Shown piece by piece: positions 1 to 64,000 of a stretch of 64,000 nucleotides of DNA. The position numbers and the translations under genes are program-made. Each line of letters starts with the position of its first letter. The first letter of the stretch is position 1. The stretch covers positions 361,007 through 425,006 of the forward strand of contig NZ_RJVB01000004.1 of assembly GCF_003751505.1 (NCBI RefSeq). The letters are read 5' to 3'. The notes below the pieces were generated by a model. It did no database searches, was not told where the DNA came from, and saw only the letters and a program-made list of their open reading frames with translations. Source of the stretch: Erwinia sp. JUb26 (GTDB taxonomy: Bacteria > Pseudomonadota > Gammaproteobacteria > Enterobacterales > Enterobacteriaceae).

Positions 1-96
1 CCCTCAAACCCTCAAACCCTCAAACCCTCAAACCCTCAAACCCTCAAACCCTCAAACCCTCAAACCCTCAAACCCTCAAACCCTCAAACCCTCAAA
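1..96. repeat. Tandem octamer array CCCTCAAA, 12 copies, may extend left
   Basis: Twelve perfect head-to-tail copies of CCCTCAAA fill the first 96 bases. The array begins at base 1, so its true left end may lie outside the window. No ORF passes through it. Octamers are not multiples of three, so copy-number change would shift frame if it were coding. The role is unknown. Confidence 0.97.
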
Positions 97-140
97 GAAC
101 AAAGTTCGGGTATCAGATATCAGGCATAAGGTTTTAAATA

Positions 141-220
<80 letters not shown>

Positions 221-272
221 AGTATTGTGCGCAGATTTAACTATGAGTTCTATCGCGCACAAATCACGATAA

Positions 273-368
273 TTGCCTGATTGCCTGATTGCCTGATTGC
301 CTGATTGCCTGATTGCCTGATTGCCTGATTGCCTGATTGCCTGATTGCCTGATTGCCTGATTGCCTGA
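273..368. repeat. Tandem octamer array TTGCCTGA, 12 copies
   Basis: Twelve perfect copies of TTGCCTGA, exactly 96 bp. Both borders are inside the window, so the copy number is complete. No ORF or ribosome binding site is associated with it. Confidence 0.97.
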
Positions 369-562
369 GCAAGTGAGAGAGTGAGCGTATAGCTCAGGTA
401 AACGAGTGACTCGCATTACGCCATGCGATTATCTGAGCCCGCTCAGAACGCTTCCCTCGTTGATAAATGTACATCCTCGCAAGCTCCGAAGTAAGGAGAT
501 GTTGGCGTAAAAAAAAGAATAGCGTACGTATAAAAATGAGCGGGCCGACAGAAAATACTGAA
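369..562. other. Non-coding spacer between octamer arrays
   Basis: I see no convincing gene here. Only small dyads are visible (CGAGTgACTCG near 398, GAGCccGCTC near 436). An ATG at 536 opens a 13-codon frame that stops inside the next repeat array and has no Shine-Dalgarno sequence. Confidence 0.5.
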
Positions 563-658
563 GAGCTAAAGAGCTAAAGAGCTAAAGAGCTAAAGAGCTA
601 AAGAGCTAAAGAGCTAAAGAGCTAAAGAGCTAAAGAGCTAAAGAGCTAAAGAGCTGAA
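563..658. repeat. Tandem octamer array GAGCTAAA, 11 perfect + 1 degenerate copy
   Basis: Eleven perfect GAGCTAAA copies (563-650) and a twelfth as GAGCTGAA (651-658), again 96 bp in all. The array is preceded by CTGAA and its last unit also contains CTGAA, so the degenerate last unit matches the sequence just before the first. Confidence 0.95.
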
Positions 659-835
659 GAGTCGGAGGATTGGTGAGTCTGAAAGATAACGAGATAAAGA
701 TTAGCGATCGTGGGGAAGATGTTATGCCGCGGAAAGAAGATAAATAAGAGAACCTGAAGTGGGTCAAACCAACCGGAACTGCCTCCTGCCTGAGAGGTTG
801 TCGTGGCTAAGCAGGGGGCAATATCCGGCTGGCTT
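659..835. other. Spacer downstream of the repeat arrays
   Basis: No recognisable gene. A possible 24-codon GTG frame at 673-747 follows a GGAGG, but the spacing of 4 nt is short and the product is simply charged. The segment 761-835 lies downstream of the minus-strand small ORF and shows no clear T-tailed terminator. Confidence 0.4.
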
Positions 836-919
836 TTAAGGGTTGAGAGCGCACAGCTCGTTCCAGTAGCTAAAGCGAATACGGCGCTTCAGTTCCCGGC
901 TGAGGTTAAACAGATTCAC
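836..919 (-). CDS. Candidate 27-residue cationic small protein
   Basis: A GTG-started 27-codon frame on the minus strand has a strong Shine-Dalgarno sequence, GAGGAGG, about 5 nt before the start. It lies 17 bp downstream of the SDR gene on the same strand, so the two could be co-transcribed. The product is basic (five Arg/Lys in a central run, for example LKRRIR) with scattered aromatic residues (Phe, Tyr, Trp) and no obvious membrane helix. I do not recognise it. The ribosome binding site is the main support; a leader peptide or a chance ORF are alternatives. It is the only gene-like element next to the repeat arrays. Confidence 0.4.
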   Translation of the reverse strand: MNLFNLSRELKRRIRFSYWNELCALNP

Positions 920-936
920 GATTCCTCCTCTGTTGA

Positions 937-1650
937 TTAGCGTTTAGCACTATCGCGACGCGGTCTGACAACCACGTCGGCAATCTGAGTATCCTCCGAG
1001 GCATTCACTACCAGACGTACCGCCGCGGCAACGGATTCCGGCGTGCTGTAGGCCCGGGGATCGATGGCGGCAAAATCACCGGCGCGTTCGCGGCTTTTGC
1101 GGTTCATCGGCGTGTCGGTTGGGCCAGGTGACACTGTCGCGACGCGCACGCCGTTTTCGCTTTCTTCGGTACGCAGGGCATGGGCCAGGGCATTCAGTGC
1201 AAACTTGCTGGCTGAGTACACCGCGTGCCCGGCGAGCGCCAGCGTGCCGGAGCCTGAATTGATAAACACCACCTGGCCCTGCTCTTTTCGCAGTAAAGGC
1301 AATGCCAGTCGAGTCAGTTCTGCGGGGGAAAAAAGATTAATCGCAAACTGCTTCTGCCACAGTTCTGGAGTGGCCTGTTCCACGCTCAGTCTTTCGGAAA
1401 TTGCCGCTGAGTGGACCAGTACGGCAACAGCCGACAGGCGATCGATAAAGTTTTTCAGCGCCTGATTATCGAGAAGGTCCAGCTCTACCGATTCGATATG
1501 CTGGATTTGCTGTAGCTCAGCCAGCGCTTCAGCCGAGCGCCCGATAGCGTAAACCTGATGGTCGGTCGCCAGATCGCGTGCGATGGCCAGGCCGATACCG
1601 CTGGTGGCTCCGGTAACAATCGCCACCGGACGGGAAGATGCAGTCGTCAT
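937..1650 (-). CDS. Short-chain dehydrogenase/reductase (classical SDR)
   Basis: A 237-residue NAD(P)-dependent oxidoreductase of unknown substrate. The cofactor motif TGATSGIG is at about 13-20, followed by a Rossmann fold, the catalytic Ser in the INSGSG segment and the YSASK active-site motif, so it should be catalytically competent. I place the start at the ATG at 1650 because AAGGAG sits 5 nt upstream of it; the GTG two codons earlier overlaps that Shine-Dalgarno sequence and cannot use it. The length matches small cytosolic SDRs of the YciK/DltE kind. It is transcribed in the same direction as the LysR gene but about 100 bp away, so coupling is uncertain. Confidence 0.85.
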   Translation of the reverse strand: MTTASSRPVAIVTGATSGIGLAIARDLATDHQVYAIGRSAEALAELQQIQHIESVELDLLDNQALKNFIDRLSAVAVLVHSAAISERLSVEQATPELWQKQFAINLFSPAELTRLALPLLRKEQGQVVFINSGSGTLALAGHAVYSASKFALNALAHALRTEESENGVRVATVSPGPTDTPMNRKSRERAGDFAAIDPRAYSTPESVAAAVRLVVNASEDTQIADVVVRPRRDSAKR

Positions 1651-1756
1651 ACTCACTCCTTGTCAGAAATGAGAGTGACGCTACCATCCGCCCCGGCTCA
1701 GGGCGAGAGACTTATTCTGCTTTGTATAGCCGCCATGCGGGAATGACAATGCCCGT

Positions 1757-2659
1757 TCATCGCGGGCTGAAACCGGCGACCAGCGTATCAATGGCCAGGC
1801 GCAAACGCTGGGGCATCGCAGCGGTTTTTAACCATACTGCAGAGACAGGCAGACCGGGAGCCTGCATCTGTGGAAGCAGTTCGATCAGTTCACCGTGACG
1901 GATATGCTCACCGACCAGCCACTGCGGCAGCTGGGCAATGCCGTATCCGTCCAGCACCGCAGTGTAAACCGCGCCGAGCGTACTGAACCGCAGGCCCTCT
2001 TCGGGTTGCCACCAGAATTGTTTTCTGTCGCTATCTTTCAGTACCCAAGACTGGGTGCGGCCCTGCTCCGGCAGCGTGATATGTCGGTGCGCGCCCAGTT
2101 CGCTGAGTGACGCCGGTGTGCCGGATGCTGCCAGATAACTCGGCGAGGCGCAAAGCTGCATATGCTGCACGCCGAGCTGGCGGGAAGTGAGATCGCTGTG
2201 ATGCCCCGGGCTGCCGATGCGCACGGCCAGATCGATTCCCGACTCAGCAAGGTCAATACGTCGGGTGGAAAATTGCATATCCAGCGTCAAACCAGGCCAG
2301 CGGCGCGTGAGTGGCAGCAGCAGCGGCATCACCTGCTTCTCGCCAAACAGCGGCGGAGCGGCCACCCGCAGGCAGCCGGTCGGAACCGAGGCATGGGCGG
2401 TCAGTCTGTTTTCCGCCGCATCGAGGTCGGCAAGCACGCGCAGACAGTCCTGATAAAATTGCAGACCTTCGCTGGTTAAGGACAGCGTCCGGGTGGTGCG
2501 AAGAAAGAGTTTAACCTGCAACCGCGCTTCCAGTCGGGCTATCGCCTTGCCTACCGTTGAACGCGACTGGCCAAGCTGCTCGGCGGCCAGGCTGAAACCG
2601 CCCGCCTGTGCCGCCTGTACGAATGCCCGAATGCCGCTGAGTCTGTCGCCGGTGATCAT
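1757..2659 (-). CDS. LysR-family transcriptional regulator
   Basis: A 300-residue LysR-type regulator: an N-terminal winged helix-turn-helix (about residues 5-63, with the SRSTVGKAIARLE recognition region and the RTTRTLSLT wing), followed by a LysR substrate-binding domain with a typical 'A.SPSYLA..G' segment. It is divergently transcribed from an MFS exporter gene, with a perfect 9-bp inverted repeat between them, the usual layout for a LysR protein controlling its neighbour and itself. The effector is unknown; a drug or toxic aromatic compound is plausible if the MFS protein is an exporter (inference). Confidence 0.9.
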   Translation of the reverse strand: MITGDRLSGIRAFVQAAQAGGFSLAAEQLGQSRSTVGKAIARLEARLQVKLFLRTTRTLSLTSEGLQFYQDCLRVLADLDAAENRLTAHASVPTGCLRVAAPPLFGEKQVMPLLLPLTRRWPGLTLDMQFSTRRIDLAESGIDLAVRIGSPGHHSDLTSRQLGVQHMQLCASPSYLAASGTPASLSELGAHRHITLPEQGRTQSWVLKDSDRKQFWWQPEEGLRFSTLGAVYTAVLDGYGIAQLPQWLVGEHIRHGELIELLPQMQAPGLPVSAVWLKTAAMPQRLRLAIDTLVAGFSPR

Positions 2660-2686
2660 CGTTACCTCTGGGTTATGGACGACATC

Positions 2687-2707
2687 AATTCGTCAGTATG
2701 ACGAATT
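2687..2707. promoter_or_regulatory. Palindromic LysR operator candidate
   Basis: Perfect 9-bp inverted repeat AATTCGTCA-GTA-TGACGAATT, which contains the T-N11-A dyad typical of LysR-type regulators. It lies 28 bp upstream of the LysR start and 71 bp upstream of the MFS start, in their shared intergenic region. Confidence 0.75.
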
Positions 2708-2777
2708 ATCAGCGCAGATGAAGAAAAAAATACGCGATAACCTTGTGCTGACCGATTTCGTAACTCAGGAACGCAAG

Positions 2778-4172
2778 ATGAATCTTTCGTTAAACAGCAC
2801 CCCTCGACAGCAGATCGCATTGATCGCCGGGATATGCATTGCCAGCTTCGTCGGCTGTCTGGACTTCACCATTGTTAACACTGCCCTGCCGGCCATACAG
2901 CAGCATTTCCCAGCTGGGCTTGATGCCGTGCAGTGGGTGATGACGCTGTTTGTGATTGCGCTTTGCTGCTGTATGGTACTGGCCACCAGACTGGCCGATC
3001 GCTATGGAAAACGCGAAGTGCTGTACGGTGGCATGCTTCTGTTCACTCTGGCATCGCTGAGTGCCGGGCTGTCAGTCAGTCTGCCAATGCTGGTCGTCAG
3101 CCGGTTGATTCAGGGAGCCGGTTGCGCGGTACTGTACACCGCGACGGCGGCGATACTGGTTGAGTCTATAGCTGAATCACAGCGTGGGCGGGCGCTCGGC
3201 CTGCTGTTTGCCGCAAACGGATTGGGTCTGACCCTGGGGCCGGTCGCGGGCGGCGTACTGGTTGAACTACTGGGATGGCGCGCGGTATTTCTGATCAACG
3301 TTCCGCTGATGGCGTTCAGCTACTTTTGCTGCCGGGGAACAATCGCCGGGAAGCGCGACGAAGGGCATATCCGCGTCGACTATCCGGGATGGTTACTGCT
3401 GATCGGCGGGCTGGTTCCCCTTCTGCTGCTGTCGGTGTATCTCAGCGACTGGGGCGCATTCAGCCTGGCCTCTCTGCTGCTGCTGGCTATCTCACTGGCG
3501 TCGCTGCTGCTGTTTGTCCGCTATGAACGCCGGACTGCCAGCCCGCTCATCCAGCTGAGTGTTCTCAGTAATCGATTGTTTCGCCGCGCCTGCGGGCTTT
3601 CCATTCTGCTGGCGGTGTTCTACTGCTCTGCCTTTCTACTTATGCCGTTTAAGCTGCTGGAATTGTATTCGCTGAATGCGGCCCAGCTGGGTGTGATGCT
3701 GCTGCCGGTGACGCTGGTGATGGCACTGGTCTCACCGCTGACGGGAAAGTTCAGCGATCGGTACGGTCCCTGGCCGGTGCTGGCGGTGGGGTTTGTGATG
3801 CTGGCATTGTCGGGGATTCTGCAAAGTCGATTCTCCGCACCGCCCTCGCTGCCGCTGACCATTGTGGCCTTTGTGCTGATGGGCGCAGGCTGGGGCGCAA
3901 TCCTCGGGCCTTCCGTTGCTGCCGCACTGGCTTCACTGCCTGAAACATTGCACGGTCAGGGGATCGGGATTTCGTGGACGCTGCACAATCTCGGCGGGGC
4001 GCTGGGTTTAACGGTCGCCACGCAAATCTATCAGCGGCTGGGAACGGAAACAGGTTACAGCTGGGTCATGGTTATTTTGGCGCTGCTGTCACTACTGGGG
4101 GCGGGGCTGGCATTTGTTTCCTGGCGCAGCACCCGCCGGAAACTGGCTGATGCTGCCACCGGTGCTGAGTAG
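2778..4172 (+). CDS. MFS transporter, DHA2-like (multidrug efflux type)
   Basis: A 464-residue polytopic inner-membrane protein of the major facilitator superfamily. It opens with a hydrophobic helix containing 'GCLDFTIVNTALPAI', the motif typical of the 14-helix DHA2/EmrB drug:H+ antiporters, followed by LADRYGKR (loop 2-3 motif A) and 'SRLIQGAGCA'. The frame is open well upstream, but the ATG at 2778 is the sensible start: it puts the family N-terminus at residue 1 and leaves the upstream operator outside the gene. It is divergent from the LysR gene. Function as an exporter is inferred from the family; the substrate is unknown. Confidence 0.85.
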   Translation: MNLSLNSTPRQQIALIAGICIASFVGCLDFTIVNTALPAIQQHFPAGLDAVQWVMTLFVIALCCCMVLATRLADRYGKREVLYGGMLLFTLASLSAGLSVSLPMLVVSRLIQGAGCAVLYTATAAILVESIAESQRGRALGLLFAANGLGLTLGPVAGGVLVELLGWRAVFLINVPLMAFSYFCCRGTIAGKRDEGHIRVDYPGWLLLIGGLVPLLLLSVYLSDWGAFSLASLLLLAISLASLLLFVRYERRTASPLIQLSVLSNRLFRRACGLSILLAVFYCSAFLLMPFKLLELYSLNAAQLGVMLLPVTLVMALVSPLTGKFSDRYGPWPVLAVGFVMLALSGILQSRFSAPPSLPLTIVAFVLMGAGWGAILGPSVAAALASLPETLHGQGIGISWTLHNLGGALGLTVATQIYQRLGTETGYSWVMVILALLSLLGAGLAFVSWRSTRRKLADAATGAE

Positions 4173-4176
4173 GAAC

Positions 4177-4713
4177 TCAGCCCGAAATTGTTTTCGCCGC
4201 AAAGCGCTTGCGTAATTTTTGCAGCTTAGGGGGGATCACGGCCAGGCAGTAACGGTTTTCCTGGCCTTCACCGGCCCAGTAGTCCTGATGGTAATCTTCT
4301 GCCGGATACCAGGTGGCATCGTCTTCAATCGTGGTAACGATGGGATCGCTGTGATCGGCCTGCGCACGAACGATTGCCGCGCGGGCTTCCTCTTCCTGAG
4401 CCGGGTTCGCCGGGAAGATGGCAGAACGATACTGCGTGCCGATATCGTTACCCTGACGGTTCAGCTGCGTCGGATCGTGAGTGGCAAAGCTGATATCCAG
4501 CAGATCGCCATAGCCGATCTTCTGCGGGTCAAAACCAATACGAATGGCTTCGGCATGGCCGGTATCGCCGTTGCAAACCTGGCGGTAGGTTGGGTCGACC
4601 GTATGCCCACCAATGTAGCCACTCTGGATGGACTCAACGCCCGCGATCTGTTTAAACACGGCTTCGGTACACCAGAAACAGCCGCCTGCGATGGTTGCGT
4701 ATTCAGTTGACAT
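4177..4713 (-). CDS. msrA: Peptide-methionine (S)-S-oxide reductase MsrA
   Basis: A 178-residue MsrA, which reduces the S-epimer of methionine sulfoxide in oxidised proteins and free methionine. The catalytic cysteine lies in the signature GCFWC (Cys12 within 'IAGGCFWCTEAVF'), and a C-terminal Cys in 'NRYCLAVI' can act as resolving residue. The length fits the short MsrA form rather than the longer (about 212-residue) E. coli-type protein, so the genome may carry another copy (inference). AAGGAG lies 7 nt before the ATG. It converges on the MFS gene with only 4 bp between the stop codons. Confidence 0.95.
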   Translation of the reverse strand: MSTEYATIAGGCFWCTEAVFKQIAGVESIQSGYIGGHTVDPTYRQVCNGDTGHAEAIRIGFDPQKIGYGDLLDISFATHDPTQLNRQGNDIGTQYRSAIFPANPAQEEEARAAIVRAQADHSDPIVTTIEDDATWYPAEDYHQDYWAGEGQENRYCLAVIPPKLQKLRKRFAAKTISG

Positions 4714-4777
4714 TATTTTACTCCTTCAGGGAAAACCCCGTTTATCAGCCTTTCTATATAAGAGCAGCCAGGGTCAT

Positions 4778-5023
4778 TTACAAGTCCGGAGACACGCTTT
4801 TTTCGCTCAGCCTCGCCGACTGGGGGAATATCTCCAGCTGCAGATGCAGTGCCTGACAGGCGCGCAGCAGGGTATCGATATGGCATACCCCGGTTTTTTC
4901 CAGCCGGGAAATCGCCGACTGGGTAGTGCCACAGATCTCGGCCAGATGCTGCTGGTTGATGCCCTGCGCACTGCGAACACTGCGGATAACAATGCCAAAG
5001 TCGGCTGGCGTTCTGACTTTCAT
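4778..5023 (-). CDS. Small HipB-like XRE-family DNA-binding protein
   Basis: An 81-residue protein that is mostly a Cro/C1-type helix-turn-helix: 'INQQHLAEICGTTQSAISRLEKTG' at about residues 22-45, preceded by the 'FGIVIRSVRSAQ' helix seen in HipB antitoxins. No hipA-like kinase lies beside it; the next gene on this strand is msrA, 65 bp downstream. It is therefore a solitary repressor or an orphan antitoxin. Two similar 18-bp dyads lie just upstream (5056-5073 and 5083-5100), suggesting it represses its own promoter. Confidence 0.8.
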   Translation of the reverse strand: MKVRTPADFGIVIRSVRSAQGINQQHLAEICGTTQSAISRLEKTGVCHIDTLLRACQALHLQLEIFPQSARLSEKSVSPDL

Positions 5024-5055
5024 TCGCGCTCATCCTGCTGTGGGTGAGAACACAT

Positions 5056-5100
5056 TATAGCAGTGATGCGATAAAGCGAATTTATAGCAGTACCGCTATA
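5056..5100. promoter_or_regulatory. Two tandem operator dyads upstream of the HipB-like gene
   Basis: TATAGC-N6-GCGATA at 5056-5073 and TATAGC-N6-GCTATA at 5083-5100 share the same 6-6-6 architecture and are offset by 27 bp. They begin 33 bp upstream of the regulator start. The layout resembles HipB-type autoregulatory operators. Confidence 0.6.
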
Positions 5101-5229
5101 TAGAATGAATAAACGTGAAAAGATAGCCATTACGGGCTTTCTGCTTAGTTCATTTAGGAATGGGTTATAACGGTTGGTTATTGGCTGCGGTGCGATGAAG
5201 CAAAGAAAATGGAGCTAATTTATAACATA

Positions 5230-5243
5230 TTGATTTATGTCAA
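5230..5243. promoter_or_regulatory. FNR-like dyad TTGAT-N4-GTCAA
   Basis: TTGAT TTAT GTCAA matches the FNR consensus (TTGAT-N4-ATCAA) at nine of ten positions. It lies 24 bp upstream of the TTG start of the MmgE/PrpD gene. The location is close to the start codon, so it may be a chance match or a repressing site. Confidence 0.35.
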
Positions 5244-5266
5244 TACAGTGTTAAAAAAGGTGTATT

Positions 5267-6589
5267 TTGAATAACTCACTGACCGCACTGCTGGCCGAAA
5301 CGCTTCTTTCCCGCCATCCCGGTGACGCGGAGCGGCAAAACGCCCGTGAAGGCGCGAAGGATTATTTTGCCTGCCTGTTCCCGGTACTGTACGGCAGCGT
5401 GGTCGACAGCGGACTGGAGCCGGTTATCCGGGTCTTCCCCGCGCTGCATTCAAAGGAAAACCTGGCGCTGCAGCTGGGCTACATCAGCCACGCGCTGGAC
5501 TTCGACGACTATCATCCTGCCTTTCGCGGCCATCCGACCACGGTCGTGCTGTCAACGCTGCTGGCGCTGAGTAAGGCCTCGCCGACGGTGAGCATTGATG
5601 CCTTCCTGGATGCCTATGTGGTGGGCGTGGAGCTGGCGGGCAGGCTGGGTAAAGCCATCGGCACCCGCCACTACAGCGCCGGTTTCCACAGCACGGCCAC
5701 CCTCGGCACGATTGCCGCCGCCGGTGCCGCCTGCCGTCTGCTGAATCTCAGCGCACACACCACACAGGTAGCCCTCGGGCTGGCCGCAACCCAGGCCTCC
5801 GGTCTGCGCAGTCAGTTTGGCTCGGCGGCGAAACCGCTGCACGCCGGGCTGTCGGCGCGCAGCGCGGTGAACAGCGTGCAGCTGGCACAGGCCGGTTTTG
5901 GCGGTCAGCCGGATGGCGTGCTGGAAAGCTTCCTGCAGATCCTCGGCTTTGATGCCGCGCAGCCGGAACAGCTGCTGGCGGGCTGGGGCAGCCCGTGGCG
6001 CATTATCGCGCCGGGCCTGGAATTTAAACGCTACCCGACCTGCGGCGGTACGCACAGCGCCGCCGAGGCCGCCTTTGTGCTGCGGCAGCAGCTGGAGGAA
6101 AGAGGGCAGGGCGGCATTGCTCAGGCCATCGACCGTATTGAGGTCAGCTTCCCCCCGGGTGCCGATACCGCGCCGAATATCATTGCGCCGAAGAACGGCG
6201 TGGAAGCGCGCTTCAGCCTGGAATACGTCATCGCCGATGCGCTGATCAACGGATCGGTGGCGCTGGAAAACTACACTGAAGCGCCGGTAAAGGCCGATAT
6301 CGCCGAACTGGCCGCGCGGGTCAGCCGCCATCCGGACCCGACGGCCCCGGCCGATGAGCTGGATCCCGATCGCCGTTTCCATCACGTGACGCTGTTCCTG
6401 CACGATGGCAGCCAGCTCAGCCACCGCGTCACCCGGCAGGAAACCGCCGCCGCCTTTACCGACGTGGAAGCAAAACTTCGCAACAGTCTCAGCGCGCTGC
6501 CTGCGCTTCTGGCGCAGGGCGTGTTTAACGATGCACAGCTTGGCAGCGACGCTGCGCTGCATCGTCTCATTTCATTGCTCAGCAAATAA
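5267..6589 (+). CDS. MmgE/PrpD-family protein (YxeQ-like)
   Basis: A 440-residue cytosolic protein of the MmgE/PrpD superfamily (2-methylcitrate dehydratase, cis-aconitate decarboxylase and relatives). The N-terminal all-helical domain carries 'HALDFDDYHPAFRGHPTTVVL', the family's Asp/His-rich active-site stretch, followed by 'YPTCGGTHSAAEA'. The start is the TTG at 5267, preceded by AAGGTG; no in-frame ATG lies near the N-terminus and residue 1 here fits the family start. It heads an operon with a flavin monooxygenase and an ABC importer. The B. subtilis yxe operon for S-(2-succino)cysteine breakdown combines a PrpD-like protein (YxeQ), a monooxygenase (YxeK) and an importer (YxeMNO), so a role on that or a related substrate is inferred. 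Confidence 0.85.
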   Translation: MNNSLTALLAETLLSRHPGDAERQNAREGAKDYFACLFPVLYGSVVDSGLEPVIRVFPALHSKENLALQLGYISHALDFDDYHPAFRGHPTTVVLSTLLALSKASPTVSIDAFLDAYVVGVELAGRLGKAIGTRHYSAGFHSTATLGTIAAAGAACRLLNLSAHTTQVALGLAATQASGLRSQFGSAAKPLHAGLSARSAVNSVQLAQAGFGGQPDGVLESFLQILGFDAAQPEQLLAGWGSPWRIIAPGLEFKRYPTCGGTHSAAEAAFVLRQQLEERGQGGIAQAIDRIEVSFPPGADTAPNIIAPKNGVEARFSLEYVIADALINGSVALENYTEAPVKADIAELAARVSRHPDPTAPADELDPDRRFHHVTLFLHDGSQLSHRVTRQETAAAFTDVEAKLRNSLSALPALLAQGVFNDAQLGSDAALHRLISLLSK

Positions 6590-6605
6590 CGAATAAGGGT
6601 TTCTC

Positions 6606-7955
6606 ATGACCATAGATAAATCACCGGCTCGTCAGCTGCGCCTCGGCCTGTTTGTGCAGGCGCTCGGCCATCATGTCGGTGGCTGGCGCGCAGAAGGCGC
6701 TCAAGGTTCACCGACCGACGTCGACTGGTTCACCTGGATCGCCAAAAAGGGCGAAGAGGGCCGTTTTGACATGTTCTTCGTCGGCGATGCGCTGGCCACC
6801 AGCGTTCACCGTCTGCCGTCCACCATGTCGCGCCTGGAGCCGCTGACGCTGCTTTCCGCCCTGGCTGTGCAGACAAGGCACATCGGCCTGGCGGCGACCG
6901 CCTCCACCACCTTTGATGAGCCGTTCCACCTCGCACGTGCGCTCTCCTCCGTCGACCATATCAGTCGCGGACGCGGGGCGTGGAACGTGGTGACGTCGTT
7001 CTCTACCGATGCGGCACGCAACTTCAGCCGTACCGATCTGCCTTCGCACGCCGAGCGTTACGACATCGCCCGCGAATTCCTTGATGTCACCTTCAAGCTG
7101 TGGAACGGCTGGGAAGAGGGGGCCATCGTGCGTGAGAAGGCGTCCGGCCGCTACTCCGATGAAGCGAAAATTCATGCCGCGAACCACAAAGGCAAATACT
7201 TCCAGGTGCAGGGGCCGCTGAACATCGCCCGTTCACCGCAGGGCCGTCCGGTGATCATTGAAGCCGGTTCGTCCCCTGCCGGTCAGAAGCTGGCGGCGGA
7301 AACCGCCGAAGTGGTGTTTACCGCGGCGGCATCGCTGGAAGAGGGCCAGGCCTTCTACCGCAGCCAGAAACAGTTCGTGCGTGAAGCAGGTCGTCACCCG
7401 GACCACCTGCTGATCCTGCCGGGCGTGATGCCGATTGTGGGCCGGACCCGCGAGGAAGCGCAGGAAACCTGGAACCAGCTGAACGAACTGGTGGATATCG
7501 ATAACGGTATCGAACAGCTGTCGGCCCGTTTCGGCGTGGATATGACCGCTTATCCGCTGGATGGCCCGGTGCCGGAAATTGGCGGCACCGAAGGCGGACA
7601 GAGCCGCGTTAAGCTGCTGACCGAACTTGCCGCACGTGAAAACCTGACCCTGCGCCAGCTGGCTGCCGTGGCGGCCGGTTCGCGCGGCCACCGCGTGATT
7701 GTCGGTACCGCATCTGATATCGCTGATGACTTCCAGCAGTGGCTGGAGCAGGAAGGGGCCGACGGCTTCAACATCATGCCTGCCGTTCTGCCAAACCAGC
7801 TGGAGCTGTTTGTGGAGCTGGTGGTGCCAGAGTTACAGCGCCGCGGCCTGTTCCGTACCGAATACCAGTTCAACACCCTGCGTGAAAACCTCGGCCTGCC
7901 GTCGCCGGAAGAAAATTTTGCTGCCGTGCCCGCACTGGCGACTGAGAAGGAATAA
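6606..7955 (+). CDS. FMNH2-dependent monooxygenase, NtaA/SnaA/DszA family (YxeK-like)
   Basis: A 449-residue class C flavin monooxygenase with a luciferase-like TIM barrel. Family hallmarks include the N-terminal 'GHHVGGWR' segment, 'RFDMFFVGD', 'SRGRGAWNVVTS' and 'IEAGSSPAGQ'. Such enzymes need reduced FMN from a separate flavin reductase, which is not encoded nearby. The family oxidises nitrilotriacetate, sulfur heterocycles and, in YxeK, N-acetyl-S-(2-succino)cysteine. It starts 16 bp after the MmgE/PrpD gene and ends 3 bp before the binding-protein gene, so the five genes 5267-10512 form one operon. A second member of this family is encoded at 35968-37275. Confidence 0.9.
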   Translation: MTIDKSPARQLRLGLFVQALGHHVGGWRAEGAQGSPTDVDWFTWIAKKGEEGRFDMFFVGDALATSVHRLPSTMSRLEPLTLLSALAVQTRHIGLAATASTTFDEPFHLARALSSVDHISRGRGAWNVVTSFSTDAARNFSRTDLPSHAERYDIAREFLDVTFKLWNGWEEGAIVREKASGRYSDEAKIHAANHKGKYFQVQGPLNIARSPQGRPVIIEAGSSPAGQKLAAETAEVVFTAAASLEEGQAFYRSQKQFVREAGRHPDHLLILPGVMPIVGRTREEAQETWNQLNELVDIDNGIEQLSARFGVDMTAYPLDGPVPEIGGTEGGQSRVKLLTELAARENLTLRQLAAVAAGSRGHRVIVGTASDIADDFQQWLEQEGADGFNIMPAVLPNQLELFVELVVPELQRRGLFRTEYQFNTLRENLGLPSPEENFAAVPALATEKE

Positions 7956-7958
7956 ACC

Positions 7959-8855
7959 ATGAAAAAAACAGTACTGACCGCCGCCGTTCTGAGCCTGTTC
8001 CCGCTGACCTCTGCGCTGGCAGCAGACCAGGACGTGGCCTACAGCAGCAGCGTCAAGCCGAAAGCGGATGCTGCCCTGCACGCCACGCTGCCCGCCGACA
8101 TTCTGAAAAAAGGTTTTATCGTGGCGGGCACCAACCCGAATACGCCGCCAACCACCTTCTATCAGGCGGATAACAAAACCCTGGCCGGGCGCGAAATCGA
8201 CATCGTCAGCGCGGTGGCCGACCGTCTGGGCGTCGCGGTTCACTGGCGCGATACCGGGGGTTTTGACAATATCATTCCCGGCCTGAAATCCGGGCGTTAC
8301 GATCTTGCCGCGTCCAATATCGACGCCAATAAAAAACGCCTGCAACAGGTCGATTTCGTCGGCTATTACAACGCCTCCAAGCTGGCGCTGATCTCGCGTA
8401 AGGACGCTGAACTGGGGCCGTTTAATACCTTCCCTGAGCTGTGCGGTAAGACCGTCGGTGCCGGGGCGGGCACTTCGCAGGTGACGCGCCTGCAGCAGGC
8501 CAGCGACGCCTGTAAAGCCGACGGTAAGCCGGAAATCACCATCCCGATCTTCCCGGATCGCCCGGCGGGCGTGCAGGCGGTGATCAGCGGCCGCGTGCCG
8601 ATGTTCTTCGGCCCGTATGAAGGCCTGCGTTATCAGGCAAGCCACGTGAAAGCGCTGGCGCTGGCGGGCGAGATCACCATTGAAGACACCATCGTGTCGA
8701 TTGCCCTGCCAAAAGAATCGCCGCTGGAAAAACCGGTGCAGGCTGCACTGAACTCGCTGATCGCCGACGGCACCTATCAGCAGATCCTCGATAAGTGGGA
8801 AATCGGTTTTGGCGCGGTGAAAAGCGCCGGTCTGAATGAAGAGATTGCCAAATGA
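7959..8855 (+). CDS. Periplasmic polar amino acid-type binding protein of ABC importer
   Basis: A 298-residue solute-binding protein of the type II (HisJ/FliY) fold. A Sec signal peptide spans about residues 1-22 (basic MKK start, hydrophobic core, 'SALA|A' cleavage). The 'GREIDIVSAVADRLG' and 'SGRYDLAASNID' motifs are typical of amino acid-binding proteins. A Cys pair (about 163 and 187) may form a disulfide. It is the substrate-recognising part of the importer encoded with the next two genes, and overlaps the permease gene by 4 bp (ATGA). The ligand is probably an amino acid derivative, judged from the monooxygenase next to it. Confidence 0.88.
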   Translation: MKKTVLTAAVLSLFPLTSALAADQDVAYSSSVKPKADAALHATLPADILKKGFIVAGTNPNTPPTTFYQADNKTLAGREIDIVSAVADRLGVAVHWRDTGGFDNIIPGLKSGRYDLAASNIDANKKRLQQVDFVGYYNASKLALISRKDAELGPFNTFPELCGKTVGAGAGTSQVTRLQQASDACKADGKPEITIPIFPDRPAGVQAVISGRVPMFFGPYEGLRYQASHVKALALAGEITIEDTIVSIALPKESPLEKPVQAALNSLIADGTYQQILDKWEIGFGAVKSAGLNEEIAK

Positions 8856-9754
8856 GTCTGCGGCCTGACGAAGACGGCGCAGGCCTGCGGATAGTCGGGC
8901 ATCGTCACTACGGGCGCTGGTTCAGCGCCCTGATCGTACTGCTGCTGGTGGCGCTGATGGGATCGTCGGTGGTCAGTAATCCCCGCTTCGAGTGGGACGT
9001 AGTGGCGGAAAACCTGACGGAAGCGTCGATTATCAGCGGCGTGCTGATGACCATCAAGCTGACGGTGATCTCGGTGCTGTTTGGTTTTGCGGGCGGCACG
9101 ATTCTGGCGCTGATGCGCCTCTCTGCCAACCCGGTACTGGCGTGGGTGAGCTGGGTGTATACCTGGTTTTTCCGCGCGGTGCCGATGCTGGTACAGCTGT
9201 TCCTGTGGTACAACATCGCCGCGCTCTATCCGAAGCTGTCGCTCTCGCTACCGTTTGTCGGTGAGGTGTGGACGGCAACGACGAACGAAATTATCAGCCC
9301 GTTCAGCGCGGCGGTGATTGCGCTGGTGATGCACCAGTCGGCCTACGCGGCGGAGATCATCCGTGCCGGCATTCAGAGCGTGAATCCGGGGCAGCTGGAA
9401 GCAGCAAAAGCGCTGGGCTATCGTCCGGGGCAGATTTTCCGCCAGACGGTGCTGCCGCAGGCGATGCGTACCATTCTGCCGCCCGCCGGTAATGAAGTGA
9501 TCGGTCAGCTGAAAACCACCGCCGTGGTGTCGGTGATTGCCCTGCAGGACGTGCTCTACTCGGCGCAGATTATCTATCAGCGCACCTATGAGGTGATCCC
9601 GCTGCTGCTGGTGGCGACGGGGTGGTATCTGCTGATGACCTCGGTGCTGTCCGTCGGTCAGTACTATGTGGAAGCCTGGTTTAGCCGTGGCAACGCGCCG
9701 GTGAAACGCAGCTGGTTCCGCCGTGCGGCCAGTGTTGAGGAGCATCAGTCATGA
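8852..9754 (+). CDS. Polar amino acid ABC importer permease (HisM-like)
   Basis: A 300-residue inner-membrane permease of the HisM/GlnP family. After a first helix and a periplasmic stretch comes the transport domain, with the EAA loop for ATPase docking visible as '[27 protein letters not shown]'. At 300 residues it is longer than most HisM proteins (about 220-240) because of an extra N-terminal helix and loop. It overlaps both neighbours by 4 bp (ATGA), indicating translational coupling. No second permease is present, so it probably works as a homodimer. Confidence 0.9.
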
Positions 9755-10512
9755 GTGAACCGATCAGACTGCGCGGCATCCGCAAACAGTTTTCCGGCAG
9801 GACGGTGCTGCACGATATCAATCTGGATATCGCCGCAGGTTCGGTGACGGTGATCCTCGGGCCGTCCGGCTCGGGGAAATCGACGCTGCTGCGCTGCATC
9901 AATCATCTGGAAAAACTCGATGCCGGCACCATCCACGTCGGCGAGGCGCTGGTCGGCTACCGCCGTAAAGGCCAGCATCTGGTTGAGCTGGCGGAGCATC
10001 AGGTGGCCCTGCAGCGTCAGAGCATCGGCATGGTGTTTCAGCAGTTCAACCTGTTCCCGCACCGTACCGTGCTGCAGAACGTGATGGACGCACCGCTGCG
10101 TATCCGCAAGGAGAAGCGCCAGGTGGTGGAAGCGCGTGCGCTGAAGCTGCTCGATCAGGTGGGCCTGGCGCATCGCGTCAGCGCCTGGCCGCGTGAGCTG
10201 TCCGGCGGCCAGCAGCAGCGCGTGGCGATTGCCCGCGCGCTGGCGATGGAGCCGGGCGTGATGCTGTTTGATGAACCGACCTCGGCGCTGGATCCGGAGC
10301 TGGTCGGGGAAGTGCTGCAGGTGATGAAGCAGCTGGCGCATTCGGGGATTACCATGGTCGTGGTAACCCACGAGATCGGCTTTGCCCGCGAAGTGGCGGA
10401 CAATATCATGTTTATGGATAACGGTGCGATAGTGGAAAGCGGTGATGCGCGTACGCTGCTGGACAGTCCACAGCATCCGCGCCTGCGTGAGTTCCTGGCC
10501 AGCGTGCTGTAA
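9751..10512 (+). CDS. Polar amino acid ABC importer ATPase (GlnQ/HisP-like)
   Basis: A 253-residue cytosolic ATPase. Walker A is GPSGSGKST (about 38-46), followed by the Q-loop '[12 protein letters not shown]', the ABC signature '[16 protein letters not shown]', Walker B '[12 protein letters not shown]' and the switch His in 'VVTHEI'. The insertion between Walker A and the Q-loop is slightly long. It is the last gene of the 5267-10512 operon and is followed by a strong hairpin before the convergent cupin gene. Confidence 0.93.
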
Positions 10513-10515
10513 TGA

Positions 10516-10572
10516 TTCCGCCCGACAGGGCAGGGGAGGGCGGAACCGTCATCGATACTGATGCGGTTCCGC
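10516..10572. terminator. Two overlapping hairpins between convergent genes
   Basis: TTCCGCCC (10516-10523) can pair with GGGCGGAA (10538-10545). Alternatively GCGGAACCG(t)CATC (10540-10553) can pair with GATGCGGTTCCGC (10560-10572), a 13-bp stem with one bulge. The two share bases and exclude each other. No long T-tract follows on either strand, so efficient intrinsic termination is uncertain. Confidence 0.5.
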
Positions 10573-10584
10573 AACCCACAGGCG

Positions 10585-11298
10585 TTACAGCAGTTCGTAA
10601 TCGTTAAACTCCAGCGGCGTTTCGCCGCCGTTGGTGAGTTCCACCTGGCCCGCCTCGGTGAAGAAAGCATCACCGCGATGTACCCAGATCTCCTTCACGC
10701 GGTTCGGTTTACCCGGCTCAGCCAGCAGTAAACGCCCTTCGGTAAAGAACACTCTCACGCCCGGCCCGCGCTGTTCGTACGCCGATGCCACTTCCCCCGG
10801 CTGCAGCCGGACCTTCCAGCCCTTCACCGTTTTTTCATCCAGTACCGGATGGAACAGCGGACTGGCCGGACGCGTAGCCCCGCCAAAGTTCTGCGGGCCG
10901 TTCTGTTTAATCTCAAATGACACCTGATGATTGAGGGTGTTGTCGGTATTGCTGACCTTATCCTCATCCGACTTGCCCTGATGCGGACCGAACTTCACGT
11001 CGCCGGTCTTCATCCAGTGGTCTTTGGCCGGATGATCCGGATACGAGATATGCACCATGCTGCCGCTGACGTGGGTGTTCACGTAGTCCAGATGCTGTTC
11101 GTGAAACTCGGTGGACTGGCCCGGGCGGATCATCACCCGCATCACGGTGACGTACTGGTTTTCCATAATCACGTGATGCAGCGGTTCCAGATCGGTGGCG
11201 ATGGCTTTTTCCGCCGCGGAGGCGGCCGGAATGGCACTCAGAACCAGACCGCCGACAAACAGCGCCTCAATCAGGGTTTTCATTTTAAACGTCATCAT
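10585..11298 (-). CDS. Exported double-cupin-like protein
   Basis: A 237-residue protein with a Sec signal peptide (hydrophobic segment ending 'AIPAASAA' near residue 29). The mature part has two cupin-like beta-barrel halves; 'MIRPGQSTEFHEQHLDYV' resembles cupin motif 1 with a His/Glu/His metal-ligand set, and the C-terminal half ('KVRLQPGEVASAYEQRGPGVRVFF') looks like a degenerate second copy lacking the histidines. It is the last gene of a minus-strand operon after MFS, OtnC and the lactonase-like propeller, so it probably acts in the periplasm on the same sugar acid or lactone. The precise reaction is unknown. Confidence 0.65.
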   Translation of the reverse strand: MMTFKMKTLIEALFVGGLVLSAIPAASAAEKAIATDLEPLHHVIMENQYVTVMRVMIRPGQSTEFHEQHLDYVNTHVSGSMVHISYPDHPAKDHWMKTGDVKFGPHQGKSDEDKVSNTDNTLNHQVSFEIKQNGPQNFGGATRPASPLFHPVLDEKTVKGWKVRLQPGEVASAYEQRGPGVRVFFTEGRLLLAEPGKPNRVKEIWVHRGDAFFTEAGQVELTNGGETPLEFNDYELL

Positions 11299-11332
11299 AA
11301 CTCCTTACAGGGGGTAATAAGACCCGATGGCA

Positions 11333-12478
11333 TCACTCAACCAGGGTAACCCAGTTAGCGCCTTTGCCGGTCGGGTAGCGGCCAAGCAGCGTCAGCGCGC
11401 CGGTGGACGGGGTGATGGCATACAGCGACAGCTGCTCCGATTTCTGCCCGGACTCAATCAGGAAACGGCCGCTGTTATCAATGGCAAAGCCGCGCGGCTG
11501 GGCTTCGGTTTTGATGCTTTGCAGCCGGGTGAGATGGCCATCAATGGCATCGACCGAGAACGAGGTCAGGGTACTGCTGGTGCGCTCGGTCGAATAAAGG
11601 AAGCGTCCATCCGGGGTCAGATGGATATCGGCCTGCCAGATGCGCGGCTTGTGCGACGGCGGCAGATCGTCATCGCCGGTCAGCGGCCGGGCTTCGCCGC
11701 GCTGCATATCCTCATCCGGTGAGATGGACGACACATCCTCGTGGGCCGTGGCGCGACCTGCGTCGTCCAGGGTGACGCGGGTGATATTGCCCGCCATCTC
11801 GTTCAGGATGTACATATTGCGCTGGCCCTGCCTGTCGCGCAGTGGGGCGATAACAAAGTGTCTCGGTCCGGTGGCCGCCTCGTGCTGGATATTAATAAAC
11901 GGCGGATCGAGCGGCGTGACCTTCCCGGTTGCGCCGTCAAAGCGGTACTGCAACAGCTGGTCGGTGCCGAGCTGGGTGACGTACAGATGACGGTTTTCCG
12001 CATCCACCTGCACTGCATGGGCGCGCTTGCCGGTGTGCACTACCTGCACCGGCTTCTCCACCACGCTGCCCGCGCTGTCGATCGCGTTGATGCTGAACAG
12101 ATCGCCGCCGAACGACGCGCTGAGCAGGTAGCGCCCCTGTCTGTCGGTAGACAGATAAGCCATGCTCTCCGGCAGCGGGGTCTCGCTGGCTTTCAGCAGC
12201 GTGCCGTCGGGCTGGATGCGGTAAGCCACCACGCGATAGGGTTTGCTGCGCACCGAGACGTACAGCATTTTCTTATCCGGCGAGACGACGGACGACATCG
12301 CTTTCTCCCCCGCGGGGAAGGTGCCTGTTGGTTCGAGCGCCGGTTTGGTTTTATCCAGCTTATAGCCGGTGACCGTGCCGCTCGCGGCGTTGGACACATA
12401 CACCAGGCTCTGCGCCTGGGCGCTGGCTGCGGCGCAGGAGAAGGCCAACAGCATGGCTGCATACAAAGGTTTGTTCAT
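11333..12478 (-). CDS. Exported lactonase-like seven-bladed beta-propeller
   Basis: A 381-residue protein with an N-terminal signal peptide (cleavage near 'ASAQAQ', about residue 23). The repeats ('LVYVSNAASGTVTGYKLD', 'KMLYVSVRS', 'RHLYVTQLG', 'RFLYSTERTSST') are those of the YkgB/Pgl 6-phosphogluconolactonase-like family (lactonase propeller), which hydrolyses lactones of sugar acids. Export suggests an unphosphorylated lactone in the periplasm rather than 6-phosphogluconolactone. It lies between otnC and the cupin gene in an operon controlled by LacI-type boxes, so a role in opening a lactone before uptake by the MFS carrier is a reasonable inference. Confidence 0.75.
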   Translation of the reverse strand: MNKPLYAAMLLAFSCAAASAQAQSLVYVSNAASGTVTGYKLDKTKPALEPTGTFPAGEKAMSSVVSPDKKMLYVSVRSKPYRVVAYRIQPDGTLLKASETPLPESMAYLSTDRQGRYLLSASFGGDLFSINAIDSAGSVVEKPVQVVHTGKRAHAVQVDAENRHLYVTQLGTDQLLQYRFDGATGKVTPLDPPFINIQHEAATGPRHFVIAPLRDRQGQRNMYILNEMAGNITRVTLDDAGRATAHEDVSSISPDEDMQRGEARPLTGDDDLPPSHKPRIWQADIHLTPDGRFLYSTERTSSTLTSFSVDAIDGHLTRLQSIKTEAQPRGFAIDNSGRFLIESGQKSEQLSLYAITPSTGALTLLGRYPTGKGANWVTLVE

Positions 12479-12518
12479 CGGGGTTCCTTGCCAGTATTTG
12501 TAGGGTACAGCTCAGGAG

Positions 12519-13157
12519 TTACCAGCGGGTGCTGAACACCTCGCACAGCTCCGCGACCGCCGCCTGGCTCAATGGCTCTGGCTTGTCAGCGGACAGCAGC
12601 CACAGGCGGGCGGTCTCTTCCAGCTCTTCCAGCGCGGCGGTGGCGGTGGCCACGCTTTTACCCCAGATAACCGGTCCGAGGCGCTCCAGCATCACGCCGC
12701 GCACCTCCAGCGCCAGGCGAGCCACCTGCTCGGCGACGTCCGCTGCGCCAGGGCGCTGGTAGCGGATCAGCGGGATGCGGCCCACTTTCATCACCTGATA
12801 GGGGGTGATCGGCGGCAGAATACTCTGCGGTTGCCAGACGCCAGCCAGCGTCAGGCCCACCAGGTGAGTGGAATGGGTGTGAACCACCGCGCCCGCTTCG
12901 CCGTTGCGGTCATAAACCTGGCGATGCAGCTGCAGGGTTTTTGACGGTTTATCCCCGGAAACCCATTCACCGCTGGTGCTAACCTTGGCAATTTTTGCCG
13001 GGTCAAGGCGGCCGAGGCAGGCATCCGTGGGCGTAATCAGCCAGCCGTCGTCCAGGCGGGCGCTGATATTGCCGGCGGTACCGACGGTGTAGCCGCGCTG
13101 AAACAGGTTGGCACCGGCCCAGCAGATTTCTTCACGAAGTTGGTTTTCATTGCTCAT
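12519..13157 (-). CDS. otnC: 3-oxo-tetronate 4-phosphate decarboxylase OtnC
   Basis: A 212-residue class II aldolase/adducin-family enzyme. The metal site 'VVHTHSTH' (His93, His95) and 'GTAGNISARL' (residues 26-35) are those of the fuculose-aldolase fold, and the sequence agrees with OtnC (YgbL). OtnC decarboxylates 3-oxo-tetronate 4-phosphate to dihydroxyacetone phosphate, the step after the kinase OtnK. otnK lies 5.5 kb away on the other strand, and matching operator boxes precede both transcription units. It is separated from the MFS gene by 21 bp and from the lactonase gene by 40 bp. Confidence 0.88.
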   Translation of the reverse strand: MSNENQLREEICWAGANLFQRGYTVGTAGNISARLDDGWLITPTDACLGRLDPAKIAKVSTSGEWVSGDKPSKTLQLHRQVYDRNGEAGAVVHTHSTHLVGLTLAGVWQPQSILPPITPYQVMKVGRIPLIRYQRPGAADVAEQVARLALEVRGVMLERLGPVIWGKSVATATAALEELEETARLWLLSADKPEPLSQAAVAELCEVFSTRW

Positions 13158-13178
13158 GGTTATTCCCTGAAAATTTGA

Positions 13179-14486
13179 TTAACGGTCGGTCGTCAGCGGT
13201 TTACCCAGCTGGGCGTCGGTTTTCAGAACCAGCGGTTCCACTTTCCCCATGATGAACAGGAAGTTGAATGCGCCGAACAGGCAGATACCACCGGCAACCA
13301 GCAGCGGGATCACAAAGGAGCCGTGGCTCAGCGTCAGCATCAGGCCGGTAAACGATGCGGTGACAATACCTGCCAGGTTTCCGGCGAAGTTCTGGATGCC
13401 GCCCAGCGTGCCCACATACCCGGAAGACGGTGCCACATCGGCCGGTAGCGTCCAGATATTGGCAGCGGTAAAGGCCAGACCGGCATAGGTCAGCGAGAAC
13501 AGCACCAGGATCACCGTAATGCTGTCGGTGAAGGCGGCGAAGGCGATGACCGAGGAGAGCAGCATCCCGGCAATCAGGCAGGTTTTACGTGCGGTGGTCA
13601 GCGAGAAGCCCTTGCGGTACAGCCAGTCGGAACAGATGCCGCCGAGCAAACTACCCGGGATCCCCATCAGTGCCGGAATCGCGCCCAGCGTACCCAGCTC
13701 TTTCAGCGAGAAGCCGTGCGCGATGGTCAGATAGGTCGGGAACCAGGTCACGAAGAAGTAGGTGGCAAAGTTCATGCAGAAGAAGCCAATCATCATGCCC
13801 CACACGGTGCGGTAGCGGAACAGCGCTTTGATGCTGACTTTCTCGCTCTTATCCACGACGTGTACGCTGCGATCTTCCAGCAGGTTCTGGCGCTCCTGCT
13901 CGTTCAGCCCCTTCATATCCTCCGGCTCGCGGTAGAAGGCCAGCCAGATAACCATCCAGATCAGGCCAATCGCGCCGGTGACGATAAACGAGGTTTCCCA
14001 GTTCCAGGTGCTGATCAGCCAGGCCACCAGCGGCAGGGCGATGGCACTACCGGCTCGCGGGCCTGCATCAAAGATACCGCTGGCGGTGGCGCGTTCTTTC
14101 TTGGCAAACCAGGAGTACACCACTTTCGCACAGCCCGGGTAGCCGCCGGACTCACCCACGCCCAGCAGCAGACGCGCACCAAACAGCGAGCCGAAGCCGC
14201 GGCCGAAGGCGGTAATCACGGTGAACATTGACCACCAGCCGACGGCGATAGCCAGCCCGGCGCGGGCGCCCATACGGTCAATCAGACGCCCGGCTGGGAT
14301 CTGCATCAGGGCATAGGTCCAGAAGAAGGCACCGAGGATCAGGCCCATACTGGTATCATCCAGCCCGAGATCGGCTTTGATGTGTGGTGCGGCGATGGCC
14401 AGGTTAATGCGGTCTATGTAGTTGATGGCGATAGCAAAAAAGCAAAATGTTATCATCAGCCAACGGATCTTTGGGTATCTACGCAT
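13179..14486 (-). CDS. MFS sugar-acid transporter (anion:cation symporter family)
   Basis: A 435-residue inner-membrane carrier. The start 'MRRYPKIRWLMITFCFFAIAINYIDRINLAIAAPHI' pattern (helix 1 with YIDR) and 'GWWSMFTVITAFG' are characteristic of the ACS family (GudP, GarP, ExuT, DgoT), which imports hexarate, galactonate and related acids with protons. It is the first gene of the operon MFS-otnC-lactonase-cupin, divergent from the LacI gene, with two LacI-type boxes in between. The likely substrate is the tetronate or a related acid feeding OtnK/OtnC (inference). Confidence 0.88.
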   Translation of the reverse strand: MRRYPKIRWLMITFCFFAIAINYIDRINLAIAAPHIKADLGLDDTSMGLILGAFFWTYALMQIPAGRLIDRMGARAGLAIAVGWWSMFTVITAFGRGFGSLFGARLLLGVGESGGYPGCAKVVYSWFAKKERATASGIFDAGPRAGSAIALPLVAWLISTWNWETSFIVTGAIGLIWMVIWLAFYREPEDMKGLNEQERQNLLEDRSVHVVDKSEKVSIKALFRYRTVWGMMIGFFCMNFATYFFVTWFPTYLTIAHGFSLKELGTLGAIPALMGIPGSLLGGICSDWLYRKGFSLTTARKTCLIAGMLLSSVIAFAAFTDSITVILVLFSLTYAGLAFTAANIWTLPADVAPSSGYVGTLGGIQNFAGNLAGIVTASFTGLMLTLSHGSFVIPLLVAGGICLFGAFNFLFIMGKVEPLVLKTDAQLGKPLTTDR

Positions 14487-14610
14487 GGTGAATTCCTTTA
14501 TTATCTTGATGTTATTTAACCTGGCGTGCGCACGCGGGTAAGTCGTTTTTTACAGATTAATTGTTATCGTCTGGTGATAAAATCCCGGCATCTGATAACA
14601 TGTTGTTAAA

Positions 14611-14656
14611 AGTAAGCGATTACAAAATACAGTCAAGCCAAAAGTAAGCGCTTTCA
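14611..14656. promoter_or_regulatory. Two LacI-type operator boxes
   Basis: AGTAAGCGATTACA (14611-14624) and AGTAAGCGCTTTCA (14643-14656) are 14-bp near-palindromes centred on the CG that LacI-family proteins recognise, offset by 32 bp (about three helical turns). They sit between the divergent MFS and LacI genes. Two matching boxes occur at 17793 and 17895. Confidence 0.8.
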
Positions 14657-14722
14657 AAATGAATCGTCAGTTGTCTGCAAATTTTGTGGACGAGGTCACT
14701 AATTTCAGTCTGGAGTTCCAAC

Positions 14723-15757
14723 ATGTCCGATAAGTCCCTTCTGCCTGGCCGCGTGTCGCTGGAAGATGTCGCAAAGCGATCCGGCGTATCGACCGCAACC
14801 GTCTCCCGCGTGCTGAACGGCAGCACCACGGTCAAAGCGGCACGGCGTGAGGCGGTAGAACGCGCCTGCGAGGAACTGGGATATGTGATTAACCGGGCGG
14901 CGCGCACCCTGGCCTCACGCCGCAGCATGACCATCGGTGCCGTGGTGCCGACGCTGGCGACGGAAACCTTCTCGCGCCCGCTGGCCACCTTTCAGCAGAA
15001 AATTCACCAGTCGGGCTACACGCTGCTGCTGGCCAACTCTGATTTCGACCCGGATACCGAGCTGAAAGAGGTCAACAAGCTGGTGGAGTACGGCATTGAC
15101 GCGCTGATGCTGGTGGGTAACTCACACCATCCCCGCCTGTGGGAGCGAATTGAGCAGCAGAATATCCCCTGTATCCAGACTTTCTCGGTGGATCAACGCT
15201 ACCCCAGCGTGGGCTACGATAACGAACAGGCGGCGGGGGAGCTGACGGCGCACCTGCTGAGTCTGGGACATAAATGTTTTGCGGTGATTGTCGGTACGCC
15301 GCCGTCGAACGACCGCGTTTCCGATCGTATTACCGGAACAAGGCTGGCGCTGGCAAAGGCCGGGCTGGAGCTGGCGGAGGAAAATCTGATTAACAGCGCC
15401 TTCACCATGAACGATGCGCGGCAGGCGATGTTCCGCCTGCTGGACGGCCCGACGCCGCCGACGGCGGTGATCTGCGGGAATGACCTGCTGGCTTTCGGCG
15501 CGATGCGCGGGGCGGCGGAGCGCTATCTGCGCATTCCGAACGATATTTCGATCACCGGATTTAACGACTATGAGTATTCAGAGCATCTGGAGCACCCGCT
15601 GACCACCATGCGCGTGGAGCTGGACCGCATCGGCGAGCATGCGGCCGACTATCTGCTGGCCGCGCTGAACGGCGAAGAGGCCCCGCGCCAGACGCTGCTG
15701 AAGCCGGAACTGATCGTCCGCAGCAGCACCGGCTCGGCCCCGCGCCAGCCGCGCTGA
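14723..15757 (+). CDS. LacI/GntR-type transcriptional repressor of the tetronate regulon
   Basis: A 344-residue LacI-family regulator: DNA-binding domain at about 10-60 ('SLEDVAKRSGVSTATVSRVLNGS', followed by the hinge helix 'INRAARTLASRR') and a periplasmic-binding-like effector domain. I start it at the ATG at 14723, preceded by TGGAG; the longer frame from 14684 adds 13 residues foreign to the family. It is divergent from the MFS-otnC operon. Four copies of a GTAAGCG-containing dyad lie only in this intergenic region and in the one at 17714-17941, so it most likely represses both. The inducer is probably a tetronate or its derivative (inference). Confidence 0.9.
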   Translation: MSDKSLLPGRVSLEDVAKRSGVSTATVSRVLNGSTTVKAARREAVERACEELGYVINRAARTLASRRSMTIGAVVPTLATETFSRPLATFQQKIHQSGYTLLLANSDFDPDTELKEVNKLVEYGIDALMLVGNSHHPRLWERIEQQNIPCIQTFSVDQRYPSVGYDNEQAAGELTAHLLSLGHKCFAVIVGTPPSNDRVSDRITGTRLALAKAGLELAEENLINSAFTMNDARQAMFRLLDGPTPPTAVICGNDLLAFGAMRGAAERYLRIPNDISITGFNDYEYSEHLEHPLTTMRVELDRIGEHAADYLLAALNGEEAPRQTLLKPELIVRSSTGSAPRQPR

Positions 15758-15758
15758 G

Positions 15759-16460
15759 CTACTCCCGCCAGCTTAACCCCGAGGCCTCGAAGATACCGCG
15801 GGCCTCGGCGGAGCGCAGAAAGGCCAGCAGCCGCGCGGCGTCTTCAGGGCGCTCAGCGTCACTGAATACCCCGGCGGAGAACGACAGCGTTTTCTCTGCT
15901 CCGGGCGGCAGCGGGCCGATAATCGCGATCCCCTCCACGGTCAGCAGCTCGCTGATCTGCTGCACGGCGATATCCGCCTTGCCCTCCACCAGCAGCCGGG
16001 CGGTAAAGCCCTCCGGAATGGTGGTGGCGCGCCGGTTAACCTCGTCGGCAATGCCCAAATTCTCCAGCAGCTGCCGGAAGTAGATGCCGCTGGCCCCGGC
16101 CAGCGAGTAGCCGACGGAGCGCGCATTCAGCAGCGCCGCTTTCAGCGCGGCCACGCTACTGATATCCGGCTTTGGCGCGCCGGGCAGGGCTGCGAGGCCA
16201 ATCTGCGAATCCACCAGCTCGATACGGCTTGCTGCAGGTACCTCACCAGCGGCTATCAGCCTGTCCAGTGCCTCGACGGTGACAATCACCGCATCGACAC
16301 GCTGCCCGGCGGCGATGTTTTTCTCAATCACCACCGTCGGTCCCCAGGTAATATCCAGCGTAATATGCGGATAGCGCTGCTGCCACAGTGGCAGCAGGCG
16401 ATCGACGGCGGCGCGGATGGCCAGTACGCTAAATACGCGCAGCGTTGTTTTCTCTGTCAT
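15759..16460 (-). CDS. Cytosolic ModA-like substrate-binding protein
   Basis: A 233-residue type II periplasmic-binding-fold protein related to ModA-like extracellular binding proteins ('LLPLWQQRYPHITLDITWGPT', 'KADIAVQQISELL'). It has no signal peptide: the ATG at 16460, preceded by AGGAG, gives a polar N-terminus. It is the second gene after the alpha-hydroxy-acid oxidase (stop at 16478, 17 bp upstream) and converges on the LacI gene with a single base between the stops. No permease or ATPase accompanies it. A cytosolic ligand-binding or enzyme-like role is possible; its function is unknown. Confidence 0.75.
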   Translation of the reverse strand: MTEKTTLRVFSVLAIRAAVDRLLPLWQQRYPHITLDITWGPTVVIEKNIAAGQRVDAVIVTVEALDRLIAAGEVPAASRIELVDSQIGLAALPGAPKPDISSVAALKAALLNARSVGYSLAGASGIYFRQLLENLGIADEVNRRATTIPEGFTARLLVEGKADIAVQQISELLTVEGIAIIGPLPPGAEKTLSFSAGVFSDAERPEDAARLLAFLRSAEARGIFEASGLSWRE

Positions 16461-16477
16461 GGTCTGACTCCTGGTTA

Positions 16478-17713
16478 TCACAGTGTGCGCAGGTAGGTGT
16501 CGTCCAGCTCGCCCGGAGTACGAACGCCCAGCAGCGCCAGATCGCGATCGATTTCATCGCGCAGGATGCCCATCGCATGCTCCACGCCTGCCTGGCCGGC
16601 AACCACCGTCGCGTAAAGGAACGGGCGACCGAGGAACACAAAGTCAGCACCCAGCGCCATTGCCTTCATTACGTCGGTACCGCGCCGGATGCCGCTGTCG
16701 ATAATCACCTTCATATCGCCTTTCGCCGCCGCAATCTCCGCCAGCGTAAACAGCGGCGGAATAGTGTGGTCCAGCTGGCGCCCGCCGTGGTTGGAAAGAA
16801 TCACCGCATCGGCGCCGAGATCGCGGGCGATAAACGCATCCTGCGGCGACATCAGCCCCTTAATCACCAGGTTACCGCGCCATTTTTTGCGGATGGCTTC
16901 GACGTTTTTCCAGCACAGTTTGTCGCGGGCGTTGGTGTTGCGCACCTTGCTGGACATCATCGGCGGGCCGCGTTCGGCATCGGTATTTTCAAAATGCGGC
17001 GCGCCGTGACGCAGGAAGGTCTGTGCCACGGTGCCCAGCAGCCAGCGCGGGTTCATCGCACTTTCAAAGGCCACCTTCGGCGTGATTTTGATCGGCATAC
17101 TGAAGCCGCTGCGAGTATTGTGTTCGCGGTTGCCGAGCATTGGCGTATCGCCGGTGACGACCAGCGTCTGATACCCGGCGGCCTCCACGCGGTCCACCAG
17201 CCGGTCAATGCGCGGCTGATCTCCCGCCAGATAGGCCTGGAACCAGGCATCCGGGTTGGCGGCGTGAACGTCTTCCAGCTTTACCAGTGAAGAGGCGCTG
17301 AGGATCATCGGCACGTTCATGCTGCGTGCGGCGCGGGCCAGGGCGATATCGGCCTGATAGGCCACGAAGGACGCGCCGCCCAGTGGTGCCACGCCGAACG
17401 GGTGCTGATAGCGGTGGCCAAACAGATTCACCGACTGATCGCGGCCGGAAACGTCGCGGAACATGCGGGGAATAAATTTATAGCGCTGATAGGCGTCGAA
17501 ATTTCCGGCAATGCCCTGGCCGGTTTCCACACCGCCGGCCACGTACTGATAAATCATATTCGGCAGACGTCGGCGTGCGTGGCGCTCAAAGTCATCCAGC
17601 GCCAGCAGATCGCGAAACTGGCGCGGCAGCTTTTTTGCCACGGGCGAGCTGACCGCCGCGCTTTCGGATGCCGCAGTGGTCGGTAAAGAAGAGGTGTTCG
17701 CAGGCGTTGTCAT
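16478..17713 (-). CDS. FMN-dependent alpha-hydroxy-acid oxidase/dehydrogenase (LldD family)
   Basis: A 411-residue TIM-barrel flavoprotein of the lactate/glycolate/mandelate oxidase family. The catalytic region 'ILSNHGGRQLD' (active-site His and substrate-binding Arg) and the FMN-phosphate site 'IIDSGIRRGTDVMKAMALGADFVFLGRPFLY' are intact. A Ser/Ala/Thr-rich extension of about 30 residues precedes the barrel. It oxidises a 2-hydroxy acid to a 2-oxo acid. It is divergent from the racemase-otnK operon, and the shared promoter region carries two LacI-type boxes and a CRP-like site, so it probably oxidises the tetronate before phosphorylation by OtnK, in place of the dehydrogenase LtnD that is absent here (inference). 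Confidence 0.85.
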   Translation of the reverse strand: MTTPANTSSLPTTAASESAAVSSPVAKKLPRQFRDLLALDDFERHARRRLPNMIYQYVAGGVETGQGIAGNFDAYQRYKFIPRMFRDVSGRDQSVNLFGHRYQHPFGVAPLGGASFVAYQADIALARAARSMNVPMILSASSLVKLEDVHAANPDAWFQAYLAGDQPRIDRLVDRVEAAGYQTLVVTGDTPMLGNREHNTRSGFSMPIKITPKVAFESAMNPRWLLGTVAQTFLRHGAPHFENTDAERGPPMMSSKVRNTNARDKLCWKNVEAIRKKWRGNLVIKGLMSPQDAFIARDLGADAVILSNHGGRQLDHTIPPLFTLAEIAAAKGDMKVIIDSGIRRGTDVMKAMALGADFVFLGRPFLYATVVAGQAGVEHAMGILRDEIDRDLALLGVRTPGELDDTYLRTL

Positions 17714-17792
17714 AGGGCGTTCTCACTGTCCATATTTAGCGTTGTTGCCGGCTCAGGCGGCAGAGCAACGTGGTGCGTTATGCGTTAATTTT

Positions 17793-17806
17793 TGTAAGCG
17801 CTTTCA
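17793..17806. promoter_or_regulatory. LacI-type operator box
   Basis: TGTAAGCGCTTTCA, matching the boxes at 14611-14656 and 17895-17908. It lies 80 bp upstream of the hydroxy-acid oxidase start. Confidence 0.78.
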
Positions 17807-17865
17807 ATTTTGATGTCTTGTTCATAAAATTTCAACACCGCACCGGTGATACCAACCTGTTTTTA

Positions 17866-17881
17866 TGTGATCGACATCACT
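17866..17881. promoter_or_regulatory. CRP-like site
   Basis: TGTGA-TCGACA-TCACT matches the CRP core (TGTGA-N6-TCACA) at nine of ten positions. It is located 61 bp upstream of the racemase start and between the two LacI-type boxes, an arrangement consistent with cAMP-CRP activation plus LacI-type repression. Confidence 0.65.
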
Positions 17882-17894
17882 TTACAGAAACAAT

Positions 17895-17908
17895 TGTAAG
17901 CCCTTACA
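17895..17908. promoter_or_regulatory. LacI-type operator box
   Basis: TGTAAG-CC-CTTACA, a perfect 6-bp inverted repeat that lies 34 bp upstream of the racemase-family gene and would overlap its core promoter. It is offset 102 bp from the box at 17793, close to ten helical turns, so looping between the two is possible. Confidence 0.78.
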
Positions 17909-17941
17909 TTATTAGCATGACCCGACCGACAGGAATCTGAC

Positions 17942-18610
17942 ATGACATCGCGAATTGTTTTACTGCATGCCACCCCGGTGGCCATGGAGCCGATCCACAC
18001 CGCCTTTGCCGAAATCTGGCCGCAGGCGGAAACCATCAACCTGCTGGATGACGGCCTGTCCATTGACCGCGCCCGCAGCGCGGAACTCACCGAAGCGATG
18101 ATCGCCCGCTTTGTTCGCCTGGGCGAGTACGCAGCAGATATGCAGGCTGACGGTATTCTGATCACCTGTTCGGCATTTGGCCCGGCGATTGACCGGCTGG
18201 CGGAAAAACTGGCCATTCCGGTTCTGCGGCCCAACGAGGCGATGTTCCGCCAGGCTATTGCTCAGGGTAGCCATATCGGCATGCTGGCCACCTTTGGCCC
18301 GGCGGTGGAAACCATGACCGCAGAATTTGACGAGTACGTAGCGCGCACCGGATCGAGCGCGCGGCTGACCACCGTGCTGGTACCGGAGGCTATTGACCTG
18401 CTGAAAAAAGGCGACGCGCAGAGCCACAATCGGCTGGTCGCAGAGCGGGCGGGTGAGCTGGCGCACTGCGATGTGATTATGCTGGCGCACTTTTCGACGT
18501 CACGCGCCGCCGCCGCCGTTCGCGGGAAGGTGACCATTCCGGTGCTAACCGCGCCACACGCCGCTGTCAGCCTGATGAAAACCAGCGTAACCGGCACAGA
18601 GAAGGAGTAA
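17942..18610 (+). CDS. Asp/Glu/hydantoin racemase-family protein
   Basis: A 222-residue protein of the aspartate/glutamate racemase superfamily. The two active-site cysteine positions of the family are only half kept: 'GILITCSAFGPAI' holds the first Cys (about residue 76), while the second-half counterpart reads 'VIMLAHFSTSRAA', with no Cys. This resembles decarboxylase or isomerase members that use one cysteine. It is the first gene of the operon with otnK; its stop is immediately followed by the otnK ATG. A role in isomerising an intermediate of tetronate breakdown is inferred; a racemase reaction should not be assumed. Confidence 0.8.
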   Translation: MTSRIVLLHATPVAMEPIHTAFAEIWPQAETINLLDDGLSIDRARSAELTEAMIARFVRLGEYAADMQADGILITCSAFGPAIDRLAEKLAIPVLRPNEAMFRQAIAQGSHIGMLATFGPAVETMTAEFDEYVARTGSSARLTTVLVPEAIDLLKKGDAQSHNRLVAERAGELAHCDVIMLAHFSTSRAAAAVRGKVTIPVLTAPHAAVSLMKTSVTGTEKE

Positions 18611-18613
18611 ATG

Positions 18614-19876
18614 ATGCTGATTGGAGTGATTGCCGATGATTTCACCGGCGCCAGTGATATTGCCGTCACGCTGTCAAAAGGGCTGGAAGGTGAGGGCGGG
18701 CTGCGTACTACCCAGTACCTCGGCGTGCCCTCCGGTGATGCGGATGCCACGGTCGAAGCGGGCGTTATCGCACTGAAAAGCCGCTCGCTGCCTGCGGATG
18801 AGGCGGTGGCCCAGTCGCTGGCTGCCTGCCGCTGGCTGCAGGAACAGGGTTGCCAGCAGATTATTTTTAAATACTGCTCCACCTTCGATTCCACCGATGA
18901 GGGCAATATCGGGCCGGTAACCGATGCCCTGGCGGCACACCTTGACGTGCAAAGCGTGGTGATGTGCCCGGCATTTCCGGCGATGGGGCGCACGCTGTAC
19001 CAGGGGCATCTGTTTGTCCATGATAAGCCGCTAAACGAATCCGGCATGCAGCACCATCCGCTGACGCCGATGACCGATGCCGATCTGCGCCGGGTGCTGG
19101 CGCGCCAGTCGAAAAACCGCGTGGGGCATATTGCGTGGCAAACGGTCAGCGCGGGCAGCCGGGCGGTGCAGGAAGCCCTGGCGGCGCAGGCAGAAGAGGG
19201 CAGGGTGCTGGTGATTGTCGACGCCATCAGCAATGAGGATCTCACCACTATCGGGCATGCCTGCCGGGGAGCGGCGCTGGTGACCGGCGGTTCGGGCATT
19301 GCGCGCGCGCTGCCGCACAACTTTATTGCCGAAGGGCGGGCGCAGGGGCAGCGTGCCGGTGTGCCGCAGGTGAGCGGGGCGGAAGCGATCCTCGTCGGCA
19401 GCTGTTCCGGGGCCACGCGCGGGCAGATCGCCGAGCATGAAAAGCAGCATCCGGTGCTGATGATTGAGGTGAAAGAGGTGCTGAGCGGCGCAACGGGACC
19501 GCAGCAGCTGGTGGACTTTATTCAGGCGCATCAGGGCCAGGCGCCGCTGGTTTATTCTTCCGGCGATCCGGAAGCGGTGCGCCAGCTGCAACAGGAATAC
19601 GGGCGTGAAAAAATCGCTGAAGCGCTGGATACGCTGTTTGGCCAAACGGCGCGGCAGCTGGTGGCCGAAGGCGTGCGGCGTCTGGTGGTGGGCGGCGGAG
19701 AAACGTCCGGGGCGGTGGTCAGCGCGCTGGATCTGGATGCCCTGACCATTGGCCAGGAGATCGATACCGGCGTTCCGGCGATGGTGTCCGGCGGCGAGCG
19801 GCCGATTGCGCTGGCCCTGAAATCAGGCAACTTTGGCGGGAAGGACTTTTTCGCCCGCGCGCTGAACATGCTGTGA
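18614..19876 (+). CDS. otnK: 3-oxo-tetronate kinase OtnK
   Basis: A 420-residue four-carbon acid-sugar kinase (DUF1537/SBD_N type). The N-terminal 'IGVIADDFTGASDIAVTL' is the substrate-binding motif of the family, and the C-terminal nucleotide-binding half contains 'RLVVGGGETSGAVVSAL'. OtnK phosphorylates 3-oxo-tetronate at O4; OtnC then decarboxylates the product to DHAP. AAGGAG lies 6 nt before the second of two adjacent ATGs, so I use 18614 rather than 18611. It is co-transcribed with the racemase-family gene. Denoted OtnK rather than DtnK because otnC is nearby and 'KYCSTFDSTDEGNIGPV' is the OtnK/YgbK form. Confidence 0.9.
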   Translation: MLIGVIADDFTGASDIAVTLSKGLEGEGGLRTTQYLGVPSGDADATVEAGVIALKSRSLPADEAVAQSLAACRWLQEQGCQQIIFKYCSTFDSTDEGNIGPVTDALAAHLDVQSVVMCPAFPAMGRTLYQGHLFVHDKPLNESGMQHHPLTPMTDADLRRVLARQSKNRVGHIAWQTVSAGSRAVQEALAAQAEEGRVLVIVDAISNEDLTTIGHACRGAALVTGGSGIARALPHNFIAEGRAQGQRAGVPQVSGAEAILVGSCSGATRGQIAEHEKQHPVLMIEVKEVLSGATGPQQLVDFIQAHQGQAPLVYSSGDPEAVRQLQQEYGREKIAEALDTLFGQTARQLVAEGVRRLVVGGGETSGAVVSALDLDALTIGQEIDTGVPAMVSGGERPIALALKSGNFGGKDFFARALNML

Positions 19877-19887
19877 TACGACAGAGG

Positions 19888-19911
19888 CGGAGCGGCCACA
19901 GGGGTGCTCCG
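19888..19911 (+). terminator. Possible terminator hairpin after otnK
   Basis: CGGAGC (19888-19893) pairs with GCTCCG (19906-19911), followed by a short TTT. The stem is short and the T-tract weak, so this is tentative. Confidence 0.35.
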
Positions 19912-20025
19912 TTTCTGGTATATGTCTTTTTGTTATTAAATATTTATTTTAATTATTTTTAGGAATTATCACCGACTGATAGCGTAAATTTTCTACTAAT
20001 AACATAATGAAAAGTGGGAAAATTT

Positions 20026-21009
20026 ATGGCTTTCAAAATCAGTCGCGTGGCTGCTGTATTACTTGCCCTGGGAACCGTCACCAATGTGGTCGCAGCCGAG
20101 CAGGCGCTCTCTCTGCAGGGCAAAACCATCGGTATCGCCGTGGTCGGCACGCAGCATTTCTGGGATCGCGAGGCCTATAAAGGGGCCACGGAAGAGGTCG
20201 AAAAGCTGGGTGGCAAAGTGGTCGGCGTTGACGGCGGCCGCGATAACCAGGTGCATGCGGATAATCACGACATCCTGCGCGCGCGCAAGGTGGATGCGGT
20301 GATCAGCATCCTCGGCGACAGCTCGGTTGAGCCAAAATTCAAGGCGCTGCGCGACGCCAGTATTCCGGTATTTACCGTCGATCACGTCTCGCCGTACTCG
20401 GTGAATAACACCACCTCGGATAACTACAGCCTCGGCAGCACCATTGGCCGTTATACGGCGGATGCGCTGGGCGGGAAAGGCACCGTGGCGGTGTTTAACG
20501 CCTTCTCTAACTCGCTGCGCATCTGTGGTATCCGCTACGATCAGTGGAAATACGTCCTGCAGGACTACCCGGGCATTAAAATCCTGCAACCGGAACTGGC
20601 CGAGCAGTTTGCCAACTCCCCGGAAGATGCGCGCAAGAAAACCCTCGAACTGCTGAGCCAGCATCCGAAAGGCACGCTGGATGCGATCCACGTCGCCTGC
20701 TGGGATCAGCCGGCCATCGGTATCGTGCAGGCGCTGGAAGAGACCGGCCGCGACAAAGACGTCAAAGTCACCGCGATTGATGCCGGTCCGGACACGCTGG
20801 AAATCATGGCCGAAAAAGACAGCCCGTTCGTGGCTAACGTTGCTCAGCAGCCGCGCCTGATCGGCACCACCTCCGCCGATAACGTCGCCCGCTACTTCGG
20901 CGGTGCGAAGCTGCTGCCGCAGACCTTTGTGCCGGTGCTGCCGGTGCAGGGACCGGAAGAGGCGAAGGCGGTGTACAAACAGCTGGGCTACGGCGATCTG
21001 AAGGAGTAA
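20026..21009 (+). CDS. Periplasmic sugar-binding protein (RbsB-like)
   Basis: A 327-residue type I solute-binding protein with a signal peptide (about residues 1-24, 'VTNVVAAEQ' cleavage region). 'VVGTQHFWDREAYKGATEEVEKLGGKV' and 'TAIDAGPDTLEIMAEK' are typical of RbsB/XylF-type sugar-binding proteins. I start it at the ATG at 20026, since the in-frame GTG at 20014 lacks a ribosome binding site. An AT-rich region of about 150 bp precedes it, with no LacI-type box, so it is probably not part of the otn regulon. Its sugar is unknown; the linked PfkB and FGGY kinases suggest a free monosaccharide or polyol. Confidence 0.88.
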   Translation: MAFKISRVAAVLLALGTVTNVVAAEQALSLQGKTIGIAVVGTQHFWDREAYKGATEEVEKLGGKVVGVDGGRDNQVHADNHDILRARKVDAVISILGDSSVEPKFKALRDASIPVFTVDHVSPYSVNNTTSDNYSLGSTIGRYTADALGGKGTVAVFNAFSNSLRICGIRYDQWKYVLQDYPGIKILQPELAEQFANSPEDARKKTLELLSQHPKGTLDAIHVACWDQPAIGIVQALEETGRDKDVKVTAIDAGPDTLEIMAEKDSPFVANVAQQPRLIGTTSADNVARYFGGAKLLPQTFVPVLPVQGPEEAKAVYKQLGYGDLKE

Positions 21010-21016
21010 TCGCAGC

Positions 21017-22558
21017 GTGACTCAGTCTCTGCACAGGGCCGCCCCGGGCGGCCTGTTTATGCAGCATATCCGCAAAACCTTTGCCGGTGTGACTGCCCTC
21101 GACGGGGTTGAACTGAGCGTTCGCCCCGGTGAAATTCATGGCCTGATCGGTGAGAACGGCGCGGGAAAATCCACGCTGATTAAAATTCTTGCGGGCGTGT
21201 ATGCGCCCGACAGCGGCGAAATCAGCGTCGGGGGACGGAGGCTGGCCAGCGTCACCCCGGCGGCGGTGCAGCGCGAAGGCATCCGCTTTATCCATCAGGA
21301 GCTGCATCTGATCCCCCACTTCACCGTGGCGGAGTCGGTATTTATCGGCCAGGAACGCTGCCATCGCCTGGGGCGGCTCGATCGTCGGGCGATGCGCTCC
21401 GACAGCGAAAAATTCTTTCGCGAGGTGCTGAATATTCAGCTGGACGGCAACCGCCTGATCCGCGACCTGTCGCAGGCCGAACTCAAGCTGGTGCAGATTG
21501 CCCGCGCGCTGATCGACGGCGAAGCCCGGCTGGTGGTGTTCGACGAACCGACCGCGCCGCTGGAGGCCCGGGAAGCGGCGCTGCTGTTTGAGGCCATCAG
21601 GGCTTTGAAAGCGCGCGGTATCGCGATTATCTACGTTTCCCACTACCTGAATGAAATCACCCGGATTTGTGACCGCGTGACGGTGCTGCGCAACGGGAAA
21701 CAGGTTGCCACGCTGGACGAGGTCAATACGGACGACATCGATCGCCTGATTGAGCTAATGGTGGGCCGCGAGCTGACCACGCTGTTTGCGCCACCGGCGG
21801 AAAAACCGCCGTCGACCACGCCGTGGCTGACGCTGGACAACCTCGGCAGCGATGCGTTTCGCCACATTAATTTCCAGCTGGCACCGGGTGAGATTGTCGG
21901 CATCGCCGGACTGTCCGGCTCCGGGCGCGAGCAGCTGATCGATGCGCTGTACGGCCTGTATCCGCTGCGCCAGGGCACGCTGCGTATTGCCGGTAAGGCG
22001 GTGCGGCTGCGCTCGCCGGTACAGGCGATTGCCGAGGGCATTGCACTGGTACCGCGCGATCGCCGGCACCACGGGCTGATCCAGCCGCTGTCGGTGGCCG
22101 ACAACATTAACATTGCCTCGCCGGGCAGCCTGTCGCGTTTTGGCTGGGAGCTGAAAGAGAAGGCGCGGCAGAATGCGCTGGCGCTGGCGGAAAAGTTGGA
22201 TATTCGGCCGCGCAACGTGCGCCAGGCGGTGCGCTACCTCAGCGGCGGCAACCAACAGAAAGTGATTCTGGCCCGCTGGCTGAACAGCCACAGTCAGCTG
22301 TTTATCCTTGACGAACCGACGCTCGGTGTTGACGTCGGGGCGCGTGCCGAAATCTACCACCTAACCCGCCAGCTGGCCGACAAAGGGCGCTGCGTGCTGG
22401 TGTCCTCCAGCGATGCCAGCGAGCTGATTGGCCTCTGCGATCGCCTGCTGGTGATGCGCCGTGGCGAAATCGTGGCCGAAGTGCCGACCCATAATCTGAC
22501 CCAGGACGGGCTGCTGGCGCTGACCAGCGGCGGCAGTGAACAGGAAACCCCGCAATGA
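21017..22558 (+). CDS. Sugar ABC importer ATPase, tandem domains (RbsA-like)
   Basis: A 513-residue duplicated ATPase. The first domain has Walker A 'GENGAGKST' and Walker B 'LVVFDEPTAPLE', but its signature reads 'LSQAELKLVQIARAL'. The second has a degenerate Walker A 'GLSGSGREQ', signature 'LSGGNQQKVILARWL' and Walker B 'LFILDEPTLGVD', as usual in RbsA/MglA, where only one site hydrolyses efficiently. The start is a GTG with AAGGAG 9 nt upstream, 7 bp after the binding-protein gene. The permease gene overlaps its end by 4 bp. Confidence 0.92.
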   Translation: MTQSLHRAAPGGLFMQHIRKTFAGVTALDGVELSVRPGEIHGLIGENGAGKSTLIKILAGVYAPDSGEISVGGRRLASVTPAAVQREGIRFIHQELHLIPHFTVAESVFIGQERCHRLGRLDRRAMRSDSEKFFREVLNIQLDGNRLIRDLSQAELKLVQIARALIDGEARLVVFDEPTAPLEAREAALLFEAIRALKARGIAIIYVSHYLNEITRICDRVTVLRNGKQVATLDEVNTDDIDRLIELMVGRELTTLFAPPAEKPPSTTPWLTLDNLGSDAFRHINFQLAPGEIVGIAGLSGSGREQLIDALYGLYPLRQGTLRIAGKAVRLRSPVQAIAEGIALVPRDRRHHGLIQPLSVADNINIASPGSLSRFGWELKEKARQNALALAEKLDIRPRNVRQAVRYLSGGNQQKVILARWLNSHSQLFILDEPTLGVDVGARAEIYHLTRQLADKGRCVLVSSSDASELIGLCDRLLVMRRGEIVAEVPTHNLTQDGLLALTSGGSEQETPQ

Positions 22559-23538
22559 GCGATCTCTCTCAGCCAGGCCTGCGGCGTAGGCTGGCTTTCC
22601 CCGTCGATAAAATTCCGCTGCTGCTGTTTGCCGCGCTGCTGGTGTTCTTCTGCTTCCAGGCGCCGTGGTTTCTCAGCTGGCAGAACGTCACGGTCATCCT
22701 GAAACAGACCGCCCCGCTGGCCATTCTCTGCTTCGGCCTGGCCTGCGTGATCATCGGCGGCGGTGATGATGTTGTGTCCGGCGGTATCGATCTGTCGCTG
22801 CCGGCCATTTCGGTGCTGGCCGTCGCCATCATCAGTATCGGCGTACAGATCGAGGCGAATATCTTCCTGCTGGCGCTGCTTGCGGTCGCCGCCGCGCTGC
22901 TGGCCGGGCTGGTGAACGCGCTGATGGTGGTGCGGGTTGGCTTACCGCCGCTGCTGGCCACGCTGGCCAGTTCGGTGGCGATTGTCGGCCTGACCAACTA
23001 CCTGACGCGCCAGCGCCGCATCAGCATTGACGCGCCGTGGCTGGTGGCCTTCCGCGACGGAACCCTGCTGGGGATCCCGTGGGCGGTGTGGTTTATGCTG
23101 GCGGTGTTTGTCGTCTACCAGTTTGTGGTGCATCACAGCCGCTGGGGGCAGCATTTGCAGGCCAGCGGCGGCAGCCGGGAAGCCGCCGAACTGGCCGGGC
23201 TGCCGGTGAATGCGCTGGTGCTGCGTTCCTATCTGCTGGCGGCCGCCGCCGCCGCGCTGGCCGCCTTAACGCTGCTGGCACGCGGTTCCGGCAGTTCGCC
23301 TGGTGCCGAGGAGCCGCTGCTGCTGGAAATGGTGCTGGCAACCTTTATCGGCACCGCGTTTTCCCGCCGCCGGGTGGTCACGGTCTGGGGCGCGCTGCTG
23401 GGGGCGCTGCTGGTCAACGCGCTGTCCAACGGGCTGGCGCTGATGCGGGTGGATATCTTCTGGGTGGGAACGGTGAAGGGCGTGCTGATCCTGCTGGTCC
23501 TGGCCGCCGCGGCCGTGCAGCGTCGGGGGCAGTCATGA
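22555..23538 (+). CDS. Sugar ABC importer permease 1 (RbsC-like)
   Basis: A 327-residue inner-membrane protein of the RbsC/XylH family with about eight to ten hydrophobic helices. 'GGGDDVVSGGIDLSLPAISVLA' is a variant of the family's 'GGIDLSVG' motif, carrying an extra acidic GGDD stretch, and 'MVLATFIGTAFSRRRVVTVWGALLGALLVN' replaces the usual 'GGTSLxGG'. It overlaps the second permease by 4 bp, so the importer should use a heterodimeric channel, unlike ribose transport, where one permease is duplicated. Confidence 0.88.
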   Translation: MSDLSQPGLRRRLAFPVDKIPLLLFAALLVFFCFQAPWFLSWQNVTVILKQTAPLAILCFGLACVIIGGGDDVVSGGIDLSLPAISVLAVAIISIGVQIEANIFLLALLAVAAALLAGLVNALMVVRVGLPPLLATLASSVAIVGLTNYLTRQRRISIDAPWLVAFRDGTLLGIPWAVWFMLAVFVVYQFVVHHSRWGQHLQASGGSREAAELAGLPVNALVLRSYLLAAAAAALAALTLLARGSGSSPGAEEPLLLEMVLATFIGTAFSRRRVVTVWGALLGALLVNALSNGLALMRVDIFWVGTVKGVLILLVLAAAAVQRRGQS

Positions 23539-24566
23539 GTAAATCAACATCCATCCGGGCCGCGGATGCGCGCGGCGCGTCCCTGAGCGTCAGCCTGCTC
23601 TCGCTGCTGGCCCGCTACGGATTCCAGCTGATCCTGCTGCTGTTTATCCTGTTTTTCGCCCTCAACAGCCCGGTGTTTTTAACGGCGGATAACCTTGCCA
23701 ACGTTCTGCAGGGGAATGCCATTCTGCTGATTGTGGCACTGGCGATGACGCTGGTGGTCATTGCGGGCGGTATCGATCTGTCGGTGGGCGTGGCGCTGGA
23801 TTTTGGTGCCGCCTTTGCGCTGGTGGCGCTGAAAACCTGGCACTGGCCGTGGCAGGGCGCGGTGCTGGCCGCGCTGGCCGGGGGGGCGCTGGTCGGTCTG
23901 GTGAACGCCATTCTGATCCTCGGCTTCCGGGTGAAGCCGTTTCTGGCCACGCTCGGCACCTGGTTTATCGGCAGCAGCCTTGAGCGAGTGCTGACCGACG
24001 GCGGTGGCCCGATTGCCTATCGCCGGATGGCCGCCGAATATCATCAGATCGCGGTAGGGTCGCTGTGGGGTATCGCCATTCCGGTGGTGATTGCCGTGGC
24101 GCTGATGCTGATCTGCTACCTGCTGCTGGAACGTACGCTGTTCGGCAAGCGCATCCACGCCGTGGGCCTCAACCCGGTCGCCTCGCTGAATGCCGGGGTG
24201 AACGTGAAGCGCAATCTGCTGTGGGTGCTGATCGCCAGTTCGGTGCTGTGCGCCATCGGTGGGATTATCCTTTCCGCGAACCTGCGGCAGTTCAGCCCGC
24301 TGGCCGGGCAGTCCTATCTGCTGGATGCCATTGCGGCGGTGTTTATCGGCACCGCTTTCCATCCACAGGGCAGGCCGAACGTGCCGGGTACGCTGGCTGG
24401 CGTACTGTTCCTTGGACTGGTGGCCAACGGCCTGAACCTGATGGGGCTGGATTTTATTCTGAAAGACGCGCTGAACGGTCTGGTGCTGCTGGTGGCACTG
24501 GTGCTCTCCTTCTGGCAGGGCAGGCTGCGACAGGCGCTTCAGTGGCAGAAAAAGGAGGCTGCATGA
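23535..24566 (+). CDS. Sugar ABC importer permease 2 (RbsC-like)
   Basis: A 343-residue RbsC-like permease. 'VVIAGGIDLSVGVALDFGAAFA' and 'FLATLGTWFIGSSLERVLTDGGG' are family motifs, and 'LDAIAAVFIGTAFHPQGRPNVPGTLAGVLFLGL' is the conserved C-terminal segment. The true start is the ATG at 23535, overlapping the previous stop (ATGA); the open frame upstream is only the out-of-frame shadow of permease 1. It also overlaps the kinase gene by 4 bp, so at least 21017-25516 is translationally coupled. Confidence 0.88.
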   Translation: MSKSTSIRAADARGASLSVSLLSLLARYGFQLILLLFILFFALNSPVFLTADNLANVLQGNAILLIVALAMTLVVIAGGIDLSVGVALDFGAAFALVALKTWHWPWQGAVLAALAGGALVGLVNAILILGFRVKPFLATLGTWFIGSSLERVLTDGGGPIAYRRMAAEYHQIAVGSLWGIAIPVVIAVALMLICYLLLERTLFGKRIHAVGLNPVASLNAGVNVKRNLLWVLIASSVLCAIGGIILSANLRQFSPLAGQSYLLDAIAAVFIGTAFHPQGRPNVPGTLAGVLFLGLVANGLNLMGLDFILKDALNGLVLLVALVLSFWQGRLRQALQWQKKEAA

Positions 24567-25516
24567 GCCAGTTTGACGCGGTGTTTGTTGGATTGACCAC
24601 GCTGGATATCGCCGGGCGACCCATTCGCGGGATCCCACCCGGGGGTGACGTAGCGTTCATTGACCAGATCCGCCTCAGCCCGGCGGGCACCGCCTGCGGT
24701 GCGGTAATGAACGCCGCGAAGCTGGGCATTCATACCGCCGTAGCGGCCTGCCTCGGCGATGATGAAAAAGGGGATTTTATCGCCGGCGTCTGGCGGCGGC
24801 TGGGTATTGACGGTTCGCTGATCCAGCGCACGCAGGCCAGCGAAACCTCGGCGACGATTCTGGCAATCCGCCCCAACGGCGAGCGCCCGGCGCTGCACTG
24901 CCGCGGCGCGTCGGACCATTTGTATATCGACGATGCGGAATTCCCCCGGGTGTGCAATGCGCGTTTCCTGCATCTCGGTGGCAGCGGCCTGCTGGCGGCG
25001 ATGGACAACGGTCAGAGCGCGAAACTTCTGGCCTGGGCGCATCAGCACGGGGTGACGACCAGCTTCGATCTGATTGCGCCGAATGAAAACACGCTGGATC
25101 TGCTCACGCCGATGTTGCCGCATATCGACTACTTTATGCCGTCGATGGAGGAGGCCGCGCAGATCTCCGGGCAGCAGGAGCCGGGGGACATCGCCCGCTT
25201 TTTCCTCGATCGTGGCGTTGGCACCTGTATTTTTAAGGACGGCGCGCGGGGATCGTGGGTATTTGGCCGGGAAGGCCAGCTGCGCATCCCGGCCTGGCAG
25301 GTGACGGTGGTGGACACCACCGGCTGCGGCGACAGCTACTGCGGCGGGTTTATTGCCGGGCTGGCGAAGGGGCTGGATGTTGAACAGGCCTGCCGCGTCG
25401 GCAGCGCGGTGGCCTCGCTGGTGGCCAGCGGGCTGGGTTCGGATGCGGGCGTGGTGGACTGGGACACCACCCGGGCCTTTATGGCCACCACGCCCACGCT
25501 GCCGCTGTCAGGCTGA
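24563..25516 (+). CDS. PfkB-family carbohydrate kinase
   Basis: A 317-residue ribokinase-like sugar kinase. The N-terminal 'FVGLTTLDIAGRPI' and 'LSPAGTACGAVMNAAKLG' (PfkB signature 1 region) lead to the C-terminal signature 'VDTTGCGDSYCGGF', in which the catalytic Asp is kept and the usual Ala of TGAGD is Cys. GGAGG lies 6 nt before the ATG at 24563. As the last gene of the sugar ABC operon it probably phosphorylates the imported sugar. Its 3' end overlaps the convergent dehydrogenase gene by 9 bp. Confidence 0.88.
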   Translation: MSQFDAVFVGLTTLDIAGRPIRGIPPGGDVAFIDQIRLSPAGTACGAVMNAAKLGIHTAVAACLGDDEKGDFIAGVWRRLGIDGSLIQRTQASETSATILAIRPNGERPALHCRGASDHLYIDDAEFPRVCNARFLHLGGSGLLAAMDNGQSAKLLAWAHQHGVTTSFDLIAPNENTLDLLTPMLPHIDYFMPSMEEAAQISGQQEPGDIARFFLDRGVGTCIFKDGARGSWVFGREGQLRIPAWQVTVVDTTGCGDSYCGGFIAGLAKGLDVEQACRVGSAVASLVASGLGSDAGVVDWDTTRAFMATTPTLPLSG

Positions 25517-26542
25517 CGGCCAGCGATAGTGCAGGGGTTCGCCGCTGAGGAAGCGTTGTAAATCAGCGGCGATCATCGCGGTATGCTTCACCAGCGTTTC
25601 CCGCGTGGCTCCGGCGATATGCGGGGTGATCACCACGTTATCAAACTCGGTGATAAACGGATGGTCGCGCCAGATCGGTTCGCTGGCGAACACGTCCAGC
25701 GCTGCCCCGGCAATGCGCTTTTCGCGCAGGGCGACAATCAGATCCTCTTCGACGATCACCGCCGCGCGCGAGGTGTTAATCAGCCGGGCTTCCGGCTTCA
25801 TCAGTCCCAGCAAATGATGGTCAATCAACCCGGTTGTTTGCGGCGTCACCGTCAGATGCAGGCTGACGTAGTCGGACTCGGTAAACAGCTCCTCCAGCGT
25901 GGCTTTGCGCACGCCGGGCTCGTTGATATCCTCTGCCGCCACGCGCGGATCGGCCACCAGCAGCGACATGCCGAACGCCCGCGCAAGGCGACCGACGCGC
26001 TGGCCGATGCTGCCGTAACCCACTAGCCCCAGCGTTTTATTGCGCAGCTCGCCGCCCTTAAACACTTCATACGGGCTGGATTTATCCACGTCCCACACCA
26101 CGTCCTGCCGCAGCCCCTGCTGAGTGGCGTTGCTGCCCTGCGTGTCACGGGTGAACTCGCCGCGTTTCAATGCGCCGTGCGCCTGTGGGATATGTCGCGC
26201 CAGGCTGAGCATCAATCCCAGCGTCAGCTCCGCTGCGGCATCGGCATTGCGTCCGGGTGTGTAAAGCACCGGGATATTGCGCGCCGCCGCCGCCTTCAGG
26301 TCAACGTTAACCGGATTGGCGCGGGTGCAGGCAATCAGCTTCAGCTGCGGGCAGGCGTTGATCACCCGGGCGGTGATGTCGTCGTAGCTGACGATAAGCA
26401 CATCGGCGTCCTGACCGTGGGCAATCAGGGCCTCTTCGCTCAGTTTACTGTCGCCCGCCGCCCAGCCGGTGACCACCAGTTCGCCGTACTGGCGGAACGC
26501 ATCAAGGCTGCCGGCGTACTCGGCGGTAAAGAGAATTTTCAT
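25508..26542 (-). CDS. D-isomer-specific 2-hydroxyacid dehydrogenase
   Basis: A 344-residue NAD(P)-dependent dehydrogenase of the SerA/HprA family. The Rossmann motif 'LGLVGYGSIGQRVGRLARAFG', the 'LHLTVTPQTTGLIDHHLLGLMKPEARLINTSR' block with catalytic Arg region, and the catalytic His in 'ITPHIAGATRET' are all present. It interconverts a 2-oxo acid and a D-2-hydroxy acid. Its start overlaps the FGGY kinase stop (ATGA), so the two are translationally coupled, and it converges on the PfkB kinase. Confidence 0.88.
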   Translation of the reverse strand: MKILFTAEYAGSLDAFRQYGELVVTGWAAGDSKLSEEALIAHGQDADVLIVSYDDITARVINACPQLKLIACTRANPVNVDLKAAAARNIPVLYTPGRNADAAAELTLGLMLSLARHIPQAHGALKRGEFTRDTQGSNATQQGLRQDVVWDVDKSSPYEVFKGGELRNKTLGLVGYGSIGQRVGRLARAFGMSLLVADPRVAAEDINEPGVRKATLEELFTESDYVSLHLTVTPQTTGLIDHHLLGLMKPEARLINTSRAAVIVEEDLIVALREKRIAGAALDVFASEPIWRDHPFITEFDNVVITPHIAGATRETLVKHTAMIAADLQRFLSGEPLHYRWPSA

Positions 26543-28047
26543 AAATCGGCTGAATCCTGTGCAAGTTGAGTTAAGGCGTCATCCCGCGCCTGCCAGACCG
26601 GCAGCAGCTGTTCGCGCAGCTGGCGGAAAACCGGGAACAGGCGCTGGTACTGAATATGCGAACGTGCATCCGGGTGCCAGGTCTGGCGATCCACCGGCTG
26701 GAGTGATTCCGCGCTCAGCGGCTGTCCGAGCGCCATGGCCGCCAGGATCGCCGCCCCGCGCGCGCCGGGTTCGCTCTGCGGACTGACGATCACCCGGCGG
26801 CCGGTGCAGTCAGCGATAATCTGCAGCCAGAACGGCGAGGCCGTGCCGCCCCCGGCGAGATACAGGTCGCCGCCCGGTGGATAGTCGCTGAGCACATCGG
26901 TAATCGCCCAGGCCAGCCCCTCGAAGACCGCGCGCAGCAGGTGCGCGTTGGTGGTGTCCTGGCTGATGCCAAAGAAACCGGCGCGGGCGACAGGACTGTA
27001 GAACGGGGCGCGTTCGCCGTTGAGGTAGGGCTGATAAAACACGCCGCCGCTGCCGGGGGAGAGGGCGCTGATTTCCGCACCCAGCTCGCTGAAGCTGCGG
27101 TTGGCCGCCAGATGGCTGATGGCCCAGTCCAGGTTCGGCGTGCCGGACTGCATGGCAAACAGGTTAAGGAACTGGCCCTGCCAGGCGTGGCTGACAAAGC
27201 GGGTTTTGCGGCTGACCCGCGCCAGATCGTCGCAAACGATGCCGGTACAGCAGGTGGTGCCCAGCAGGGTGAAGACATCGCCATCGTGCACCGCGCCGAT
27301 GCCGAGCGCGCAGGCGGAAACGTCCAGCGCCCCGGCCGCGACCGGCGTACCGGCGGGCAGCCCGGTGGCCGCGGCGGCGGCGGCGCTCAGCTCTCCGGCG
27401 AGATCGTGCGGGGCCAGCAGCGGCGGGAACAGCGGCCGCAGGCTTTCGATACCCAGCTCTTTTAAGACCGTAGCGGAAAGCGCACCCTGGTGCAGATCCA
27501 GCAGTGAAGTGCCGGCATCGGTCCGTTCGAGGTTGGCGCGGCCGGTCAGGCGGAAACGGATCCAGTCCTTGGCGAAGAAAAACCACTGCGCGTCAGTCAG
27601 CCGTTCCGGCCGGTGCCGGTGCAGCCAGCGCAGCTGCAGGCTGCTGTTGCAGGGCAGCAGCCGGCTGCCGCACAGCTCAAACAGCGTCTCCTCCAGCCCG
27701 TCCTGGCCGGCGAGTTCGCGAATGGAGGCCGCGGCGCGGGTGTCGCTCCACAGCAGCGCATCACCCAGCGGCTGGCCCTGTTTATCGATCAGCCACGCGC
27801 CTTCACCCTGGCCGGACAGCCCGATACCGCGCAGCTGCCCTTTTGCCAGCAGCGGCGACGCGGAGAGCGTTTTCAGCGTGCTGACCACGTTCTGCCACAG
27901 CGCCTCCATCTGCTGTTCCTGATGGCCGGGCGCGGGAGTCAGCGTCCGGTTGCTGACGGAGGCGACTTCCAGCTGGTTAAAGCGGGCATCAAACAGCACC
28001 GACTTGGTTTTTGAGGTACCGACATCAATGCCGATAAAGTAATCCAT
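26539..28047 (-). CDS. FGGY-family carbohydrate kinase (xylulokinase-like)
   Basis: A 502-residue kinase of the FGGY family. The N-terminal phosphate-binding motif 'YFIGIDVGTSKTKSVLFD' and the C-terminal FGGY signature region 'LRAVFEGLAWAITDVL' and 'LYLAGGGTASPFWLQIIADC' are clear. Substrates of the family include xylulose, glycerol, ribulose, erythritol and AI-2; the sequence alone does not decide. It is the first gene of a two-gene operon with the hydroxyacid dehydrogenase and faces the sugar ABC/PfkB operon tail-to-tail, so the two units may serve the same sugar. Confidence 0.88.
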   Translation of the reverse strand: MDYFIGIDVGTSKTKSVLFDARFNQLEVASVSNRTLTPAPGHQEQQMEALWQNVVSTLKTLSASPLLAKGQLRGIGLSGQGEGAWLIDKQGQPLGDALLWSDTRAAASIRELAGQDGLEETLFELCGSRLLPCNSSLQLRWLHRHRPERLTDAQWFFFAKDWIRFRLTGRANLERTDAGTSLLDLHQGALSATVLKELGIESLRPLFPPLLAPHDLAGELSAAAAAATGLPAGTPVAAGALDVSACALGIGAVHDGDVFTLLGTTCCTGIVCDDLARVSRKTRFVSHAWQGQFLNLFAMQSGTPNLDWAISHLAANRSFSELGAEISALSPGSGGVFYQPYLNGERAPFYSPVARAGFFGISQDTTNAHLLRAVFEGLAWAITDVLSDYPPGGDLYLAGGGTASPFWLQIIADCTGRRVIVSPQSEPGARGAAILAAMALGQPLSAESLQPVDRQTWHPDARSHIQYQRLFPVFRQLREQLLPVWQARDDALTQLAQDSADL

Positions 28048-28337
28048 AGTGCAGCCTTATTACGGTAAGCCATTCAGCCCGTGGATAAAAAACCGTGCCG
28101 AACGCGACGCTTCGCAGAAATTTTCTCCATTATTGCCACAGGTTTTCAGAACCTGAAAGACAGAATCAGGCTCCAAATATTCTCTTTGGTTATAAGCCAT
28201 ATCATTTCAGTCGTTTCCAATAGTTTCCCTGCTGCTTAATATCACCAGGCAATTAGTGCTATCGATAATTCACCTATAAAAATCAGTTTAATTAATCAGC
28301 ATATTTCGCTGATACGACGGCAGAAAACAGGCAACAG
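28048..28337. other. Divergent intergenic region, FGGY kinase / metN
   Basis: 290 bp without a gene. A small inverted repeat CAGGTT-TTCAG-AACCTG lies at 28139-28155. I see no MetJ box (AGACGTCT type) and no SAM riboswitch, which leaves methionine control of the downstream ABC system unsupported. Confidence 0.5.
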
Positions 28338-29363
28338 ATGATCGTTTTACGCAACGTTTCTAAAATATTTCACGCCCGTTCGGGCCTGGTCACCGCCGTT
28401 GACAACGTCAGCCTGCAGGTAGAACAGGGCCAGATTTACGGCATTATTGGCTACAGCGGGGCGGGTAAAAGCACGCTCATCCGCCTGCTGAACGGGTTGG
28501 AAAAACCCACATCCGGCAGCGTGATGGTGGCGGGGCAGGATATTGCTCAGGCCAGCGGTGAAGCGCTGCGCCAGGCGCGGCTGAAAATCAGCATGGTGTT
28601 TCAGCATTTCAATCTGCTGTGGTCGCGCACCGTCAGCGAAAATATCGCCTTCTCGTTGCAAATTGCCGGTGCGCCAAAGGCGGTCATCCAGCGCCGGGTG
28701 CAGGAGCTGATTGAGCTGGTCGGACTGAACGGCAAGGAGCAGGCCTATCCCTCACAGCTGAGCGGCGGGCAGAAGCAGCGCGTGGGCATTGCCCGCGCGC
28801 TGGCCAACAGCCCGGACGTGCTGCTGTGCGACGAAGCCACCTCGGCGCTGGATCCGCAAACCACCGATGCCATTCTCGATTTGCTGCTGGATATTAACCG
28901 CCAGCTCAGGCTGACCATCGTGCTGATCACCCATGAGATGCACGTGGTGCGCAAGATCTGCCACCGCGTGGCGGTGATGGAAGCCGGGCGCATCGTGGAA
29001 GAGGGTGAGGTGCTGTCGGTGTTCACCCATCCGCAGCAGCCGATCACCCGCCAGTTCGTCAAGCAGACCACCGAATACAGCAGCGCCGATACGCCGTTTA
29101 ACGACGAGCTGGTGGATGCGGCGGCGGGTGCGGTGCTGAAGCTGACCTTTGTCGGCCAGAGCACGCGCCAGCCGATCGTCGGCGAACTGACGCTGAAATA
29201 CGCGCTGCCGTTCAATATCCTGCACGGAAAAATGACCCAGACCGCCAACGGCACCTTTGGTGAGCTGTGGCTGCAGGTTCCGGCCAGCGGCACCCAGCTG
29301 GAGAGCATTCTGGCCGATCTGCACGCCCACGCAATTTCAACCGAGGTGGTAAAAAATGTTTGA
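28338..29363 (+). CDS. metN: MetN-type ABC importer ATPase with NIL domain
   Basis: A 341-residue ATPase: Walker A 'GYSGAGKST' (about 39-47), signature 'LSGGQKQRVGIARALA', Walker B 'LLCDEATSALD', and the ACT-like NIL domain at about 265-340 that mediates substrate feedback in MetN. It is the energising subunit of a D/L-methionine or related sulfur amino acid importer. The 3' end overlaps metI by 8 bp. No methionine-responsive element was found upstream, and enterobacteria usually carry another metNIQ elsewhere, so this may be a paralogous system. Confidence 0.92.
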   Translation: MIVLRNVSKIFHARSGLVTAVDNVSLQVEQGQIYGIIGYSGAGKSTLIRLLNGLEKPTSGSVMVAGQDIAQASGEALRQARLKISMVFQHFNLLWSRTVSENIAFSLQIAGAPKAVIQRRVQELIELVGLNGKEQAYPSQLSGGQKQRVGIARALANSPDVLLCDEATSALDPQTTDAILDLLLDINRQLRLTIVLITHEMHVVRKICHRVAVMEAGRIVEEGEVLSVFTHPQQPITRQFVKQTTEYSSADTPFNDELVDAAAGAVLKLTFVGQSTRQPIVGELTLKYALPFNILHGKMTQTANGTFGELWLQVPASGTQLESILADLHAHAISTEVVKNV

Positions 29364-30024
29364 GTCCCTGTTTCCGCACCTCAAGCTGGACCAGCTGTGG
29401 GCCGCCACCGGTGAAACCCTCTATATGACCGCGCTGTCCGGTCTGGCGACCTTTGTGCTCGGGATCCTGCTTGGCCTGGCGCTGTTCCTGACCGCGCGCG
29501 GCGGATTGTTCCAGAACCGCGCGGTGTACGGCGCGATTTCCATCCTGGTGAATGTGTTCCGCTCCATTCCGTTCATTATTTTGATTGTGCTGCTGATCCC
29601 GTTCACTAAAACGCTGATCGGCACCATTCTCGGCGCTAACGCCGCGCTGCCCGCGCTGATCGTTGGTGCGGCCCCGTTTTACGCCCGCCTGGTGGAGATC
29701 GGCCTGCGCGAAGTGGACAAAGGGGTTATTGAGGCTTCCCGCTCAATGGGTGCAAAGCTGAGTACGCTGATTTTCCGCGTGCTGCTGCCGGAGTCCTCAC
29801 CCGCACTGGTTTCCGGCATTACCGTGACGCTGATTGCACTGGTCAGCTACAGCGCGATGGCCGGGGTGATCGGTGCCGGCGGCCTCGGTAACCTGGCGTA
29901 TCTGGAAGGTTTTCAACGTAACCACGGCGATGTGACGCTGGTGGCGACGGTCATGATTCTGGTGATTGTTTTTATCATCCAGTTTTTAGGTGATGTGCTC
30001 ACGACACGGCTCGACAAACGTTAA
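29356..30024 (+). CDS. metI: MetI-type ABC importer permease
   Basis: A 222-residue inner-membrane permease with about five helices. 'ETLYMTALSGLATFVLG', 'NVFRSIPFIILIVLLIPFT' and the EAA loop 'EVDKGVIEASRSMGAKLSTLIFRVLLPES' match MetI closely, including the 'AGVIGAGGLGNLAYLEGFQR' segment. It is translationally coupled to metN. Confidence 0.92.
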   Translation: MFESLFPHLKLDQLWAATGETLYMTALSGLATFVLGILLGLALFLTARGGLFQNRAVYGAISILVNVFRSIPFIILIVLLIPFTKTLIGTILGANAALPALIVGAAPFYARLVEIGLREVDKGVIEASRSMGAKLSTLIFRVLLPESSPALVSGITVTLIALVSYSAMAGVIGAGGLGNLAYLEGFQRNHGDVTLVATVMILVIVFIIQFLGDVLTTRLDKR

Positions 30025-30042
30025 CTTTTAGGAAAATCCAAA

Positions 30043-30855
30043 ATGAAAAAAACACTGACGCTGCTGGCTGCAGCCACCCTGGGTGCCCTGAGCCTGAGCG
30101 CATGGGCAGACACGCTGACCGTCGGGGCGTCTAACGTGCCGCACGCGGAAATTCTGGAGCAGGCGAAGCCGATTCTGGCGAAGCAGGGTATCGATCTGGA
30201 AATCAAACCGTTCCAGGACTACATCCTGCCGAACACCGCGCTGGCCAGCCGCGATATCGATGCCAACTATTTCCAGCACATCCCGTATCTGAACAGCGTG
30301 CTGAAAGATCACGCTGGTGATAAGACCTATGATTTCGTCAGCGCCGGTGCGATCCACATCGAGCCTATCGGTATCTACTCGAAGAAGTTCAAATCGCTGA
30401 AAGAGCTGCCGGAGAACGGCAAAGTGATCATGCGTGATGCGGTGGCGGAAGAGGGCCGTATCCTGTCCATCTTCGAGAAAGAGGGCGTGATCAAGCTGAA
30501 GCCGGGCGTGAACAAGGTGAATGCGCGCATCAGCGACATCGTGGAAAACCCGAAACACCTGAAGTTCCTACCGAACGTTGAGGGCGCGCTGCTGCCGCAG
30601 ATGTACAACAACGACGAAGGCGACGCGGTGGTGATCAACGCCAACTACGCGATTGATGCCGGTCTGGACCCGGTGAAAGACCCGATTGCCGTGGAAAGCG
30701 GCGAGAACAACCCGTATGCCAACATCATTACCGTACATCGCGGTGACGAAAACAAGCCGGACATCAAAGCGCTGGTGACCGTGCTGCACTCTCAAGCGAT
30801 TCAGGACTGGATCCGTACCAAGTACAAAGGCGCGGTGATCCCGGTTAATAACTGA
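30043..30855 (+). CDS. metQ: MetQ/NlpA-family methionine-type binding protein
   Basis: A 270-residue solute-binding protein of the NlpA/MetQ family ('VGASNVPHAEILEQAKPILAKQGIDLEI', 'LPNTALASRDIDANYFQHIPYL'). Most MetQ proteins are lipoproteins, but here the signal peptide ends 'SLSAWA|DTL' with no lipobox Cys, so it should be released into the periplasm like a classical Sec substrate. It starts 18 bp after metI and is followed by a good terminator. Confidence 0.92.
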   Translation: MKKTLTLLAAATLGALSLSAWADTLTVGASNVPHAEILEQAKPILAKQGIDLEIKPFQDYILPNTALASRDIDANYFQHIPYLNSVLKDHAGDKTYDFVSAGAIHIEPIGIYSKKFKSLKELPENGKVIMRDAVAEEGRILSIFEKEGVIKLKPGVNKVNARISDIVENPKHLKFLPNVEGALLPQMYNNDEGDAVVINANYAIDAGLDPVKDPIAVESGENNPYANIITVHRGDENKPDIKALVTVLHSQAIQDWIRTKYKGAVIPVNN

Positions 30856-30873
30856 TTTAACGCAGCGTAAACG

Positions 30874-30917
30874 CCCGGAACAGGGGGGATAATACTCCTC
30901 TGTTTCGGGTTTTTTTT
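30874..30917 (+). terminator. Rho-independent terminator after metQ
   Basis: CCCGGAACAG... pairs with ...CTGTTTCGGG, directly followed by eight T residues (30910-30917). Confidence 0.85.
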
Positions 30918-31017
30918 ATGGAATTTATTTGTCTGGAGATTCAAAAAAACATTCATCGGATTGAGGAGGCAGTCTGAATGATTGGATATTGAGCAAAAAG
31001 CGTTACATGTTTCCGTA

Positions 31018-31047
31018 TTGTCAACTTGCAGGTGACGGTTGTACACT
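31018..31047 (+). promoter_or_regulatory. Putative higBA promoter
   Basis: TTGTCA (31018-31023), an 18-bp spacer, then TACACT (31042-31047), 30 bp before the GTG start of higB. The match to sigma70 elements is fair; no other candidate is as close. Confidence 0.45.
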
Positions 31048-31077
31048 GTGTTCTGAATGGAATCTGGAGGTAAGGAT

Positions 31078-31389
31078 GTGCATGTTGTTTCAAGAGCTCC
31101 TTTTGACGAAGCAGTAAAGCAATTTCCCAACGATCGTATTGCGCTTGAAGATACTTATCGGTTTTTGAAGCGTTTAGTCGCTAAAACTCCGGACGAGATG
31201 AAGAAATACTTTGCCAGCCTGGATCGCATGAAATACAGGGATAAATGGTGGGTTATTGATATCGGTGGTAATAACTTACGTATCATGTTTTTTGCCGATT
31301 TTGAGCGCGGAAAAATATTCATCAAACATATCTCTACGCATGCCGAATACGACCGGTTAACCAAATATTATCGGGAGAACAAAGTATGA
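31078..31389 (+). CDS. higB: HigB-type mRNA interferase toxin
   Basis: A 103-residue RelE-superfamily toxin, which cleaves mRNA on the ribosome. 'MHVVSRAPFDEAVKQFPNDR' at the N-terminus, 'KWWVIDIGGNNLRIMFFADF' and 'ISTHAEYDRLTKYY' follow the E. coli HigB pattern, including the central aromatic/Arg residues and C-terminal His-x-x-Tyr. I use the GTG at 31078 because GGAGGT lies 6 nt upstream and it aligns with HigB residue 1; the ATG at 31057 precedes that ribosome binding site. The toxin comes before the antitoxin, as is usual for higBA, and overlaps it by 4 bp. Confidence 0.9.
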   Translation: MHVVSRAPFDEAVKQFPNDRIALEDTYRFLKRLVAKTPDEMKKYFASLDRMKYRDKWWVIDIGGNNLRIMFFADFERGKIFIKHISTHAEYDRLTKYYRENKV

Positions 31390-31802
31390 TTTTTAGCGAT
31401 GCAATAAATGCAGCTAACGAACTTGCCCGCATGGTGCCTTTGCTGGGAGGCAGCACTTCACGTAAGGATTACGAGGAGGCGTTAAAGCTGGTTGAACATC
31501 TGCTTGAAACGCAACCCGATAACCCGCTGGTTGAGATGCTGACGGCGAAAATAACCGCTTATGAGGACCATGCGCCCGAATTCGCCGCGTTTAACGCCCG
31601 CATCTTAGCCGGAAAAAATGGCGTGTCGCTTCTGCGGGTTCTCATGGATCAGCATGGTCTTGTTCAGTCTGATTTTGAAAACGAGATTGGAAAAAAATCG
31701 TTGGTGAGCCGGATCTTGAGCGGGGAACGTTCGCTGACTCTGGATCATATGAGAGCGCTGGCAAACCGGTTTGGTATCCCCGTATCAGTGTTTGTTGATT
31801 GA
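31386..31802 (+). CDS. higA: HigA-type antitoxin (XRE family)
   Basis: A 138-residue antitoxin. The N-terminal half (about 1-75) is a helical region that binds and neutralises HigB; the C-terminal half carries a Cro/C1 helix-turn-helix ('LVQSDFENEIGKKSLVSRILSGERSLTLDHMRALANRFG') that represses the operon. It starts at an ATGA overlap with higB. Immediately downstream (5 bp) is a truncated gene resembling the start of a different XRE antitoxin family. Confidence 0.9.
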   Translation: MIFSDAINAANELARMVPLLGGSTSRKDYEEALKLVEHLLETQPDNPLVEMLTAKITAYEDHAPEFAAFNARILAGKNGVSLLRVLMDQHGLVQSDFENEIGKKSLVSRILSGERSLTLDHMRALANRFGIPVSVFVD

Positions 31803-31807
31803 TCAAA

Positions 31808-31969
31808 ATGAGAACATTAGATGAAGTCATTGCGGCTCGATCGCCGGAAAGCCAGAAACGCATTACCGAACTGGCTGATGAACTGATAGTTGAAACCGGT
31901 CTGCAAAAGATCCGTGAAGAACGCCAGTCATCACAAAAATATGTCGATAAGGCCATCGGCGATCGTTAA
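31808..31969 (+). pseudogene. Truncated XRE antitoxin-like ORF, 53 residues
   Basis: An ATG 5 bp after the higA stop opens 53 codons. The start 'MRTLDEVIAARSPESQKRI' and 'ELADELIVETGLQKIREERQ' match the leading helix of a class of about 100-residue XRE antitoxins that pair with RelE/HigB-like toxins. In those, a full helix-turn-helix follows; here the frame reaches 'SSQKYVDKAIGDR' and stops inside the first DNA-binding helices. No cognate toxin lies beside it. It is probably a decayed antitoxin remnant, although a small expressed fragment remains possible. No obvious frameshift restores the missing part. Confidence 0.6.
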
Positions 31970-32050
31970 GTTCGGGCGCTGTGTATCTATCTGCTGAACG
32001 TGTTTCAGAAAATGAATACGAGTGCGCCCTGTACCGTTAAACATTAAAGG

Positions 32051-32065
32051 CACAATTTTATTGTG
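32051..32065. promoter_or_regulatory. Inverted repeat upstream of katA
   Basis: CACAAT-TTT-ATTGTG, a perfect 6-bp inverted repeat that lies 54 bp before the katA start. It may be a regulator site or lie in the promoter; the binding protein is not identifiable. Confidence 0.4.
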
Positions 32066-32118
32066 TATATGGTCTACTCTTAATCGCTGGACTCCATAAC
32101 AATGTCGGAGAGACAGCG

Positions 32119-33588
32119 ATGAGCAATGATAAACGTAAACCCACCACTAACGATGCCGGTAATCCGGTCGCCAGCGATGAACACTCCCTCTCAGTCGGCC
32201 CCGACGGCCCGCTGCTGCTGCACGACCACTATCTGATTGAGCAGATGGCCAACTTTAACCGCGAGCGTATCCCCGAGCGCCAGCCGCATGCCAAAGGCAG
32301 CGGAGCGTTTGGCCATTTCGAAGTGACGGAAGACATCAGCCGCTTTACCAAAGCCGCGCTGTTCCAGCCCGGGGTGAAAACCGACGTGGTTATGCGCTTT
32401 TCCACCGTAGCCGGGGAGCGGGGCAGCCCGGATACCTGGCGCGATCCGCGCGGCTTCGCCATCAAGTTCTACACCAGCGAAGGCAACTACGACATGGTGG
32501 GCAACAATACCCCGGTGTTCTTTATTCGCGATCCGATGAAGTTTCAGCATTTTATTCGCTCGCAAAAGCGCCGCGCCGATAACAATCTGCGCGATCACGA
32601 TATGCAGTGGGATTTCTGGACCCTGTCGCCGGAATCGGCGCACCAGGTCACCTGGCTGATGGGCGATCGCGGCATCCCAAAAAGCTGGCGGCATATGGAC
32701 GGCTTTTCCAGCCACACCTATATGTGGGTTAACGCGCAGGGCGAGAAGTTCTGGGTGAAATACCACTTCAAAACCGATCAGGGCGTGGAGTGCCTGCATC
32801 AGCAGGAAGCGGACCTGCTGGCCGGTCAGGACGGCGATTACCATACCCGTGACCTGTACAACGCGATCGGGCGCGGGGAGTATCCGAGCTGGACGCTGTA
32901 TATGCAGATTATGCCGTTCGCCGAGGCGGATAATTATCGCTTCAATCCGTTCGACCTGACCAAAGTGTGGCCGCACGCGGATTACCCACTGATCAAAGTC
33001 GGCAAGCTGACGCTCGACCGCAACCCCACCGATAACCACGCGCAGATTGAACAGGCGGCCTTTGAGCCCAACAACCTGGTGCCGGGCATTGGTATCAGCC
33101 CGGACAAAATGCTGATTGGCCGCATGTTTGCCTACGCGGATGCGCACCGCGCGCGGCTGGGGGTGAACTACAAGCAGATCCCGGTAAACGCGCCGCATTC
33201 GCCGGTGAACAGCTACAGCAAGGACGGCGCGATGCGGATGAATCCGGTGTCCGATCCGGTATACGCCCCGAATTCTAAAGGCGGTCCGGTCGCCGACGGC
33301 AAACGCTATCCAACGGATTCCAGCTGGCACGCCAGTGGGGAGATGGTGCATGCGCCGTACAGCCTGCATCGTGACGATGACGATTACGGACAGGCCAATG
33401 CGTTGATTAACCAGGTGATGGATGACGCCGCCCGCCAGCGGCTGGTGGACAACGTCAGCGGACATCTGCTGAACGGCGTGGAGGAGCCAGTGCTGTCCCG
33501 TGCCTTCGAGTACTGGCGCAGTATCGATCGCAGCATTGGCGATCGCATCGCGCAGCAGGTTAACACGGAGCGCGCTAAACGCGCTTAA
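32119..33588 (+). CDS. katA: Monofunctional haem catalase, small-subunit clade
   Basis: A 489-residue catalase that converts hydrogen peroxide to water and oxygen in the cytosol. The distal His is in '[21 protein letters not shown]', the distal Asn and NADPH-region residues lie in '[21 protein letters not shown]', and the proximal haem ligand Tyr is in '[14 protein letters not shown]'. The length is that of clade 3 (KatA) enzymes rather than the 750-residue KatE type. The ribosome binding site is GGAGAG. It is monocistronic, with a strong hairpin just after the stop. In plant-associated bacteria such enzymes counter host peroxide (inference). Confidence 0.95.
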
Positions 33589-33594
33589 TCCCTC

Positions 33595-33617
33595 AGGGCC
33601 TCTCTGCAGGAGGCCCT
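33595..33617 (+). terminator. Terminator hairpin after katA
   Basis: AGGGCCTC-TCTGCAG-GAGGCCCT is a perfect 8-bp stem, 7 bp after the katA stop, followed by a pyrimidine-rich stretch. Confidence 0.7.
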
Positions 33618-33729
33618 CTCTTCGCGACTTTCTTCAGCGAATAGTAACTAACCTTATAATTTTTAAGCATTCGTCTGCGATTTTTTGCAACGTTACACTG
33701 CCCCAAAGTGATTTTTTAGCGGGGCGGTA

Positions 33730-34461
33730 ATGATTAAAGTCAGCGGATTAACTAAAAAGTTTAAGAATTATCAGGCGCTTAACGATATCAGTTTCAGCGT
33801 CAGGCGTGGCGAAGTGGTGTCGATTATCGGGCCGTCCGGCTCAGGAAAATCCACGCTGCTGCGCAGCCTGAATCTGCTGGTGAAACCCGACAGCGGCCAG
33901 CTCACTATCGGTGAAGAAACGGTCGATGCCGCTGCCTTGACCCATCGCAACACCACGCGTTTTCGCCGCCAGAGCGCGATGGTCTTTCAGCACTACAACC
34001 TGTTTAAGAACAAAACCGCGTTGGAAAACATCTCCGAAGTGCTGATCTACGGCCGAGGCTATCGGCGGGATGAGGCACGCGATCGGGCCATGGAACTGTT
34101 GACCAGCGTCGGGCTGGCGCATAAGGCATCGGCCTACCCCATTACGCTCTCTGGCGGGCAGCAGCAGCGCGTCGGGATTGCCCGAGCGCTGAGCCTGGAG
34201 CCGGAAGCGCTGCTGCTGGATGAACCTACCTCATCGCTCGACCCGGAGCTGCGGCGCGACATTCTGAACCTGATCGCCGGCCTGGCCGAGCGTTCGTTGA
34301 CCATGCTGATCGTCACCCACGAAATGAAGTTTGCCCGTGATATTTCGCAGCGGATTTTTTTCATGGAGCAGGGGCGCATCGTTGAGCAGGGCGCGCCGGA
34401 GGTGATGTTCGATCCTATCACGGAAAACCGCACGCACCGTTTCCTTCACGAATTTGCCTGA
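33730..34461 (+). CDS. Polar amino acid ABC importer ATPase (YxeO/TcyC-like)
   Basis: A 243-residue ATPase with Walker A 'GPSGSGKST', Q-loop 'MVFQHYNLFKNKTALEN', signature '[16 protein letters not shown]', Walker B 'ALLLDEPTSSLD' and switch His 'IVTHEM'. It is the first gene of a four-gene operon (ATPase, permease, binding lipoprotein, monooxygenase) with gaps of 3-23 bp. The order and the monooxygenase partner resemble B. subtilis cystine or succinocysteine-type importers. Confidence 0.9.
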   Translation: MIKVSGLTKKFKNYQALNDISFSVRRGEVVSIIGPSGSGKSTLLRSLNLLVKPDSGQLTIGEETVDAAALTHRNTTRFRRQSAMVFQHYNLFKNKTALENISEVLIYGRGYRRDEARDRAMELLTSVGLAHKASAYPITLSGGQQQRVGIARALSLEPEALLLDEPTSSLDPELRRDILNLIAGLAERSLTMLIVTHEMKFARDISQRIFFMEQGRIVEQGAPEVMFDPITENRTHRFLHEFA

Positions 34462-34484
34462 CCCTACGATAAGGACATCCCGCC

Positions 34485-35153
34485 ATGAATTTTGACGTTG
34501 GCTATATGCTGGGGATTATTCCTCAGATCCTGACTTACCTGCCAATCACCCTGTTTATTTCGCTCTGTTCTATCGTGCTGGCGACCGCGCTGGGTGCCGG
34601 GCTGGCCGTTTTGCTGCGGGGTATTCGCCCGCTGGCGCTGTTTGCCCATCTATATATTTCCTTTTTTCGCGGCACGCCGGTACTGGTGCAGCTGCTGATT
34701 ATCTACTTTGGCCTGCCGCAGCTGTTCCCAGTGCTTAACAGCCTGAGCGCCACGCACGCGGTGATCATCGGTCTGAGCCTGAACAGTGCCGCCTATCTGG
34801 CCGAAGTGTTTCGCGCGGCCATTGATTCGGTGGATCGCGGGCAGTGGGAGGCGTCGCTGGCGTCGGGCCTTAGCCACGTGCACGCGGCGAGGCGCATTCT
34901 GCTGCCGCAGGCCTGCCGTAATGCGATTCCCGCCGCCGGAAATATCTGGATTGGCCTGATTAAGAACTCGTCGCTGGCCTTTACCCTCGGGGTGAGTGAG
35001 CTGCTGGCGGGCGGCAAGCTGATCGCCACCGAATCACTGAAGTTCTTCGAAGCCTATTTTGCCGTCGGGCTGGTGTACTGGGCGCTGACCATTGTGCTCA
35101 GCGCGCTACAGCGGCAGCTGGAACGCTATATCGGCAAACCTTACGTCCTCTGA
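34485..35153 (+). CDS. Polar amino acid ABC importer permease (YxeN-like)
   Basis: A 222-residue HisM/TcyB-type permease. 'PITLFISLCSIVLATALGAGLAVL', 'SFFRGTPVLVQLLIIYFGLP' and the EAA loop 'SVDRGQWEASLASGLSHVHAARRILLPQA' are typical. It has the standard length for a homodimeric permease, unlike the longer permease at 8852. It follows the ATPase gene by 23 bp. Confidence 0.9.
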   Translation: MNFDVGYMLGIIPQILTYLPITLFISLCSIVLATALGAGLAVLLRGIRPLALFAHLYISFFRGTPVLVQLLIIYFGLPQLFPVLNSLSATHAVIIGLSLNSAAYLAEVFRAAIDSVDRGQWEASLASGLSHVHAARRILLPQACRNAIPAAGNIWIGLIKNSSLAFTLGVSELLAGGKLIATESLKFFEAYFAVGLVYWALTIVLSALQRQLERYIGKPYVL

Positions 35154-35172
35154 CTAACCGGGAAAAACAATA

Positions 35173-35964
35173 ATGAAAGGGTACAAATTTGCACTAATTG
35201 CCGGCGCGCTGGCACTGCTGAGCGGCTGCGACAATGCCGCCGATAAATCTGCGGAACAGCCGGTGCTGAGGGTGGGTGCCACGCCGGACGGCTATCCGCA
35301 CTATTTTAAGCAGGGGAACGAAATCAAAGGCTTCAGCGCTGAGATCCTGCAGGCGGTGGCGGAGAAAATTCACTACAAAATCGAGTGGGTGACTTCCGAC
35401 TGGGTCGGGGTGCTGGGCTCGCTGGAAACCGGCAAGGTGGACACGGTGGGCAATTTCGCCGACACGCCGGAGCGACGTAAGAAATACGATTACAGCGTGC
35501 CGTACTACTATTCGGCCGCCGCGCTGGCGGTGAGCGTTAATAACAACAGTATTCACGGGCTGAGTGACATGGCCGGAAAAACCGTGGCCGCCGAACTCGG
35601 CTCGAACTATGCCAAAGTGCTGAAGGAGTTCGACCCGGAAAACAAAATCAAGCTGGTGACCTTCGAAGGGTCCGACGTGGTGTTTAACAGCGTGGCACAG
35701 GGCAAGGTGGATGCTTTTGTCTCCGGTCAGGTGATCCTGCTGGGGCAGATCAAGCATAAGAATCTGCCGCTGAAGGTGGTGGGTGAAACCTTTGGCGAGA
35801 AGCAGGTGGCGCTGCCGTTCCGCAAAGATGCACGCGGTGAGGAGCTGAAGGCGAAGGTGGATAAAGCGCTGACCGAGTTGCGCGCCGACGGCACGCTGAA
35901 GAAGATCTCCGAGAAATGGTTTGATACCGATCTCACCGTCAGCACCCAACCGGCTAAGGGGTAA
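35173..35964 (+). CDS. Amino acid-binding lipoprotein of ABC importer (YxeM/TcyA-like)
   Basis: A 263-residue solute-binding protein. Its lipoprotein signal peptide ends 'LALLSGC', so Cys19 should be lipidated, which is common in Gram-positive importers but less so in enterobacterial ones. 'ILQAVAEKIHYKIEW', 'GSLETGKVDTVGNFADTPERR', 'KTVAAELGSNYAKVL' and 'LTELRADGTLKKISEKWF' are the HisJ/FliY fold. From memory the sequence resembles the Bacillus YxeM/TcyJ-type proteins. The expected ligand is a cysteine derivative (inference). Confidence 0.88.
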   Translation: MKGYKFALIAGALALLSGCDNAADKSAEQPVLRVGATPDGYPHYFKQGNEIKGFSAEILQAVAEKIHYKIEWVTSDWVGVLGSLETGKVDTVGNFADTPERRKKYDYSVPYYYSAAALAVSVNNNSIHGLSDMAGKTVAAELGSNYAKVLKEFDPENKIKLVTFEGSDVVFNSVAQGKVDAFVSGQVILLGQIKHKNLPLKVVGETFGEKQVALPFRKDARGEELKAKVDKALTELRADGTLKKISEKWFDTDLTVSTQPAKG

Positions 35965-35967
35965 ATT

Positions 35968-37275
35968 ATGTCACTGCATCTGGCGCTGTTTCTGGAAACT
36001 ACCGGCTGTCACTATGCGGGCTGGCGGATGCCCGGCGCGGCAAAACCGAACCCCACCGACTGGCCGCTGATTAAATCACTGGCGCAAAAGGCCGAGGCGG
36101 CAAAGTTCGATCTGATCTTTATGGCTGACAAGCTGTCGATTGATGATGTATACGGCGACAGCGTGACCGAAGCGGTGCGCCATCGCGTGACCGAGCGGCC
36201 GGAACCGTTCACCGTGCTCTCTGCGCTGGGCGCGGTCACCGATAAAATCGGCCTGGCCGGGACCATTTCCAGCTCGGTGATCCAACCGTTTGCCGCTGCG
36301 CGCACCCTGGCGACGCTGGATCATCTGACCGGCGGGCGTGCCGGCTGGAACGTGGTGACCTCGACCAGCGATGCCGAAGCGGCCAATTTTGGTCAGACGC
36401 TGCTGAGCCACGAACAGCGGTACGAAAAGGCGGAAGCGTTTATCGAAGCGGTCCGCACGCTGTGGGACAGCTGGGCGGATGATGCGATTATCGGCGATCG
36501 TGAAAACGGTATCTACGCGGACGGCAGCCGGATCCGCTATGCCGGCATTGATAACGACTGGTTCAGCAGCCGCGGGCCGCTGAATATTTCCCGCCCGCCG
36601 CAGGGGCATCCGGTGACCTTTCAGGCCGGTGGTTCAGGGCCGTTTATGGAGCTGGCGGCACGCACGGCGGATGCGGTGTTTGCCGCAGAAAAACCCGATC
36701 TGGCCTCGGCACAGGCCTGGTATGCCGCAGTCAAAGCGCGGGTGGTGGCCCACGGTCGAACGCCAGACAGCCTGAAGATCCTGCCCGGCTTACAGCCGGT
36801 GATTGGCCGTACGCAGAAGGAGGCCGACGATCTGCTGGCTGAGCTGAAGCAGCTGCATCATCCGCTGGCCACCCTGACCCATCTTTCGAACACCATGAAC
36901 TACGACTGGGCGCAGCACGATCTTGACGGCCCGGTGCCGGACATCGTCGGCCAGCTGGCGAGAAAAGAGCGCTTTGCGCCGATGCTGAGCCATGCGAGAG
37001 AGCAGGGGATGACCGTGCGGCAGTTTACCAAATGGGTCGCCGGCTCCGGATTTATCGTGGCGGGAACCGCGCAGTCGCTTGCGGCGCGTATCGCCGAGTG
37101 GTATCAGCAGCGTGCGGTGGATGGCTTTGTAGTGATGCCGCCGTGGATACCGGAAGCCTCGGATGCCTTTTTCAACGAGGTGGTGCCGCTGTTGCAGGAA
37201 AGGGGCGTGTTCCGCACAGCGTATCAGGCCGATACGCTGCGCGGTCATTTAGGCCTGGAGCGCCCGGCGGGTTAA
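35968..37275 (+). CDS. FMNH2-dependent monooxygenase, NtaA/SnaA/DszA family
   Basis: A 435-residue class C flavin monooxygenase, paralogous to the protein at 6606-7955 ('TGCHYAGWRMPGA', 'KFDLIFMADKLS', 'TGGRAGWNVVTSTSD', 'FQAGGSGPFMELA'). It is the last gene of an ABC importer operon, 3 bp after the binding-protein gene. A reduced-flavin supply enzyme is not encoded nearby. By analogy with YxeK/YtnJ-type enzymes it may oxidise an imported S-substituted cysteine or related compound to release usable sulfur (inference). The 3' end overlaps the convergent TetR gene by 4 bp. Confidence 0.88.
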   Translation: MSLHLALFLETTGCHYAGWRMPGAAKPNPTDWPLIKSLAQKAEAAKFDLIFMADKLSIDDVYGDSVTEAVRHRVTERPEPFTVLSALGAVTDKIGLAGTISSSVIQPFAAARTLATLDHLTGGRAGWNVVTSTSDAEAANFGQTLLSHEQRYEKAEAFIEAVRTLWDSWADDAIIGDRENGIYADGSRIRYAGIDNDWFSSRGPLNISRPPQGHPVTFQAGGSGPFMELAARTADAVFAAEKPDLASAQAWYAAVKARVVAHGRTPDSLKILPGLQPVIGRTQKEADDLLAELKQLHHPLATLTHLSNTMNYDWAQHDLDGPVPDIVGQLARKERFAPMLSHAREQGMTVRQFTKWVAGSGFIVAGTAQSLAARIAEWYQQRAVDGFVVMPPWIPEASDAFFNEVVPLLQERGVFRTAYQADTLRGHLGLERPAG

Positions 37276-37922
37276 TGAATGCCGAGCTTGCTGAGCGTTG
37301 GCCACTGCAGCATCAGCGTATCCACCAGCGCGTTTAGTTCCGCTTCCGTCGCGCCTTCGCGGGCGCGTACGGACATCCCCTGCAGCAGGCAGCCCAGCCA
37401 GGCGGCAATCGCGTTTACGTTGGTACGCGCATCCAGTTCTCCGGCGGCCTGACGGTCCTGCAGAAACTCCAGCAGATTTTGTTCCTGATTATCGTGACGC
37501 CTGCGCAGCATTTTCGCCACGTCTTCTGAGCTGGCGGAAAGGCCTGTTGAGGTACAGATAAAGAAGCAGCCACCCGGTTTTTCACTGTCGGTAAAACAGG
37601 CCGCCGTTGAGCGGAAGTAGTTCTCCACGCCACTGGCCACGCAGCTGTCCGGGCAGGTGAGCGCTGCGGCGCTTTTGCTGGCGAACTGCTCGGTATAGCG
37701 ATCCACCGCCGCGCGGAACATGCCCTCTTTATTGGTAAATTCAGCATACAGCGTGGGCGCTTTTGCGCCGGTTGCCGCTACCAGATCAGCCAGAGAAGTG
37801 GCTTCGTAGCCATGACGCCAGAACAGCTCCAGCGCAATATCCAGCGCCGCTTCCCGATCGAAGGTCTTTGGCCGTCCCCGGCCTTTACGTGTTGCCGCGT
37901 CCTGCTCAGTCGTCGTCATCAT
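37272..37922 (-). CDS. TetR-family transcriptional regulator
   Basis: A 216-residue TetR/AcrR regulator. After a polar tail the DNA-binding domain runs from 'GRPKTFDREAALDIALELFWRHGYEATSLADLVAATGAKAPTLYAEFTNKEGMF' (about 14-68), followed by an all-helical ligand domain with several Cys residues (TCPDSCVAS; GGCFFIC). I choose the ATG pair at 37922 next to GAGGA; the longer GTG frame would place that Shine-Dalgarno sequence inside the gene. It is divergent from two small secreted-protein genes. Boxes with an AATTATC(G/A)ATC core lie in its own promoter region and before the neighbours, making these the likely targets. Confidence 0.88.
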   Translation of the reverse strand: MMTTTEQDAATRKGRGRPKTFDREAALDIALELFWRHGYEATSLADLVAATGAKAPTLYAEFTNKEGMFRAAVDRYTEQFASKSAAALTCPDSCVASGVENYFRSTAACFTDSEKPGGCFFICTSTGLSASSEDVAKMLRRRHDNQEQNLLEFLQDRQAAGELDARTNVNAIAAWLGCLLQGMSVRAREGATEAELNALVDTLMLQWPTLSKLGIH

Positions 37923-37953
37923 TCCTCGCTTAGCATTACCGCACAAAAGATTA

Positions 37954-37970
37954 AATTATCAATCAGTATA
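37954..37970. promoter_or_regulatory. Degenerate copy of the TetR box
   Basis: AATTATCAATCAGTATA resembles the exact 17-bp repeats at 38077 and 38134 (the first 7 bases and several later ones agree) and lies 32 bp upstream of the TetR start, suggesting autoregulation. Confidence 0.4.
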
Positions 37971-38076
37971 AAAACATTGACGGGCGCTGTCGAGCGGTAC
38001 GTTATGGCGGATTTCGTCTGACGTTTTGCAAAAAAGTGCTCACTAAAAAATAACAAATTCAATGAATTGCCCATTA

Positions 38077-38093
38077 AATTATCGATCGTTAAT
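38077..38093. promoter_or_regulatory. TetR operator candidate, copy 1
   Basis: AATTATCGATCGTTAAT, an imperfect palindrome around CGATCG, repeated exactly at 38134-38150. It lies 107 bp upstream of the first small secreted-protein gene. Confidence 0.65.
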
Positions 38094-38133
38094 AAAATCA
38101 CATTGACGGTGCGCGTAACGGAAGATAACATTT

Positions 38134-38150
38134 AATTATCGATCGTTAAT
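38134..38150. promoter_or_regulatory. TetR operator candidate, copy 2
   Basis: Second exact copy of AATTATCGATCGTTAAT, offset 57 bp from the first and 50 bp upstream of the first small secreted-protein start, so it probably overlaps the promoter. Confidence 0.65.
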
Positions 38151-38199
38151 TAATAACGACGCCAACTCATTAAACAGCACAAAATCGAGAGTAAATATT

Positions 38200-38457
38200 A
38201 TGAAAACCATTAAAATGTCCATCGCTGCAATCGCTCTGGCTTCCGTCTCTTTCACCGGCTTCGCGGCCGATCTGGTTAACAGTGCGCCTCAACAGCAGCA
38301 ACAGATTGGGGTCGTTTCAGCGGGCGGCGCGTCAAATCTTTCCTCACTGGAAGCGAAACTGGCGGTGAAAGCTGAACAGGCGGGCGCGAAATCTTTCCGG
38401 ATTACCTCCACTTCCGGTGCAAATAAACTGCACGGCACCGCGGTGATCTATCAGTAA
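38200..38457 (+). CDS. Small secreted YdgH/BhsA/McbA-like (DUF1471) protein
   Basis: An 85-residue periplasmic protein with a signal peptide ending 'GFA|AD' (about residue 22). The mature domain 'IGVVSAGGASNLSSLEAKLAVKAEQAGAKSFRITSTSGANKLHGTAVIY' has the YdgH/BhsA-like pattern (beta-alpha-beta fold, final 'GTAxIY'). A run of five Gln lies at the start of the mature part. E. coli relatives respond to stress and affect biofilm or outer-membrane permeability. The promoter carries two exact TetR-type boxes, so the adjacent TetR protein probably controls it. Confidence 0.85.
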   Translation: MKTIKMSIAAIALASVSFTGFAADLVNSAPQQQQQIGVVSAGGASNLSSLEAKLAVKAEQAGAKSFRITSTSGANKLHGTAVIYQ

Positions 38458-38490
38458 TTCATTTTTTCACAGGAAAAGCATCAAGGGGAC

Positions 38491-38751
38491 ATGATGAACA
38501 TCACTAAAACCGCCCTTGTTGCCGTCATCCTGAGCACGATCTCCGGTGCCAGCCTGGCAGCACAAACAGAGGGTTATCTGACGACGGTACAACAGCCGTC
38601 AACCACCAGCTTCGTGACCGGTAGCACCACGCTGGTCGCGCTGAATACCCAGCTGTCGGGTAAGACCACCGCCGTGCCTGCCAGAGCGATTCGCACCGCC
38701 GCGTATACGGAGCCGAATAGCCTGTTGGGCACGACGATCAGCTATCACTGA
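38491..38751 (+). CDS. Small secreted protein, diverged DUF1471-like
   Basis: An 86-residue protein with a signal peptide ending 'GASLAA' (about residue 23). The mature region is Thr/Ser-rich ('TTVQQPSTTSFVTGSTTLVALNTQLSGKT') and ends 'SLLGTTISYH', recalling the C-terminal 'GTAxIY' of the preceding protein, so it is probably a diverged tandem duplicate (inference). It follows by 33 bp with GGGGA as ribosome binding site and is closed by a strong terminator, making a two-gene operon. Confidence 0.75.
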   Translation: MMNITKTALVAVILSTISGASLAAQTEGYLTTVQQPSTTSFVTGSTTLVALNTQLSGKTTAVPARAIRTAAYTEPNSLLGTTISYH

Positions 38752-38768
38752 TACCGACTGACTTCATA

Positions 38769-38798
38769 AGCGCCGCTTTTAACAGCGGCGCTTTTTTT
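38769..38798 (+). terminator. Rho-independent terminator
   Basis: AGCGCCGCT-TTTAAC-AGCGGCGCT, a perfect 9-bp stem running into a T-tract to 38798. Confidence 0.95.
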
Positions 38799-38849
38799 GT
38801 TTCAGTAAGTTACGTACTATCCTCATACCGACAGTAAAGGGATTTTAAA

Positions 38850-39173
38850 ATGCGTATTTTTGGCTATATCAGCGAGCAGGAAAGTCGACATTCAGGCAGC
38901 GGAACACCTTTTCTACCCGTCTATAGCCACCTGTCTGCGCCCATTCAAGCCCGTGCAGACGCGATTCTGGATGCGGTTGCCCGCCTGGTGCTGCACTTCC
39001 AGCTGCTGGCGGAAGGAGATGCCTGGCGGCTGCAAACCGAAACCTTCATCAACTGCCCGGATAAGGCCACCCGCCTCAAGCTGCTGCCGTACTGGCTGTT
39101 GATCCGCACGGCAAGCGGGATTATCCGTCGCCGTACCCTCGCGGCCATTCAGCGCCAGCTTTCCCCCACCTGA
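38850..39173 (+). CDS. Hypothetical protein, 107 residues
   Basis: I do not recognise this protein. It has no signal peptide, a helical middle ('IQARADAILDAVARLVLHFQLLAEGDAWRLQTETF') and a basic C-terminal part ('IIRRRTLAAIQRQL'). AAAGGG lies 8 nt before the ATG. It sits alone between a terminator and the feaB-like gene. Codon use looks like its neighbours, so it is more likely real than not. Confidence 0.5.
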   Translation: MRIFGYISEQESRHSGSGTPFLPVYSHLSAPIQARADAILDAVARLVLHFQLLAEGDAWRLQTETFINCPDKATRLKLLPYWLLIRTASGIIRRRTLAAIQRQLSPT

Positions 39174-39338
39174 ATACGGCTTTTCGGGCCTTCACGCGCC
39201 GTCAGGCCGCAGCAAAGCACGCAAGCTCAAACAGAAGATCCCGCAGTTAACGCAGATTGTTAGCGTGGTAAATCCAGCGGCCACGGTCCGACAGCATCCT
39301 GGCCCGCAGGCCAATCTTTTTCTTAAAAGGGACTTCTT

Positions 39339-40826
39339 ATGACTCAGGTAAAACTCCTTGCGGTAGTTGATGCGTTTTTACAGCGCGAACACGGTCATTT
39401 TATTAATGGACTGAGCCAGCCGGGAGGCGGTGCGCTGCGTCCGGTGGTCAATCCAGCGACGGGGCAGGAAATTGCCCGCGTTCACGACGGCTGTGCGGAA
39501 GATGTTTCCGCAGCTATGGCAGCGGCGCAGCAGGCTTTTCGCGGCAGCTGGGCGGAGATGACCGCACTGGGACGGGGAAAGCTGCTGCTGAAGCTGGCCG
39601 ATGCGATGGAACAGCATCGTGAGGAGCTGGCGCAGATAGAAACGCTGTGCTCCGGGAAAGCCATTACGCTGTCACGCGAGCTGGAGGTGGATCAGGCAGT
39701 GGCGTTTCTGCGCTACTTTGCCGGCTGGGCCGGAAAAATCTGCGGCGAAACCACCGAAATTTCCCTGCCGCCGCGCGGCGGTGAAAAGTACCGGGGATTC
39801 ACCCTGCGTGAGCCGCTTGGCGTGGTGGTCGGCATTATCCCCTGGAACTTTTCGATCATGATTGCCATCTGGAAAATGGCGGCCGCGCTGGTGTGCGGCT
39901 GTACCGTGGTGCTGAAACCCAGCGAATTCACCCCGCTGACCATGCTGCGCGTGGCGCAGCTGGCGGCGGATGCGGGATTCCCGCCTGGTGCGATTAACGT
40001 GGTGAACGGCAACGGCGGGCTGCTGGGACCGATGCTGATCGAACATCCGTTCTGCGCCAAAGTGACCTTCACCGGTTCGGTGCCGACCGGTCGTTCGGTG
40101 GGTAATGCCGCCAGCGCACTGGCGATCCCGGTGACCCTGGAGCTGGGCGGTAAAAACCCCGCGCTGTTCCTGGCGGATATGACGGTGGGCGAGATGGTTG
40201 ACGGCATTATCGAAGCGGGCTATCTCAACCAGGGGCAAATCTGCGCCTCGGCGGAACGTTTCTACCTGCCTGCGGAGAAAATGGATGAGGTACTGAGTGG
40301 GCTGATCCAGCGCCTGGCTCGGCTGAATGTGGCTTCTCCGCTCGATGAAGCGTGCCAGGTTGGTCCGCTGGCCAATAAGGCCCATCTGGAGAAAATACAG
40401 AAGCTGGTGGCACGGGCAAAAGAGGATGGCGATGAGATCCTCTACGGCGGATATTCACCGGAGCGTCCCGGCTACTATTTCCTGCCGACGGTGGTGAAAG
40501 TCCGCAGTGAAAACTCCACGCTGATGCGTGAGGAGACCTTCGGCCCTGTCGGATCGTTTCTTGCGTATCACGACGAGGAAAAGGTATTACAGCAGATCAA
40601 CAACTCGCCGTTTGGCCTGGCCGCCAGCGTCTGGACGCATAATCTGAATAAGGCGATGCGCTACAGTGAGCGGATGCAGGCAGGTATTGTCTGGATCAAT
40701 ATGCACAGCTTACTCGACCCGGCGCTGCCGTTTGGCGGCGTGAAAGGTTCCGGCAACGGGCGCGAGTTCGGCAGCGCATTTATCAATGACTATACGCGTC
40801 TGAAATCGGTAATGATGCGCTACTAG
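39339..40826 (+). CDS. feaB: Phenylacetaldehyde dehydrogenase-like aldehyde dehydrogenase (FeaB type)
   Basis: A 495-residue NAD-dependent aldehyde dehydrogenase. 'GIIPWNFSIMIAIWKMAAALVCGCTVVLKPSE' (cofactor-binding), 'TLELGGKNPALFL' (general-base Glu) and 'GYLNQGQICASAERFYLP' (nucleophilic Cys in the FeaB-like context) are present, and the C-terminus 'SLLDPALPFGGVKGSGNGREFG' agrees with FeaB. FeaB oxidises phenylacetaldehyde from phenylethylamine. No amine oxidase gene adjoins it, so the substrate here could be another aryl- or alkyl-aldehyde. The gene is preceded by AAAGGGA and stands alone. Confidence 0.8.
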   Translation: MTQVKLLAVVDAFLQREHGHFINGLSQPGGGALRPVVNPATGQEIARVHDGCAEDVSAAMAAAQQAFRGSWAEMTALGRGKLLLKLADAMEQHREELAQIETLCSGKAITLSRELEVDQAVAFLRYFAGWAGKICGETTEISLPPRGGEKYRGFTLREPLGVVVGIIPWNFSIMIAIWKMAAALVCGCTVVLKPSEFTPLTMLRVAQLAADAGFPPGAINVVNGNGGLLGPMLIEHPFCAKVTFTGSVPTGRSVGNAASALAIPVTLELGGKNPALFLADMTVGEMVDGIIEAGYLNQGQICASAERFYLPAEKMDEVLSGLIQRLARLNVASPLDEACQVGPLANKAHLEKIQKLVARAKEDGDEILYGGYSPERPGYYFLPTVVKVRSENSTLMREETFGPVGSFLAYHDEEKVLQQINNSPFGLAASVWTHNLNKAMRYSERMQAGIVWINMHSLLDPALPFGGVKGSGNGREFGSAFINDYTRLKSVMMRY

Positions 40827-40924
40827 CCTTCCGCAGGGCGATAATGGCATCGCCCGTTTTACTTCCCCCAAGTTCACCCCGTTCTGAAACGCCTGTCCTG
40901 CCCGATAACCCTGCCGGAGTGAGG

Positions 40925-41878
40925 TTAGCCCCTTTCAAGCCGATAGCTGTTATCCAGCAGTCTGAAACTGAACTGCCGCTGTGAAGAACAGATCACCCGG
41001 CGATCCCGGGTCACAAAAATCGCTTCAATCTGCGGGATATCAGCAAGATAAATCAGGCTTTTCTCCACGCCCATGCCATACAGCAGCGTGGTGTAAATAT
41101 CGCCGTCAATTGACTCTCTCGACACCACGGTCACGCTCAGCAGTTCGTTATCCAGCGGATAGCCGCTGCGCGGGTCGAGAATATGGTGATAGCACCGTCC
41201 GTCGAGTTCGAAGTAGCGCTCATAGACGCCGGAAGTGACCACCGAGCGGTTGATCGCCTCAATCACGCCAATCAGCGCATCTTCCCCGGCGAACGGCTGC
41301 TTCAGGCCGATGTCCCAGCACCGTTCCGTCCGGTGGCCGAGCGTCTGCACATTGCCGCCGAGGTTAATCAGCGCGTCATCCACCTGCTGCTGGCGCAGAT
41401 AGTCGCGCACCGCGTCGGCGATCCAGCCTTTGGCAATTGCCCCAAGATCGATTTCCATGCCTGGCTGATGCAGAAACACGCTGTGGGTGTCATCGTCGAG
41501 GGAGATCCCGTCGGGCCGGGTGAGCGCCAGTAACGCTTCAAGTTCCGCTTTCGGCGGCACGCTGTTGCCCTGAAAACCGATTTTCCAGCGCTTCACCAGC
41601 GGTCCAATCGCGAAATTAAATGCGCTTCCGGGCAGCAGGCTGACAGCGTGAGCGCGCTTGATCAGTTGATACACCGGTGGGCTGACGGCGACCGGATGGC
41701 GGCCCGCCGCGTGGTTAATCGCCATCACCTCCGAGTCGGGGCGATTGACGGTGAGCCGATTTTCCTGCTGTTTGATAAGCCGGAATACCCCGCGCGCCAG
41801 CGTTTCATCGTGCTCAAACAGCTTGAGCACGATCGGGGAACCCATCATCACTGAGGAAAAGGTGTAGATCCCGTCCAC
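40925..41878 (-). CDS. apbE: ApbE-type FAD:protein FMN transferase, cytosolic
   Basis: A 317-residue flavin transferase. 'GMEIDLGAIAKGWIADAVRDYL' and 'ALINLGGNVQTLG' are the family's flavin/Mg-binding motifs, and 'GDIYTTLLYGMG' is the usual late motif (here T for the more common A/S). ApbE links FMN to a Thr in D-x-x-[ST]-G-A-[ST]. There is no signal peptide, in keeping with a cytosolic target. The gene lies 6 bp downstream of the reductase, which carries exactly such a motif (DAITGAT), so this is its dedicated maturase. Confidence 0.92.
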   Translation of the reverse strand: MDGIYTFSSVMMGSPIVLKLFEHDETLARGVFRLIKQQENRLTVNRPDSEVMAINHAAGRHPVAVSPPVYQLIKRAHAVSLLPGSAFNFAIGPLVKRWKIGFQGNSVPPKAELEALLALTRPDGISLDDDTHSVFLHQPGMEIDLGAIAKGWIADAVRDYLRQQQVDDALINLGGNVQTLGHRTERCWDIGLKQPFAGEDALIGVIEAINRSVVTSGVYERYFELDGRCYHHILDPRSGYPLDNELLSVTVVSRESIDGDIYTTLLYGMGVEKSLIYLADIPQIEAIFVTRDRRVICSSQRQFSFRLLDNSYRLERG

Positions 41879-41884
41879 CGGATG

Positions 41885-44662
41885 TCAGCGCCGGGCCCAG
41901 GCGGCGGCGTTGCGCCCGGCCAGCGTGCCGAAGATGATGATATCGGCAATGGCGTTACCGCCGATGCGGTTAGCCCCGTGAATGCCGCCGACCACTTCAC
42001 CCGCCGCCCATACGCCGCCGATCGGCTGCTGCTGCGCATCCAGCACCGCCGTCTCGGTATTGATCGTCACGCCGCCCATGGTGTGGTGCACGCCGGGGGC
42101 AATGCGGATGGCATAGTACGGTGCCTGATTCAGCGGATGGCGCAGCGCGGTGCTACGGCCAAAATCCTCGTCCTTCTGCTGGTCAACAAACTGGTTGTAG
42201 CGCCCCAGCGTGGTTTGCAGGGTTTCCTGATCCATATTCAGCTTCACCGCCAGCTCGTGCGGGGTCGCGGCGCTGACCACAAAGCCTTTGGCGATGTACT
42301 CATCGGCGGCTTTGTTATTGCCGCGGACCTGGTTGTCGAAGATGATCCAGGCGCTTTTTTCCGGCAAGGCGATAATCGCCGCCGAGACTTTATCGCGGGT
42401 ATCCATCTCGTTATAGAAACGCTGGCCCGCCTGGCTGACCAGAATCGCGCCGCCGCCGCGGATCGCTTCGGAGATCAGATAAGAGGTGGTTTGCTCTACG
42501 GTCGGGTGGATCTGAATTTCGCCCATATCCACCGTGCCTGCGCCGATGTGTTGCAGAATGGCAATCCCGCTGCCGGTGGCGCCTTTGTGATTAGTGGTGA
42601 CGAAGCCATCCAGCTCCGGGCGATACTTCACCACCATTTCCCGGTTGGCGCTGAAGCCGCCGGTGGCAACAATCACGCTTCTGGCATTCAGGATGCGGCT
42701 GTCGTTATACTCATCCACCACCTTCACGCCGCTGACTTCGCCGTTTTCCAGCAGGATCTCTTCCACCGAGGTTTCCAGCAGCACCTCAATGTTGCGCTGG
42801 TTAATGCCTTTGACCAGGCCGCTGATCAGAAAGCCCCCCACGGCAGAGCGATCGGCAGGGCGGTGGGTGCGCTCAATGCTCATGCCGCCGGTGATGGTGA
42901 TGTCGCTGAGTTCAATCTCATTGTCCTTCAGCCATTCAATCGCTCCCGGTGCCCGCTCAACAAACTCCTTCAGTAGCACCGGGTTATTTTTGAATTTGCC
43001 GCCTTTCAGCGTTTCGTCATAGAACAGCGTTTTGCTGTCCTCAATGCCTTTAAGCTGCTGATAGTGGGTTTCCGCCGCGTTCATCCCCACCGAGGCCTTA
43101 ATGGTGTTGCCGCCGATGGTCGGCATCTTCTCAATAATCACCACGTGCGCCCCGGCGTCGCTGGCCTGGATCGCCGCCGCCAGACCGGCACCGCCGCTGC
43201 CGATCACCACCACGTCGTAACTTTGCGGGGCCTGCGGGTTGCCGCCTTCTTCTATCACGTGCTCTTTACTGGAGGTGGTCATCGCGCGGGAGACGGCTTT
43301 CTTCAGCGCCTCGCTCTGGGTGGTGGCCCCGGTGATGGCATCCACGTAGGGGCTGTTGGCCACCAGCATCCGGCTCCGCAGCTTTTCAAACGTGGTGGTG
43401 AAGTCCACATCGAGTGTGTCATCCGGCACCATAGCGATATCGGTAATGCGGTCGGTATCCAGCGTGACGTTGATCTTCAGCTTCAGCGCTTCGGCTTCCA
43501 CTTTCTCCTGGTACACGCCGGCTTTATATTTCCGGCCGCCGGAGCTGACATCGCGGATCATCGCGTCGACCAGCGAGAATCGCCACAGCGGCTCGGGAAT
43601 ATTCAGCGCTTCCCGCTGGGTACTGTTGATAAACAGCTCAAGCTGCTCGTTTTTAATGATGCGGTCGGTCCAGTCCGGGTAGGCGATGCAGGCTTTACCC
43701 ACCGCCACCAGATCGAAACCTTTTTCCAGCGCCAGCTCGGCGTCGGCTTTATTCAGCACGCCGCCGACGCCGATCACCGGCACCTTCGCCAGCGTCGTCG
43801 TGCGGGCGGCGAGATATTTGGTAATCAGCGGGGTGGGATCGTCGCGGTCAACGATGGACGGGCGCAGCAGCTGGCCGACGGAGAAATGCACGTAGTCAAT
43901 GCCGCGTTCCGCCAGCTTCTCCAGCAGGTACATGGTATCGTCGAAGCGGATGCCGGGCACTTCCAGCTCTTCCGGCGAGAAGCGATAGCCGATAATAAAG
44001 GTGGCGTCGGCGAAGCGCCGCACCATTTTATGGGTGATCTCCAGGACCTCCAGCGGGAAGCGGGTGCGATTGTCGCGGCTGCCGCCCCATTTATCGTCGC
44101 GCTGGTTGGAGTTCGGCGAATAGAACTGCTGGATCAGATAGGTATTCGCGCCGTGCAGCTCCACGCCGTCAAACCCGGCCTTGATTGCCCGGTTAACCGC
44201 ATCGCCAAATTTGGTGATCATCACGTCGACTTCTTCCGCGGTCAGCGCCTGCGGGGTGGTTGCGCCTTCGCGCGGGGCGGCAATGGCACTCGGGGCGACC
44301 GGCGTTTTGCCGCCGATCAGCTCCGGCTCCACCATGCGTCCGCCGTGATAGATCTGCAAAATGGCTTTCGAGCCTTTGGTCTTAATGGCGTGGGCAATTT
44401 TCGCCAGGCCGGGAATTTTGTTGTCGCTGTCGATGCCAATCGCGCCGGGGAAGGCCGGACCTTTGGGGTCGATAAAGCAGGACTCAACGATGACGGTACC
44501 GATGCTGCCCGCGCGGTCGCGGTAATACTCGACCAGCTCGCTGGTCACCGTGCCGTCGTAAAAGCCGGTACAGGTGGTCATCGGGGCCATCAACAGACGG
44601 TTTTTCAGCACGGCGCCGTTCGGCAGCGTTAACGGATTAAGAACAGGGCTTAGCGTATTCAT
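41885..44662 (-). CDS. Cytosolic NADH:fumarate reductase (OYE - FMN_bind - FAD_binding_2 fusion)
   Basis: A 925-residue three-domain flavoprotein. Residues 1-360: old-yellow-enzyme NADH:flavin domain ('LLMAPMTTCTG', 'ELHGANTYLIQQF'). About 380-470: FMN_bind domain with flavinylation motif DAITGATT (441-448, predicted target Thr447). 480-925: fumarate-reductase FAD domain starting 'GSGGAGLAAA' (488). The substrate residues of flavocytochrome c fumarate reductases are conserved: His600 in 'THRP', Arg756 in 'TRDK', His859/860 in 'HHTMGG' and Arg899 in 'GANRIGG', favouring fumarate over urocanate or acrylate. There is no signal peptide and no haem motif. The same architecture is known from the soluble NADH:fumarate reductase of Klebsiella. 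It forms an operon with apbE and is divergent from a dicarboxylate carrier and a fumarase. Confidence 0.92.
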   Translation of the reverse strand: MNTLSPVLNPLTLPNGAVLKNRLLMAPMTTCTGFYDGTVTSELVEYYRDRAGSIGTVIVESCFIDPKGPAFPGAIGIDSDNKIPGLAKIAHAIKTKGSKAILQIYHGGRMVEPELIGGKTPVAPSAIAAPREGATTPQALTAEEVDVMITKFGDAVNRAIKAGFDGVELHGANTYLIQQFYSPNSNQRDDKWGGSRDNRTRFPLEVLEITHKMVRRFADATFIIGYRFSPEELEVPGIRFDDTMYLLEKLAERGIDYVHFSVGQLLRPSIVDRDDPTPLITKYLAARTTTLAKVPVIGVGGVLNKADAELALEKGFDLVAVGKACIAYPDWTDRIIKNEQLELFINSTQREALNIPEPLWRFSLVDAMIRDVSSGGRKYKAGVYQEKVEAEALKLKINVTLDTDRITDIAMVPDDTLDVDFTTTFEKLRSRMLVANSPYVDAITGATTQSEALKKAVSRAMTTSSKEHVIEEGGNPQAPQSYDVVVIGSGGAGLAAAIQASDAGAHVVIIEKMPTIGGNTIKASVGMNAAETHYQQLKGIEDSKTLFYDETLKGGKFKNNPVLLKEFVERAPGAIEWLKDNEIELSDITITGGMSIERTHRPADRSAVGGFLISGLVKGINQRNIEVLLETSVEEILLENGEVSGVKVVDEYNDSRILNARSVIVATGGFSANREMVVKYRPELDGFVTTNHKGATGSGIAILQHIGAGTVDMGEIQIHPTVEQTTSYLISEAIRGGGAILVSQAGQRFYNEMDTRDKVSAAIIALPEKSAWIIFDNQVRGNNKAADEYIAKGFVVSAATPHELAVKLNMDQETLQTTLGRYNQFVDQQKDEDFGRSTALRHPLNQAPYYAIRIAPGVHHTMGGVTINTETAVLDAQQQPIGGVWAAGEVVGGIHGANRIGGNAIADIIIFGTLAGRNAAAWARR

Positions 44663-44839
44663 CAGGTGGGCTCCAAATAAAAATTCTTATAATTCTGTTG
44701 CAGGCGACGATTTAAAAAATAATGAAATGACGACATCCTGTGGCGATTATAAAATTACTCGGGTGGATTGTTTATTATTCTAAATTCAACCACCGACAAT
44801 GAACAGACATTCCTGTACCGAAATAAAATATTTTATTAA

Positions 44840-44853
44840 TTGTTAACCAACAA
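44840..44853. promoter_or_regulatory. FNR-like dyad TTGTT-AACC-AACAA
   Basis: A perfect 5-4-5 inverted repeat differing from the FNR half-site TTGAT at one position per arm. It lies 178 bp upstream of the fumarate reductase start. Anaerobic control would suit the module. Confidence 0.4.
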
Positions 44854-45000
44854 GAACAAAAAATCAACTTTCAATATACACAAAAATAACTACAATAAAA
44901 ACAACGCACTGTGTGATGTTTTTTGTGCTGTTATGGCGTTGATTATAAAACAGACAACGGATTTTTAGCGTTAAGATAAAGTTTACCTTTTAAATAATTT

Positions 45001-45022
45001 TTTCCATTTCAATTAATGGAAA
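45001..45022. promoter_or_regulatory. Perfect operator-like dyad TTTCCATT-N6-AATGGAAA
   Basis: An 8-bp perfect inverted repeat with a 6-bp spacer, 164 bp before the carrier start. No regulator gene adjoins this locus, so the binding protein would act in trans. Confidence 0.55.
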
Positions 45023-45185
45023 TATCGAATTTCAGCGGAATATTAACAGCCGTGTTTTATCTTAATGTCTCAGGGCTTCTGGAGATGCCTCGAAAATATG
45101 AATAAAAAATGAAAAAACAAACGTGAGATCGGCTATAAAGTATGTGGATACTTCACTCATGCTCATCAACCTGCAGATAAAAACT

Positions 45186-46697
45186 ATGAAACAGACATCT
45201 TCGGTTAGTGAAACCGCTGCCGCACCTACGGCCGCGGCGGGGCAAAAAAAACGCCTGATTATGATGTTCCTGCCCGTGCTCGTGGCGGTGCTGCTGTTGC
45301 TGGTGCCGGTACCACAGGGGCTGGAACCTTATGCCTGGCACTTCTTCGCCATTTTCGTTGGAGTGATTGTTGGCCTGATTTTTGAACCGTTGCCCGGCGC
45401 GGTGATCGGACTGACCGGCGTGGTGGCGATCGCCTTATTCAGCCCGTGGGTGCTGTTCAGCCCGGCTGAGCTGGCCGATCCGAATTTCAAAACCGCCACT
45501 CAGGCGTTTAAGTGGGCGGTCAGCGGCTTCGGCAACTCCACCGTGTGGCTGATCTTTGGCGCGTTTATGTTTGCCGCAGGCTATGACAAAACGCAGTTCG
45601 GCCGTCGGCTGGCGCTGATTCTGGTGAAATACCTGGGCCGCCGCAGCCTGACGCTGGGCTACGCCATCACTTTCGCCGATCTGCTACTGGCACCGTTTAC
45701 GCCGTCCAACACCGCGCGCAGCGGCGGCACCATCTATCCGATTATCGCTAACCTGCCGCCGCTGTACGGCTCCAAACCCAACGATCCCAGCGCGCGGAAG
45801 ATCGGCTCCTACCTGATGTGGGTGGCGATCACCGCCGCCTGTATCACCAGCTCGATGTTCCTTTCGGCGCTGGCACCGAATCTGCTGGCGCTGGCGTTGG
45901 TTAAAAGCGTTATCGGCTTTGATATCTCCTGGGGGATGTGGTTCCTGGCCTTCCTGCCACTCGGGCTGCTGCTGCTGCTGACCATGCCGCTGATGGCCTA
46001 CTGGCTCTATCCGCCGGAGGTGAAGTTCAACGATGAAGTGCCGCGCTGGGCCACCAGCGAGCTGGAAAAACTCGGCAGGCTGTCGCGCAATGAAATTCTG
46101 CTGCTGGTGTTTGTGGTGTCCGCGCTGCTGATGTGGATCTTCGCTACGGCCTGGATTGAACCGGCGATGGCCGCGCTGCTGGTGGTGGTGCTGATGCTGT
46201 GGACCGGGGTGCTGAACTGGAATGACATCACCAGTAACAAACCGGCGTGGAACACCTTCGCCTGGTTCGCCACGCTGGTGGCGCTGGCCGACGGCCTGGC
46301 GCGCGTCGGCTTTATTGCCTGGCTGGGCAAACAGGGCGGTTTGCTGCTTCAGGGCTACGATCCGCAGGTGTCGGCGGTGGTGCTGATGATCGCCTTCTAC
46401 CTGCTGCACTATCTTTTTGCCAGCACCACCGCGCACACCACCGCGCTGCTGCCCGCCATGCTGACCATTGCCGCCTCGATTCCGGGGATCAATATGCCGG
46501 TGTTCTGTCTGATGATGTGTACCTCACTGGGCGTGATGGGCATTATCACCCCGTACGGCACCGGCCCCAGCCCGATTTACTACGGCAGCGGCTATCTTCC
46601 CACCAGGGACTACTGGCGGATGGGCACCATTTTCGGGCTGTTCTTCCTGTGCGCGCTGATGCTGATTGGCTATCCGTGGATGGTAATGATGTTCTGA
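45186..46697 (+). CDS. DASS-family di/tricarboxylate carrier (CitT/TtdT-like)
   Basis: A 503-residue inner-membrane carrier of the divalent anion:sodium symporter family. 'LEPYAWHFFAIFVGVIVGLIFEPLPGAVIGL', 'LLAPFTPSNTARSGGTIYPI' (SNT motif with substrate contacts) and 'LGVMGIITPYGTGPSPIYYGSGYL' near the C-terminus follow CitT/TtdT, which exchange citrate or tartrate for succinate. The frame is open from 45123; I use the ATG at 45186 because the Lys-rich cytosolic start fits, though no clear ribosome binding site is visible for any candidate. With fumarase and fumarate reductase it would bring in a C4/C6 acid and export succinate (inference). Confidence 0.85.
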   Translation: MKQTSSVSETAAAPTAAAGQKKRLIMMFLPVLVAVLLLLVPVPQGLEPYAWHFFAIFVGVIVGLIFEPLPGAVIGLTGVVAIALFSPWVLFSPAELADPNFKTATQAFKWAVSGFGNSTVWLIFGAFMFAAGYDKTQFGRRLALILVKYLGRRSLTLGYAITFADLLLAPFTPSNTARSGGTIYPIIANLPPLYGSKPNDPSARKIGSYLMWVAITAACITSSMFLSALAPNLLALALVKSVIGFDISWGMWFLAFLPLGLLLLLTMPLMAYWLYPPEVKFNDEVPRWATSELEKLGRLSRNEILLLVFVVSALLMWIFATAWIEPAMAALLVVVLMLWTGVLNWNDITSNKPAWNTFAWFATLVALADGLARVGFIAWLGKQGGLLLQGYDPQVSAVVLMIAFYLLHYLFASTTAHTTALLPAMLTIAASIPGINMPVFCLMMCTSLGVMGIITPYGTGPSPIYYGSGYLPTRDYWRMGTIFGLFFLCALMLIGYPWMVMMF

Positions 46698-46755
46698 TCC
46701 GGCACTGAAATCATGGTTATTCTCCGCAACACCCTATAACATCCTGCGTAAACCT

Positions 46756-46782
46756 GCCGGCCCCGTTTTTCCCCGGGCCGGC
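46756..46782. terminator. Stem-loop between carrier and fumarase genes
   Basis: GCCGGCCC...GGGCCGGC forms a perfect 8-bp stem with an 11-nt loop. No T-tract follows on the plus strand, so it may attenuate rather than end transcription. Confidence 0.4.
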
Positions 46783-46872
46783 CAGATAAAAAAACCATAA
46801 TGAAATATCGCCAGTGACGTTGCCGGTGGTGCAGCGATGTTGCGCGGCTACTTATGATTAAGTGAGAGCAAA

Positions 46873-48516
46873 ATGTCGAAAAAACCGTTCCATTATCAGC
46901 CCCCGTTCCCTCTCGCCAAAGAGGATACCGAATACTATCTGCTTACCCGCGATCACGTTTCCGTCAGTGAATTCGACGGGCAGTCGATTTTAAAAGTCGA
47001 ACCTGAAGCGCTGACGCTGCTGGCACAGCACGCGTTTCACGATGCCTCCTTTATGCTGCGCCCGACGCACCAGCGCCAGGTGGCCGCGATGCTGACCGAT
47101 CCGGAAGCCAGCCAGAATGACCGCTATGTGGCGCTGCAGTTTTTGCGCAACTCGGAGATTGCCGCCAAGGGCATTCTGCCGACCTGCCAGGACACCGGCA
47201 CGGCGATTATCATGGGCAAAAAAGGGCAGCGCGTGTGGACCGGCGGCGGCGATGAGGCCGCGCTGGCGAAAGGGGTGTACAACACCTACACCGAAGACAA
47301 CCTGCGCTATTCGCAGAATGCCGCGCTGGATATGTACCGCGAGGTGAACACCGGCACGAACCTGCCCGCGCAGATCGATCTCTACAGCGTTGACGGCGAC
47401 GAATATAAGTTCCTGTGTATGGCGAAAGGCGGCGGCTCGGCCAACAAAACCTATCTTTACCAGGAAACCAAGGCCCTGCTGACACCCGGCAAGCTGAAAG
47501 CGTACCTCACCGAGAAAATGCGCAGCCTGGGCACCGCCGCGTGCCCGCCGTACCATATTGCCTTTGTTATCGGTGGGACGTCTGCCGACAGCACGCTGAA
47601 AACCGTGAAGCTGGCCTCGACTCACTACTACGACCAGCTGCCTACCGAAGGCAACGAGCACGGTCAGGCGTTCCGTGACGTAGAGCTGGAGCAGGAACTG
47701 CTGCTGGCGGCGCAGCAGCTGGGTCTGGGCGCGCAGTTTGGCGGTAAATACTTCGCCCACGATATCCGCGTGATCCGCCTGCCGCGCCACGGTGCATCCT
47801 GCCCGCTGGCAATGGCGGTATCCTGCTCCGCCGACCGTAATATCAAGGCGAAAATCAACCGCGACGGCATCTGGATTGAGAAAATGGAGCAGAATCCGGG
47901 CCAGTATATTCCGGAGGAACTGCGCCAGCAGGGCGAAGGCGATGTGGTGCAGGTAGATCTGAACCGGCCAATGAAAGAGATTCTGGCCCAGCTCTCCGAA
48001 TACCCGGTATCGACCCGTCTGTCACTCAGCGGCACCATTATCGTCGCCCGCGATATCGCCCACGCGAAGCTGAAAGAGCGGATTGATAACGGTGAGGGGC
48101 TGCCGCAGTACATCAAGAATCACCCGGTGTACTACGCCGGACCGGCGAAAACGCCGGAGGGCTACGCGTCCGGTTCGCTGGGGCCGACCACCGCCGGCCG
48201 CATGGACTCCTACGTCGATCAGCTGCAGGCCAACGGCGGCAGTATGATCATGCTGGCAAAGGGCAACCGCAGCCAGCAGGTGACGGATGCCTGTCAGAAA
48301 CACGGCGGCTTCTACCTCGGCAGCATCGGCGGCCCGGCTGCGGTGCTGGCGCAGCAGAGCATTAAGAGCCTGGAGTGCGTCGAGTACCCCGAGCTGGGTA
48401 TGGAGGCTATCTGGAAAATCGAAGTGGAAAACTTCCCGGCCTTTATCCTGGTCGATGACAAAGGCAACGACTTCTTCCAGCAGATCCACAATCAGTGCGA
48501 CAGCTGCATAAAATAA
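46873..48516 (+). CDS. fumB: Class I fumarate hydratase (FumA/FumB type)
   Basis: A 547-residue oxygen-sensitive [4Fe-4S] fumarase that interconverts malate and fumarate. Cys105 ('LPTCQDTG'), Cys224 ('TAACPPYH') and Cys318 ('VSCSADRN') are at the E. coli FumB cluster-ligand positions. 'GHEHGQAF'-type residues ('[10 protein letters not shown]') and the C-terminal '[15 protein letters not shown]' agree with FumA/FumB. I use fumB because of the setting with an anaerobic-type carrier and fumarate reductase; sequence alone does not separate FumA from FumB. The 175-bp gap from the carrier gene contains a stem-loop. Confidence 0.92.
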
Positions 48517-48522
48517 TCACGT

Positions 48523-48558
48523 AAAAACGTCACCCCCTGCGGAAAGAAGGGGGTGACG
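48523..48558 (-). terminator. Rho-independent terminator for the minus-strand amidase operon
   Basis: CGTCACCCCCT and AGGGGGTGACG form an 11-bp stem (48528-48558). The U-tract appears only on the minus strand (AAAAA at 48523-48527 on the plus strand), so it ends transcripts arriving from the amidase gene; the stem may also slow transcripts from fumB. Confidence 0.8.
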
Positions 48559-48672
48559 CATCACTTCTGCTTAGAATGAGAGATACATCGCCTGACTCAC
48601 AAGCAATGACGTAACACCCGTGCTTAACAGGGCGCAGCTTCAGCGTTAACCTCTGTCCCGTTACCTTTACTT

Positions 48673-49974
48673 CTATTTCAACTCGTCAATCCGTGGTGAT
48701 AGCTGCGCCATCAGCAGCGCCGCAGCCGCCAGCAGGCGCCGGTCCTCCCCGGCCGCAAACTGAAACTCCATCCCCACCGGAATACCGTCAGGCGTCTGCC
48801 CAAGCGGCAGGCTGATGCACGGCAGGCCGACCACCGTGGCCGGTTCGCAGTTGGCGATCAGCTGGCGGAACAGCGCATTGGCCTGCTCAATCAATGGCGG
48901 CAACAGTGGCACCGTCGGAAACACCAGTCCGTCTAAGCGATGCTGCTGAAATACGGCCTTATAGCGGTCAATCAGCAGCGGTTTCCAGCGGCTGAGTGCC
49001 TCCTGATAGCGTTCGGGACCGATGGTTGCCGCATCCGCCACCAGCGCGCGCACGTCGGGGCTGGCGATGGCGTTTTTCAGCTGCTCAAAACTGTAGCGGC
49101 TGCCGCGCTGCTGCAGATAGCGCGGCAGGTCGCGCAGCAGCTCAAACGAGGCCATCGGGTATCCCGCCTGCACCGCCAGCTCCCCGGCCTGTTCAATGTC
49201 CACCTCAACCAGCGTGATGCCGAGATCGCCTAACCGGTGCAGCACCACCTCCGCTGCCGCTGCGACGGGCGGTTCGCAGTCGTGCCAGAAATGCGCGCGG
49301 GGTACGCCCAGCCGCAGATCGGCCAGCGAAACGGCGGGCAGGGTGGCGTCACCGCTGATGACGGCATCCAGCGCCAGCACGTCGTCCATGCGCTGAGCGA
49401 TAATCCCGGCGGTGTCCCGGCTGGGGGAAATGGGGGCGATCCCCTGTTGCGGATAGCGCGCGAGCGAAGGGCGAAAGCCAATCAGCCCGCAGAACGAGGC
49501 CGGAAGCCGCACGGAAGCGCCGGTGTCGGTGCCGATGCTGGCCGGAACAATCCCGGCCGCCACGGCGGCGGCGCTGCCGCTGGAAGAACCGCCTACCACG
49601 CGGCCCGGCAGGAAGGGATGCAGCACATCCCCCCGGGCGGCGTTCAGCCCGCTGGTGCCGGACGCCAGTTCGTGCATGCTGGCCTTACCGATAATAATCG
49701 CCCCTGCGTTCTGCAAACGCGTCACCAGCTCCGCGCTGTGGCTGACCGGTTCCTCCGCCAGCAGCGCGGTGCCGATGCTGGTCGGCATCCCGGCGACATC
49801 GATATTGTCTTTCACCACCAGCGGGAAACCGGCGAGCGGGGCGCTCGTCCCGTCGACGCCTGCCGCCGCTGCTGCCAGCGCCGGTTCCGCAGCCAGCCAG
49901 CTCAGGCTGTTCAGGTGGCGCTGCTTAAATGCCTGTAGCAGCGCCTGATGCAGTCGTTCGCCGGAAGCGGCCAT
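48673..49974 (-). CDS. Amidase-signature family hydrolase
   Basis: A 433-residue amidase. The Ser-cisSer-Lys triad is intact: Lys55 in 'PLVVKDNIDV', cis-Ser131 in 'GGSSSGSA' and nucleophile Ser154 in 'TDTGASVRLP'. The family includes Asp/Glu-tRNA amidotransferase subunit A, indoleacetamide hydrolase and many small amidases; with no GatB/C partner and a catabolic operon around it, a small-molecule amidase is likely. It is the last gene of the seven-gene minus-strand operon running from 54935, separated from the dioxygenase gene by 3 bp. Confidence 0.85.
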   Translation of the reverse strand: MAASGERLHQALLQAFKQRHLNSLSWLAAEPALAAAAAGVDGTSAPLAGFPLVVKDNIDVAGMPTSIGTALLAEEPVSHSAELVTRLQNAGAIIIGKASMHELASGTSGLNAARGDVLHPFLPGRVVGGSSSGSAAAVAAGIVPASIGTDTGASVRLPASFCGLIGFRPSLARYPQQGIAPISPSRDTAGIIAQRMDDVLALDAVISGDATLPAVSLADLRLGVPRAHFWHDCEPPVAAAAEVVLHRLGDLGITLVEVDIEQAGELAVQAGYPMASFELLRDLPRYLQQRGSRYSFEQLKNAIASPDVRALVADAATIGPERYQEALSRWKPLLIDRYKAVFQQHRLDGLVFPTVPLLPPLIEQANALFRQLIANCEPATVVGLPCISLPLGQTPDGIPVGMEFQFAAGEDRRLLAAAALLMAQLSPRIDELK

Positions 49975-49977
49975 GGC

Positions 49978-50832
49978 TTACACCAGCGCCTGCGGGCGTT
50001 CGCTGCCCTTCACCGTCGCGCGATGCATCACGCGGCGGTAGGCCACATCGTCATACGGCGTGGCCTGGTGCATGGTGCAGCGGTTGTCCCAGATCAGCAA
50101 ATCGTGCGCCTGCCACTTGTGGCGATAAACAAACTGCTCGCTGACGGCGTGCGCATTCAGCCGAGCCAGCAGCGCTTCACTCTCTTCCGGCGACAGGCCT
50201 ACGATCTCTTTCACGATATCCTGGCCAACAAACAGCGACGGACGGCCGGTTTCCTGATGACGACGCACCAGCGGATGGGTGACGTCCGGGGTGGCGGCTT
50301 TCTGCACCTCGGTCAGCGGTTCACGATCGGCGAAGGCTTTGGCGTAGTAGGTGGAGTAGGAGTGCACCGCGCTCAGCGGCTGGATCAGGCGTTGAGTTTC
50401 TTCATCCAGCGCGTCATAGGCAGCAAACATCGAGGAAAACAGCGTATCCGCGCCAAACGGCGGTACTTCCACCGCGTGCAGCACCGAGCCGAAGCAGGGC
50501 ACATCGTAGTAGGACCAGTCAGAGTGCCAGTTCCAGCCCTCCTTATGGTTGCCAATCGCCTTACCGTCCTGCTTAACGTTGGACAGCACGTACAGCTCGG
50601 GATACGGCGTGGTCAGATACTGGCTCAGCACGTGAACCTGCAGCTCGCCGAACTCGCGGGCAAAGGCTACGTGCTGCGACTCGCTGACCGGCTGCTGGCG
50701 CAGCAGCAGCACCGAGTGGGTGTTCAGCGCATCGCGCAGGGCGGCAAAGGTCGCAGCATCGATCGGCTGGGTGGCATCAACGTTCAGCACTTCCATGCCG
50801 ATATGTTCGGTTAGCGGACGAAGTTCTAACAT
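49978..50832 (-). CDS. TauD/TfdA-family 2-oxoglutarate-dependent dioxygenase
   Basis: A 284-residue Fe(II)/2-oxoglutarate dioxygenase. The Fe triad is His103-x-Asp105 ('WHSDWSY') and His255 ('MHQATPY'), with Arg267/Arg271 in 'RRVMHRATV' for 2-oxoglutarate. The family hydroxylates taurine, 2,4-D, sulfate esters, gamma-butyrobetaine and others, often cutting a C-S, C-O or C-N bond. I start it at the ATG at 50832 with GGAG upstream; the longer frame begins within that ribosome binding site. It lies between the class II aldolase and amidase genes in the NMT1-type transporter operon. The substrate is unknown. Confidence 0.88.
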   Translation of the reverse strand: MLELRPLTEHIGMEVLNVDATQPIDAATFAALRDALNTHSVLLLRQQPVSESQHVAFAREFGELQVHVLSQYLTTPYPELYVLSNVKQDGKAIGNHKEGWNWHSDWSYYDVPCFGSVLHAVEVPPFGADTLFSSMFAAYDALDEETQRLIQPLSAVHSYSTYYAKAFADREPLTEVQKAATPDVTHPLVRRHQETGRPSLFVGQDIVKEIVGLSPEESEALLARLNAHAVSEQFVYRHKWQAHDLLIWDNRCTMHQATPYDDVAYRRVMHRATVKGSERPQALV

Positions 50833-50850
50833 GACTAATCTCCTCAAGCG

Positions 50851-51588
50851 TTACTGACGATAGCTGGGGTCAAGGTTGTCCAGCAGACGGATAAAGGCGG
50901 GCCACTCGCGTTCACCACGCAGGCGGATATCCCCTTCACATTGATTAAACTGGCGTGCGGCCTTCTCCGAAACGGCCTCCGGCGGCAGCAGCAACTGGCT
51001 ACCGCTGCCCTGCGCCATCAGCTGAATGCGCGCGGCGCGTTCGAAGTAGTAAGCGAGCATAAAGGCTTCGGGAATGGTGCGGCCGGCGGCGAGAATGCCG
51101 TGATTGCGCAGCACCATTACCTGATGCGGTCCGAGGTCGCGCACCAGCCGCGCGCGCTCATCGGTATCCAGCGCCACGCCCTCATAGGCGTGATAGCCAA
51201 GGCGGTTCCAGAAGTGCATGGCAAACTGGCTGACCGGCTGTAAACCCTCTTCGAGCGCCGAGACGGCGGTGGCCGCATCGGAATGGGTGTGCAGCACGCA
51301 GATGGCATCTTCACGCGCCGCGTGGATCGCGCTGTGGATAACGAACCCGGCGCGGTTTACCTCATAGTCACTTGGTTCCAGCGCGTTGCCGTCCAGATCG
51401 ATCTTGATCAGGCTGGAGGCGGTCACCTCCGAGAAAAACAGCCCGTAGGGGTTGATCAGAAAATGGTGTTCCGGCCCCGGCAGGCGCACGGAAATATGGT
51501 TATAAATCAGATCGTCCATCTTGAAATGCGCGATTAGCCGGTAGCAGGCGGCAAGCTGTACGCGGAGCTGCTGTTCAGATTGATTCAT
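50851..51588 (-). CDS. Class II aldolase/adducin-family protein
   Basis: A 245-residue protein with the fuculose-aldolase fold. 'DLIYNHISVRLPG' and the metal site 'CVLHTHSDAA' (His-x-His) plus the late His in 'MVLRNHGILAAG' are present. Members cleave or decarboxylate phosphorylated or free hydroxy-oxo compounds; long members of this subgroup sit in catabolic operons of unknown substrate. I start at the ATG at 51588. It follows the permease gene by 2 bp, so it belongs to the transporter operon. Confidence 0.82.
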   Translation of the reverse strand: MNQSEQQLRVQLAACYRLIAHFKMDDLIYNHISVRLPGPEHHFLINPYGLFFSEVTASSLIKIDLDGNALEPSDYEVNRAGFVIHSAIHAAREDAICVLHTHSDAATAVSALEEGLQPVSQFAMHFWNRLGYHAYEGVALDTDERARLVRDLGPHQVMVLRNHGILAAGRTIPEAFMLAYYFERAARIQLMAQGSGSQLLLPPEAVSEKAARQFNQCEGDIRLRGEREWPAFIRLLDNLDPSYRQ

Positions 51589-51590
51589 GA

Positions 51591-52328
51591 TTATTTCCAC
51601 CAGATAAAGGTTGTGTCGATCCAGGCCAGCAGGCCGTAGAGTGCGATACTGACCAGAGAAGAAACGACGACGGCAGCCCAGACGGTCAGCAGATCCACCT
51701 GCTGGGTGGACTGGAAAATGGTCCAGCCGATGCCCTGATACGCGCCGAGCATTTCGGCGACAATCGCCACGATAATGCTGCGTACCAGCCCCACGCGCAG
51801 GCCGCTGACGATATTCGGCAGCGCGGCGGGCAGTTGCAGTTTGCGCATAATAGTGAGGCGGCTGGCACCGAAGCTGCGCATCAGATTAATCATCTGTAGG
51901 TCGGCCTGTTTCAGGCCGTGCAGGCTGTTGACCAGAATGACAAAGCTGACGGCGAGGACGACCAGCACGATTTTGGACATGGCCCCCATGCCAAACCAGA
52001 TCAGCGCCAGCGGGATCCAGGCCACGGTCGGCACCGAGTTAATCGCCACCGCCAGCGGCATCAGAATCGCCTCCAGCGGCCGAAAAATCGTCATCAGCAT
52101 GGCCAGCAGCAACCCGGCCAGCAGGCCAATCGCGAAGCCGCTCAGCGCCTCCACCAGCGTCCAGCCCATTGACACCCACAGGCTGCTCCCACTGCTGATA
52201 ATTGCCAGCACGATGCTGTGCAGCGACGGCAGCACAAACGGCTGAATGTTAAACAGCCAGATGCTGCCTTCCCACAGCACAATCAGGCTGAGTACGCCGA
52301 AGAACGGCGGCAGAAGTTTGCGTATCAC
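51591..52328 (-). CDS. NMT1/TauT-type ABC importer permease A
   Basis: A 245-residue permease of the SsuC/TauC/ThiX group. The EAA loop 'ADLQMINLMRSFGASRLTIMRKLQLPAALP' and 'IVAIVAEMLGAYQGIGWTI' are typical. The start is the GTG at 52328, with GGGGGAA before it; the upstream part of the open frame overlaps the other permease out of frame. It is paired with permease B, implying a heterodimer rather than the usual homodimer of this family. Confidence 0.85.
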   Translation of the reverse strand: MIRKLLPPFFGVLSLIVLWEGSIWLFNIQPFVLPSLHSIVLAIISSGSSLWVSMGWTLVEALSGFAIGLLAGLLLAMLMTIFRPLEAILMPLAVAINSVPTVAWIPLALIWFGMGAMSKIVLVVLAVSFVILVNSLHGLKQADLQMINLMRSFGASRLTIMRKLQLPAALPNIVSGLRVGLVRSIIVAIVAEMLGAYQGIGWTIFQSTQQVDLLTVWAAVVVSSLVSIALYGLLAWIDTTFIWWK

Positions 52329-52330
52329 GG

Positions 52331-53077
52331 TTATTTCCCCCACCAGGCCAGTTTTCTCTCCAGCCGCTCCACCACGCCATACAGCAGCGCGCCGGTCAGC
52401 CCGCAGATCACGATCAGCGTCCACATCCTCACCACGTCTTCGTTGTACATCGACTGGATCAGCAGCACGCCCAGGCCGATCGTGTCACCGAACCACTCGC
52501 CAACAATCGCGCCGACCAGGCTGAGGGAAATGCCCAGCTTCAGCGCCACAAAAATCGACGGAGCGGCGGCAGGGAAGTGCAGTACCAGAAAACGCTTCAG
52601 GCCGCTGGCACCGAAGCTGCGCAGCAGGCTGATATGCAGCGGGTCCACCATCTCCATCCCGCGCTTGGTGTTCAGCGTGACCGGCAAAAACGTCAGGTAG
52701 AAGGCGATCATCACCTTGGCAAACAGCGTGTTGCCGAACCAGATCACCACCAGCGCGCCAAAGGCAATCACCGGCACGGTCTGCGAGATAACAAACAGCG
52801 GAAACCAGGCGCGATCGATCCAGCTGACGTAGAAAAACAGGATGCCGCAGGCCACGCCAAACGCGGTGCCCAGCGCAAAGCCCAGCAGCGTTTCCAGCCC
52901 GGTGCGTCCGGTGCTGGCCAGCAGCAGATCGGCGTTTTCCCGGATATCTGCCACCACCATCGGCACCGACGGCAGATAGCGTGGGCTGATGGCAAACAGC
53001 GTGACGCTTCCCTGCCAGAACAGCAGCACCAGCAACACCGCGACCACCAGGGGATGGGTCAGAAGGCGTTTGATCAT
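52331..53077 (-). CDS. NMT1/TauT-type ABC importer permease B
   Basis: A 248-residue permease of the same family, with 'HISLLRSFGASGLKRFLVLHFPAAAP' as EAA loop and 'SLVGAIVGEWFGDTIGLGVLLIQSMYN' near the end. It overlaps the ATPase stop by 4 bp and is 2 bp from permease A. The two permeases share the fold but differ widely in sequence, so they are not a recent duplication. Confidence 0.87.
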   Translation of the reverse strand: MIKRLLTHPLVVAVLLVLLFWQGSVTLFAISPRYLPSVPMVVADIRENADLLLASTGRTGLETLLGFALGTAFGVACGILFFYVSWIDRAWFPLFVISQTVPVIAFGALVVIWFGNTLFAKVMIAFYLTFLPVTLNTKRGMEMVDPLHISLLRSFGASGLKRFLVLHFPAAAPSIFVALKLGISLSLVGAIVGEWFGDTIGLGVLLIQSMYNEDVVRMWTLIVICGLTGALLYGVVERLERKLAWWGK

Positions 53078-53904
53078 GACTGTTCCTCATGCTCGGTGAA
53101 GCGAAACGACTTCATGCTCTCTTCTTCGATGGCTTCCAGCAGACGTTTCTTGATGGCGATAAATTCGGCGGAGGTCAGCATATCCGGGGTGCGCGGGCGA
53201 GGTAGATCGATCTGCTCAACACATTTGATGGTGCCGGGGCGCGCGCTCATCACCACTACTTTGCTGCCGAGGAAGATCGCCTCATCGATGTCGTGGGTGA
53301 TAAACAGCACGGTGCGGCGATGCTTCTCCCACAGCTTCAGCAGCCAGCGCTGCATCAGCGCGCGGGTCAGCGCATCCAGCGCGCCGAACGGCTCATCCAG
53401 CAGCATTAAATCGCGCTCGAACAGGAAGGTGCGCATTAGGGCCACGCGCTGGCGCATCCCGCCCGAGAGCTGATGCGGATAGCTCTGCTCAAAGCCGCTG
53501 AGACCAAAGCTGGGGAACAGCCCCTCGGCGCGTTTGCGGGCCTCTTTACGCGGTACGCCTTCGCACTCCAGCGCCAGAATGGCGTTGTCCATAATGGTGC
53601 GCCACGGCAGCAGCAGGTCGCGCTGCGGCATAAACGATACTTTGCCAAGCAGTTCGCCATCCCGCTGAGACTGGCCTTTAAACAGGATCGCCCCGTCGCT
53701 GTCCGGGTCGAGCAGCCCGGCGATCATGTTGAACAGGGTTGATTTGCCGCAGCCGGAAGGGCCAACCAGCGTGACAAACTCACCCTCATTGACGATCAGG
53801 TTGACGCCGGAGACGGCGATGACCTGTTGCTGCCCATCGCCAAAGCGTTTCCATAAATTATCCAGCTGCAGCAGGGGCAGATGTTTTTTTGGTGCAATGG
53901 TCAT
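53074..53904 (-). CDS. NMT1/TauT-type ABC importer ATPase (SsuB/TauB-like)
   Basis: A 276-residue ATPase: Walker A 'GPSGCGKST' (about 46-54), Q-loop 'VSFMPQRDLLLPW', signature 'LSGGMRQRVALMRTFL', Walker B 'LMLLDEPFGALD' and switch His 'FITHDI'. The C-terminal 'PRPRTPDMLTSAEFIAIKKRLLEAI' segment is common in nitrate/taurine/thiamine-precursor transporters. It energises the importer encoded by 51591-54935. Confidence 0.9.
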   Translation of the reverse strand: MTIAPKKHLPLLQLDNLWKRFGDGQQQVIAVSGVNLIVNEGEFVTLVGPSGCGKSTLFNMIAGLLDPDSDGAILFKGQSQRDGELLGKVSFMPQRDLLLPWRTIMDNAILALECEGVPRKEARKRAEGLFPSFGLSGFEQSYPHQLSGGMRQRVALMRTFLFERDLMLLDEPFGALDALTRALMQRWLLKLWEKHRRTVLFITHDIDEAIFLGSKVVVMSARPGTIKCVEQIDLPRPRTPDMLTSAEFIAIKKRLLEAIEEESMKSFRFTEHEEQS

Positions 53905-53924
53905 CAGGCTTCTCCGCGCGGTGA

Positions 53925-54935
53925 TCAGTTAAGGGTTTTGTACTGCGTCGGGACGTTATTCCAGAAGCTAAGGTCGAAGGTCTGGTTGACGTCCACCGGC
54001 TGTTTCAGCGCGCCGTACTCCACCAGCAGCTTCATCATCTTCTCGGCTTTAGGCATATCGACGTTGCCCAGCCCCGGCGATCCCGGCGGGTACATCAGCG
54101 AGGCGACGGAGTCGAGCATCGCCACCTGATGTTTTCGGTCGAGGCTTGGGTTGGTTTTCATCAGAATATCAATGGTTTCTTCGCGGTGGGTGAGGGCGTA
54201 TTGCCAGCCTTCCAACGTGGCGTTAACGAAGGCCTGCACCTGCTGTGGCTTTTTTTCCACCATCGATTTTGAGGTGATCAGCGCGTCCTGCTGGGTGGTC
54301 ACCCCGACGTCATCGGGTGAAATCAGCTTGAGGTTGGTGACGCCTTTCTCTTTCAGCGTGTTGTATTCGTTATAGAGGGTGACGGTGGCAACATCGACCT
54401 GCTTATCGATAAACGGGTTGAGCGACACAGACTGTGGCAGCAGGGTGATATCCTCTTTCTTCAGGCCTGCCGCACCCAGCGATGCCAGCAGCGGATACTG
54501 CACGCCGGTAAACCACACCGAGACTTTTTTGCCTTTAAAATCTTTAAAGCTGTTGATGCCGGAATCCGCATAGGTAACAAAGACGAACGGCGTGCGCTGC
54601 TGGGACATCGCCAGCGCGACAATCGGCAGACCTTTTTCCCGCGCCGCCAGCACGCTCTCCATGCCGCCCGCCAGGCCGAAGGTATCGGCACCCGACGCCA
54701 CTAAGGTTTCCACGTTGATATTCGGGCCGCCGGGATTGATGGTAACGTCCAGCCCCTGCTGCGCGTAAAAGCCTTTTTCTTTGGCGACGTAAAAACCGGC
54801 AAACTGCGCCTGCGCCAGCCATTTCAGGCGCACAGAGACTTTCTCCTGAGCGGCCTGCGCGGCGCCAGCAAGCAGCGCGGTACAGAGCAATCCAGTCAGA
54901 CAACGACGGGCGAACTGCGAGGTAAGTCCTGACAT
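53925..54935 (-). CDS. NMT1/ThiY-like periplasmic binding protein
   Basis: A 336-residue solute-binding protein with a signal peptide ending 'LAGAAQA' (about residue 26). 'VRLKWLAQAQFAGFYVAKEKGFYAQQGLDVTINPGGPNINVETLVASGADTFGL' is the NMT1/THI5-like domain seen in binding proteins for pyrimidine thiamine precursors, riboflavin and related heterocycles. I start at the ATG at 54935 with GAGG upstream; the extra codons of the longer frame lack family similarity and overlap the promoter. It is the first gene of the seven-gene operon. A GntR box lies 56 bp upstream. Confidence 0.88.
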   Translation of the reverse strand: MSGLTSQFARRCLTGLLCTALLAGAAQAAQEKVSVRLKWLAQAQFAGFYVAKEKGFYAQQGLDVTINPGGPNINVETLVASGADTFGLAGGMESVLAAREKGLPIVALAMSQQRTPFVFVTYADSGINSFKDFKGKKVSVWFTGVQYPLLASLGAAGLKKEDITLLPQSVSLNPFIDKQVDVATVTLYNEYNTLKEKGVTNLKLISPDDVGVTTQQDALITSKSMVEKKPQQVQAFVNATLEGWQYALTHREETIDILMKTNPSLDRKHQVAMLDSVASLMYPPGSPGLGNVDMPKAEKMMKLLVEYGALKQPVDVNQTFDLSFWNNVPTQYKTLN

Positions 54936-54990
54936 GTGAGCATCCTCTGGTTTCGGGTTCAACATTCGGGTGGTAATGAAAAATCGCGTT

Positions 54991-55000
54991 ATGTATACAT
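54991..55000. promoter_or_regulatory. GntR operator box upstream of the ABC operon
   Basis: ATGTATACAT, a perfect 10-bp palindrome that matches the box pairs at 55124-55154 and 55887-55917. It lies 56 bp upstream of the binding-protein start. Confidence 0.7.
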
Positions 55001-55123
55001 CACGGCGCTGTTTTAATGTCTTTGCTGCCATTCATGACTTGCAGGATGTGTGCCAGTTTCAATAAAGGTCATTGACCCGCGCAAGAAATCAGCGACAATA
55101 CGCACTATAAAGCGGTGAAGGCG

Positions 55124-55154
55124 ATGTATACCTGTTTATTGAAAAGGTATGCAA
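55124..55154. promoter_or_regulatory. Paired GntR operators upstream of the gntR gene
   Basis: ATGTATACCT (55124-55133) and AGGTATGCAA (55145-55154), offset 21 bp (two helical turns), 40 bp upstream of the repressor start. The pair forms an inverted repeat TGTATACC-N13-GGTATGCA. Confidence 0.78.
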
Positions 55155-55193
55155 ATGGATCGTAACAGTGCAACCTGACGAGCAAACAGCACC

Positions 55194-55871
55194 ATGAGTG
55201 AGCAAAAAAACCTCTCCCGCCTGACGGGAACCTCGCTGGCGGACGGCCTGAAGCAGACGCTGGAAAAAGAGATCGCCAGCGGCGCGCTGGAGCCGGGTAA
55301 GCGACTGGACGAAAAGGAAATTGGCGCGCGATTTGGCGTTTCGCGCACCCCGGTACGCGAGGCGTTTCGCCTGCTGGCGGCCGACGGGCTGGTGGATCTC
55401 AACGGCCGTCAGGGCGTGATGGTGCGCGCCCTGAGCATGAATAAGCTGCTGGAAATGTTTCAGGTAATGGCCGAGCTGGAAGGGCTGTGCGCGCGGCTGG
55501 CGGCGCGGCGTATCTCGCCGGACCAGTTGGCCACGCTGCGCCAGATCCAGCAGCAGATGGCGGATCGCGGCCCGTCCATTTCGCCGGAAGCCTTCTATGA
55601 AATGAATCTCAGCTTCCATGAAGGGATCTATGCCTTTGCCCGTAATGCGTTTTTAGCCGAAGAGACGCGCGCGCTGCGCAACCGCGTGGGTGTATATCGC
55701 CGCCGGGTGACCTTCCATCCGGGGCGGGTCAATAAAACTCTCGAGGAGCACGGTGCGATCCTTGAGGCGATCGCCCGTAACGACGCCGATGCCGCGCACG
55801 ACGCGATGCGCAAGCACCTGACCCTGCTGGGCGATGACCTGGTCGATTTTATCGCGGGCTTCAGCAAATAA
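55194..55871 (+). CDS. GntR-family (FadR/FCD subfamily) repressor
   Basis: A 225-residue regulator. The winged helix 'DEKEIGARFGVSRTPVREAFRLLAADGLVDLNGRQGVMV' spans about 42-80; the C-terminal FCD helical domain has metal-ligand-type positions in 'YEMNLSFHEGIYAFARN' and the late His in 'AHDAMRKHL'. The FCD group binds organic acids or related small molecules. It lies between two divergent catabolic operons, and five copies of an ATGTATAC-type box occur only in the three local promoter regions. It should repress itself and both operons. The ligand is unknown. Confidence 0.92.
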   Translation: MSEQKNLSRLTGTSLADGLKQTLEKEIASGALEPGKRLDEKEIGARFGVSRTPVREAFRLLAADGLVDLNGRQGVMVRALSMNKLLEMFQVMAELEGLCARLAARRISPDQLATLRQIQQQMADRGPSISPEAFYEMNLSFHEGIYAFARNAFLAEETRALRNRVGVYRRRVTFHPGRVNKTLEEHGAILEAIARNDADAAHDAMRKHLTLLGDDLVDFIAGFSK

Positions 55872-55886
55872 ACATTTTTGCCTTTC

Positions 55887-55917
55887 TGGTATGCAAATTG
55901 CTTTGCTATGTATACCT
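55887..55917. promoter_or_regulatory. Paired GntR operators upstream of the SDR operon
   Basis: TGGTATGCAA (55887-55896) and ATGTATACCT (55908-55917), again offset by 21 bp but in the opposite order to the pair at 55124. They fill the 63-bp gap before the SDR start, so the SDR operon should have its own repressed promoter. Confidence 0.78.
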
Positions 55918-55934
55918 AAACTGGAGGGCACCAA

Positions 55935-56717
55935 ATGAATCTCAATCTGAACGGCAAGAGCGCGTTGATTACCGGCGCATCAAAAGGCATCGGCGAAGCG
56001 ACGGCGCGCGTACTGGCCGCCGAAGGCTGTACGCTACACCTGGCGGCACGTAACGGCGCGGCAATGCGCGATCTGCAACAGGCGCTGATTGCCGAATATG
56101 GCGTCAGCGTTTCGGTGTATGAAAAAGACCTCAGCTCCACGGCGGCGATGGAGTCGCTGGCGGCCGAAGTCGGCGCGATTGATATTCTGATCAACAATGC
56201 GGGCGACATTCCGGCCGGATCGCTGGAGGTGGTTGGCGACCGCGAGTGGCGCGCCGGGTTCGATCTGAAAGTTTTCGGCTATATCTCCCTCTGCCGTCTT
56301 TACTACCCACAAATGAAAGCGGCCAAAAGCGGCGTGATCGTCAACGTGATCGGCAACTCCGGTGAAAACTGGGATGCCAGCTATATAGCCGGCAGCACCG
56401 GCAACGCCGCGCTGATGTCGTTTACTAAAGCGCTGGGCGGCCGCAGCCTGGATGACGGCATCCGGGTGATCGGCATCAACCCCGGCCCGGTCGCCACCGA
56501 CCGCATGCTGAAAATTATGAAGCGTAAAGCAATCGATATGCTGGGCGACGAGTCGCGCTGGGAAGAGTTGTTCGCGCTCTATCCGGGCCAGCGCCCGGCC
56601 ACCTCGGAAGAGGTCGCGGATTTAGTGGCCTTTATGTCTTCCGGGCGCGCGGGCTACATCAGCGGCACCAACATTACTATCGACGGCGGCATTGCTGCGC
56701 GTGGATCCGTCATTTAA
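55935..56717 (+). CDS. SDR-family protein without the canonical YxxxK motif
   Basis: A 260-residue SDR. The cofactor motif TGASKGIG (13-20), 'NNAG' (87-90) and C-terminal 'SGTNITIDGG' are normal. The active-site region reads 'YIAGSTGNAALMSFTKAL' (150-167): aligning the 'AAL' segment with the usual 'YxASKAAL' puts Gly153 and Asn157 at the Tyr and Lys positions, with Tyr150 three residues early. So it may use another mechanism, or the loop may be shifted. I recall similar 'AGSxGNAAL' SDRs in other proteobacteria, so this is probably a conserved subgroup rather than a mutation. It is first in the plus-strand operon; GGAGG precedes the ATG. Confidence 0.85.
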   Translation: MNLNLNGKSALITGASKGIGEATARVLAAEGCTLHLAARNGAAMRDLQQALIAEYGVSVSVYEKDLSSTAAMESLAAEVGAIDILINNAGDIPAGSLEVVGDREWRAGFDLKVFGYISLCRLYYPQMKAAKSGVIVNVIGNSGENWDASYIAGSTGNAALMSFTKALGGRSLDDGIRVIGINPGPVATDRMLKIMKRKAIDMLGDESRWEELFALYPGQRPATSEEVADLVAFMSSGRAGYISGTNITIDGGIAARGSVI

Positions 56718-56730
56718 CCGGGAGCGCAGC

Positions 56731-57864
56731 ATGTCAGATATCTATACGCGTAATGCCTGGTTCGATCGGCTGTTTGCCACCGAAGGGCTGATCTGGATGG
56801 GGCAGAACACCAACCATCTGCCGCCGCATCCGGACGTGCTGGCCGCACTGCATAATTCGGTGGCCGCTACCGAGTTTAGTGCCTATGCGCCGCCGCTGGG
56901 GTTTGAGTCACTGCGCAGCGCCATTGTCGCCGACATTGGGGTTCCCGGCGTGACGGCAATGGTCACCGACGGTGGGGTGAATGCCCTGGCGACGCTGTGC
57001 CGCGCCCGCTGCCGCCCCGGCACCACCTTTGTTACCACCGATCCCAGCTGGAAATGGCCCTGCCAGTTCGCCGAGCAGATGGGATCCGAGGTTATTCAGA
57101 TCCCGATCTGGAACCCCGACTGCCACTATCGCCTGACTCCGGACGCACTGGCGGCAGCGGTGGACGACAGCACCGCGCTGATCTATCTCGTCGACCCGAA
57201 TAACCCGCTGGGCATTCACTACAGCCGGGAAGAGCTGCAGGCATTTATCGATATCGCCCGCCGCCACGGTGCGCTGCTGATCCACGACTGCACCTACCGC
57301 GACTTTGCCCCGGAGCACGTGGCCGCACTGGGGCTGGACAGTGAACAGGTGGTGATGTCCGTGAGCTTTTCAAAATGGCTGGGGCTGGCGGGCCTGCGGG
57401 TCGGCGCGCTGGTGGCCGCGCCGGCGCTGCTGGCCGAACTGGCCCCGTACAACGGCGGCGTGCTGGGGGCCAGCGTTCCGGCGCAGCGCGCGGCGGAAGC
57501 GGGTTTAAAAGTGAAGGCGGAATGGATGACCACTCTGCTGGCGGCGGACAAACGCAATAAAGCACGCATTGCCGAGGCGGTCAGCGCCGTGCCGGGGTTG
57601 TCGCTGCCGGTCTACCCCTCCGGCGGTAATTTCCTGGTGATTGATGTCACCGGTGCCGGTATTCGTCCCGAAGCGCTGGTGGAGTGCTATCTGCAACAGG
57701 GCATTCAGATCCGCCACGGCGGCTATCACACCACCACCTTTGGCGATCGCTTTATCAAAGTCAGCACCACGGTTCCGGCTGAATGGGCGGAGAAATTCGC
57801 CGCTCTGCTGCCGGAAATGGTGGCGCAGGCCGCACAGCTGCAGCAGTTCCGCCAACCATTCTGA
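56731..57864 (+). CDS. PLP-dependent aminotransferase, class I/II
   Basis: A 377-residue fold type I aminotransferase. The PLP Lys is Lys215 in 'SVSFSKWLGLAGLRVGAL'; Asn158 ('DPNNPLG'), Asp186 and Tyr189 ('HDCTYRDF') are the expected PLP contacts, and the substrate-carboxylate Arg is near the C-terminus ('IKVSTTV' region lacks the usual 'RIS' Arg, so this contact is uncertain). I start at the ATG at 56731, preceded by GGGAG; the longer frame overlaps the SDR gene. It lies between the SDR and the alpha/beta hydrolase genes in one operon. Confidence 0.86.
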   Translation: MSDIYTRNAWFDRLFATEGLIWMGQNTNHLPPHPDVLAALHNSVAATEFSAYAPPLGFESLRSAIVADIGVPGVTAMVTDGGVNALATLCRARCRPGTTFVTTDPSWKWPCQFAEQMGSEVIQIPIWNPDCHYRLTPDALAAAVDDSTALIYLVDPNNPLGIHYSREELQAFIDIARRHGALLIHDCTYRDFAPEHVAALGLDSEQVVMSVSFSKWLGLAGLRVGALVAAPALLAELAPYNGGVLGASVPAQRAAEAGLKVKAEWMTTLLAADKRNKARIAEAVSAVPGLSLPVYPSGGNFLVIDVTGAGIRPEALVECYLQQGIQIRHGGYHTTTFGDRFIKVSTTVPAEWAEKFAALLPEMVAQAAQLQQFRQPF

Positions 57865-57874
57865 GGAGCGAACC

Positions 57875-58753
57875 ATGTTTATTACCACCAACGATCGGGT
57901 TCAGCTGTGGGTTGAAACCAGCGGGGAAGGCATCCCGATCCTGTTTATCCATGAATTTGGCGGCAGTTTTGACAGCTGGCAGCCGCAGGTCCATGCCTTC
58001 AGCCGCCGCTATCAGTGCATCACCTATGCGGCACGCGGCTATCCGCCTTCGTCGGTGCCGCAGGATCTGGAAGCGTACTCCCAGCAGCGGGCGGTGGAGG
58101 ATGCGCTGGCCGTGCTGGACGGGCTGGGCATTGAAAAGGCGCATATCGTCGGGTTATCGATGGGGGGATTTGCCGCACTGCATTTTGGCCTCAATGCGCC
58201 CGAGCGCGCGCTGTCGCTGACCGTGGCCGGAGCAGGCTACGGCTGCGAGCCGGAAACCGAAGCGTATTTCCGCCAGGTTTCGCTGCAGGTAGGCGAAAAC
58301 TTCGCCCGCCAGGGGGCAAAACAGTTTGCGCCGACCTATGCGCTGGGGGCCAGCCGCGTGCAGTTCCAGAACAAAGATCCGCGCGGCTGGCAGCGCTTTG
58401 CCGATCGGCTGGCGGAACACGACTCGCTGGGAGCCTCGCTGACCATGCGCGGCGTGCAGGCGCGTCGCCCGGCGTTCTACCAGCTGGAAGCGCAGATCAA
58501 GGCGCTGATGCTGCCGGTGCTGATTATGGTCGGTGACGAGGACGATCACTGTCTGCAACCCGGCCTGTACCTGAAAAAACACCTGCCTGCCGCCGGGCTG
58601 GCGATCCTGCCGAAAACCGGCCACACCCTGAATCTGGAAGAGCCGCAGCTGTTTAACCAGCTGCTGGCGGAGTTTTTCGCGCAGGTTGAGGCGGGGAAAT
58701 GGGGCGTGCGCGACCCGCGTGCTAATCCGGCGCAGATAATGCGCACCGACTGA
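57875..58753 (+). CDS. Alpha/beta-fold hydrolase
   Basis: A 292-residue hydrolase. Nucleophile Ser95 in 'VGLSMGGFAA', a likely catalytic Asp in 'MVGDEDDHC' and His in 'KTGHTLNLEEP' form the triad; the oxyanion segment is 'IHEFGGSFDSW'. The shape is that of ester, enol-lactone or C-C bond hydrolases such as PcaD/MhpC-like enzymes. GAGGAG precedes the ATG at 57875, and it follows the aminotransferase gene by 10 bp. The substrate is unknown. Confidence 0.86.
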   Translation: MFITTNDRVQLWVETSGEGIPILFIHEFGGSFDSWQPQVHAFSRRYQCITYAARGYPPSSVPQDLEAYSQQRAVEDALAVLDGLGIEKAHIVGLSMGGFAALHFGLNAPERALSLTVAGAGYGCEPETEAYFRQVSLQVGENFARQGAKQFAPTYALGASRVQFQNKDPRGWQRFADRLAEHDSLGASLTMRGVQARRPAFYQLEAQIKALMLPVLIMVGDEDDHCLQPGLYLKKHLPAAGLAILPKTGHTLNLEEPQLFNQLLAEFFAQVEAGKWGVRDPRANPAQIMRTD

Positions 58754-58760
58754 GGGTGAA

Positions 58761-59987
58761 ATGATGAAAATTAACGGTGAGCGGCTCTGGCAGCGGCTGA
58801 TGCGGATGTCACAGGTGGGGGCCATTGCCGGTGACGGCGTCAATCGTCAGGCGCTCAGTGCGGAAGAAGCGGAGAGCTTGCGGCTGATGATTGACTGGGC
58901 GCAGGCCAGCGATCTGGAGGCCCGTTGCGATATGGCGGGGAATCTGTTCGTTATCCTCTCCGGTACCGATCGCGCGGCCGCGCCACTGCTGCTGGGCAGC
59001 CATCTCGACAGCCAGCCCACCGGTGGCCGCTTTGACGGCGTTTACGGCGTGCTGGCGGCGCTGGAAGTGCTGACGGTGTTTCGCGAATGCGGCCTTCAGC
59101 CCGCCTGCGATGTCGTGGCGGTATCGTGGATGAATGAAGAAGGATCGCGGTTTGCACCGGGGATGATGGGATCGTCGCTGTTCGCCGGCGCGCGCGCGCT
59201 GATGGCGATGCGCGCCGTGACCGACGAGGCGGGCTGCTCCGTCGGCCAGGCGCTGGATGAACTCCACCGGGCGGTGCCGCTGGATATCTACGCCTGCCCC
59301 CATCCCCCGCTCGCCTATCTGGAGGCGCATATTGAGCAGGCGACACAGCTGGAACGGGCGGAGGCCACCATCGGTGTGGTGAGCGGCATTCAGGGCAAGG
59401 TGACCTGGCAGGTGACGCTGCATGGCGAGCGCGGCCATGCGGGCACGGTGCCGATGGCGCAGCGGCGCGACGTGCTGCGCTGCTTCAGCGGCATCGCGCA
59501 GCGGCTTTACGACAAGGTGGGCGCGGCCGATCCGGCGGTGATGCTGACGATAGGACGGATTGAAATGCAGCCCAACGCGCCGTCGGTGATCCCGGACCGT
59601 CTGACCTTCCGCATCGATCTGCGCCACCCCGACGCTGTGCGGTTAACGGCGCTGACGGCGACAGCAGAGCGGCTGATGAGCGAGATGGCGTCACCCTGTG
59701 ACATTGAATTCACCCGCCTGAGCGAAGCCGCGCCCAACGCCTTTTCCCCCGAACTCCAGCAGGCGATTGCGCAATCTGCCAGCGAACGCGGCTATCCGGC
59801 GCTTTCTTTGCTTTCCGCTGCCGGCCACGACGCGCGCTATCTGGCGGCAATCTGCCCCTCGGCGATGATCTTTATTCCCTGCCGCGCGGGCATCAGCCAT
59901 GCGCCGGAAGAGTGGGCAGCGCCCGAGGCGGTCAGCGCGGGCGCTCAGGTGCTGCTGGACGTGGCGCGCCGCTGGTCAGGGCTGTAG
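58761..59987 (+). CDS. M20-family Zn amidohydrolase (N-carbamoyl-amino acid hydrolase/AllC-like)
   Basis: A 408-residue dinuclear metal amidohydrolase. Ligands are visible in 'LLGSHLDSQPTGGRFDG' (His81, Asp92), 'SWMNEEGSRF' (Glu126/127), 'EAHIEQ' (His near 191) and 'AGHDARYLA' near the C-terminus. 'HGERGHAGTVPM' marks the dimerisation domain. This subgroup hydrolyses N-carbamoyl-L-amino acids, ureidopropionate or allantoate, releasing ammonia and CO2 or an amine. It starts 7 bp after the hydrolase and overlaps the convergent LysR gene by 12 bp. In the local pathway it may perform the final C-N cleavage (inference). Confidence 0.88.
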   Translation: MMKINGERLWQRLMRMSQVGAIAGDGVNRQALSAEEAESLRLMIDWAQASDLEARCDMAGNLFVILSGTDRAAAPLLLGSHLDSQPTGGRFDGVYGVLAALEVLTVFRECGLQPACDVVAVSWMNEEGSRFAPGMMGSSLFAGARALMAMRAVTDEAGCSVGQALDELHRAVPLDIYACPHPPLAYLEAHIEQATQLERAEATIGVVSGIQGKVTWQVTLHGERGHAGTVPMAQRRDVLRCFSGIAQRLYDKVGAADPAVMLTIGRIEMQPNAPSVIPDRLTFRIDLRHPDAVRLTALTATAERLMSEMASPCDIEFTRLSEAAPNAFSPELQQAIAQSASERGYPALSLLSAAGHDARYLAAICPSAMIFIPCRAGISHAPEEWAAPEAVSAGAQVLLDVARRWSGL

Positions 59988-60830
59988 CATTTCGGTCATC
60001 GCGTTTAAATTGGCTGCGCGTGTGCCCTTGCGCCACACCAGCCAGATTTCAATATTGCCCATCCCGCCACCCAGCGGCCAGGCCTGCACGCTGTCGCGCC
60101 CCGGCATACTCTCCAGCATGCTGGCCGGGATCAGCGCCAGCCCCGCGCCCGCGCTGACGCAGGCCAGAATGCCGTGATAGGACTCCATTTCGAAAATCTT
60201 GCCAGGCACGGCGTTTTCCCGCGCGAACCAGTTTTCAAACAGCCGCCGGTAGGAGCAGTTGGCGCGGAAGGCATAAATCGTTGAGCCGGAAATGCTGGCG
60301 GCATCCGGCACCGGCGGATGATTCAGCGCGCCGATTAGCACCAGCTCCTCGCTGAAGGCCGGTACGCCCTCCAGCTGCGGGTGCTTAGGCGGCCCGTCGA
60401 CAAACGCCGCGCTGTAGCGGCCTGAGAAAATCCCGTCAATCATATCGCCGGAGGGGCCGGTGGAGAGGTCCAGCTCCACCTGCGGCCACTGCTGATGGTA
60501 GCGGGCAATCAGCGGCGGCAGGCGCACGGCGGCGGTACTTTCAATCGCCCCGAGGGTGAAGACGCCGCTGGGATGCTGCCCGGATACGCTCAGCTTCGCC
60601 TCTTCGGCCAGCGCCAGAATGCGCCGTGCGTAGTCCAGCAGCGTGCGGCCGCTGTCGGTGATATGCAGCCGCAGTTTTTCCCGGCGGAACAGTTCGCAGC
60701 CCAGCTCCTCTTCCAGCTGGCGCAGGCGGGTAGAGATATTCGACGGCACGCGGTGCAGTCGGTCGGCGGCGGCGGTGACGCTGCCCTCTTCGGCAATCGC
60801 ACGGAAGACATCCAGCTGGGTCAGATCCAT
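59976..60830 (-). CDS. LysR-family transcriptional regulator (PtrR-like)
   Basis: A 284-residue LysR regulator. The winged helix is at about 1-60 ('LDVFRAIAEEGSVTAAADRLHRVPSNISTRLRQLEEELG'), of the subgroup with 'HRVPSNISTR' seen in PtrR/YneJ, the regulator next to sad in E. coli. The effector domain follows. It is divergent from the Sad-like dehydrogenase gene with a perfect 9-bp dyad between them, which mirrors the E. coli yneJ-sad arrangement. Confidence 0.9.
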   Translation of the reverse strand: MDLTQLDVFRAIAEEGSVTAAADRLHRVPSNISTRLRQLEEELGCELFRREKLRLHITDSGRTLLDYARRILALAEEAKLSVSGQHPSGVFTLGAIESTAAVRLPPLIARYHQQWPQVELDLSTGPSGDMIDGIFSGRYSAAFVDGPPKHPQLEGVPAFSEELVLIGALNHPPVPDAASISGSTIYAFRANCSYRRLFENWFARENAVPGKIFEMESYHGILACVSAGAGLALIPASMLESMPGRDSVQAWPLGGGMGNIEIWLVWRKGTRAANLNAMTEMLQP

Positions 60831-60854
60831 ATCATTCTCAATTTGAGCAAGTAA

Positions 60855-60883
60855 CTTTCATTATTATTCATTTTTAATGAAAG
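60855..60883. promoter_or_regulatory. LysR operator candidate CTTTCATTA-N11-TAATGAAAG
   Basis: A perfect 9-bp inverted repeat with an 11-bp spacer that itself contains ATTCATT. It lies 25 bp upstream of the LysR start and 88 bp upstream of the dehydrogenase start. Confidence 0.75.
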
Positions 60884-60970
60884 CTTCACAAGCCTATCAT
60901 TTCCCCATGCCGCATTTCAGCCTGTGCGCTGGGTGCAACGTTGAACCGAATGATCGAGAAGGCGCAAAAC

Positions 60971-62353
60971 ATGACCGACGTAAATTCTGCCGTTTCCCGC
61001 AACCCCGCCACGGGTGACGTGGTGGCCCGTTATCCTTTCGCCAGTCGGGCCGATGTTGATGCCGCACTGGCACAGACCGATAGCGCCTTCCAGACCTGGC
61101 GCAGCAGCCCGCTGAGTGCCCGCGTGCAGCTGCTGCTGTCTGTTGCCGCCGGGCTGCGTGAGCAGAGCCGCGCACTGGCGGAGATGATGACCACCGAAAT
61201 GGGTAAGCCCATTGACCAGGGGCTGGCCGAGGTGGAGAAAAGCGCGAAGCTGTGTGAATGGTACGCGCAGCACGGTCCTGACTTCCTGCAGCGGGAACCG
61301 ACCACCGTTGAGGGCAACAAAGCCTTCGTTGACTACCTGCCGCTGGGCGCGGTGCTGTCGGTGATGCCGTGGAACTTCCCGATCTGGCAGGTGCTGCGCG
61401 GCGCGGTACCGATTCTGCTGGCGGGCAACAGCTATCTGCTGAAGCCGGCCCCGAACGTGATGGGCTGTGCGCTGCTGCTACAGCAGGTGCTGAGCGATGC
61501 CGGGGTGGCGGAAGGGCTGTTTGCGGTGGTCAATGCCGACAATGACGGCGTGGCGCAGGCGATTAACGATCGCCGTATTAAAGCGGTTACCGTCACCGGC
61601 AGCGTACGTGCAGGATCGGCGATTGCCGCGCTGGCCGGCGCCGCCATCAAGAAATGTGTGCTCGAGCTGGGCGGTGCCGATGCCTTTATCGTGCTGGCCG
61701 ACGCCGATATCGATGCGGCGGTGAAGGGGGCGATTGCCGGTCGCTTTATGAATAACGGCCAGCTGTGCATCTCGGCGAAACGTATCATCGTGGAGAAGGC
61801 GGTGTTTAACACCTTCCGCGACAAATTCCTCGCCGCGGTTAAGGCGATGAAAATCGGCGACCCGCGTGAGGCCGGGGTGTGGATTGGTCCGATGGCGCGC
61901 TACGATCTGCGCGACGAGCTGGATTCGCAGGTGCAGGCCACGCTGCAAGAGGGCGCCACCCTGCTGCTGGGCGGCCACGTGCTGCCGGGCGACGGTAACT
62001 ACTATGCGCCCACGGTGCTGAGCGACGTCACCCCTGCGATGACCAGCTTTAAGCAGGAGCTGTTTGGCCCGGTGGCCTCGCTGATCGTGGCGGAGGATGC
62101 AGATCACGCCGTGACGCTGGCCAATGATTCCGAGTTCGGTCTGGGGGGCAGCCTGTGGAGCCGCGATCTGGCCGCAGCGCAGCGCCTGGCATCACGTATT
62201 GAAACCGGCGGGATGTTTATTAACACGCCGAGCTTCTCCGACCCGCGGGTGCCGATTGGCGGCGTGAAGAAAAGCGGTTTTGGCCGCGAGCTGTCGCACT
62301 TTGGCCTGCGCGAGTTCACCAACCCGCAGACCGTCTGGATTGAACAGCCCTGA
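60971..62353 (+). CDS. sad: Succinate semialdehyde dehydrogenase, Sad/YneI type
   Basis: A 460-residue NAD(P)-dependent aldehyde dehydrogenase. 'LSVMPWNFPIWQVLRGAVPILLAGNSYLLKPAPNVMG' and 'KCVLELGGADAFIVL' (general base Glu) precede the catalytic Cys in 'NNGQLCISAKR'; 'GGVKKSGFGRELSHFGLREF' ends the chain. Length and sequence fit Sad (YneI), which oxidises succinate semialdehyde from GABA or putrescine breakdown. I use the ATG at 60971 with GAAGG upstream. It is divergent from a PtrR-like LysR gene, as in E. coli. It could also accept an aldehyde from the neighbouring GntR-controlled pathway (inference). Confidence 0.88.
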   Translation: MTDVNSAVSRNPATGDVVARYPFASRADVDAALAQTDSAFQTWRSSPLSARVQLLLSVAAGLREQSRALAEMMTTEMGKPIDQGLAEVEKSAKLCEWYAQHGPDFLQREPTTVEGNKAFVDYLPLGAVLSVMPWNFPIWQVLRGAVPILLAGNSYLLKPAPNVMGCALLLQQVLSDAGVAEGLFAVVNADNDGVAQAINDRRIKAVTVTGSVRAGSAIAALAGAAIKKCVLELGGADAFIVLADADIDAAVKGAIAGRFMNNGQLCISAKRIIVEKAVFNTFRDKFLAAVKAMKIGDPREAGVWIGPMARYDLRDELDSQVQATLQEGATLLLGGHVLPGDGNYYAPTVLSDVTPAMTSFKQELFGPVASLIVAEDADHAVTLANDSEFGLGGSLWSRDLAAAQRLASRIETGGMFINTPSFSDPRVPIGGVKKSGFGRELSHFGLREFTNPQTVWIEQP

Positions 62354-62355
62354 GT

Positions 62356-64000
62356 CTACACCGCCATATGGCTGAACCAGTGCTCCAGCTTGTCCGGCGG
62401 TAGCGGATGGGAATAATAAAAACCCTGGATTTCGTCGCAGCCGAGATGCTGCAGCGAGGCCAGGGTTTGCAGATCCTCCACGCCTTCGGCGAGCACCACG
62501 TAATTCAGCTCTTTCAGCATGGTGATCATATGGCGGGCAATCACTTCGCTGGCCGGATCGCAGTTCAGCTGTTGGATCAGCGAGCGGTCGAGCTTAATCA
62601 CGTCGATCGGGATGCGGCGCAGCGTATTAATATTGTTGTAGCCGGAACCAAAATCATCCAGCGCGATGCGAAAGCCGCGCTGCTTAAGCATATCCAACCC
62701 CTGGCAAGCCTCGTCACTTTCCAGCACCTGCTGGGTTTCCAGGCATTCCAGGGTCAGATCACCTACCTGCAGACCGGCACGCCGGGTTTTCTCCGCCAGA
62801 TCGGCGGCAAACGCCGGGCGGGAAAAATCGCTGACGCTGAGATTCACCGATACCGGCAGGTTCAGCCCCTTTTGGCGCCAGACGCGCAGCTGCATCAGGG
62901 CGTGGTCAATCACCCAGTCGGTCAGTTCGTCCATCAGGCTGGTGTGTTCCGCCAGCGGGATAAACTCGGCCGGGGAAATGTTGCCGGCAACCGGATGCTG
63001 CCAGCGCAGCAGCGCCTCCAGCCCGACCGGCCTGCCGGTATGCAGGCAGAGCTGCGGCTGATACACCAGGTACAGTCCCTGGCTGCCGCGCAGCGCCAGC
63101 GCCAGGTCGTTCAACAGCTGAAAGTTAAGATTTCGGCGGCTGTCGCTGTCGGCGTTGTAGGCCATAGCCGTCTGCTTCTGGCTGATCGCCTCATGCAGGG
63201 CGCTGACCGCCTGGCGCAGAACCTCCGTCACCTGGGCGGTAGCGGGCACAAAACTCACGTCACCGACGTAGATTTTCACATCAAGGCTGATGTCGCCCAG
63301 CACCTGAGCGCGAATATTTTCCAGTCGACAACTGAGCGCTCTGGCGCTCACCGCGCTGTTTTTGCGGCTCAGCAGGGCAAAGCGGCCGGTGGCGACGGTA
63401 TACAGCACATCGTCATCGCTCAGCTCAAGGCGCGAACGCACCGTCGCGGTCAGAGCTTTCAGCAGGGTTTCAACCGCATCCATCCCCATTGAGCGGGCAA
63501 TTTCATAGGCGCGGGGCATATCAATGCAGTCAATCAGCGTCAGCGTCAGGGGTTCGAAGCTGGAGGCGCGCTGCAGCAGGCCGATATCTTTCAGCAGCCG
63601 CTGGCGATTGGGCAGCGACGTCACCACATCTTTGTAGCCCGCGGTATACCACGCATCAAGATAGCCGCTGACCAGCCCCGCCAGCAGCTCCAGCATCGTC
63701 AGCTTATGTTCGTCGAAAGTGTGCGGCTGAGTATCGGTAATGCACAGCGTCCCCACCGAGATGCCTTCCCGTGTGTGCAGAGGTATACCCGCGTAGAATC
63801 GGATGAAAGGCGCGCCCACGGTGAACGGATTCTGGCTGAAGCGCGGGTCGAGCAGGGTGTCGTTGCAGATGAGCTGCGCATGACTCAGCACCGCCTGGCG
63901 GCAGAAGGCATCATGCAGCGAACTTTGCGGCACATCCAGGCAGCAGGCCGCTTTAATATACTGATTTTCATTATCCAGAACCGAGACAAAGCAACCCGGG
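62356..64000 (-). CDS. GAF - degenerate GGDEF - EAL cyclic-di-GMP protein (partial)
   Basis: The gene runs off the right edge; the frame stays open to 64000, so the N-terminus is missing. Visible parts: a GAF domain ('CFVSVLDNENQYIKAACCLD', 'PFIRFYAGIPLHTREGISVGTLCITD'), a GGDEF-like domain whose active-site position reads 'VATGRFALLS' instead of GGDEF, so it should not make c-di-GMP, and an EAL domain with intact motifs ('GLEALLRWQHP', 'LTLECLETQ', 'LDDFGSGYNN', 'IKLDRSLI', 'LAEGVED', 'IQGFYYSHPLP'). It probably hydrolyses c-di-GMP under control of a ligand bound by the GAF domain. It converges on sad with 2 bp between the stops. Confidence 0.9.
   Translation of the reverse strand, partial: PGCFVSVLDNENQYIKAACCLDVPQSSLHDAFCRQAVLSHAQLICNDTLLDPRFSQNPFTVGAPFIRFYAGIPLHTREGISVGTLCITDTQPHTFDEHKLTMLELLAGLVSGYLDAWYTAGYKDVVTSLPNRQRLLKDIGLLQRASSFEPLTLTLIDCIDMPRAYEIARSMGMDAVETLLKALTATVRSRLELSDDDVLYTVATGRFALLSRKNSAVSARALSCRLENIRAQVLGDISLDVKIYVGDVSFVPATAQVTEVLRQAVSALHEAISQKQTAMAYNADSDSRRNLNFQLLNDLALALRGSQGLYLVYQPQLCLHTGRPVGLEALLRWQHPVAGNISPAEFIPLAEHTSLMDELTDWVIDHALMQLRVWRQKGLNLPVSVNLSVSDFSRPAFAADLAEKTRRAGLQVGDLTLECLETQQVLESDEACQGLDMLKQRGFRIALDDFGSGYNNINTLRRIPIDVIKLDRSLIQQLNCDPASEVIARHMITMLKELNYVVLAEGVEDLQTLASLQHLGCDEIQGFYYSHPLPPDKLEHWFSHMAV

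Follow-up and report, generated by a model that had tools for sequence, protein, structure and literature searches.

In Comamonas testosteroni, the GntR-family protein AphS represses phenol genes that are driven by AphR, an activator of the NtrC type that acts with sigma54 (PMC3063778, PMC6449761). The aphS gene usually lies in an operon with its activator gene and one AphS site is located around a putative IHF site (PMC3063778, PMC6449761), while the AphS motif is a 14-nt palindrome, AAATmTCGAkATTT (PMC6449761). A second system, NanR of Escherichia coli, involves several GntR-type dimers that bind cooperatively on repeated short sites (PMC8012715).

We analyzed a locus within a window of 64,000 nucleotides (i.e., the whole stretch of DNA under study). 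The locus resembles AphS/AphR in that a GntR-family repressor would counteract sigma54-type activation of a catabolic operon, but differs in that the boxes here lie on a -24 element and a predicted transcription start, and in that no activator gene resides beside gntR. It resembles NanR in that several dimers of a GntR-type repressor are predicted to bind repeated short sites; however, the NanR operator is a (GGTATA)3 repeat, whereas the boxes here are near-palindromic and set at a fixed 21-bp offset. The combination of GntR and sigma54 has precedent in AphS/AphR, and an operator that shares the -24 element was found in no report of the open-licence PMC literature, with some of the searches narrowly worded. 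From the arrangement of the sequence elements we consider it likely that an autoregulated FCD-type GntR repressor controls the two flanking sigma54 operons of a catabolic locus as well as gntR itself, competing with the holoenzyme at one of the promoters.

The GntR regulator and its boxes

The protein encoded beside the boxes had been taken for a GntR regulator in an earlier note on this DNA, and the Pfam scan bore this out, recovering an N-terminal winged-helix GntR domain (PF00392, 1.4e-17, 63.5 bits against a cut-off of 27) and a C-terminal FCD ligand domain (PF07729, 9.6e-32, 110.5 bits against a cut-off of 24.3; Table 1). Membership in TIGR03338 (phnR_burk), the best NCBIfam model (E 1.1e-42), was rejected, as the protein scored 146 bits where the model's cut-off is 271.5. 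Among the matches listed, none of the neighbors of gntR exceeded the cut-off of a phosphonate model.

Table 1. Genes, promoters and boxes of the locus, with positions counted from the first letter of the window.
Feature	Position	Strand	Remarks
Amidase	48673..49974	-	In 7/80 loci
TauD-type dioxygenase	49978..50838	-	In 16/80 loci
Class II aldolase-type protein	50851..51591	-	
Second ABC permease	51591..52424	-	Start codon uncertain
ABC permease	52331..53077	-	
ABC transporter ATPase	53074..53904	-	
NMT1/THI5-like substrate-binding protein	53925..54935	-	First gene after P1; Pfam 4e-56
GntR box 1, ATGTATACAT	54991-55000	.	~+30 to +39 of predicted transport-operon start
P1, predicted sigma54 promoter, TGGCACACATCCTGCA	55040..55055	-	Transport/aldolase/TauD/amidase operon; predicted start near 55029
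P2, sigma70-like gntR promoter, TTGACC-N16-GACAAT	55072..55099	+	Mostly conserved in enterobacterial alignment
GntR box 2, ATGTATACCT	55124-55133	+	Pair 1, between predicted gntR promoter and gntR
GntR box 3, AGGTATGCAA	55145-55154	+	Pair 1, offset 21 bp relative to box 2
Candidate NtrC-like site, AGCACCATGAGTGAGCA	55188..55204	.	Weak; 140 bp upstream of P1
gntR, FCD-type (FadR subfamily) GntR regulator	55194..55871	+	225 aa; Pfam
P3, predicted sigma54 promoter, TGGTATGCAAATTGCT (GG-N10-GC)	55887..55902	+	SDR operon; predicted start near 55913
GntR box 4, TGGTATGCAA	55887-55896	+	Pair 2, includes -24 element of P3
GntR box 5, ATGTATACCT	55908-55917	+	Pair 2, ~-5 to +5 of predicted P3 start
Short-chain dehydrogenase (SDR)	55935..56717	+	First gene after P3
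PLP-dependent aminotransferase	56734..57864	+	
Alpha/beta hydrolase	57875..58753	+	
M20 hydantoinase/carbamoylase-family amidase	58761..59987	+	TIGR01879 over cut-off

The five boxes that the note had listed were read directly from the sequence at the positions it gave, and the 21-bp offset it had described was true of both pairs, leaving 13 bp between the 8-bp cores and 11 bp between the 10-bp boxes. To judge by their letters, the 10-bp boxes are near-palindromic, with a KGYATRCM core. The loose motif given in the note is weak by itself: its 14 matches in the window are a mild excess over the shuffled mean of 7.97, and 2 of 100 shuffles reached as many. An ortholog-derived matrix, which took in one close relative (L007), exposed five sites scoring at least 13.0, all in two intergenic stretches and none elsewhere in the window; shuffles of the two stretches (n=2000) gave a mean of 0.073 sites, a maximum of 2, and none with a 21-bp pair. 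A second matrix was derived without any Enterobacterales, from 77 boxes in 30 loci of other bacteria. With it, the five boxes again took the five highest scores in the window (13.6 to 15.2), ahead of a site at position 12457 in sixth place with 13.1. The clustering of the boxes is not due to chance.

The box at 54991 was supported as a GntR box, scoring 15.2 with the matrix that left out Enterobacterales, and its placement was refined: a predicted sigma54 start is situated ~30-40 bp upstream of it, and it is without a good partner at 21 bp, the best match at that distance in this genome being 5/8. It showed no variation in four of four aligned enterobacterial loci, where its flanks vary. In this alignment, box 1, pair 1, P1, and most of the sigma70-like gntR promoter formed invariant blocks, with box 3 reading AGGTATGCAA in all four loci and its last bases gapped by the aligner.

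Relatives of the GntR protein numbered 121 in genome contigs, and analyses were performed on the best 80 of the 121. These came from Pantoea, Pseudomonas, Halomonadaceae, Acetobacteraceae, Methylobacterium, Bradyrhizobium, Xanthobacter, Bordetella, Achromobacter, and others; 33 of the 80 belonged to Bradyrhizobium, so that counts across the loci are not independent. Plasmid records matching the protein numbered 2353, every one below 60% identity. Representative sets of 38, 34, 32, 28, and 30 loci, some of which count the window as one, were hand-picked with at most a few loci per genus, and of these the 34 were used for the NtrC search, the 32 for matrix spacing, and the 30 for the box matrix.

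The boxes proved to be one motif, as had been claimed, and to be conserved around orthologs of gntR. Specifically, the density of exact boxes near gntR was 21 times that of the remaining sequence of the 80 loci, and exact pairs near gntR with spacings of 9-60 were at 21 bp in 33 of 36 cases (from 30 loci), the others being at 43 (two) and 17 (one). Pairs made of an exact box and a one-mismatch box were at 21 bp in 58 cases in the 80 loci, and any other spacing occurred at most three times. Moreover, the best spacing according to the matrix was 21 upstream of gntR in 16 of the 32 representatives and downstream of it in 20, and this spacing recurred in alpha-, beta-, and gammaproteobacterial loci. 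A distance of 21 bp, two helical turns, would fit two dimers on one face of the DNA, and box orientation varied within pairs, which would suit symmetric boxes bound by dimers. It is very probable that the local GntR-type repressor does bind at the paired boxes. That they are instead bound by another regulator, such as the adjacent LysR protein, is highly improbable: a LysR gene is indeed present in the window (59976-60830), and in L009, too, the operon is followed by a gene of the LysR family, but the window's LysR protein had a match in 0 of 80 loci at E 1e-20, while the boxes accompany gntR even in distant loci, are placed around it, and have a GTATAC core that fits the general form of GntR operators.

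In the 5.37-Mb genome, the paired pattern KGTATRC-N14-KGTATRC matched twice, both times at the locus, and its reversed control gave 0 matches; uniqueness of the pair is claimed for this genome only. A single box is not distinctive genome-wide, with WTGTATACMW having 23 strand matches against 17 for the reversed control, in 15 distinct places of which three were at the locus. The proposal that the boxes define a regulon is thus retained for the local locus and dropped beyond it, since the offset-21 pair occurs nowhere else in the genome. Across 32 carrier genomes, the looser pair KGYATRCM-N13-KGYATRCM matched at 22 places within the locus, spread over 19 genomes, and at nine places outside the locus in six of the 32 (one each for L007, L057, and L076, two each for L014, L077, and L081), with the reversed control matching 2 of the 32.

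We also noted three TTGTATACAA boxes within 2 kb (C7:16285, 17000, and 18283) in the region G000:C7:15500-19500 (L109). These surround another GntR-like gene and a hydantoin/Asp-Glu racemase-like gene (named by eye), with the third box inside the racemase-like ORF, and perhaps mark another local regulon of a GntR protein, whose box would be related to the one described here.

Predicted sigma54 promoters on both sides of gntR

Sigma54 promoters follow the consensus GG-N10-GC, comprising the -24 and -12 elements, and initiate 12 bp after the GC. P3 was the sole match to the strict form of this pattern (TGGYAY with TTGC) in the 64-kb window, and P1 has CTGC where the strict pattern has TTGC. The genome encodes sigma54 (PF04552, 2.9e-71). 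Genome-wide, the strict pattern was hardly enriched, with 27 matches against 17 for the reversed pattern, and because this is near background the case rests on conservation and position.

In the 80 loci, TGGYAY-N6-TGC on the expected strand and side identified P3 in 60, P1 in 68, and both in 54. The 64,000 positions of the two zones contained 128 matches and the other 2.2 million strand-positions contained 34, so that the pattern is ~130-fold enriched where it is expected over the remainder of the loci. This density, on the right strands, is difficult to reconcile with plain sigma70-type repressor/operator control, under which the likeness to sigma54 promoters would be a matter of chance. Although most GntR regulons use sigma70 promoters, and chance alone makes the sigma54 pattern common in this genome, we regard that explanation as very unlikely.

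By the same pattern, 20 of the 80 loci had no P3 and 12 had no P1. The SDR gene was directly downstream of gntR in 64 loci, 59 of which had P3; those lacking it by pattern despite this gene order were L041, L049, L068, L069, and L076. In Bordetella ansorpii and Achromobacter loci without P3 (L070, L071, L073, L078, L082), the SDR gene was divergent from gntR. Most loci having the pre-SDR region carried it in the form TGGTATGCAA-ATTGCT-N5-box, that is, GG-N10-GC with TGGTATG and TTGC, and in nine aligned gammaproteobacterial sequences the -24 element, the -12 element, and the second box held 19 of 22 invariant columns.

In the case of P2, the predicted sigma70-like promoter of gntR, the pattern is weak alone, with one match found against 0.5 expected from shuffles. 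The NtrC-like candidate overlaps the gntR start codon, and ~3% of random 190-bp locus stretches score as well. An NtrC-like site was not found upstream of P3 in the 34 loci searched, nor was a gene for an NtrC-type activator found beside gntR, the scanned window proteins being enzymes, transporter parts, and LysR. The pattern GCAC-N7-GAGC was also present near the gntR start in L008, L009, L012, and L014, at 126-191 bp from P1. Additionally, the region upstream of gntR in L013, L015, L019, L020, L030, and L072 contained the transport-side promoter and then, beginning at ~+15 to +20 of the predicted start, a degenerate 21-bp box pair with TTATACA in its second box. Degenerate pairs with this spacing were seen in several alphaproteobacterial P1 regions.

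The -24 element of P3 as half of a box pair

The TGGTATGCAA sequence at 55887 was supported as a GntR box, but it is not a GntR box alone, as it also forms the -24 element of P3. At all 60 of the 60 P3 promoters the -24 core fitted the GntR box at 8/8 positions, a fit that is partly built in because the sigma54 and GntR patterns share TGGYA. The sigma54 pattern has no bearing on the second box, which, 21 bp past the P3 core, fitted at 8/8 positions in 22 promoters and at 7/8 in 38. P1 provided an internal control: its core fitted the GntR box at 8/8 in 7 of 68 promoters, and a box of at least 7/8 fit was found 21 bp on in 0 of the 68. The sites themselves were often the same, with 45 of the 60 P3 sites being one identical 16-mer, found in no paper of the open-licence PMC literature, and 33 of the 68 P1 sites another.

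We weighed these results against a reading in which TGGTATGCAA at 55887 is the -24 element only, GntR occupies a single start-site box, and the 21 bp simply reflect the distance from -24 to start. This distance is fixed in sigma54 promoters and TGGYATG fits a -24 element; yet, the 21-bp spacing is also found upstream of gntR without overlap with a sigma54 element, at pair 1 and in Bordetella, Achromobacter, Tardiphaga, and Pseudolabrys. A promoter nearly identical to P3 does exist without the box: TGGTACGCAAATTGCT, a sigma54-like promoter at G000:C6:41055-41070 (L108:1556-1571), is one base from P3, has the same CAAA spacer, and lacks a GntR box 21 bp on; by eye, the gene that it precedes was named as FAD-dependent monooxygenase-like. 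However, the bases after TGGYAYR would drift if they belonged to a -24 element only, and the GCA past the core is fixed at P3 and free at P1 of the same loci (2.0, 2.0, and 1.7 bits at P3 versus 0.6, 0.5, and 0.1 bits at P1 in the 17 loci with both). The single-box reading is accordingly judged unlikely, if less so than the alternatives considered above.

On balance, we lean toward a dual-coded promoter at P3, in which the -24 element would also be half of a paired GntR operator, repressor and sigma54 holoenzyme would be mutually exclusive, and the layout would have been kept with the operon in alpha- and gammaproteobacteria. The composite pattern had one match in each of 21 of the 32 chosen carrier genomes, every time within the retrieved locus, and its reversed control had 0 matches; because the pattern came from loci that were themselves searched afterward, this result bears on specificity and not on discovery. 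The overlap is kept in distantly related bacteria, which suggests that the repressor may directly block the sigma54 polymerase.

Catabolic setting and proposed control

The four SDR-side enzymes were all present within 7 kb in 72 of the 80 loci, as were the aldolase in 71 and the NMT1 protein in 65 (tblastn). The M20 protein matched many carbamoylases, and the aminotransferase had no PDB relative at E 1e-30. A gene set of this kind with an assigned substrate was not found in the open-licence PMC literature with one narrowly worded search. In loci from Pseudomonas and Halomonadaceae, a cupin-domain protein of ~310 aa was encoded after the M20 gene (L008:11846-12769, L009:11830-12759, L010:11884-12819), and this protein may hint at the substrate. 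At E 1e-30 the GntR protein was found in 2 of the 78 genomes searched, one of which was the window's own; the regulator is rare there, yet present in distant proteobacteria with similar genes, such that the locus (48673-59987) has the look of a catabolic module that is either mobile or often lost.

The locus probably serves a nitrogen compound. The GntR protein is not a sigma54 activator, and boxes at these places would therefore predict repression; GntR binding, the number of dimers, and repression are what we infer from the layout. In the proposed scheme, GntR would sit on its boxes, usually two at the fixed spacing, as two dimers on the same DNA face. At the SDR operon, repressor on the -24 element and the start would keep sigma54 holoenzyme off or prevent the promoter from melting; at the transport operon, box 1, just downstream of the P1 start, would act as a roadblock; and at gntR, pair 1 behind the sigma70-like promoter would bring about autorepression. 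Transcription would then need inducer on the repressor as well as a sigma54 enhancer-binding protein in its active state, which may be NtrC when nitrogen is limiting.

A dedicated pathway repressor on the elements of a sigma54 promoter would be unexpected, as such promoters are usually regarded as silent until an enhancer-binding protein acts. If the proposal is true, expression would follow an AND gate, with the substrate present and the sigma54 activator active, perhaps under nitrogen limitation, and the locus would offer a clean system in which to study how a repressor competes with the sigma54 closed complex. The enzymes encoded after P3 form a widespread set, and the 21-bp pair over its promoter provides a precise motif for tracing this control in other genomes.
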